This document shows, one piece after another, positions 1 through 26,133 of a stretch of 26,133 nt of DNA; the stretch's first letter is position 1; each line of letters starts with the position of its first letter. This stretch comes from a virus. The DNA lies in IMG/VR virus record IMGVR_UViG_3300023094_000099, positions 1-26,133 of that record, one strand, 5' to 3'. Both the position numbers and the translations under genes were made by a program. Under the pieces are notes generated by a model. It was not told the DNA's origin. It ran no database searches and saw only the letters and a program-made list of their open reading frames with translations.

Positions 1-649
1 GGTCAGCAGGAGTCGCCGTGTACGTGCTTCCGCTGCTGCTGGTCGTCGTGTACGAGGCGACAATCGCGGACCACGATGCGATCTGAGTTGACGAGGCACC
101 GTTCGTCGCGGTGAAGTTGTACGCCGTCGAGCCGGTCGCCGACGGAATGTCGAGGTGTGCAGCACCCTGGGTGGTGTTGTCCGTGACCGCGAATGTCTGG
201 AAACTGTCCGTCGTGGGTGAGCCCGAGTAGGTGAACGCGGAGGGGACGCCGGAGAAATATTTCTGCGCACCGAAGCTCAGCAGCAGAAGCTTCTGACCTG
301 CAGCCGGGGTGATCGGCGGGGCTGCATAGCTGGTCGCGTTCGCCACATTGTTCGCCGACACAGCCTTGTCGAACACACCGCCCTGGATCTCAGTTATCTG
401 CCACGTGATCTGACCCACCGTGGCGAGGTTGAACGTGTACGAACTCGACCCACCGGCACGGTCCCACAGGTAGTGACCGACGTTGTTCACCTGCGAGGCT
501 CGGAGCGTCCACCCTGACGGGGTCGCGATGACACTGTCGGAGACGATAGACACGACCACGAGGTTCGCGGCCGACGATGCAGCAGGCAGGGCGACGGTGA
601 AGTTACCGCCGCCCGTCGACGTGCCGGATGCCTGCTGGATGATGCCCAT
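1..649 (-). CDS. tail/surface structural protein, 3' end outside window
   Basis: This frame starts at an ATG directly after the TAG stop of the GH16 gene and stays open to the left edge, giving 216 codons. The residues are rich in Ser, Thr, Ala and Gly, with a beta-sandwich-like pattern (N-terminus MGIIQQASGTSTGGGNFTV, later GWTLRAS and YLWDRAGGSSSYTF). This looks like the repetitive extracellular domains of phage tail fibres and secreted actinobacterial proteins. No catalytic motif is visible. It immediately follows a tail-associated enzyme gene with zero spacing, so it is probably co-translated and part of the same host-contact apparatus. The role is inferred from composition and neighbours. 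The C-terminus cannot be judged. Confidence 0.72.
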   Translation of the reverse strand, partial: MGIIQQASGTSTGGGNFTVALPAASSAANLVVVSIVSDSVIATPSGWTLRASQVNNVGHYLWDRAGGSSSYTFNLATVGQITWQITEIQGGVFDKAVSANNVANATSYAAPPITPAAGQKLLLLSFGAQKYFSGVPSAFTYSGSPTTDSFQTFAVTDNTTQGAAHLDIPSATGSTAYNFTATNGASSTQIASWSAIVASYTTTSSSGSTYTATPAD

Positions 650-1429
650 CTACGCCGCCGCCTTCCAAGCCCGGATGTAGTCGACCTTCGCCGTGAATGG
701 CATGACCGTGGTGGATGGGACGTCCTGCGGGTCGCCGGCCAGGTTGCAGATCATGTACATGGCGTGGTTGTCGACATTGGCGTTCACATAATCGAAGACC
801 TGCACACCGTTGACGAACCAGCGCAGATGACCGGCCTCCCACAGAACACCGAACGTGTTGTAGCCGGTGTTCGTGGTTGTGGTGCCCTTGTTCGTGCCGT
901 GGATGGCACTGTCCGCGGAGTGATAGTTCTGACCAACGATGCCCGCGGTACCCCAAGCCTCCATGATGTCGATCTCGGGCGGCCACGTCTGGTCGACCCG
1001 GTCCATCCAGAATGCGGGCCACGCACCCTTCACCCGCGGCAACTGCATCCGCGCCTCGAAGAACCCGTAGGTCGTTCCGTACGACGGGTAGCTGGTCACC
1101 ATGCCCGAGGTGTACGGGATGCCCGACACCGTCGACTGGTTCCGCAACGTCATCGACATTGCGCTGCCGTCGAAGGTCAGCGCTGACGGGTCATAGGCCT
1201 GCGGCTCGCCCGTGTTCGTGAGGTGACCGCCCGGACTTGTTGCGTTCCAGAACGGAGTATCCGGATACCAGGGGTCCCACTTCGCCCGGTTCAGGCTCCC
1301 GCCCGCGAACTCATCCGAGAACGCCAACGTCCACCCCGACGACTGACCATCAGGCTGCACCCCGGCAGGGGTGAGCGGGTCAACCAGCGTGCTGGGGATG
1401 CTGCCCACCCGGATGGACAGATTCACCAC
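650..1429 (-). CDS. GH16-family glycoside hydrolase, tail-associated
   Basis: A 259-residue protein with the hallmarks of glycoside hydrolase family 16 (laminarinase, lichenase and agarase-type beta-glucanases). It has FSDEF near residues 37-41, the strand YGFFEARMQLP at 121-131, GAWPAFWM, and the catalytic signature EIDIME at 152-157. In GH16 the first Glu is the nucleophile, the Asp assists and the last Glu is the acid/base; all three are present. There is no signal peptide. The gene lies between two tail-type structural genes, so it is probably a virion-borne depolymerase cutting a beta-linked surface or capsular polysaccharide of the host. The substrate cannot be read from the sequence. 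The start is one of two adjacent GTG codons (1429 or 1426), 3 bases after the upstream stop, with no clear Shine-Dalgarno. Confidence 0.88.
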   Translation of the reverse strand: MVNLSIRVGSIPSTLVDPLTPAGVQPDGQSSGWTLAFSDEFAGGSLNRAKWDPWYPDTPFWNATSPGGHLTNTGEPQAYDPSALTFDGSAMSMTLRNQSTVSGIPYTSGMVTSYPSYGTTYGFFEARMQLPRVKGAWPAFWMDRVDQTWPPEIDIMEAWGTAGIVGQNYHSADSAIHGTNKGTTTTNTGYNTFGVLWEAGHLRWFVNGVQVFDYVNANVDNHAMYMICNLAGDPQDVPSTTVMPFTAKVDYIRAWKAAA

Positions 1430-1432
1430 CGG

Positions 1433-1987
1433 TCAGGCGCCGAGGATGGTGTGAGTCCACGAAATGGAGAGGCTATCGCCGGCCGCTTTCGACCCGACAC
1501 CTGCGATCAGGACGCGGGCGATCGTGTTCGCCGCGGTCGACGTCGCGTTCGTCGCGATCGTGTCGGTGACGATGACTGCCTCCGTGATCGGAGACGCGGT
1601 GGTCGCGACACCAGCCGCGTACGTGACCTTGTACGTCACCACACCACCAGCGGCGGACGGGAAGGTGCTGTCGAAGGCCTGGTTGGAACCCGACAGGTAC
1701 GTGACCAGTGCCGCGCCAGCACCAGTCTTCGCGACCGCGGTCGATCCGGCGCCGAGCTTCATGCCGGTCGGTAGAGCGGACGTGGTGAGCCCGGCGCCGC
1801 GGGATGCATACAGCTGGTCACCGACGGAGGTGACGAGGTTCTTCGTCTCCTGACGGAACTTGAGCTTGCCGTCAGCCCCGAACAGTTCGACGACGACGAG
1901 CCCCTCGATAGCGACGGGTGAGACTTTGGTGCGGCCTGCATCGATCGTCGCAACGACCTCATCAGACAGGCGGGTGGAATCCAACAT
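1433..1987 (-). CDS. tail-associated structural protein (184 aa)
   Basis: The open frame extends further upstream, but the ATG at 1987 is chosen. It is preceded by GAAGGAG at good spacing and the protein then begins MLDSTRLSDEV. The central part (FRQETKNLVTSVGDQLYA, then GMKLGAGSTAVAKTGAGAALVTYLSG) and the end (SLSISWTHTIL) resemble a small all-beta protein often found among phage tail or virion genes and usually annotated hypothetical. No enzyme motif or membrane segment is present. The Shine-Dalgarno lies inside the last codons of the upstream 28-residue gene, so translation of the two is probably coupled. It is followed by GH16 after 3 bases. A virion role is inferred from context. Confidence 0.78.
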   Translation of the reverse strand: MLDSTRLSDEVVATIDAGRTKVSPVAIEGLVVVELFGADGKLKFRQETKNLVTSVGDQLYASRGAGLTTSALPTGMKLGAGSTAVAKTGAGAALVTYLSGSNQAFDSTFPSAAGGVVTYKVTYAAGVATTASPITEAVIVTDTIATNATSTAANTIARVLIAGVGSKAAGDSLSISWTHTILGA

Positions 1988-1989
1988 GG

Positions 1990-2076
1990 TTACTCCTTCG
2001 AATGGGTGCAGTGGTCGCAGTTGTGGTCGTGCTGGCAGTTCGGTTCGGTACAGGGATGGCGGCATGCGCAGGTCAT
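1990..2076 (-). CDS. 28-residue Cys/His-rich microprotein
   Basis: This is a very small gene starting with an ATG that overlaps the TGA of the upstream gene (ATGA at 2073-2076) and ending with TAA 2 bases before the next ATG. The product has six Cys (3, 5, 9, 14, 20, 23) and five His (7, 16, 18, 22, 25), so 11 of 28 residues are potential metal ligands. It starts MTCACRHPC. The Lys-Glu codons at its end form the GAAGGAG ribosome site of the next gene. The tight overlap on one side and coupling on the other make it hard to dismiss as a chance frame. Zn or other metal binding is inferred from composition. It is not a recognised family. Confidence 0.6.
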   Translation of the reverse strand: MTCACRHPCTEPNCQHDHNCDHCTHSKE

Positions 2077-2348
2077 GCGGGCACCCACTGACCGTTGGTG
2101 ACGAATCCGTGCAGACCACAGTCGGTGCAGAGGATCGACGCGACGATAGTCAGCGGGGTGCGGGTGACGACGGTGTGCCCCTCGCCCAACATGAGGCGAG
2201 GGGCACACCGGAGTCGTTCGTCATCGCCGATGAGCTTGCAGTTATGCGCGACCCGCACCGTGCGGTCCGGGCAGAACAGGATCTCGATCCCGAGCCCGAC
2301 GTCGACGCGGGAGTCCACATCGCCGGGCAGCACATCGACGATGCGCAT
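2073..2348 (-). CDS. hypothetical protein with zinc-ribbon-like C-terminus
   Basis: A 91-residue protein starting at ATG 2348, one base after the stop of the holin-like gene. It carries cysteines at 26, 37, 48, 74 and 77. The C-terminal segment LCTDCGLHGFVTNGQWVPA has a CxxC pair and resembles the ends of small phage proteins of unknown function seen near lysis or tail genes in actinobacteriophages. No membrane segment or signal peptide is present. The gene is coupled at both ends: one base upstream and an ATGA overlap with the Cys/His-rich microprotein downstream. Metal binding is plausible and function is unknown. Confidence 0.72.
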   Translation of the reverse strand: MRIVDVLPGDVDSRVDVGLGIEILFCPDRTVRVAHNCKLIGDDERLRCAPRLMLGEGHTVVTRTPLTIVASILCTDCGLHGFVTNGQWVPA

Positions 2349-2349
2349 G

Positions 2350-2706
2350 TCAGTCGCCCGTGGGCAGAGACGAGCTGTTCGCCGCGTTGGAGCCGGCGGC
2401 GAAGTCCCCCTCGATCTCCTTCTTTGGGATCGCGCCGAGGCCGATCTTCGTCAGCCACACGTTCACGGCCGGGATAGCCATGACGCGGGTGATCGCCGCA
2501 GCGACTGCAGTGATGGCCGCGGCGAAGGAGAGCAGCCACAGGTACAGCGCCGACGTCACGGGCAGGCCGAGAGCCTGGATGACGAGCGGGAGCACGAGCG
2601 CGAAGGAGAGGAAGGCGGGGATGCCGACCTGCACGATGGTTCGCAGGACGCGCTGCGCCTTGAACCAGATGTCGGGAACGGTTCCGAGAGTGATGTGCTT
2701 GGCCAT
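2350..2706 (-). CDS. holin-like membrane protein
   Basis: A 118-residue protein starting at the ATG at 2706, which has AGAAGGAG upstream. The longer in-frame extension lacks a ribosome site. Two strongly hydrophobic segments lie at about residues 24-47 (IVQVGIPAFLSFALVLPLVI) and 52-78 (ALYLWLLSFAAAITAVAAAI), separated by a short turn. A short polar tail with lysines and acidic residues follows. This two-helix, small, charged-tail layout fits class II-type holins, which form membrane lesions that release or activate the endolysin. It sits in the same operon as the M15 endolysin, two genes downstream of a coiled-coil membrane protein. The call rests on topology and context only. Confidence 0.78.
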   Translation of the reverse strand: MAKHITLGTVPDIWFKAQRVLRTIVQVGIPAFLSFALVLPLVIQALGLPVTSALYLWLLSFAAAITAVAAAITRVMAIPAVNVWLTKIGLGAIPKKEIEGDFAAGSNAANSSSLPTGD

Positions 2707-2717
2707 GGTGGCTCCTT

Positions 2718-3401
2718 CTAGTTGAAGAGACTGACCCGGCAGGGTCCGTCCTGGGTTTCGGTGGTGCCGTCGGAGTAGGTGGTGGTCCATGTGCCGTCGG
2801 CGTTGCATGTGGGCCCGGAAGTGATTCCGCGCCCGTCGGCGCCGGCTGGACCCGTGGGGCCAGCAGGGCCTTCAGGGCCGGGCACGGTGGAATCAGCGCC
2901 CGGCGGGCCAGCTGGGCCGACTACCGTTTGCCCGTCGCTGCCGTTCGTGCCGTTGGTGCCATTCGTTCCGGGCGCTCCGACGCAGATGATGAGGGAGCAG
3001 TACCGGGCGACCTGAGCGAAGATCCCTTCAGGGGTCGCGTCCAGCCCATCGGCGCCGTCGCGTCCATCTCGACCGTTCTGCCCCGCAACAGGAGTGGCCG
3101 CAGCCTCCGACGCAATCGTGGACGGCGCTGGCGCGGCCGTGTCGCAGTCAGCTGCGATCGTGCAGTCATGGGACAGCTGCTGGTACGAGTCGAACAGTTT
3201 GTCGTACAGGTCGGACCCGCGGTCGATGCGCGCCTGCAGCACCTTGATGGTCTGCTTCTGCGCATTGGCTTGCTGCACCGCCGACACCACACCGAACCCG
3301 GCAACGCCAAGCGTGAGGAAAAGTACGAGGGCGAGGATCAGCGCATAGATGCGAGGGTGTGCACGGCGCGGCCTGTTCGGGTCATGCTCGCGATGCGTCA
3401 T
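2718..3401 (-). CDS. membrane-anchored collagen-like protein
   Basis: A 227-residue protein starting at MTHREH (ATG 3401, one base after the upstream stop). A basic N-terminus precedes one membrane segment at about 18-42, then a helical stretch (TIKVLQARIDRGSDLYDKLF). Two collagen-like Gly-X-Y blocks follow: GQNGRDGRDGADG at 108-119 and a longer block from about 143 to 190 with NGTNGTNG and GPAGPPGAD/GPEGPAGPTGPAG repeats. Six cysteines flank the repeats. Collagen repeats are common in phage fibres, but here the protein is membrane-anchored and lies between two other membrane proteins in the lysis region. It could be a spanin-like or envelope-disrupting factor, or a surface protein displayed on the infected cell. 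Function is not established. Confidence 0.75.
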   Translation of the reverse strand: MTHREHDPNRPRRAHPRIYALILALVLFLTLGVAGFGVVSAVQQANAQKQTIKVLQARIDRGSDLYDKLFDSYQQLSHDCTIAADCDTAAPAPSTIASEAAATPVAGQNGRDGRDGADGLDATPEGIFAQVARYCSLIICVGAPGTNGTNGTNGSDGQTVVGPAGPPGADSTVPGPEGPAGPTGPAGADGRGITSGPTCNADGTWTTTYSDGTTETQDGPCRVSLFN

Positions 3402-3402
3402 G

Positions 3403-3777
3403 TCATATTCCGATCTTCTGGCCGAGAAACGCCTGAACGAGTCCGAAGACGATCGCCAGGGCTCCGAGCGCGATGGAAATGCCGAACTGGTAACGACGGG
3501 TCTCCTGCTTGTCTTCGACTTCCTGCAGTCGGGCAGCGACCTTTTCCCGCTCGACCTTTTCCGCCGCGAGAGCGGTCTGCCACTCGAGCTTCCGTTCGGC
3601 ATCGGCCGCCGTGCGCGCGGTGACCTCGTTGGCGAGCGCGTCGCGAAGGTCCTTGACGCTGTCCCGCAGACCGTCCACGCGCTCCGTGGTCGCCGTCTTG
3701 CCGATGGACTTCTCTATGCCCTCTAGGCGGCCGTCCATCCGGGCCAGCGTGGTCTCTACCGATTCGCCTGCCGCCAT
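3403..3777 (-). CDS. coiled-coil protein with C-terminal membrane anchor (XhlA/holin-accessory-like)
   Basis: A 124-residue protein with a ribosome site (AGGGGGAA) before ATG 3777. Residues 1-95 are charged and heptad-like (TTLARMDGRLEGIEKSIG, later VEREKVAARLQEVEDKQETRR), indicating a coiled coil. One hydrophobic helix at about 98-117 (FGISIALGALAIVFGLVQAF) ends close to the C-terminus. This is the layout of XhlA-type haemolysin/holin-accessory proteins, which are tail-anchored with the coiled coil in the cytoplasm. It follows the endolysin by 49 bases and precedes another membrane protein by one base. A role in lysis timing is inferred. A tail-anchored structural role cannot be excluded. 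Confidence 0.75.
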   Translation of the reverse strand: MAAGESVETTLARMDGRLEGIEKSIGKTATTERVDGLRDSVKDLRDALANEVTARTAADAERKLEWQTALAAEKVEREKVAARLQEVEDKQETRRYQFGISIALGALAIVFGLVQAFLGQKIGI

Positions 3778-3826
3778 GTGGTTTCCCCCTGCCGTTCGGC
3801 CTGTGTTTAGTTGTGATCGCTGCGGG

Positions 3827-4540
3827 TTATAGGGCGGCTTTGAGTTGCGCCCGCACGGCCGCGGCTGTTGCCGCCGGGAGTCCGTTGATCGCAGTCAGGA
3901 TCGGGCCAAGATCGATATGCCCGTCCTTTCCTGGCTCGAGTGCAAGCACCGAGGACTGGATTTTGGCTAGTGCTGAGTCGCGGTATCCGATGTCGTTGCG
4001 GATTTGGCGGAGAGTCAGCGGTCCGTCCGCATATTCGTGGGTCCCAGCAAGCTGTCGGACCACGTAATCCAGGCCCAGGTTGATCCACTCTTTGTCTTTG
4101 TCGTCTAGTGACATGTCTTCTCCCAAGGGGGTGCTATTTCCGTCGGCCATGGTGATGCCGTCGTGATGGGCATGGTTCAGATCGCCTTTGGCGATCTCGG
4201 TGAAGGTGAAGCCGTAGTTGTGCCCGTTTTTCTTCACCCATGACAGGCCGGCGGCGATGTCAACCTCAGTACCGAGTGCGTGCTTCGACTTGCCGACCGG
4301 GTACAGGCCGCCGACCAGCGCCGGGTTGATGTTGTAGTTCCGCGGGTTCTGGTGCATATCCACATCCATCGCATGCGACCGGTAGCCACCCGCCGGGGTC
4401 GCGATGGTGATGTTCACGTGGTCCTGCTCGGCCGCGTCATCCCGCATGGCCAGGAACGCGTGAGCTGGTGCGACCGCGAGCTGCACCTTCCCCTGCACGG
4501 TAATCAACTCATCGGGGCGAAGGTAACCGGGGGCACTCAC
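3827..4540 (-). CDS. endolysin, M15-type peptidoglycan peptidase
   Basis: A 237-residue protein. The start chosen is GTG 4540, which overlaps the upstream stop as GTGA and has AGGGGGTGA seven bases before it; the ATG at 4561 has no such site. The core carries the M15 zinc signature S-x-H-x-x-G-x-x-x-D: Ser85, His87, Gly90 and Asp94 in SKHALGTEVD. A later cluster NHAHHD (His123/125/126) would supply the third zinc ligand. GGYRSHAMDVDMH is also typical of this fold. M15 enzymes cut peptide bonds in the stem or cross-link of peptidoglycan. The C-terminal part (after about 140) has no recognisable domain and may bind the wall. The adjacent membrane proteins fit a lysis cassette. Confidence 0.87.
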   Translation of the reverse strand: MSAPGYLRPDELITVQGKVQLAVAPAHAFLAMRDDAAEQDHVNITIATPAGGYRSHAMDVDMHQNPRNYNINPALVGGLYPVGKSKHALGTEVDIAAGLSWVKKNGHNYGFTFTEIAKGDLNHAHHDGITMADGNSTPLGEDMSLDDKDKEWINLGLDYVVRQLAGTHEYADGPLTLRQIRNDIGYRDSALAKIQSSVLALEPGKDGHIDLGPILTAINGLPAATAAAVRAQLKAAL

Positions 4541-5691
4541 GCGTGAATCACCCCCTGCCAACGAATGTCCAACTGAGCTGCTGCCGGTGTGTTATTCCCA
4601 CCCACAGTCCAAATAGAGCCACTGATCGCGTTATTGACCATCCGCAGCACATCAGTCGTCAACAGCGGCACCGAGTCAACGATCGCTTTCAAGGTGATCG
4701 ATGCCGGATTGCCACCGTTGCCATCCTCACCAGCAAGGTTCCCCGCCGCCGCAACAGTGGTCTGGTTCTTCGTCACATACATCTGCACAACACCACCGCT
4801 TGCCGAAGCGGTCCACTGTGCGGACGCCCGAATGGAATAGCGGCCCTCGAACAGTGGCGATATCAGACCGCCTGTGGTGAAGGAGAAGAACTGGCTTTGG
4901 TAGGTGGGAGAACCGAGGAGGGACCCACCAGCACCGATACCAGCGGTTGCGTTCACGGGGGATGTGATCGCGTTGGCCCGGTCGGTGTGGAAGAACACAT
5001 CAGAACCTGGGGCCGGATACCAACCAGCCGTTTTCGCACCAGCCGGGTTCGTGGTCGAGTTGAACACGGCGTAGTACTGGAACGTGACCCCAGAATCGAG
5101 CGCATACGCGAGGGTGCCCTGTGCGTAACCGGTGGGAAGTTCTCCGATGGTGCGGACAGGGAATGGTGCGTTTGCGACGGATGTGAACGGTGCCGTCTGG
5201 GTGATTGTTGTGCCCGTGTTCGTGGCTGTCACGCCAGCGGGGACAAGGATCGTCGCGAGTGCGATTGCGCCGGGGAATGCGGCCAGGGAGGGGACGGTGG
5301 GGGATGCGGCCGCCGTTCCCTGGATGACACCAATCACCGGGTTGGAGTCAACACCATCTAGGGAATATTCGCGGTGCCAGTGGTACACGACGTCGTAGCG
5401 GGAGTTGGAGCCGGGGGCCGCGGTGGTGGAGACGGACAGTACACCGTCGTTGCCACCCAGGACCGCCCCAGACGTGACACCCCGTGTGGTCGCGCAGGTG
5501 TATGCGATGACACTGTAAGCCATCCCCGCAGTGCCGCTGACGATCGTCGCTGTGCCGCCCCAGAACAGGCCGGGGCGGATCAGGTTGCCGGATGCTTTGG
5601 TGATCAGACCGGCATCAGCAAGTTTGTGATCGAGTGGGGTGACTACACCGACTGCGTTGCCGTAGGTGCCGAGTCCTTTGAACGCGGTCAT
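4537..5691 (-). CDS. minor tail protein
   Basis: A 384-residue Gly/Ala/Thr-rich protein beginning MTAFKGLGTYGNAVG. The first part (PLDHKLADAGLITKASGNLIRPGLFWGG) and the following short beta-strand repeats resemble baseplate or receptor-binding components of actinobacteriophages. The C-terminal half (YSIRASAQWTASASGGVVQMYVTKN) looks like a jelly-roll domain of the type that binds ligands on phage tips. ATG 5691 overlaps the upstream TGA as ATGA, and its own stop overlaps the endolysin start. No catalytic residues are recognised. Tail-tip location is inferred from position after the S74 fibre and from composition. Confidence 0.8.
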   Translation of the reverse strand: MTAFKGLGTYGNAVGVVTPLDHKLADAGLITKASGNLIRPGLFWGGTATIVSGTAGMAYSVIAYTCATTRGVTSGAVLGGNDGVLSVSTTAAPGSNSRYDVVYHWHREYSLDGVDSNPVIGVIQGTAAASPTVPSLAAFPGAIALATILVPAGVTATNTGTTITQTAPFTSVANAPFPVRTIGELPTGYAQGTLAYALDSGVTFQYYAVFNSTTNPAGAKTAGWYPAPGSDVFFHTDRANAITSPVNATAGIGAGGSLLGSPTYQSQFFSFTTGGLISPLFEGRYSIRASAQWTASASGGVVQMYVTKNQTTVAAAGNLAGEDGNGGNPASITLKAIVDSVPLLTTDVLRMVNNAISGSIWTVGGNNTPAAAQLDIRWQGVIHA

Positions 5692-6065
5692 TCGGTCACC
5701 TCGAATCCGTTCTTGGTGCGGGTGATGGTCTGTCCGGGGCGCACATGCACGGCCTCAGTCGCGGTTGGTGCGACCAGCGCGGGAACGTCGACGTACTGGA
5801 CGCCGATGCTCTGTTCGTCTCCGTCACGGTCAACGAACTCGATGGTGGCGTCACCGAGCACGGCAGGCTCGAGAGTGGTGTCCTCGTGTGCCCATTGGAT
5901 GGTGACGCCGTTCAGATCGCCGCGTTCCATCCCGTCACCGATGGGGATGTAGTTCCACACAATGTGCGCATCCACACCGTCAAACCCCTGCGCCCATACG
6001 ACAACTTTCTCGGCGTCAACGCTGCTGTTCTCCTCCTGAATGGGGAGAGTGATGCTGTTCGGCAT
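5688..6065 (-). CDS. hypothetical protein in tail module
   Basis: A 125-residue acidic protein starting MPNSITLPIQEENSS at ATG 6065 with GGAAGGA upstream. It contains no Cys, no membrane segment and no known motif; the pattern (VVVWAQGFDGVDAHIVWNYIPIGD, then TIEFVDRDGDEQSIGVQYVDVP) suggests beta structure. It overlaps the next tail gene as ATGA, so the two are probably made together and may interact. It is the first minus-strand gene after the inserted plus-strand gene. A tail-tip or chaperone role is possible, but nothing in the sequence shows it. Confidence 0.7.
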   Translation of the reverse strand: MPNSITLPIQEENSSVDAEKVVVWAQGFDGVDAHIVWNYIPIGDGMERGDLNGVTIQWAHEDTTLEPAVLGDATIEFVDRDGDEQSIGVQYVDVPALVAPTATEAVHVRPGQTITRTKNGFEVTE

Positions 6066-6144
6066 GGCGGTCCTTCCGAGGTCCGTACGTAACGAAAAGG
6101 TGGGCAGCCCTCAAGTGGGGGTAGAAGTTCCACCCGAAAGGGAT

Positions 6145-6150
6145 TAATTT
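6145..6150 (+). promoter_or_regulatory. putative -10 hexamer for a leaderless plus-strand transcript
   Basis: TAATTT fits the actinobacterial TANNNT -10 and lies exactly six bases before ATG 6157, so transcription would start at or next to the start codon. The -35 region is not convincing. A competing reading uses AAAGGGA at 6137-6143 as a ribosome site for GTG 6151. Confidence 0.4.
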
Positions 6151-6156
6151 GTGCGA

Positions 6157-6720
6157 ATGAAACTCACTCGCGAAACGTTCACGAAGGCGCGACTGCCGGT
6201 ACCCGCGCAGATCGGTATCGCAGTCGTCGTTATCGGCGGGTTGGTCTTCGGAACTGTTGGCACTGCGACAGCGATTCAGAACGCCCGCGCAGAACAGCAG
6301 GCGCGTACTGTTGCCGCCGCCGAGGATGCTCGAGAGCAGGCCGCGACCGAGAAGGCCATGTACGCCGCCGCGGAAGATGCGAAAGCCGCCCAGGATGCGG
6401 CCGACGAAGCCGCCTACCAGCAGTTCCTTGCAGACAAAGCAGCAGCAGAAGCCAAAGCTGCCGCCGATGCGAAAGCTGCCGAGGACGCCCGTATCGCTGC
6501 GGAAGCTCAGGCAGCCGCAGATGCCGCAGCAAAAGCCGCTACGAAAGCGCCCGTGAAGTCGAGTTCGTCAGCGGGCGGGTCCGCGGGGGTGCACGGCAAG
6601 AAGGTGCCGTTCATCCCCAGCGACGACCCGCAGAACGCTGACGGAGGCAGCTGGGACATGTCAGTCTGCCAGGGCGGGTCCGCGAGCACAGGCGCTGACG
6701 GCACTCCGTACTGCGACTAG
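6157..6720 (+). CDS. membrane-anchored Ala-rich helical protein on opposite strand (moron candidate)
   Basis: A 187-residue protein starting MKLTRETFTKARLPVP; GTG 6151 is an alternative two codons earlier. A hydrophobic segment at about 17-40 (IGIAVVVIGGLVFGTVGTATA) is a signal anchor. Residues about 45-130 are Ala/Lys/Glu/Asp repeats typical of a long coiled coil or extended helix. A Ser/Gly linker follows, then a short C-terminal module with Cys171 and Cys186, near SVCQGGSASTG and PYCD. The topology predicts an extracytoplasmic coiled-coil rod. It is one of two plus-strand genes in a minus-strand tail operon and has its own candidate promoter. It could alter the host envelope, for example by superinfection exclusion, but no family is recognised. 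Its stop shares CTAG with the converging S74 gene. Confidence 0.75.
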   Translation: MKLTRETFTKARLPVPAQIGIAVVVIGGLVFGTVGTATAIQNARAEQQARTVAAAEDAREQAATEKAMYAAAEDAKAAQDAADEAAYQQFLADKAAAEAKAAADAKAAEDARIAAEAQAAADAAAKAATKAPVKSSSSAGGSAGVHGKKVPFIPSDDPQNADGGSWDMSVCQGGSASTGADGTPYCD

Positions 6721-7424
6721 TCCAGGCCAATCACTGCACGAATATCGGCAACGTCTGCCCGGAGTTGTTTCACTGCAGCAACCAGCGGGACCGTGAGCCT
6801 GTCGTAGGCAATACCCGCGACGGTCCCAGCTGAGTCACGCGTGACGAACTCTCCGAACCCAAGCTCGTCAAGTTCCTCCGCTATGAACCCCACCTCTCGA
6901 GGGGCCGCATCACCCATAACTTCGACCGCCCCAATGAGGCGGAATGAACGCGGCACCATCTGGTCGATAAGGGTGAAGTCGACTTCATGCGTCTCGATGT
7001 CCTGCTTGAACCGCCGCGAAGACGGAGACAAGCCCATGCGGTTGTTCACGTCGATGTAGACCGCGTTGTAACCGATCGCCAAGACGCGACTCTTTACGTC
7101 CGACGAGACAATGCCAGGGTTGAGGTTTGCAACACCGCCCGCAGAAAACGTTCCCGCGACTGACGCGTTACCGCCTGCCGTGACTTCCCCACCGAAGTGG
7201 CCGAAACCCGTTGCGGTGACATTGCCGGTGTTGACGGCCGTGGAGAGGAGGTTGTCGATCTGTTCCTGTAGGTCCTCCACGAGCGCTCGGAGTTGCTTGA
7301 CAGCCTCTGCAGTCTGCGTCCCCGTGGGGCGCTCGAGCTCAGCCACACGATCCTTCAACGACTGCAGCACCTGCCGTAGTACGTCGAGGTCGTCCTTCGG
7401 TGGGGTGAAGTATCCGCCGGCCAT
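6717..7424 (-). CDS. tail fibre with C-terminal S74 intramolecular chaperone domain
   Basis: A 235-residue protein. Residues 10-60 form a heptad coiled coil (VLRQVLQSLKDRVAELERP, AVKQLRALVEDLQEQIDNLL). Gly-rich short repeats follow (GNVTATGFGHFGGEVTAGG), then the peptidase S74 / intramolecular chaperone domain from about 130: SPSSRRFKQDI, IDQMVPRSFRL, REVGFIAEELDELG, AYDRLTVPLVAAVKQL. The Ser135-Lys140 pair has the five-residue spacing of the self-cleaving dyad in endosialidase-type proteins. After trimerisation the domain would cut itself off. The ATG at 7424 shares one base with the upstream TGA (TGATG). This is a fibre or tip appendage; the short shaft makes it unusually compact. Confidence 0.87.
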   Translation of the reverse strand: MAGGYFTPPKDDLDVLRQVLQSLKDRVAELERPTGTQTAEAVKQLRALVEDLQEQIDNLLSTAVNTGNVTATGFGHFGGEVTAGGNASVAGTFSAGGVANLNPGIVSSDVKSRVLAIGYNAVYIDVNNRMGLSPSSRRFKQDIETHEVDFTLIDQMVPRSFRLIGAVEVMGDAAPREVGFIAEELDELGFGEFVTRDSAGTVAGIAYDRLTVPLVAAVKQLRADVADIRAVIGLD

Positions 7425-8581
7425 CAGGCGACCGTCGGCTGGAACGTCAGCTTGACCTTGTCGGACTTCTCCGACCCCGAGCGGGCCACGATGCGGGACC
7501 GGTAGGTCTTCGTCTCGAGGTAGGCGTTGTTGCGGACTTTGATTTTCGCGAAGTCGCCCACGTTGAAACCTCCGATCGAGGGGATACGGCTCATGTCGTG
7601 ATCGAATGAGAACGTCATGAGCGGCTGGTTGCCCTTCGTCGTCAACTCGTCCGCATAACCCTGCAGGGTCGGGGACTCCGAAACGGACGAGTGGGAAGCA
7701 TCGACGATCTGCATCAGCGGGAATCCCGCATTGAGCAGTGTCGGGTCGTCCGACTGGGCGATGAGCACCTCATCACTTGTCCGGCCGCCCGATGCGAAGG
7801 CTTGTGAACCAAGATTCGAGCCGTCAACGACGATCTGGAAGTCAGACACCGACGACCGCGACAGGCCAACATTGAATACTGGTTCGATCGGACCGACCAG
7901 CAACGGCTGATCCGGTGTGCCGATCATCATCAGCCATTCAATTCCGAGCTTGTCCGACGTGTATCGGGGAACAAACTTGATGTCCGGCCCGCCATCGACG
8001 GCAGTCAACTGCGATAGACGTTCCCCGACGGATGCCAGGTCGGAGCCCTTGTAGGTGCGCTCCTGATCGCCGGGGATTTCCGCAGGGAGCACCACCGGAA
8101 CGTTCCCTGACGGCCACGACAGGGCCTGCGCGACGATCGCCCGGGCAATGCCCTGCAGCGACTTGCTGGTGTCCACCGGCCACGGATCATCCGGGTCGAC
8201 CGAAACCTTCATGTAGCGGGTGTCAGTTGTCTTGTCGGACGGCAGCCGTCCGGCCAGGATCGGCAGGACAAGACGGTCATCGAAGTGCGACCACATGCCA
8301 TCCGCCGAGATAGTGAGCAGTTCACCATCATCAGAGAACTGATGCCCTGCGATAGGGCCAGCCTGGAGAACTACGTTGCCCTCCACCGCGGCGAGAAAGG
8401 ATTTCTTCACGGTGGCGCTGTTCTTTAGGTTCAACCGCGAAATGGCGGGGTCGCCGAGCGGTACCGTGCAGGAAACATCGCCTGAGCCGTTCAGTACCTC
8501 AGACCATGATCCGGATACCACATCGGGGATCGTCTGGATGCGGCGACCGTCGAGCATGTTGCCGATGATGAACTTCGTCAC
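7424..8581 (-). CDS. minor tail protein, Gp37-like (385 aa)
   Basis: The GTG at 8581 is chosen because it overlaps the upstream TGA as GTGA and is preceded by GGGATGG. The longer frame from 8686 would overlap the upstream gene by over 100 bases. The protein begins VTKFIIGNMLDGRRIQTIPDV. It includes GSWSEVLNGSGDVSCTVPL, QGIARAIVAQAL and a C-terminal hub-like region (VGDFAKIKVRNNAYLETKTYRSRIVARS). This matches the ReqiPepy6 Gp37-like family of siphovirus tail proteins that usually follows the Dit homologue, and is probably the tail hub (Tal-like) protein. No catalytic motif is visible. Confidence 0.85.
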   Translation of the reverse strand: MTKFIIGNMLDGRRIQTIPDVVSGSWSEVLNGSGDVSCTVPLGDPAISRLNLKNSATVKKSFLAAVEGNVVLQAGPIAGHQFSDDGELLTISADGMWSHFDDRLVLPILAGRLPSDKTTDTRYMKVSVDPDDPWPVDTSKSLQGIARAIVAQALSWPSGNVPVVLPAEIPGDQERTYKGSDLASVGERLSQLTAVDGGPDIKFVPRYTSDKLGIEWLMMIGTPDQPLLVGPIEPVFNVGLSRSSVSDFQIVVDGSNLGSQAFASGGRTSDEVLIAQSDDPTLLNAGFPLMQIVDASHSSVSESPTLQGYADELTTKGNQPLMTFSFDHDMSRIPSIGGFNVGDFAKIKVRNNAYLETKTYRSRIVARSGSEKSDKVKLTFQPTVA

Positions 8582-9435
8582 CAGGAACCATCCCAACTCG
8601 AAACCGTCATGAGCGGTAAACCCGTGGACCCGCCGATCGCGTTGAGTTGCAGCGTCGCGGACCCCTTCGCCGGGATGGCGAACCACTCATCCCGCGTCAG
8701 GTAAGTGCTGGAATCCGAAACACCGTCGATGAGTACCTCACCGGTCCGCGAATCCAACTGGACGAACGTCCCCAACGGGACGACACGGTCATAGCGGAGC
8801 ACCTGCCCGGTTTCCAACCACTGGATGAAGAACCCGGAATCGAGACCACCCGTGATAGAGAACACAGGCCACACATCAGCATGCCCGGTGTTCACCACAG
8901 ACACACGCCCCAGAGCGCCGAGCGCACCGTAGAACAGCGTCCCGCCAGCACCACCAGCGAAAAGGTTGTACTCCAGCCCGCCACCCGCCGTCGACAGACC
9001 AGTCGAATACGTTTTCGCCGGCCCGTACTTCACCGGATCGGGAGCCACAAACGTGATCACGTAATCGGCCAAACCATTCACCAACTGGGTGAGAGTCGAA
9101 CCATCTCCGTACAGAATCACCTGAGCACTAGCCGTGCCGCCCGGGTCCGTCACAGTCAGGGTCGTGGGCGCACCATCGGCCAGCAGCGCAGCAAGTGCGT
9201 CGTACTGGTCATAGGTTTCCGCATCCTCACCAGTGCCTGTGTACCGGCCAGCGAGAGTGATCGGCCGAGCTCCACGAAGGAACTTCGACACCCCAAACAT
9301 CCCATCGGAATTCGCCCGATCCTGAAGTTGCGTCTTCACGGGCGGGCTTCCCCGCCACCCATCGAAGGAAGTAATTCCGAAACGGATGACGGGGTCAGAC
9401 GAGAACGTGATTCCGCCCACGGTTGCTGAGATCAT
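8578..9435 (-). CDS. distal tail (Dit-like) protein
   Basis: A 285-residue protein directly after the tape measure, the classical Dit position. Sequence features fit Dit: the N-terminal ISATVGGITFSSDPVIRFGITSFDGW, a central GARPITLAGRYTGTGEDAETYDQYDALAALL, and a C-terminal galectin-like part with NTGHADVWPVFSITGG and TGEVLIDG. Dit forms the hexameric ring joining tail tube and baseplate. The ATG at 9435 overlaps the tape measure stop as ATGA, and its stop overlaps the next gene as GTGA. Confidence 0.85.
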   Translation of the reverse strand: MISATVGGITFSSDPVIRFGITSFDGWRGSPPVKTQLQDRANSDGMFGVSKFLRGARPITLAGRYTGTGEDAETYDQYDALAALLADGAPTTLTVTDPGGTASAQVILYGDGSTLTQLVNGLADYVITFVAPDPVKYGPAKTYSTGLSTAGGGLEYNLFAGGAGGTLFYGALGALGRVSVVNTGHADVWPVFSITGGLDSGFFIQWLETGQVLRYDRVVPLGTFVQLDSRTGEVLIDGVSDSSTYLTRDEWFAIPAKGSATLQLNAIGGSTGLPLMTVSSWDGSW

Positions 9436-12317
9436 TTCCGAAACCTCAATCTCGCCGCGAGCCCCTGAGTGACGATTCCCGCCGCCAGGGACGGGTCATC
9501 AGTGGAGACGTACATGTTCCCGGTCCACGCAGGCGCCGCAGTAGATGACGCCGCCGCATACCCGCCGCCGTACGACGGGCGGGCGTACTGCGGCTGCACA
9601 AAACCACCACCCGCATAACCACGGATCACACCGCCGGCGTTCATGTACTCGAGCGCTGCACGGTTTGCTGGGATCTGCGCCTGAGCGGTCCGGGTGATGA
9701 ACTCGCCGGACGCCACTGTCGCCACCATGTTGTCCCTATGGGACGGTGCCCCGGGGACCATGCCGCCTGAAGCGAAGGCCATGTTGCCGAGCGACGGAAT
9801 CAGCGCACCACCGGGACCAGACCCGGTGATGTTGAGTCGGATCTTGCGACCGTCGTTCCGGGTCACGAATGCGTCGATCTCCGCGTTGGCCTGAGCGGTC
9901 GCGACGATCAGCGCGATCTGCTTCTCCGTCGGGATGGCAGCCACCCGGTCGGCGAGCGCCTTTGCAGCGTCCGCGTTCCCGGTGATTGCCAACGCGTTGT
10001 TGTACACCGCGTCGTAGTTCGCCTTCAGCGACGCCGTGTACTGGTCAGCGGTACCACCAGCGTCCAACTGTGCTTGCGCAGCCTGCTGCCCGCTCGCAGC
10101 GAGATCAGACAGCATCTTCACGTTCGCAGAACCGGCAGCGGTCGACTCATCCAGGGTGTGCTGGAATGCCTCAACACCAGTCCGCGCCTTCCCCGTTTCG
10201 GGGTCGATGTCGGCGATGGTGTCCTTCACGTCCTGCAGCGACTTCTGGTAGTCAGCGTTGGCCGAGATCGCGTCCTGGTTCTTGCCATTGATCGCGTTCA
10301 TCGAATCGATCAGCCGCCGCACAGCGTCGTTCGTCTCATCCGCGGCGCCCGACGTCTTCAGATATGCCTCGGCAGCCTGAATGGCCGGCGGCTTGGCATC
10401 ACCCATCGCCAGCCGCAGTAGATTCGTGTTGTTCGCAGCCTCGTTCGAGGAAGTGACGTTGATGCCCAAGGCGCTGGCCTGCTGCACCAGCGCGTCTCGG
10501 TACGGCCCCATCTGGTTCAACAGCTGGATCTGCTGCTTCCGATTCAGGTCGTACTCATCCGTGATCGAGCGGAACGCATCCTGCGCTTTCGGCAGGTCCG
10601 TCGACGCAGTGACCGCCAACTGCTTGCCCAAATCCGACAGGCCACTGATTGCGGCACGGTTGCCAACCGACAGGTTCAGCCAGCCACCGAACCCGTTGTC
10701 TGCGTCAGTCGCTTTCTGCAGAAGACCCGGCAGGTCCTTCAGCTCATTCTTCAGATCGCCGTAGAAGTTCTTCGAGAGTCCATTCTGTGCAACGGCGCTT
10801 TTGAGCAGCGCTGTGCCCGTGGCGGCCGTGGCGATGTTGTTCTGGAACTCTTCCGCAGAGGTCGCGCCTTTGTTCAGTTCATCAACGAAAAAGTGCGTAC
10901 TGATCGCTGCTGCCGCAAGCGCCAATCCCCACGGGCCCGTCAGAAAACGAGCGGTCTTTGTGAGCGCTGATCCGGCCTTACCAACGCCGCCTTCGATGCG
11001 TGCCGCACCGCTGGCAACACCCGGCATAGTGGAGTCTTTCAACACCTCGAGCCCAGCGGAAAACTGGGCAAGCTTTGGCACCCCTACGAGGAATGCGCCA
11101 CCAGCCAACGCAGTAGCTGCCGCCACAGCGCCCAGCGCAAGTGCAGTGCCCTGCACGACTGGGGGCGCGTCGCCAAATGCGTTCACCGCCAGCGTTGCGG
11201 TCTGGACAATGCCGCGGAGCACATCGTTCGCCGCAGAGCCGCTCTTGATCAGGGCGGTATCGAAGGACCCGCCGAGCTGCTCAAGGTCACCGTTCAGGTT
11301 GTTCAGCTTCAGGCGCGCGGTCTCCGCGGCGTAGCCGCTGTCGTTGACCTTCTGGTTCCACAGGTTGATGCCTGATGCGCCGTTCGCGTAAAGCACCGAT
11401 GCGGAACGGACAGCATCCGTACCGAAGATCGTTGCGAGCGCCGAGTTGCGCTGCTCATCCGTCAGCCCGCCGAGCTTGGTCTTCAACTGGTCAGCAATGC
11501 CAGCGAACGACAGCATCTTGCCGGACGAGTCGTACACATTGATGCCGTACTGGTCCATCACCGCGGCAGCCTTTGCCGACGGCGACTCGAGTGCGAGGAT
11601 CGCAGTCTTCAGCGACGTGCCCGCATCCGAACCCTTCAGCCCGGCCGAAGCGAACGCAGCCAGAACACCAGTGGTCTCCTCAATCGAGAAACCCGCCTGC
11701 GAAGCAACGAGACCACCCTGGTTCAGGGCCTGCGACAGGTCTTCGACAGAACCCTGCGCCTTGCCTGCACCAGCGGCGAGGAGGTCGGCAACGTGCGGAA
11801 CATCCTTGCCCTCAAGCTTGAACTGAGTCAGCTCCGTGGCAGCGATCTGCGCTGCATCCGCGACATCCAGACCGCCAGCAGAGGCAAGCGACAATGCGCC
11901 GTCAAGGGCTCCGCCGAGGATATCCGCAGTCGACAGCCCCGCCTTCGCGAGCTCATCGATCGCGTGGGCAGCCTCAGTCGCAGAGAACACCGTCCTTGCA
12001 CCGGCTTCGATCGCTGCATCCCGCAGCTTGTTCATGTTCGCTTCGGAGTCGTGCGTGGACGCCTGAACCTCGGACATGGCCTGGTCGAACTCGGCATACT
12101 TCTTGATCGCCAGACCGACACCCGCAGCCGCCAGGGCCCCCATCGCGAGAAGTCCGACACCGAGCTGCGTCATTGCCTGGTTCTGGGCCTCAAACGAAGC
12201 CTTAGCATCGGCAGCCGTCTTGGTGGTCTTATTCGTCTCCCGCTGCGCCTGCTGCATACCGGCGATGTAGTTCGCGACCTGAGCCTGGAGAGTGATCTTT
12301 ACGACGCGATCGGCCAA
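9432..12317 (-). CDS. tape measure protein (TP901 family)
   Basis: A 961-residue protein, the longest gene here. The N-terminus has VVKITLQAQVANYIAGMQQAQRE followed by a hydrophobic helix (LGVGLLAMGALAAAGVGLAI), then the TP901 core (KYAEFDQAMSEVQAST, GARTVFSATEAAHAIDELAKAGLS, LAAFASAGLKGSDAGTSLKTA). A further hydrophobic stretch (VVQGTALALGAVAAATALAGGAFLVGV) and long Ala-rich helical parts follow. It determines tail length and is ejected into the host. The start is TTG: an in-frame TAG lies 12 codons upstream with no ATG or GTG between, and GAGGTG precedes the TTG by four bases. The rare start may lower its yield. The C-terminus is Gly/Tyr-rich. Confidence 0.95.
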   Translation of the reverse strand: MADRVVKITLQAQVANYIAGMQQAQRETNKTTKTAADAKASFEAQNQAMTQLGVGLLAMGALAAAGVGLAIKKYAEFDQAMSEVQASTHDSEANMNKLRDAAIEAGARTVFSATEAAHAIDELAKAGLSTADILGGALDGALSLASAGGLDVADAAQIAATELTQFKLEGKDVPHVADLLAAGAGKAQGSVEDLSQALNQGGLVASQAGFSIEETTGVLAAFASAGLKGSDAGTSLKTAILALESPSAKAAAVMDQYGINVYDSSGKMLSFAGIADQLKTKLGGLTDEQRNSALATIFGTDAVRSASVLYANGASGINLWNQKVNDSGYAAETARLKLNNLNGDLEQLGGSFDTALIKSGSAANDVLRGIVQTATLAVNAFGDAPPVVQGTALALGAVAAATALAGGAFLVGVPKLAQFSAGLEVLKDSTMPGVASGAARIEGGVGKAGSALTKTARFLTGPWGLALAAAAISTHFFVDELNKGATSAEEFQNNIATAATGTALLKSAVAQNGLSKNFYGDLKNELKDLPGLLQKATDADNGFGGWLNLSVGNRAAISGLSDLGKQLAVTASTDLPKAQDAFRSITDEYDLNRKQQIQLLNQMGPYRDALVQQASALGINVTSSNEAANNTNLLRLAMGDAKPPAIQAAEAYLKTSGAADETNDAVRRLIDSMNAINGKNQDAISANADYQKSLQDVKDTIADIDPETGKARTGVEAFQHTLDESTAAGSANVKMLSDLAASGQQAAQAQLDAGGTADQYTASLKANYDAVYNNALAITGNADAAKALADRVAAIPTEKQIALIVATAQANAEIDAFVTRNDGRKIRLNITGSGPGGALIPSLGNMAFASGGMVPGAPSHRDNMVATVASGEFITRTAQAQIPANRAALEYMNAGGVIRGYAGGGFVQPQYARPSYGGGYAAASSTAAPAWTGNMYVSTDDPSLAAGIVTQGLAARLRFRK

Positions 12318-12348
12318 GGGGCACCTCGTCTCGTCGTATGAAGTTGGC

Positions 12349-12354
12349 TACGCT
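12349..12354 (+). promoter_or_regulatory. putative -10 hexamer for a leaderless plus-strand transcript
   Basis: TACGCT fits TANNNT and lies exactly six bases before ATG 12361, the same spacing as at 6145-6157. No ribosome site is present between it and the ATG. It lies in the 43-base gap between the divergent starts of the tape measure and the small membrane gene. Confidence 0.42.
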
Positions 12355-12360
12355 CAGCGC

Positions 12361-12546
12361 ATGGGGAAAACTCAGCAGACGTCGACCGTGCTCGTGGGAA
12401 CTTCGGCACTGCTCGTCGTCGTAGGACTGATCTGGGTGGTGGTCGGATTCGCGTCAGAGAACAGCTGGTTCGGCGTGATCCTGATGGGGCTCGGAGTCGT
12501 GATCGGCGTAACCGGCTGGGTCATGTCTCATCGGCGGCGGAACTAG
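12361..12546 (+). CDS. small two-helix membrane protein on opposite strand (moron candidate)
   Basis: A 61-residue protein starting MGKTQQTSTV. It is almost entirely membrane-spanning, with helices at about 10-30 (LVGTSALLVVVGLIWVVVGF) and 36-55 (WFGVILMGLGVVIGVTGW), ending in a basic tail SHRRRN. The start has no Shine-Dalgarno but has a TANNNT hexamer six bases upstream. It fills the otherwise empty 200 bases between the tape measure start and the chaperone stop, and its 3' end overlaps the chaperone end by 26 bases in convergent orientation. A membrane protein here could act in superinfection exclusion or host physiology. A chance frame is less likely given the strong membrane pattern and fit to the gap. 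Confidence 0.65.
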   Translation: MGKTQQTSTVLVGTSALLVVVGLIWVVVGFASENSWFGVILMGLGVVIGVTGWVMSHRRRN

Positions 12547-12988
12547 CAGCCGGGTTCTCGTAGGTCTTCTTCTCGACCGTCCAGAACAAACCGTTGAGGT
12601 TGGCGTTGTCGCCCTGCTCCTTGCGGAACGCGTCCTCAGCGTCCAGGCGGGATTTGTCAGCCCAGTTCGTGAACGGCCCCCGAGCGATGAACCGAACGAT
12701 CTCGGGAGAGTCGTAGTTCGTCGGGTTCGCGGCGTTCGACGTCGCTTCCTCGAAGGGGATGCCGTTCGAATCCAACATCTGCTGGTAGTTGCGCATGGCC
12801 AGGAGCAGGTCCAGTTGCTCGACGTTGAACGGGCTCTCGGTCGTGGTGATTGACGCAACCAAGCGCCCGGCACTGTCGTACTCGTACTCGGTGAGCTTCG
12901 TCGGCGCCCATCCCGAGAGGACGCGCGGGGCGACTCCGAGATGCAGCGCCAGTGAGAGTTCGTCCCTCAGTCGAGGGGAAGACCCAAT
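12521..12988 (-). CDS. tail assembly chaperone, -1 frameshift extension
   Basis: This is the second reading frame of the chaperone pair, translated after a -1 slip on the A run. From the slip it reads IGSSPRLRDELSLALHLGV, then VLSGWAPTKLTEYEYDSAGRLVASITTTE, and continues through VEQLDLLLAMRNYQQ to the stop at 12521. The motif TEYEYDSAGRL is characteristic of the C-terminal half of actinobacteriophage chaperones. It adds 155 residues to the 200 residues read before the slip, giving a fusion of about 355. Without frameshifting there is only an internal TTG at 12862 and no ribosome site. The fusion (gpGT-like) binds the tape measure and recruits tail tube subunits. Confidence 0.85.
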   Translation of the reverse strand: MGSSPRLRDELSLALHLGVAPRVLSGWAPTKLTEYEYDSAGRLVASITTTESPFNVEQLDLLLAMRNYQQMLDSNGIPFEEATSNAANPTNYDSPEIVRFIARGPFTNWADKSRLDAEDAFRKEQGDNANLNGLFWTVEKKTYENPAASSAADET

Positions 12989-13587
12989 TTTTTTTTGAGC
13001 GCGAGCAGGTTCGTGGTGGGCTCGGCCACGTTCAGCGAGTACACCGCGGACTCGATGCGGGACTGCTCAGCACCAGAGATCACACTGAACAGGTCGTCCC
13101 ACTCGTTGATGCCCGGGTTGTCTTTCGTCGGGGCCACGTACTGGAGTGGGAGAACTTCTTCGCCCTCTACTCGGCCCGCGTAGATCTGCCCCTGCTGGTC
13201 GGTGTACGCCGCTGCGAGCTTGGCCGCCTGCTGCATGTTGTAGCCGTACCCGAAGGTCGGATCGGACTCCATCGGAACGCCCAGCCTTGCAGGGCAGTGG
13301 GACTGGATGTTCGCCCACGCTTCTCCCGGGAGTCGGAAGAACCGGAGAGTGACGATCGAGTCCCGAGACTCCGCAATCAGCGCATCGAGCTTGTCCTGCA
13401 GGTCTGCTGCCTCGGGGTCCGCGCCGCCGGCGAGACGGTGGTCGCCATCGCTGCGACGCTTCACGTCATCGAGCGACGCCTGGAGATCAGCTCGCATCTC
13501 TGCGAGGTCGCCGTCTAGGAGAACGTCGACGTCCTCGTGCTTGCGGGGCGCTGCTTTTGCTGCTGCCAGCTTGTCGCTGAAACTCAT
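12967..13587 (-). CDS. tail assembly chaperone, zero-frame product (gpG-like)
   Basis: A 206-residue protein with a strong ribosome site (GGTGGAGG) before ATG 13587. It starts MSFSDKLAAAKAAPRKHEDV, with a charged helical N-terminus and a conserved middle section (IVTLRFFRLPGEAWANIQSHCPAR, YNMQQAAKLAAAY, EWDDLFSVISGAEQSRIESAVYSLN). It lies between the major tail protein and the tape measure, as expected. The zero frame ends six codons after the slippery A run (KKKLGLPLD), as is usual for this family. The short form is made in excess over the frameshift product in well-studied phages. It does not become part of the mature tail. Confidence 0.9.
   Translation of the reverse strand: MSFSDKLAAAKAAPRKHEDVDVLLDGDLAEMRADLQASLDDVKRRSDGDHRLAGGADPEAADLQDKLDALIAESRDSIVTLRFFRLPGEAWANIQSHCPARLGVPMESDPTFGYGYNMQQAAKLAAAYTDQQGQIYAGRVEGEEVLPLQYVAPTKDNPGINEWDDLFSVISGAEQSRIESAVYSLNVAEPTTNLLALKKKLGLPLD
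12988..12996 (-). promoter_or_regulatory. slippery sequence for programmed -1 frameshift
   Basis: Nine consecutive A on the minus strand, read as Lys-Lys-Lys in the zero frame. A AAA AAA supplies a perfect X XXY YYZ site with re-pairing in -1. The downstream -1 frame is open for 156 codons to 12521 and encodes a recognisable chaperone C-half. No obvious stimulatory structure was identified. Confidence 0.85.
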
Positions 13588-13623
13588 GATTTACCTCCAC
13601 CGTGTCCACCGTGAGAAGAAGAT

Positions 13624-13658
13624 CCTGTGCGGTCGGCCGGTGGAACCGACCGCACAGG
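13624..13658 (-). terminator. strong hairpin after the major tail protein gene
   Basis: A perfect 13-bp inverted repeat (13624-13636 with 13646-13658, 9-base loop) begins five bases after the TAA of the major tail protein. On the minus strand it is followed by ATCTTCTTCTC. It could act as a partial terminator or a 3' stabiliser, keeping major tail mRNA above chaperone mRNA. Confidence 0.65.
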
Positions 13659-13663
13659 GGTTG

Positions 13664-14182
13664 TTACGCGACGAGCGCGACCAGATCGCCGAGCGACTCC
13701 ATCGCCACCGGCTGGATCAGGGAGAACTTCCCCGTGCCATCGGTGGGGCCGGGGGCCTGCTTGCCGAGGTTCACATTGATCACGCGAACCTTCTGCGCGG
13801 CGACGGCGAGCGTCGTCTGCGGGATGTTGCGTCGCTCGATGAACTGGAACGCGCCGCCCGCGGCCAGGACGGCAGCAGCCGACCCTGCGACATCGGGAGT
13901 GTCGACGTAGTTCAGGTCCGCGAGGGCAGGCGTGATCTTCCCGAGCGACTCGCGCACCTGCGGGGACGTGAGGCGCTCGTCGGTGGGCTTCTCCTGCGGC
14001 GCGGTGAGCGCCCACCCACCAGTGAGGAAGGAGTACGTGACACGGAACGCCGTCACGCCGCCAAGCAGCGCGACAGACGGGGCGGTCTGCGAGATCGTCC
14101 GTCCGGGGATCGCCCAGATCGTCAGGTTGCCGGACTGGTCGACCGCCGGGGGTCCACCAAATGCTTCTGCGACATCAGCCAT
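13664..14182 (-). CDS. major tail (tube) protein
   Basis: A 172-residue protein starting MADVAEAFGGPPAVDQSG with AAAGGAA upstream. The pattern (NLTIWAIPGRTISQTAPSVALLGG, TAFRVTYSFLTGGWALTAPQEKPTDERL, VRVINVNLGKQAPGPTDGTGKFSLIQ) is a beta-rich tube protein. Its position between the tail terminator and the chaperones is diagnostic. It polymerises into stacked hexameric rings around the tape measure. It is short for the class and shows no added Ig domain. It is flanked by hairpins on both sides, consistent with separate expression control. Confidence 0.87.
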   Translation of the reverse strand: MADVAEAFGGPPAVDQSGNLTIWAIPGRTISQTAPSVALLGGVTAFRVTYSFLTGGWALTAPQEKPTDERLTSPQVRESLGKITPALADLNYVDTPDVAGSAAAVLAAGGAFQFIERRNIPQTTLAVAAQKVRVINVNLGKQAPGPTDGTGKFSLIQPVAMESLGDLVALVA

Positions 14183-14200
14183 GGGGTTATTCCTTTCGTT

Positions 14201-14260
14201 CCCCGGTGGCCGGGGCTCAGGTTTCCGGGCATGCCGGAATCACCGATCGGTCGACCGGTG
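14201..14260 (-). repeat. three short hairpins upstream of the major tail gene
   Basis: Three inverted repeats fill the 95-base gap before the major tail protein: 14201-14206 with 14210-14215 (6 bp, 3-base loop), 14223-14228 with 14234-14239 (6 bp), and 14241-14245 with 14256-14260 (5 bp). The first lies just ahead of the ribosome site. They may form the 5' end of a processed or attenuated major tail mRNA. Confidence 0.5.
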
Positions 14261-14277
14261 AAGAGAGAGGGCGCGGA

Positions 14278-14688
14278 TTACGCGCGGTTGGACCGGAACG
14301 TGATGTACACGTCGCAGTAAAGGAGCGGCGGTGTCACGCTGTAGTCGGGCTCGACATCGCTGTCATCCTCGATTCGGATGGGCGAGCAGAGGCGGCCGGC
14401 GGCAGTCACGACGTAGCCGGACAGTTGGTTGCGGACCTTCGCCAGGAGCAGCATGATCCCGTCGGTGTTGATGCTCACCGCTCGGATCCGCCACTCGAAC
14501 TCGACGTCCGAATCTGGGGACTGAGCGGCAGACAGGCGGTCATCGTCCGCGTCACCAGCACCAGGGAACAGCAGCAGATACGTCTCTCGGAGCAACTTCC
14601 CGTTGGCATCTTGCCGGACTGCGTCGTAAACCTTCACCGCCGGATCCGCGGTCAGTCGAGACTTCACATCCGTGTACTCAGCGATCAC
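14278..14688 (-). CDS. tail terminator-like protein
   Basis: A 136-residue protein. The start is GTG 14688, overlapping the upstream TGA as GTGA. It contains VKSRLTADPAVKVYDAVRQDANGKLLRETYLLLFPG and FEWRIRAVSINTDGIMLLLAKVRNQLSGY, then a beta end (LLYCDVYITFRS). Gene order (gp10-like protein before, major tail protein after) and length fit the tail terminator, which caps the tail tube and joins it to the neck. Sequence-level similarity is only moderate to my eye, so context carries most weight. Confidence 0.75.
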   Translation of the reverse strand: MIAEYTDVKSRLTADPAVKVYDAVRQDANGKLLRETYLLLFPGAGDADDDRLSAAQSPDSDVEFEWRIRAVSINTDGIMLLLAKVRNQLSGYVVTAAGRLCSPIRIEDDSDVEPDYSVTPPLLYCDVYITFRSNRA

Positions 14689-15077
14689 GAGAATGCTTCC
14701 TTCTCGGCAAGCTCGATGCCCTTCACGAAGTCTGCCTGGATCGCTTTCGCAGTGTCACGGCCGGCATGCTGTGGCTTGGCTCGCACGTCGCCCGGAGCGT
14801 CTTCCAGGATGCCGAGGCTACCCTGCGACTTACCGAGATTCGGGCCTATCTCCGCACCGATCGCACCGTCCTGGTCGAGCACCAGTTCGTAGTCGATCGA
14901 GCGGGGGTACGCCTTCGCCATCCGGCCAGATGGCCCCTTGGCGCGCTTCTGCCACTCGTCGCGACCGAGGCGCGCGCTGACCTCCACCGCCTTGGTGACC
15001 GAGGGGATGATCTTGTCCTCCACGGCTCCGAGGTCGGCGTCGAGTCTCGCAAGGTCGGAGAAGTCGAAGTCAGCCAC
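14685..15077 (-). CDS. HK97 gp10-like neck / tail completion protein
   Basis: A 130-residue protein starting at GTG 15077 with AGGAGG five bases upstream. It begins MADFDFSDLARLDADLGAVEDKI and continues KAVEVSARLGRDEWQKRAKGP, then YELVLDQDGAIGAEIGPNLGKSQGSLGILEDA. The E-I-G-P motif followed by a Gly-rich turn and a C-terminal helix is typical of HK97 gp10 family proteins, which act at the head-tail junction. Its stop overlaps the next gene as GTGA. Confidence 0.82.
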   Translation of the reverse strand: MADFDFSDLARLDADLGAVEDKIIPSVTKAVEVSARLGRDEWQKRAKGPSGRMAKAYPRSIDYELVLDQDGAIGAEIGPNLGKSQGSLGILEDAPGDVRAKPQHAGRDTAKAIQADFVKGIELAEKEAFS

Positions 15078-15085
15078 GACGCCTC

Positions 15086-15493
15086 CTAGTTGAGTACTTC
15101 GATCGGGAATCGGTGTTCGGTGACGTAGGTGGAGTCATACAGACCCTTCACCCGGTAAACGTTCCCAATGCGGGACTGGTCACCGGTCACAGGATCCACA
15201 GTGGTGATGCGGATCGCGTCGTCTACCTTCACGTCACCCGCGGTCCCGATGGGGACACACCAGACCAGGTTCTGCGCTGCGATCGGCTGCCCACCCGGGT
15301 TGATCTCCGACACCGCTGACGAATCCGACTTGATTCGGCACAGCCCCACATAGTGCGGGTCACCGATCATCGTCACGATCGTCGCGGCCGTATCCGGGTC
15401 GACGTCGAGCTTGAACGCGGAGACGGTGCATCCGTCGACCATCAGCTGTTCGTTGAAACGACGGCCGGCGAGGATCACCGAATCGCGGCTCAT
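15086..15493 (-). CDS. head closure (stopper)-like protein, DUF6093 type
   Basis: A 135-residue protein starting MSRDSVILAGRRFNEQLMVDGCTVSAF; the ATG overlaps the upstream stop as ATGA. The layout, a short helix with a LMVD-C-TV motif followed by beta strands (IGDPHYVGLCRIKS, GDVKVDDAIRITTVDPVTGD, YRVKGLYDSTYVTEHRFPIEV), fits the DUF6093 proteins of actinobacteriophages, considered head-tail stopper homologues. It sits third in the neck series, as expected for the stopper. Family name is from recognition, not a search. Confidence 0.78.
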   Translation of the reverse strand: MSRDSVILAGRRFNEQLMVDGCTVSAFKLDVDPDTAATIVTMIGDPHYVGLCRIKSDSSAVSEINPGGQPIAAQNLVWCVPIGTAGDVKVDDAIRITTVDPVTGDQSRIGNVYRVKGLYDSTYVTEHRFPIEVLN

Positions 15494-15906
15494 ATTTCAG
15501 CCCACGGGTGACGTGCTCGAATACCTCCGGGTCGGATGGTGAACGCACCATTGGTGGTTCCGCTGTCTTCGGAGAGCATCGCCAGTTCAGCGTCGGATAG
15601 ATACAGGGAGCCGCTCGAGCGTGCCGCGTCCAACCGGCGCGTGTAGTCGTCACCAGACTCTTCCAGCACCCCGTCAGGGTTCGACAGGACCCGAAGGACC
15701 ATTGCGACCTGTATCTGCACCACAAGGGCGCAGAACGGGTCGGTGTCGGGCACTTGGTCGAGTCGGGGGGAGACGGTGCGCTGGGCGGACGCGATGATGT
15801 TCCATGCGTCCTGGAGTAGGTAATCTCCGACCCGGAGTTCAGCATCGGACAGGGGGCGCAGTGACCGGTTGGTCAGATCGTCAGTGATCGCCGGGCTGGT
15901 CGCCAT
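15490..15906 (-). CDS. head-tail adaptor, Gp19/Gp15/Gp42-like
   Basis: A 138-residue protein. ATG 15906 is chosen over the adjacent GTG because AAAGGGG lies six bases before it. The sequence has RPLSDAELRVGDYLLQDAWNIIASAQR, a helical region LVVQIQVAMVLRVLSNPDGVLEES, and a C-terminal LYLSDAELAMLSEDSG followed by a Gly-rich tail. This matches the Gp19/Gp15/Gp42 family of connector proteins that attach beneath the portal. It overlaps the stopper gene as ATGA. Confidence 0.83.
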   Translation of the reverse strand: MATSPAITDDLTNRSLRPLSDAELRVGDYLLQDAWNIIASAQRTVSPRLDQVPDTDPFCALVVQIQVAMVLRVLSNPDGVLEESGDDYTRRLDAARSSGSLYLSDAELAMLSEDSGTTNGAFTIRPGGIRARHPWAEI

Positions 15907-15921
15907 CACGAGCCCCTTTCG

Positions 15922-16197
15922 CTACTTCGAGTCGCGAGCAGATTTGATCGCGGCGCGAATCTCATCGTTCGTGGTGGCGCCGGAGATGTCGATCTTCTCG
16001 TTTTCGGCTACGGCGGTCAGTTCGGTCTTGTTGAGGAGACTGAACGGCTTCGATGTCTTCTCTTCCGGTTCACCGTCCCAGGCTTTCGGGTTGACGATCA
16101 GGTCAGCCGCCCACTTCGGGACGTCATCGCCGGGTTCGAAGATGCGGGTGTTTCCGTCCGAGTCTTTGACGTGGACGACAGCGATTAGGTGACTCAT
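15922..16197 (-). CDS. small head protein with HeH/LEM-like C-terminal helix pair
   Basis: A 91-residue protein. The start ATG 16197 overlaps the HNH stop as ATGA; a longer upstream frame would run through the HNH gene. It begins MSHLIAVVHVKDSDGNTRIFEPGDDVPKW, a short beta domain common in phage head genes after the capsid. It ends with NKTELTAVAENEKIDISGAT and DEIRAAIKSA, resembling the HeH/LEM-type helix-extended-loop-helix often found at the end of such proteins. The precise role in head completion is not known. Confidence 0.76.
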   Translation of the reverse strand: MSHLIAVVHVKDSDGNTRIFEPGDDVPKWAADLIVNPKAWDGEPEEKTSKPFSLLNKTELTAVAENEKIDISGATTNDEIRAAIKSARDSK

Positions 16198-16859
16198 GCT
16201 TTGCCTCCAACGGCTAAGAATTCGAGAAGGTCTCTCGTGTGCTTTTTGTAATTGCAAGGGCCACACGATGGGATCACATTGAAGCGATCGTGCTTACCTC
16301 CACGGGCAAGCGGTGTCATGTGCTCCTGCTGCATCGGGATTTCGGAACGGAGGCAATATGCGCAGGAATGGCGGAACTCATCCAGAATGGTCAACCACTG
16401 GGCATGGGTGAGGCTGTCGTCAGTGTCGAGTTTGCGAGCACGACGTCGCTGCTGCGCCACCTTGCCAATTTCGGGGTTGCGCTCCTGATACGCGCGCACA
16501 TAACCCAACCTCTTCTCGCGGTTCGCGGCGTTCCACGCGGCGTTATTTGCGACTTTCGAGGGCGTTGAGTTGTGAGCGCGGGCACGCTCTGGATTGCTTA
16601 TCTTCCATTGCGCGGAAGTTTCACGGTCAGCCTGCGCTTTGGCCGGGTTGGAACGCCGAGCACGTTGGTACGCCGCTTTTCGCGCGCGAACCTCTGGATC
16701 GGCATTGGCTATGCGGGCAATATCGGCAGCGCAGGGTCGGCAGTAGTTATACCTGCCATCCTTCGCCCGCTTCCACGGGGAGAACGACTCGAATGGCTTA
16801 TTTTCTCGGCACCGTGAGCACCGTTTCAGGCCAGCGGGAACATCAGTACTATTTGACAC
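16194..16859 (-). CDS. HNH homing-type endonuclease with N-terminal zinc finger
   Basis: A 221-residue protein starting at GTG 16859 with GAGAGG eight bases upstream. The N-terminal treble-clef has Cys14, Cys17, Cys40 and Cys43 (CSRCRENKPFESFSPWKR then YNYCRPC). A basic helical linker rich in Arg/Ala/Asn follows. The HNH domain comes at 166-207 with CAYC, EHMTPLARGGKHDRFNVIP, CGPC and His207. The usual DH pair is Glu179-His180, a conservative variant. It sits between the major capsid gene and the neck genes and is not needed there, so it looks like a free-standing homing endonuclease inserted in the head operon. Its AT content is visibly higher than that of its neighbours, supporting separate origin. 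Confidence 0.88.
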   Translation of the reverse strand: MSNSTDVPAGLKRCSRCRENKPFESFSPWKRAKDGRYNYCRPCAADIARIANADPEVRARKAAYQRARRSNPAKAQADRETSAQWKISNPERARAHNSTPSKVANNAAWNAANREKRLGYVRAYQERNPEIGKVAQQRRRARKLDTDDSLTHAQWLTILDEFRHSCAYCLRSEIPMQQEHMTPLARGGKHDRFNVIPSCGPCNYKKHTRDLLEFLAVGGKA

Positions 16860-16882
16860 AGGTTGGACCTCTCACACAGGTT
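16856..16882. repeat. 9-bp direct repeat at the HNH start
   Basis: ACACAGGTT occurs at 16856-16864 and 16874-16882, 18 bases apart. The first copy includes the GTG start of the HNH gene. It may be a leftover of insertion, or a site for self-regulation. Confidence 0.45.
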
Positions 16883-16888
16883 CGGCTA

Positions 16889-16922
16889 GGGCCGGGACGT
16901 TGCTGAAACAACTTCCCGGCCC
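16889..16922 (-). terminator. strong hairpin after the major capsid gene
   Basis: A 9-bp perfect stem (16889-16897 with 16914-16922) is extended by one mismatch and 4 more base pairs (16899-16902 with 16909-16912) around a six-base loop. It lies 33 bases after the capsid stop and ahead of the HNH gene. There is no U tract on the minus-strand RNA, so it may be a non-canonical terminator or a 3' stabiliser. Confidence 0.6.
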
Positions 16923-16955
16923 GCTCAGTTTAATCCGAGCTACCGACTATTTGGG

Positions 16956-17993
16956 TCAGAGCACATCGGCGCTAAAACTCAAATCTGCGTTGGCGAGAAC
17001 CGGCAGTGCGATCGCGTCGGAGATGACCTCGGCGATCAGCGGCGGCTTCTCCCCCTTGTAGGCGCCGACGACGATGCCCGGCTGGTCGACCGGGGCGATG
17101 CCGTAGGTCGGGTCGGTGGACGTGAGGGTCTGACCCCAGAACGTCGCACCAAGCTCGGTGCCCTGCCAGTCGTCCGTTCCCACCGCGGCGGGGAGGAAGA
17201 ACAGGCGGTCGTCGGGCAGCACCTTGGTGGAGGTGCCGTTGACGTTGACACGACGGTCGTAGAGGCGGATCGGGGGCAGACCTGCACCCGCGATGATCGC
17301 GTCCACATCGGTCCGGGTTGCCGGACGTGCGCCGCCGTTGAGCAGCTGCGTCTGGAACTCGGTGCCAGCCGCGAGTGCACGAAGCACACGGGTGGACATG
17401 ACGATTTCGCCAGGTGCCACGCCGTTGTCGGCCAGGTACGTGTCCGACCATGTGGTCAGATCCGTGAGGCGCGACACCGAGGCGGTGGACCACGGCGATG
17501 CGGCGGTGACGGTGTGCCCTGCGGAGCGACCGAAGTCGTCGTCGGAGAACACGGCACCGGTCGATGCGGTGATGGTTGCCTTGCCGGTCGCGATGACCGT
17601 ACCGCGAAGTCGCTCGATCGCGTCAGCGACCGCACGAACCACCTGGTCGGTGGTGTTCAGGAGCGCGACGCGAACCTGATCCTCTTCGGCGTTGCGGCTG
17701 CGAAGCTGCTGGTACTCGGAGATGGGGATGTTCTGCCCCAGCGCCGGGAGTTCCAGGGTGACGCGCTTGCCGGGGCGGGCCTTGCCCACCTCGGGCTCTG
17801 CGTCGTACGCGCGGAACTGTGCAGCTTCCACGAGGCCGGTGGAGCCTGCGACGAAGCGGACAACCACGTCAGCAACTTCCCGGTTGGGGAGGTACTGGGC
17901 GAGGGTGCCGCGGGTGGCCTCGTAGTCAGCGAGGGATGCGCGGGCGTAGCCGGTGAGTTCGGCCGGGTCGATGATGTCGGTCCAGAGTGCCAT
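16956..17993 (-). CDS. major capsid protein (gpE-like)
   Basis: A 345-residue protein starting MALWTDIIDPAELTGYARASLADYE at ATG 17993 with a strong AGGAGGG site. Family features are LAQYLPNREVADVVVRFVAG, the E-loop-like region with GKRVTLELPALGQNIPISEYQQL, and a C-terminal part with ATFWGQTLTSTDPTYGIAPVDQPGIVVGAYKGEKPP. These fit the phage major capsid protein E family (HK97 fold). It lies directly after decoration and scaffold genes, as in lambda-like modules. It assembles into the icosahedral shell. No separate protease gene is recognised here. Confidence 0.92.
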   Translation of the reverse strand: MALWTDIIDPAELTGYARASLADYEATRGTLAQYLPNREVADVVVRFVAGSTGLVEAAQFRAYDAEPEVGKARPGKRVTLELPALGQNIPISEYQQLRSRNAEEDQVRVALLNTTDQVVRAVADAIERLRGTVIATGKATITASTGAVFSDDDFGRSAGHTVTAASPWSTASVSRLTDLTTWSDTYLADNGVAPGEIVMSTRVLRALAAGTEFQTQLLNGGARPATRTDVDAIIAGAGLPPIRLYDRRVNVNGTSTKVLPDDRLFFLPAAVGTDDWQGTELGATFWGQTLTSTDPTYGIAPVDQPGIVVGAYKGEKPPLIAEVISDAIALPVLANADLSFSADVL

Positions 17994-18006
17994 TGTTCAT
18001 CCCTCC

Positions 18007-18399
18007 TTAGATGTAGACGATGGTCGTGGCGGACTTCGCGGCGATCGGCTTCACGAAGCCGATCATCGCGAGGGTGGCGATCTTCGCCGCCTTCACGCGA
18101 CCGTGGTCGAGCACGGGGACTGCGAAGTCCGTGGTGCCGACGACCTGCTGGTCGGTGAGGAGGTGCCCGGCGAGGATGCCGGCACCGGTGACGGTGCCAA
18201 CGGTGACGTCGTAAGGCACGAGCATTCCGCCGACGATGGCGACGGGGAAACCGGACGGGATGTAACCGTTCGGGTAGTGCGTACCGGCGGTGAACGTCGA
18301 GATGTCGAGGACCTCGGTGCGCGCGTTGCGCAGACCGTGGGTGGACCCGAGCCAGGACTGGTCACCAGTGCCGATGTTCTCAGTACGAATACGAGGCAT
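18007..18399 (-). CDS. head decoration protein (gpD-like)
   Basis: A 130-residue protein starting MPRIRTENIGTGDQSWLGSTHGL, with AAGGGAA before ATG 18399. The pattern IPSGFPVAIVGGMLVPYD, GHLLTDQQVVG and KIATLAMIGFVKPIAAKS is typical of the HDPD (head decoration) proteins that precede gpE-type capsid genes and bind capsid trimers to stabilise DNA-filled heads. The C-terminus is hydrophobic and Ala-rich. Spacing to the capsid gene is 13 bases. Confidence 0.87.
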   Translation of the reverse strand: MPRIRTENIGTGDQSWLGSTHGLRNARTEVLDISTFTAGTHYPNGYIPSGFPVAIVGGMLVPYDVTVGTVTGAGILAGHLLTDQQVVGTTDFAVPVLDHGRVKAAKIATLAMIGFVKPIAAKSATTIVYI

Positions 18400-18410
18400 G
18401 ATGTTCCCTT

Positions 18411-18914
18411 CTAGGAAGTCTTTTTGCGTGTGAGGTTGAACAGGTCACGCCCGGCTCCGACCGATGCCGTCTTGGCTTCGTTCTTCGGCCCCAACGACGG
18501 GTCGGGCACTGGCGTTTTCGGTGCAGGTTTGCCAAGGTCCGTGAGCAGTTGGTCGGCGTCCGCAAGAAGTTCCTCACGGGTGGTGCCGATGAGACGCTTC
18601 TCCTGCGCGGGGGTGAGGCCCTTTTCCAGGGCGACCCGTGCGCGGAGTGCGTCTTTCGCGTTTTCTTCCGCCTTTTTCTCGGCGGCGGCGGCGCGATCCT
18701 CGAGCTTCTGCTGCTCGGTTTTCTGCGCTTCCTTGATGGACGCGAGCTCTTCCGCCGCGGATTTGTTCTCCTTGGCGCGGTCCTCCCACTTACGCGCTTC
18801 CGACTTCCAGTCCGTCGTTTCCTGTGCAGGAACGGCGGGGGGCTCTGGTGTGGCGGCAGGTGCGGGTGCGGCGACGGCCGTAGGAGTGCTCTCCGGGGCG
18901 ATGGGGTCTGGCAT
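18411..18914 (-). CDS. scaffolding protein
   Basis: A 167-residue protein starting at ATG 18914 with AAGGAA upstream. The upstream ATG at 18968 lacks a ribosome site. The N-terminus is Pro/Ala-rich and disordered (ESTPTAVAAPAPAATPEPPAVPAQ). Residues about 30-100 form a long charged helix (KSEARKWEDRAKENKSAAEEL, QKLEDRAAAAEKKAEENAKDALRARVAL), and the tail is basic (FNLTRKKTS). This composition and position between MuF and decoration proteins define capsid scaffolds, which fill the procapsid and leave before packaging. The basic end probably contacts the capsid protein. Confidence 0.88.
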   Translation of the reverse strand: MPDPIAPESTPTAVAAPAPAATPEPPAVPAQETTDWKSEARKWEDRAKENKSAAEELASIKEAQKTEQQKLEDRAAAAEKKAEENAKDALRARVALEKGLTPAQEKRLIGTTREELLADADQLLTDLGKPAPKTPVPDPSLGPKNEAKTASVGAGRDLFNLTRKKTS

Positions 18915-18924
18915 TGCTGTTCCT

Positions 18925-19000
18925 TCCCGTGCGGGATCGCCAAATAGCGGCCGTGCGGCCTTCGGCATAGATGGTGAGTCGTCCTGTCCGTGCGGCCAGG
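18925..19000 (-). repeat. three CCGTGCGG repeats in small hairpins
   Basis: The octamer CCGTGCGG occurs at 18927-18934, 18951-18958 and 18988-18995. Each copy lies in a short inverted repeat: 18925-18936 (5-bp stem), 18949-18960 (4-bp stem) and 18983-19000 (CCTG/CAGG plus an inner CCG/CGG). They fill the gap between the MuF stop and the scaffold start. Possible RNA processing or protein-binding sites. Confidence 0.55.
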
Positions 19001-19008
19001 AAGTGTGG

Positions 19009-20121
19009 TTACCCGAGATAGAAGTTGTTGAACTTCCGGGTGGCTCGATCGACCAGAATTCGGTCGGCGCGCTGCTGCTCGAGCAGGGCATGTGGGGTGA
19101 GGCGTGGCGTGGTCATGTACCCGGCATCGCGGAGGAATGCCTGACGCAGAGCTAGATCCTCCCCGGCTATCTCGTTGATCGATTCGGGCATGAGCCGCAC
19201 GCGACCGCGGGAACGTGACCCAAACGCGCCGCGCCCGGTGGTGCCCTCAGAGGTCGTGTACACCTGAACCGGTGCGCCGTCCGGGCGGCGCCCGATAGTG
19301 GTCTTCACGAACCTGCCGCGGGGATATCCGAGCTGCCGTGTGCCGCCGATTGCGTTCGAATAGCCGATGCCCCGAGCTCCACGGCGAGCAGAAACGACCT
19401 TCGACGGTTCGGCCCCGTCCCGAATGGACTGGGCACCCGCTTTCGTGAACACCCGCTCTTGCTCAGCCTCCGAAAGGGAATCGAAATACTCTTCCGGGGA
19501 GGAGAACAGGCCAGTCGTATTGCCGTCCACGACCGGTGCGGCGGTGCAGTGGCATGCCGGGTGACGTTTGAACGCCCTCTCGTACGACGAGATGCCCGCG
19601 AGGATTGCGCACCGTGAGCATGCGCCCGCGTTGACGACCCGCACATAGTGGGTGAAACCTTTGCCGGTCGCCGCAACCATGTCGCCAGAACGGGCTTTGT
19701 CGGCGATCAACGTCTTCACGATCGACGCCAGGTACGCAGCACCAGTCTCGAGCGACTGTGTGCGGCCAAGGCCTGCACCAACCGCTGTTTTCGTCGTCGT
19801 CACAGCACCGTAAAGGACACCTTCAACCTCACGACCAACACCATCCACGCCGGCGAAAGCCTCCGGGATGACCATCGACCGGTCACCGGTGAAGTCATGC
19901 ACCGTCGCAACGTTCGCCGCATACCGGGTAGAGCCCTGGACGGATGCGAACTGGGCTGCAGTGACCTGCTCCACTATCGCCGCACCAACATCAACCCATG
20001 ACTCGTCCAGATTGTCGTAGTCGATCCGATTCCAAGCCGAAAGGGTCCGGTTCGTGGCCGTGTCGTTGATCTGGATGAGACGCTGCTGCCGAGCATCAGC
20101 GAGCTCCGCAATCGTCGTCAT
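19009..20121 (-). CDS. MuF-like minor head protein
   Basis: A 370-residue protein. The ATG shares one base with the portal stop (TGATG). The N-terminal two-thirds are helical (MTTIAELADARQQRLIQIND, IVEQVTAAQFASVQGSTRYAANV, IVKTLIADKARSGDM). The MuF core has GKGFTHYVRVVNAGACSRCAILAG, then FKRHPACHCTAAPV with Cys168, Cys171, His187, Cys190, His191 and Cys192, a likely zinc site. A basic Arg-rich region follows (SARRGARGIGY, GRGAFGSRSRGRVRLMP). In actinobacteriophages such genes are called MuF-like or capsid maturation proteins. They are injected or aid head assembly. No protease triad can be identified. Confidence 0.87.
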   Translation of the reverse strand: MTTIAELADARQQRLIQINDTATNRTLSAWNRIDYDNLDESWVDVGAAIVEQVTAAQFASVQGSTRYAANVATVHDFTGDRSMVIPEAFAGVDGVGREVEGVLYGAVTTTKTAVGAGLGRTQSLETGAAYLASIVKTLIADKARSGDMVAATGKGFTHYVRVVNAGACSRCAILAGISSYERAFKRHPACHCTAAPVVDGNTTGLFSSPEEYFDSLSEAEQERVFTKAGAQSIRDGAEPSKVVSARRGARGIGYSNAIGGTRQLGYPRGRFVKTTIGRRPDGAPVQVYTTSEGTTGRGAFGSRSRGRVRLMPESINEIAGEDLALRQAFLRDAGYMTTPRLTPHALLEQQRADRILVDRATRKFNNFYLG

Positions 20122-21491
20122 CAGACCGCCTCGTTAGCCGCCTGAACACCGAAACCGAGGGACGTCGCAGTGTCAGCCGCCCGACGATCCTTCATGCGCT
20201 TGATCGTCTCCGGGGAACGCCCCAAAGACTCCTGCGCGGTCTCCCAGTCGGTCAGACCAGCCTGGAACTCCTTCACCACAGCATCGGTGATCTGCGCGCG
20301 CGTCGGGGTGCCAGCATCACGCCACACCGTCTCGAGACGGCGGGCATCTTGCTTCCACTCCCCGTCACGGAAACGCAGCACGAGACGGTTGACGGACTCC
20401 CACGAGCTGCCGAACGTCACCTGACGTTCCTCAACAGTGTTGATCAGCCGGGTCTCACCGGCACGCTGGCCAGCCTCAGACGGCGGATTCTGCGTATTCA
20501 ACCCGAAATACTCGATCGGAAGACCAGTCACACCAGACCCGACACGGGCGTAGATGTTCATCATCTTCTCGAAATTGCCCAGATCGGCAGCCTCAAGCTG
20601 GCCAATCTTCGCATCCTTATTCGCCGAGGCCCACACCGAACCGAAGTAGGCATCCCATTTCGGCACCGGAGCGCCGGTGACAGGGTCAACGAAGTCCGTG
20701 ATTGCCATCCCGAGAGCGAACTTCTGGGGGGTGGAGACCGTTTCTTGTGCCAACTGCGCATTGGTGAGTGCGCGGGACGCGGAATCGGCGATCGGGATGA
20801 TGTCGGCCATCTCCGACACGCCCTCGGCGACGCTTCCCGTCACCCGGGTGGCCCGGTCACGGTTCACCAGGGCCACAACGGCAGGCGTGCCGAGCTCGTG
20901 AGGGTCGGGGTCGAATTCGTCTTCCCAGCGCCCGTTATCGTTCAACTGCAGCCACACGGTGCGGTCCGGGAAGTACAGGGTGACCTTACGGTCCGATCCG
21001 AACACGTTCTTGCCGTACATACGCATCGCCGCGACGATGCGGTGAGTGCGAGGATCGCGGAGAGCGATCATTTCCTCCGGCGACTCCACCGAGATCAGCG
21101 GGAACTTGGGATCCTCGCCGTTCGTGCTGACGCACACATAGGAACGCTTCAAAGCGAGAGCGTCCGTGTGGGCGAAACTGGCACGCTCATCCATGTTGTT
21201 GTACTGCCAGATGCCCCACAGGTCATCGTCTGCAGCATCGGACCCGGGCCGGCGGAACCCGGTGACGATCAGACGACGTTTGATCGCATCGACAACCACC
21301 CGAGGCCAGTTGACCTGAACGGTGAACCGCTTCAACTCCTCCGGAATCGCGAGCCCCAACTGCCGCAGCAGATGAACACCCTCGTAGTAGTCGTTCAACA
21401 TGCGAGTTTCTTTGCGCGTCGCCAAGAGAATCGCGCGCATCTTGTTGAACTGGACCAATTCGTCGTCAGAGAGCGGCACAACAGCTCCCAT
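20121..21491 (-). CDS. portal protein (SPP1 gp6-like)
   Basis: A 456-residue protein taken from ATG 21491, five bases after the terminase stop. A TTG at 21500 overlapping that stop would add three residues (MTP); neither has a clear ribosome site. The family pattern is visible: ATRKETRMLNDYYEGVHLLRQLGLAIPEEL, VNWPRVVVDAIKRRLIVTGFR, ESPEEMIALRDPRTHRIVAAMR, VVALVNRDRATRVTGSVAEGVSEM and GLPIEYFGLNTQNPPSEAGQRAGETRLI. Length is in the normal range for this family. Twelve copies form the vertex channel through which DNA is packaged. Its stop overlaps the MuF start. Confidence 0.93.
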   Translation of the reverse strand: MGAVVPLSDDELVQFNKMRAILLATRKETRMLNDYYEGVHLLRQLGLAIPEELKRFTVQVNWPRVVVDAIKRRLIVTGFRRPGSDAADDDLWGIWQYNNMDERASFAHTDALALKRSYVCVSTNGEDPKFPLISVESPEEMIALRDPRTHRIVAAMRMYGKNVFGSDRKVTLYFPDRTVWLQLNDNGRWEDEFDPDPHELGTPAVVALVNRDRATRVTGSVAEGVSEMADIIPIADSASRALTNAQLAQETVSTPQKFALGMAITDFVDPVTGAPVPKWDAYFGSVWASANKDAKIGQLEAADLGNFEKMMNIYARVGSGVTGLPIEYFGLNTQNPPSEAGQRAGETRLINTVEERQVTFGSSWESVNRLVLRFRDGEWKQDARRLETVWRDAGTPTRAQITDAVVKEFQAGLTDWETAQESLGRSPETIKRMKDRRAADTATSLGFGVQAANEAV

Positions 21492-21496
21492 CGGAG

Positions 21497-22984
21497 TCAA
21501 TGAAGAATGAACATGCGGTTATCAGTCGTCTCAGCAGGTGCCGAGGTTCGCGCGTGGGCGTAGGTGGCCAATGTGACCGCAACGAGCGGGGTGATGTCGG
21601 TGGTGTCGCGTCGGTGCCACCCCCACAGGCCCGACTCGCCCAGCGGGCGCTTTCGGGCCGATTCAAGGGCAGCAGAAAGACCCGACTGCTCCTTGTAGCG
21701 GAGTCGGTCTTCGTCGATCATCGACTTGAACCCGCCGCACGCGCGCCCGTACTCCGTCATCGAAACAATGTCGATTGATATGCCGCGCTCAGCGAACTGT
21801 GGAAGCAACGAACCGGCCGGGCCGATCGCATCGAGCGTCACCGACTTCGGGGACCACTTGTTGACCAGATCCTCGATCCGGTCGACAACCCACCCCACGC
21901 CGCGCTCACGCACGACAACCTCAGTGTGAATTCGACCATCAGCTCGACGACCAGCAACAGCGATCGACGCCCACGACGAATCCGGGTTCACATCCAGAGC
22001 GAAAGACACCGGATCCAGCGGCGAAGAGAGCGCATCGGCCGCATTCAGCCACGCGTCAGCCTCAATAACCTGCCCACCCTCGGACTCATCCAAAATTCCG
22101 AGACGCTCGCGAGCGAACGCGACCTCGGACATGCCGGCGCGTTCCTTCTCCATGTACTCGAGCGAAGGAACCGCACGAGCCGATGAAGCGCCCGGGTTTG
22201 CCTGCAGCCGGGCAGCAGGGTCATCCAGATCAGCTTTCGGGTCAGCGCTGTACTCGATGTAGCAGAGATGCTTGTCGGGTTCTGGGATGTCCCCGCCCTT
22301 GACCTCGGGCTCACGTCGACCTCGACGCATGACACGTCGCAGAACCAGACCGTACTGGTCGCCGCGCGGCGCCGACGATGCGTAGATCACGGACGGATTA
22401 GGTCGAGCTGAAAGGGCAGGCAGCGACGCCGCCACAGTCTCTTCCGGCAAGTTGTATGCCTCGTCATATCCGAGACGATCACAGGAAAACCCACGCCCCG
22501 ACCCGTTCGAACGGGCCAAGAACCGCTGCCGCGCACCGTTCAGAAGTTCGATGCCCTCTTCGCCATGCGCAGTAGAAACCCGCTTGACCTTCTTCCGAAG
22601 CCAATCAGTGTTATCCACCCAGAACAGAAGACGCCGAAACGCTTCCTGCGCAGTCTTGAACTCATGCGCCGTATGGATGGCCAAGAAGTCACGCTGGGCC
22701 GAGGAGAAGAGGAACAGATCAGCCAGTTGCACCACCTCGAAGATGGTCCCCTTGCCGTTCTGGCGCGGAATCAGCAGGGCCGACTCGAACGACGCCCAAT
22801 GGCCTTGATCGTCTTCGCCCAGAATGTCGTTTACCGCGGCGCGCTGCCAGTCATCAGGGTTCAGCCCAACAGACTCAGCAAGCTCCACAGCCTCGACACC
22901 AGAGGTGAACGAATAAGCCGGAACGGACCTAACTCGCGGCGGCACGACGAGCTGCGCGCTTGGAAGCAAGCTCATCACCCACAT
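21497..22984 (-). CDS. terL: terminase large subunit
   Basis: A 495-residue protein with both terminase activities visible. The ATPase has Walker A PRQNGKGT (73-80), a C-motif region around GRGFSCDRLGYDEAYNLPEE with Walker B Asp174-Glu175, and SSAPRGDQ. The nuclease has Asp331 (SFALDVNPDSSWASIAV), Asp385 (VTLDAIGPAGSL) and Asp463 (TTDITPLVAVTLATYAH). It packages DNA into the head through the portal and cuts the concatemer. ATG 22984 overlaps TerS by 56 bases. ATG 22975 in the same frame is a possible shorter start. Confidence 0.95.
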   Translation of the reverse strand: MWVMSLLPSAQLVVPPRVRSVPAYSFTSGVEAVELAESVGLNPDDWQRAAVNDILGEDDQGHWASFESALLIPRQNGKGTIFEVVQLADLFLFSSAQRDFLAIHTAHEFKTAQEAFRRLLFWVDNTDWLRKKVKRVSTAHGEEGIELLNGARQRFLARSNGSGRGFSCDRLGYDEAYNLPEETVAASLPALSARPNPSVIYASSAPRGDQYGLVLRRVMRRGRREPEVKGGDIPEPDKHLCYIEYSADPKADLDDPAARLQANPGASSARAVPSLEYMEKERAGMSEVAFARERLGILDESEGGQVIEADAWLNAADALSSPLDPVSFALDVNPDSSWASIAVAGRRADGRIHTEVVVRERGVGWVVDRIEDLVNKWSPKSVTLDAIGPAGSLLPQFAERGISIDIVSMTEYGRACGGFKSMIDEDRLRYKEQSGLSAALESARKRPLGESGLWGWHRRDTTDITPLVAVTLATYAHARTSAPAETTDNRMFILH

Positions 22985-23162
22985 CCGCCTTCGGCTCGAC
23001 CTGCTCGCCCACCAAATCGAGCATCAACGCCTTCAATTCCTTCGCCGTCGACGCGTTCGGGGAATCGTCCATCGCCGCAGCGAGAGCCTCAGCGATCTCC
23101 CGCAGATAGCCGGAGACCTCCGCCCCATCGAGAGCAGCGACAACCGACCCCAGGACCGCCAT
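22929..23162 (-). CDS. terS: putative terminase small subunit
   Basis: A 77-residue protein with a strong GGAGGG site before ATG 23162. It begins MAVLGSVVAALDGAEVSGYLREIAEALAAAM and contains STAKELKALMLDLVGEQ, then DVGDELASKRAARRAAAS. This pattern, a helical protein with an S-x-A-x-x-L-R/K core and an Arg-rich DELxxxR end, is that of short actinobacteriophage TerS proteins lacking a visible HTH. It directly precedes and overlaps TerL, the usual place. The function would be recognition of the packaging site. The call rests on order and pattern. Confidence 0.72.
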   Translation of the reverse strand: MAVLGSVVAALDGAEVSGYLREIAEALAAAMDDSPNASTAKELKALMLDLVGEQVEPKADVGDELASKRAARRAAAS

Positions 23163-23237
23163 GAGCCCTCCAGCCGGGTCGTTTTTCTGATGGGGAGAGA
23201 AAAGCGCCCGCCCCGGAGGTCCGGAGTCGTATATGCG

Positions 23238-23609
23238 CTAGGTGGGGGTGCCGGGGTGGCTGCGGGCGCTACCGGAGGAAGGTTGGAGTCGGATGATGAC
23301 TTGTCCGACCTGTGATGTTGCGAGGCATGGGAGCGCTTGGTCCATCACGGTGCGATCGGCATACAGGATGGGGGTGACCGAGAGTACGTCGGCGTTCCGC
23401 CCGCGCATGCCGTGGCTGTGTGCGTGGATGTACTGGATGCTGCCGCCGCTGAGGTAGGTCACGCGCTCGGCACCTCGTGTGCGGTTGCTGCGCATGATGT
23501 CGTCGCTCTGCTGCACCTGGTCGAGCAGCATGCGTCGCTCGGTCGCTGTCTCGGTGAGGATGATGACGTGCTGGCCGGAGCTTGCCAGGGTCTCTTCACT
23601 GGTACGCAT
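23238..23609 (-). CDS. terminase-ATPase-like fragment without catalytic motifs
   Basis: A 123-residue protein, starting three bases after the HNH stop. I do not recognise a named family. Its middle lines up with the TerL of this same window from SSGQHVIILTETATERR (TerL SSAQRDFLAIHTAHEFK), through GAERVTYLSGGSIQYIHAHSHGMRGRNADVLSV (TerL EEGIELLNG...ARSNGSGRGFSCDRLGY), to MDQALPCLATSQVGQVII (TerL AASLPALSARPNPSVIY). The Walker A part is absent and the Walker B Asp-Glu is replaced by Thr-Pro (79-80). It may be a relic or a non-catalytic regulator of packaging. The similarity was judged by eye. Confidence 0.65.
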   Translation of the reverse strand: MRTSEETLASSGQHVIILTETATERRMLLDQVQQSDDIMRSNRTRGAERVTYLSGGSIQYIHAHSHGMRGRNADVLSVTPILYADRTVMDQALPCLATSQVGQVIIRLQPSSGSARSHPGTPT

Positions 23610-23612
23610 TGG

Positions 23613-23906
23613 TCACCAGGCTCTCGATGTGGGGAACTGTCCGCGTGTGGTGTTCCCGCGGCTGACGTTGCAGACGTAGTGGGATGCGCGGAAGTTGGCG
23701 GGCCTGGCGCTCTCGCCTCCGAGGGATACAGGGGCGGCATGGTCGAGGTTGAACAGCAACGGCTGTTGCGTGCCCCGCCTATAAGGCGAGGTGTAGTCGA
23801 TGGGGCCTTTACTGTTGTTGCATATCCAGCAGGGTGCGTTGGTCTTGGCGCATTCGGCTTTGAAGCGGGCTCGTTCCCGTTCGTAGTCTTTGCCGTACTT
23901 CGTCAC
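23613..23906 (-). CDS. HNH endonuclease (packaging-associated)
   Basis: A 97-residue protein starting at GTG 23906. The HNH/treble-clef motif is complete: CWICN (Cys26, Cys29), LFNLDHAAPVSLGG (Asp55-His56), Asn71 in ARPANFRASH, and the second pair in YVCNVSRGN (His76, Cys79). The N-terminus is basic and helical (DYERERARFKAECAKTN). Short HNH proteins of this type sit beside terminase genes in many phages with cohesive ends and are needed with TerL for specific end cutting. The position just upstream of the TerS/TerL genes supports that role rather than homing. Confidence 0.88.
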   Translation of the reverse strand: MTKYGKDYERERARFKAECAKTNAPCWICNNSKGPIDYTSPYRRGTQQPLLFNLDHAAPVSLGGESARPANFRASHYVCNVSRGNTTRGQFPTSRAW

Positions 23907-23909
23907 GGC

Positions 23910-24071
23910 TTAGCTCTCGTCCTTGTCGTTGGCTTCGAGCATCCGCATCATTGCGGCTCGAGCATCGTCACTGATGCGTTGGCTGACGGTGGTGGCGGCT
24001 TCGTGTAGCGGGCTGTACACATGGGCGTAGAGGGGCGCGCCTTGCCCGTCATAGCCGGATGGTTCTGTCAT
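23910..24071 (-). CDS. 53-residue hypothetical protein
   Basis: A short gene starting at ATG 24071, which overlaps the TGA of the upstream gene as ATGA, and ending with TAA three bases before the HNH GTG. It begins MTEPSGYDGQGAPLYAHVYS and ends in a helical acidic stretch (ISDDARAAMMRMLEANDKDES). No motif is recognised. Overlap on one side and tight spacing on the other, with normal codon use, support it as a real coupled gene. Confidence 0.65.
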   Translation of the reverse strand: MTEPSGYDGQGAPLYAHVYSPLHEAATTVSQRISDDARAAMMRMLEANDKDES

Positions 24072-24313
24072 GCGGGGATGAGTCGCACTTTGCGGCGTAG
24101 CTTCTGCTTGCCGCGCCGTTTGATTGTGTTGCCTTTGCTGTCGAGCACAAGTTCACGGATCAGGACGATGGGGCCGATACGGGTGAACGGATTCACGGGC
24201 AGCACGCACTGATCCAAGGGGAGGTTGGTGTAACCCTCGCTGTCGGCCGCCGCATACTGGGCATACCCGAGACGCACCGCAAGGTCGATATCGAGGCGTT
24301 CGTCCTCAGGCAT
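24068..24313 (-). CDS. 81-residue hypothetical protein
   Basis: The start ATG 24313 overlaps the upstream gene by 8 bases and the stop overlaps the next gene as ATGA. The sequence has LDIDLAVRLGYAQYAAADSEGY, then RIGPIVLIRELVLDSKGN and a basic end (KRRGKQKLRRKVRLIP). The basic tail may bind nucleic acid, but no family is recognised. Membership in a chain of overlapping small genes ahead of the HNH and terminase genes is the main support. Confidence 0.7.
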   Translation of the reverse strand: MPEDERLDIDLAVRLGYAQYAAADSEGYTNLPLDQCVLPVNPFTRIGPIVLIRELVLDSKGNTIKRRGKQKLRRKVRLIPA

Positions 24314-24437
24314 CTTTGGTCTCCGTGTTCGCGTACAACTCGAGGTAGATCAGGTCGGCGTCTTCGCCGTCGTTGGCTCGCTTCAGTGCATCCATGAGGG
24401 CAGCGCCGGAGATTGCCCACCAGCCGAGGTCAGTCAT
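24306..24437 (-). CDS. 43-residue hypothetical protein
   Basis: The start ATG 24437 overlaps the upstream stop as ATGA and the frame ends 8 bases inside the next gene. The product is acidic and helical: MTDLGWWAISGAALMDALKR, ANDGEDADLIYLELYANTE. The longer upstream frame runs through the hairpin region and has no start support. Similar small acidic proteins (ALMDALKRANDGEDADLIY) occur scattered in actinobacteriophages, without known function. Confidence 0.62.
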   Translation of the reverse strand: MTDLGWWAISGAALMDALKRANDGEDADLIYLELYANTETKDA

Positions 24438-24586
24438 CGGGTGGTTCTCTTGATCGCCTGGTTGATCGTGTAGTTCCAAAGCCATTTGCTCAGATCTACT
24501 GCTCGCTGTTCCTCGGCAGAGATCGGCCGGCCGGGCGCGGTCGTGTTTGATCGCTTCCGGCTGCTGAGCGTACGCGGAATGATCAT
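24434..24586 (-). CDS. 50-residue basic hypothetical protein
   Basis: The start ATG 24586 has an ideal site (AAAGGAAA). The product begins MIIPRTLSSRKRSNTTAPGR and ends DLSKWLWNYTINQAIKRTTR. The N-terminal half is basic and Ser/Thr-rich, the C-terminal half a helix. The stop overlaps the next start as ATGA. It is the first gene after the tRNA and hairpin array and would be translated from the same transcript. Function is unknown. The basic N-terminus could contact nucleic acid. Confidence 0.65.
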   Translation of the reverse strand: MIIPRTLSSRKRSNTTAPGRPISAEEQRAVDLSKWLWNYTINQAIKRTTR

Positions 24587-24608
24587 CGGGTTTCCTTTCG
24601 AGGCACCC

Positions 24609-24754
24609 GAGCGGGGCGGGCTGCAGTGGGCAGCACAACGCGCCCCGCTCAGGTGAACCCCACCATTCCCGGAGGAAGGTGGGGAGCAATGACGTGACTC
24701 CCGCGCGGGTAGGCGCGTTGACGCACCAGTCACGTCAGACGCTAGCTAGGCGTC
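24609..24754 (-). repeat. four adjacent hairpins between tRNA and small-gene cluster
   Basis: Perfect inverted repeats follow each other: 24609-24618 with 24641-24650 (10 bp, inner 5-bp stem 24620-24624/24630-24634); 24658-24664 with 24678-24684 (7 bp, inner 4 bp 24666-24669/24674-24677); 24690-24699 with 24728-24737 (10 bp, enclosing the palindrome CCCGCGCGGG at 24700-24709); and 24738-24742 with 24750-24754 (5 bp, 7-base loop). Spacers are 0-7 bases. No gene fits here. Confidence 0.8.
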
Positions 24755-24756
24755 CG

Positions 24757-24830
24757 TGGCAGGGGAGGGAATCGAACCCTCAATCGCGCGGCTTATGAGG
24801 CCGGCCAGTTACCGTTACTTGCACCCTGAC
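24757..24830 (-). tRNA. tRNA-like gene, anticodon CAU (Met or Ile2)
   Basis: A 74-base cloverleaf on the minus strand. The T arm is perfect (GAGGG, loop TTCGATT, CCCTC). The anticodon loop is CTCATAA with CAU at 24795-24797. The acceptor is GTCAGGG with CCCTGCC and discriminator A; no CCA is encoded. The D loop has GG at the right place. Weak points are a mismatch at 2-71, one at 27-43, and a D stem with only two pairs. It may be a functional but divergent phage tRNA or a decaying one. Confidence 0.68.
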
Positions 24831-24835
24831 GTGGG

Positions 24836-24887
24836 CCGCTGCCTGTTGGGGGGAACAGTCAGCGGTTGTGACACCCATCGGGGGTGT
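24836..24887 (-). repeat. two hairpins upstream of the tRNA
   Basis: 24836-24841 pairs with 24860-24865 (6 bp), continued after one mismatch by 24843-24847 with 24854-24858 (5 bp), around a loop of six G (six C on the minus-strand RNA). It ends five bases from the tRNA 5' end. A second hairpin is 24871-24876 with 24882-24887 (6 bp). Both could direct tRNA processing or form part of a larger structured RNA. Confidence 0.75.
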
Positions 24888-24933
24888 GTTTATCGATCCG
24901 CGACCGTACGGGGGCACGACCAGTCGCGAAGTG

Positions 24934-25146
24934 TTAGCTGTCTTTGCCGTATGTCTGGTTGCGGGCTTTTCGCAACGTGTTGATCAGACGGTTCAGGCCG
25001 GAGCGTTCCATGTCGATCGCGGATGCTGTACCGCCGATGATCATGGTCACGTAGACGCCCGGATAGTCGCGGTGCCAAGCGACCTCGATATGGTCGGACG
25101 GTACGTTCTCGACGGCGGTGGAGGGGTAGAACTTTTCTGCAGGCAT
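24934..25146 (-). CDS. 70-residue hypothetical protein
   Basis: It starts MPAEKFYPSTAVENVPSDHI at ATG 25146, preceded by AAAGAGG. It has one likely beta segment (PGVYVTMIIGGTASAID) and a basic C-terminal helix (RSGLNRLINTLRKARNQTYGK). It is the only gene in the structured non-coding stretch between the tRNA and the right-hand terminator. No family is recognised. The sandwich of a short beta sheet and a basic helix could fit a small DNA- or RNA-binding protein, but this is a guess from composition. Confidence 0.68.
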   Translation of the reverse strand: MPAEKFYPSTAVENVPSDHIEVAWHRDYPGVYVTMIIGGTASAIDMERSGLNRLINTLRKARNQTYGKDS

Positions 25147-25516
25147 AAGCGCCTCTTTCGTTTCAACGTCGTCTCGACGTCTATCCGCCCATTTGGCGGA
25201 AGTGGGAGGGCGGGTGCGGGCTGGGTCCTACCCGAATGTGAGGACCAGCCCGTCACCCGCGACCGGTTGCAGTGGTTTCTCCCGTCACTGCAACAGGTGT
25301 GACGGTCGGCGTATTGCCGCTACCGTCGTTCGGCTATTGCGGGCCGAAGTGTGCCCACCTCCGCACAGGATGTTCTGCGTCCACGCTGACCGCATGCCAT
25401 CAGCAATCCGGTGGGGGTCACATGCCTGTGTGGGGCGGGTGGAAGGTTCCGGTGACTCGGCGGCTTGGCCGATCATGTCGGCTATGGTGTGCCCGCGGTC
25501 CCGGAAGTTTAAACAA

Positions 25517-25549
25517 GAATGCCTCGGGACATAGTCCACCGAGGCACTC
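25517..25549 (-). terminator. Rho-independent terminator for the right-hand gene
   Basis: An 11-bp stem (25517-25527 with 25539-25549, 11-base loop) is followed on the minus strand by TTGTTT. One of the 11 positions is a G-U pair in minus-strand RNA but an A-C mismatch on the plus strand, so the structure favours minus-strand transcription. It lies 39 bases after the stop at 25589. Confidence 0.75.
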
Positions 25550-25558
25550 ACAATTGTG
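25549..25558. repeat. 10-bp palindrome CACAATTGTG
   Basis: A perfect palindrome overlaps the terminator edge, 30 bases after the stop of the right-hand gene. It could be an operator-type site, but one copy alone is weak evidence. Confidence 0.3.
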
Positions 25559-25588
25559 CCACATTCGGGTGCGTGGTGCGGTCAGTTT

Positions 25589-26133
25589 TCATCCGGCGTG
25601 TCGTTCGTTGAGTTCCTCCCCAAGTTCTTCCACTGCGGCGATTCCTTCCCAGACCGTTTCGCATGCTCGGCAGATCGCATTTGGGTGGATCGCTTCACCT
25701 GTTTTCGGCAGCCGGTACTGGATGACGACGGGGAAGATCATCTCTTTCCCGTCGAGGTCAAGCCATGTGCGTTTCCCGCATACCGGGCATGGGGTGGTGA
25801 CTTCGATGCGTTTCAGTGGTTCGAGAATGTTGCGGATCAGGTTCGCCCACCGGCGCAGTTCGGAGATGTACCACTGGTCGTCAGCGCCGGTGCGGTCGTA
25901 GGCGATGTACCACTGGCGGAGATCTGCGACGGGTTCGCGGGTGGGTTGGATGTTGACGATGCGGCACCAGTCGCCGATCGCCGCGGTCATCTTCCCGTAC
26001 TCGAACAGGGCGTCGGAGTCGATCAGGTTCCGGGTGGACTTCAACGAGCTCGACCCTGCAGCGGTGTTGCTGGACGGGTTCACCGCATCACGGAGTTGGT
26101 GCAGCAGGGCCGGGTGTTCGACGGAGTGGGCTT
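25589..26133 (-). CDS. hypothetical protein with zinc ribbon, 5' end outside window
   Basis: The frame is open to the window edge, and its upstream codons (AHSVEHPALLHQLRDAVNPS) read smoothly into the GTG at 26083, so the true start lies outside. The visible 180 residues have NTAAGSSSLKSTRNLIDSDAL, a helical region with WCRIVNIQ and WYISELRRWANLIRNILEP, then a zinc-ribbon-type pair, CPVCGKRTW and CRACETVW. It ends in an acidic helix. Two CxxC knuckles suggest Zn binding, perhaps nucleic acid contact. I recognise the type as a common actinobacteriophage protein near the left genome end, without known function. Confidence 0.8.
   Translation of the reverse strand, partial: AHSVEHPALLHQLRDAVNPSSNTAAGSSSLKSTRNLIDSDALFEYGKMTAAIGDWCRIVNIQPTREPVADLRQWYIAYDRTGADDQWYISELRRWANLIRNILEPLKRIEVTTPCPVCGKRTWLDLDGKEMIFPVVIQYRLPKTGEAIHPNAICRACETVWEGIAAVEELGEELNERHAG

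What the first reader, a model, noticed from the sequence alone, without database searches (positions are those of the whole stretch)
24609..24887. Dense array of perfect hairpins enclosing a tRNA: candidate new structured RNA
In 280 bases there are six inverted repeats (four 3' and two 5' of a tRNA-like gene on the minus strand) separated by 0-7 bases, with stems of 10, 7, 10, 5, 11 (one mismatch) and 6 bp, and inner stems in several loops. One loop is six identical C on the RNA. TGACGTG or its complement occurs at 24690, 24731 and 24827. Such regular packing is far more than a set of terminators and leaves no room for coding. It could be a long structured ncRNA, a tRNA processing unit, or a packaging/recombination site.
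Basis: partly seen in the sequence, partly recalled or inferred. Interest (0 to 1): 0.75.

Follow-up and report, generated by a model that had tools for sequence, protein, structure and literature searches.

The report
Phage tRNA among shared terminator-type hairpins
The hairpins around this phage tRNA are real but are not one RNA machine; most are private to this phage, while one belongs to a previously uncatalogued RNA hairpin that bacteria place at the start of a nuclease gene and that phages keep near their own tRNAs.

Summary
Six hairpins and a CAT-anticodon tRNA sit in about 280 bp of an actinophage contig, and the stretch folds better than shuffled sequence (z -4.8). It is not unique in the window: the non-coding stretch at 25154-25433 is stronger (z -8.5).

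The "one new structured RNA" reading fails. Four copies are nearly identical and give no information. Relatives with about 80% identical terminase have a different tRNA and different hairpins, or none. The TGACGTG hairpin has no homologue, and TGACGTG itself is not enriched.

One hairpin is conserved. 24658-24684 (minus strand), GCUCCCCACC-NNNN-UCCG-NNNN-U-GGUGGGG, belongs to an actinobacterial family with compensatory changes (5 pairs, 18 cells, 0/500 shuffles) and is not in Rfam. In bacteria it starts 7-8 nt after a -10 box, is followed by a U-tract, and directly precedes a NYN-nuclease gene. Every NYN homologue found by protein search has such a hairpin. In phages it lies beside tRNAs or in a promoter-hairpin-terminator slot after a DUF7341 gene.

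Best reading: a promoter-proximal attenuator/terminator module, embedded here in a tRNA spacer and without its U-tract.

The parts
25589..26083 (-). Gene for a 164-aa DUF7341-like protein with a CxxC...CxxC zinc ribbon; upstream neighbour of the leader region
   Evidence: phrog_1467 E 5e-5; aligns with L004 homologue that matches DUF7341
25517..25549 (-). First leader hairpin (11-bp stem then UUGUUU), corresponding to hairpin 1 after DUF7341 genes in relatives; preceded by an extended -10-like TGGCACAAT
   Evidence: the promoter is an inference
25150..25210 (-). Leader of the 70-aa gene with two short hairpins before the ribosome-binding site, both covarying in homologues L018, L019 and L020
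   Evidence: pairs counted by hand
24934..25146 (-). Gene for a 70-aa protein (weak phrog_10659 match), linked to tRNA loci in several phages
24871..24887 (-). 6-bp hairpin upstream of the tRNA
24836..24865 (-). 11-pair hairpin with one mismatch and a CCCCCC loop (RNA strand), 5 nt upstream of the tRNA
24756..24830 (-). tRNA with CAT anticodon (Met, or lysidine-type Ile2; not resolved)
24738..24754 (-). 5-bp hairpin directly downstream of the tRNA
24690..24737 (-). Branched hairpin closed by the perfect 10-bp TGACGTGACT stem; no homologue found
24649..24689 (-). R1 element: conserved actinobacterial/actinophage attenuator-type hairpin (stem 24658-24684), here without its U-tract
   Evidence: model match 55.2 bits
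24604..24655 (-). 20-nt-arm hairpin (17 pairs) immediately before a ribosome-binding site; reads as a 5'-UTR hairpin
24434..24586 (-). Small ORF (50 aa) starting right after the last hairpin
   Evidence: sequence; mechanical ORF

Best explanation
The stretch is a composite non-coding tRNA and regulatory spacer of an actinophage, lying between a DUF7341 gene and the right-end/terminase genes. It is built from independent hairpins, not from one structured RNA. One hairpin (24658-24684 minus, called R1 here) is a copy of a widespread actinobacterial attenuator/terminator-type RNA hairpin. In its usual setting it forms at the very 5' end of a transcript, stops many polymerases at the following U-tract, and so throttles the gene downstream (a NYN nuclease in bacteria); in phages it closes tRNA operons or fills a promoter-hairpin-terminator leader. 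In this window the 70-aa gene and the tRNA lie between the DUF7341 leader hairpin (25517-25549) and R1, and R1 has lost its U-tract, so here it more likely acts as a weak terminator or as an end-protecting or processing hairpin of the tRNA transcript. The other hairpins are lineage-specific; the last one (24604-24655) sits as a 5'-UTR hairpin before a small gene. Shown: anatomy, homology, compensatory changes, -10 spacing, NYN linkage. Inferred: termination/attenuation and its weakening here.
For: Private array: close copies identical, relatives different. R1 family: 14 real viral stretches and 19 bacterial ones, compensatory changes on 38 distinct rows, 5 pairs, 18 cells, 0/500 shuffles, U-tract in nearly all copies, -10 box 7-8 nt before the element in 15 of 25, NYN gene behind 13 of 19 genome hits, and 4 of 4 NYN-positive Microbacteriaceae genomes with R1 in front of the gene, p 6e-7. 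Distant NYN homologues also have it. Phages: 8 of 14 copies within 400 nt of a tRNA; terminator slot after DUF7341 in six of six loci long enough to show it.
Against: No transcript data. Termination was not tested; the window copy has no U-tract and no -10 box of its own. Some bacterial copies (L064, L066, L071, L072, L074) have no NYN gene. The private hairpins could still have an RNA function that the near-identical copies cannot reveal.
Confidence: 0.62

Rival explanations
1. A new structured non-coding RNA (or large tRNA-containing precursor) whose six hairpins work together, in the manner of GOLLD or ROOL next to phage tRNAs.
For: Dense packing and z -4.8; hairpin-rich spacers also beside tRNAs in L004, L033 and L034.
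Against: No Rfam match besides the tRNA. Hairpins are not shared with relatives except R1, and R1 occurs on its own elsewhere. A neighbouring stretch is more structured. The hairpins fold independently in the centroid structure.
Confidence: 0.12
2. A lambda pR'-tR'-like late switch: promoter and terminator hairpins between DUF7341 and the terminase side, with the DUF7341 protein acting as antiterminator.
For: Conserved order DUF7341 - extended -10-like box - hairpin - terminator in L102-L104, L106-L108, L004 and Footloose; zinc ribbon in the protein.
Against: The DUF7341 model has no significant match in the PDB. In the window the module is split by the 70-aa gene and the tRNA, and the promoter is weak (one search finds none).
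Confidence: 0.14
3. The inverted repeats are DNA sites (operators, recombination or packaging sites) rather than RNA structures.
For: TGACGTGACT/AGTCACGTCA is a perfect 10-bp inverted repeat.
Against: TGACGTG is not enriched. The repeat is not conserved. In R1 the bulged U is kept while paired positions covary, with strand polarity and a 3' U-tract, as expected of RNA. The conserved terminase-proximal sequence lies about 1.4 kb away.
Confidence: 0.06

Closest known systems
Intrinsic (Rho-independent) transcription terminators and attenuators
   Same: GC-rich stem followed by a U-tract; in the R1 family at the transcript start before a gene or at the end of tRNA operons
   Different: Sequence-conserved stem ends, bulged U and UCCG-type loop; usually at the very 5' end (7-8 nt after the -10 box); the window copy lacks the U-tract
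Phage lambda pR'-tR' late leader with antiterminator Q (from general knowledge; the Q / late-promoter setting is described in PMC6266700)
   Same: Promoter followed at once by a terminator, downstream of a regulator-like gene and on the way to the late genes
   Different: DUF7341 shows no similarity to Q by fold search; tRNAs and small genes follow; termination and antitermination untested
GOLLD and ROOL RNAs (PMC12286853)
   Same: Structured RNA candidates that can lie near phage tRNAs (from general knowledge)
   Different: No Rfam match; short independent hairpins; no conservation of the whole
Phage-encoded tRNAs, including those that evade tRNA-cleaving defences (PMC10264068, PMC11555353)
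   Same: A phage tRNA gene between early-type and structural genes
   Different: A single tRNA enclosed by hairpins, one of which is shared with the leader of a NYN nuclease gene

Membership tests
tRNA (RF00005) | Cloverleaf, anticodon and T arm scoring above the family cut-off | tested here: met
   39.5 bits against a cut-off of 29; ARAGORN tRNA-Met(CAT)
R1 hairpin family defined here | CCCCACC/GGUGGGG-type outer stem, bulged U, 4-bp inner stem and 4-nt loop | tested here: met
   Window 24649-24689 minus, 55.2 bits, E 6e-13. The window sequence is among the model's own training rows, so this is not independent; the independent support is the sharing with L004, found by TerL homology
R1 hairpin family defined here | U-tract after the stem | tested here: not met
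   GGTGGGG-TTCACC in the window; present in nearly all other copies
R1 hairpin family defined here | -10 box ending 7-8 nt before the element | tested here: not met
   No TANNNT there in the window (sequence); 15 of 25 other copies have it
Intrinsic terminator | GC-rich stem plus U-run | tested here: not met
   No minus-strand terminator-like site in 23000-26133, so the window copy is not filed as a terminator
Intrinsic terminator | Terminates transcription | not testable with these tools
   Needs in vitro transcription or Term-seq
Lambda Q / pR'-tR' type late switch | Regulator with the fold of a known antiterminator | tested here: inconclusive
   No PDB match with E <= 0.001 for the DUF7341 model, pLDDT 79, nine sequences in the alignment
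GOLLD / ROOL and other Rfam RNAs | Covariance-model match | tested here: not met
   Only the tRNA at gathering; only chance-level others at E up to 5
cos/packaging site | Conserved sequence next to the terminase genes | tested here: not met
   The conserved terminase-proximal sequence is at about 23187-23226, not in the array

The most novel reading that the evidence does not exclude
The R1 hairpin is the sensing element of a sporadic, partly prophage-linked nuclease gene. NYN-nuclease expression is held down by a hairpin-terminator of the kind used in phage leaders, and phages that read through or titrate such hairpins (for example with orphan copies next to tRNAs) trigger or blunt the nuclease. 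The window's array would then be a counter-defence cassette combining a tRNA with an RNA decoy.
Probability: 0.12. Interest if true: 0.85.

Novelty: new variant of a known kind. Interest (0 to 1): 0.5.

Why it matters
The array itself is an ordinary, fast-changing phage tRNA spacer. It led, however, to an RNA element that is absent from Rfam and shared between actinophages and the 5' ends of NYN-nuclease genes in sporadic actinobacterial genomes. Compensatory changes, a fixed promoter distance and gene linkage all support it. If it is an attenuator, it gives a simple testable model of how a nuclease gene, in some cases next to prophage genes, is kept off and what switches it on. It also makes the question of why phages surround tRNAs with hairpins testable.

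Tried and rejected
Close copies (L002, L003, L015) are at least 99.9% identical, so covariation of the private hairpins cannot be measured. TerL alignment in genome contigs: nothing. The 70-aa protein in isolate phages: no match. TGACGTGACT hairpin scan: only one unrelated virus and a repeat, judged chance. Viral pattern hits L040, L045 and L049 judged chance: longer loops and no U-tract. The consensus promoter scan found nothing in the window. The DUF7341 AlphaFold model (pLDDT 79) gave no significant PDB match, so the Q-like idea stays unsupported. NYN against PADLOC gave only a weak HEC-09 match (E 1e-4), not taken as proof of defence. The first DUF7341 alignment was too divergent for a collection scan; a narrower one worked. 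Literature searches found no description of this hairpin, but only open papers are held and only a few term sets were tried.

Full report
Observation. The window is an IMG/VR viral record of 26,133 bp; its identifiable genes (TerL, portal, protease, capsid, tape measure) lie on the minus strand. The stretch 24600-24895 folds at -144.2 kcal/mol, z -4.84, none of 200 shuffles as good. The signal comes from the spacers (3' part z -5.8, 5' part -3.6), not from the tRNA. It is not the most structured place: in 280-nt windows it ranks 7th of 185, behind among others the second non-coding stretch at 25154-25433 (z -8.5). The TGACGTG motif is not enriched.

Is it one RNA? Three other contigs carry the stretch at 99.9-100% identity and are uninformative. 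Contigs with about 80% identical TerL differ: L004 has a tRNA-Trp within its own, different set of hairpins (z about -3.8 upstream of the tRNA), and L010 has neither. Rfam sees only the tRNA. The perfect TGACGTGACT stem finds only unrelated sequence. So the array as such is not conserved. Hairpin-rich spacers beside tRNAs also occur in other phages carrying the upstream 70-aa gene, L033 and L034 (z -3.5, -3.8), but not in all: L029 has z 0.3.

The conserved piece. L004 shares one hairpin with the window, TTGCTCCCCACC-N4-TCCG-N4-T-GGTGGGG, whose inner stem is changed on both sides. A pattern scan gave 17 viral stretches, three of them judged chance, and further copies turned up in isolate phages such as Hortus1 and Footloose. 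In genome contigs a stricter pattern gave 19 stretches, all Actinomycetes. Aligned, the family shows compensatory changes. This first test is limited because the search pattern fixed the outer stem. A covariance model then found copies free of that constraint. On 38 distinct rows five pairs change on both sides in 18 cells, reached by 0 of 500 shuffles and lost when partners are slid, and the outer stem now varies too (A-U to G-C in 7 rows). The alignment is fitted to the model and so leans towards it. No Rfam family covers it.

Where it sits in bacteria. In copies that are not behind a DUF7341 gene or a tRNA, a TANNNT box ends exactly 7 or 8 nt before the element in 15 of 25, against 0-2 in control bins, so the hairpin would be the 5' end of a transcript. 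A U-tract follows, then often a ribosome-binding site and start codon within about 20-35 nt. In 13 of 19 genome hits the gene encodes a NYN-domain protein (PF01936). Searching for the protein instead of the hairpin: 4 of 300 Microbacteriaceae genomes have it, and all 4 have the hairpin before it; 6 of the other 296 have a hairpin hit (p = 6e-7), and one of those six has a more diverged NYN gene behind it. Phylum-wide, 4 of 397 genomes have the protein. Besides G001, already counted, the other three are only about 32% identical to the query set, and each still has a hairpin of the same design before the gene (two by the model at weak E-values, one by eye). Each of the nine genomes checked holds a single copy. 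Some NYN loci adjoin phage-like genes (L058, L059, by eye).

Where it sits in phages. 8 of 14 phage copies lie within 400 nt of a tRNA, against 1 of 22 cellular copies (p = 7e-4); in Hortus1 and L035 it starts 2-3 nt after a tRNA. In another group it follows a gene like the window's 25589-26083 (DUF7341 with a zinc ribbon). Searching by that protein, six of seven loci extend past the gene and show a TGCTATCCT-like box, a first hairpin and then a terminator. The terminator is R1 in L102, L104 and L108 and unrelated in L103, L106 and L107, so position and terminator character are kept while the hairpin itself is exchanged. Footloose shows the same order: DUF7341, box, hairpin, R1, tRNA-Leu, then right-end genes up to HNH, with TerS and TerL at the left end. 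In the window the first hairpin (25517-25549) and R1 (24658-24684) are about 830 bp apart, with the 70-aa gene and the tRNA between them, and R1 has lost its U-tract.

Mechanism. Most likely R1 is a terminator used as a promoter-proximal attenuator (shown: position, structure, conservation, gene linkage; inferred: termination and regulation). In the window it is probably a weakened terminator or an RNA-end hairpin in a tRNA spacer. The 24604-24655 hairpin directly precedes a ribosome-binding site and a small ORF and reads as a 5'-UTR hairpin. A lambda-like late switch with DUF7341 as antiterminator is attractive by position but unsupported: the AlphaFold model has no significant match in the PDB.

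Verdict. Observation confirmed, interpretation partly supported. The array is an ordinary composite. The conserved hairpin inside it is a new RNA element of a known kind (terminator/attenuator) with an unexpected tie between phage tRNA loci and NYN nucleases.

Noticed in passing
window 25150-25210 (minus); L018, L019, L020: The 70-aa gene has a leader with two short hairpins before its ribosome-binding site; both stems change on both sides between homologues (UCCGCC/GGCGGA, CCCGGC/GCCGGG, CCCUUC/GAAGGG; ACGUCG/CGACGU, ACAGC/GCUGU, ACCGC/GCGGU). Possible separate RNA element (pairs counted by hand).
   Followed up: partly
L029/L030, L032, L033, L034: Homologues of the window's 70-aa protein are followed within about 100-360 nt by tRNA genes in several phages, including one locus with 31 tRNAs and a tmRNA (L020); the small protein may have a role tied to tRNA loci.
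   Followed up: partly
window 25154-25433 (minus): Most strongly structured 280-nt stretch of the window (z -8.5), non-coding, between the DUF7341 gene and the 70-aa gene; not explained beyond the leader hairpins.
   Followed up: no
window 23238-23609 (minus): 123-aa protein matching phrog_6910, a family that also matches the N-terminal part of the adjacent TerL; possibly a duplicated or split terminase fragment next to TerS.
   Followed up: no
L004 4740-5440: An HNH-type gene follows tRNA-Trp and is itself followed by a sequence resembling the 3' part of a tRNA (GGTTCGAATCC), as if a homing endonuclease had inserted in a tRNA cluster.
   Followed up: no
L004 about 4850-4900; L018 about 6940-7000: Similar leaders (CCCCGCGAC...CCGGGGC hairpin then CGACTTT..GGAGTCG overlapping the ribosome-binding site) before genes in two different phages; not in Rfam at gathering.
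   Followed up: no
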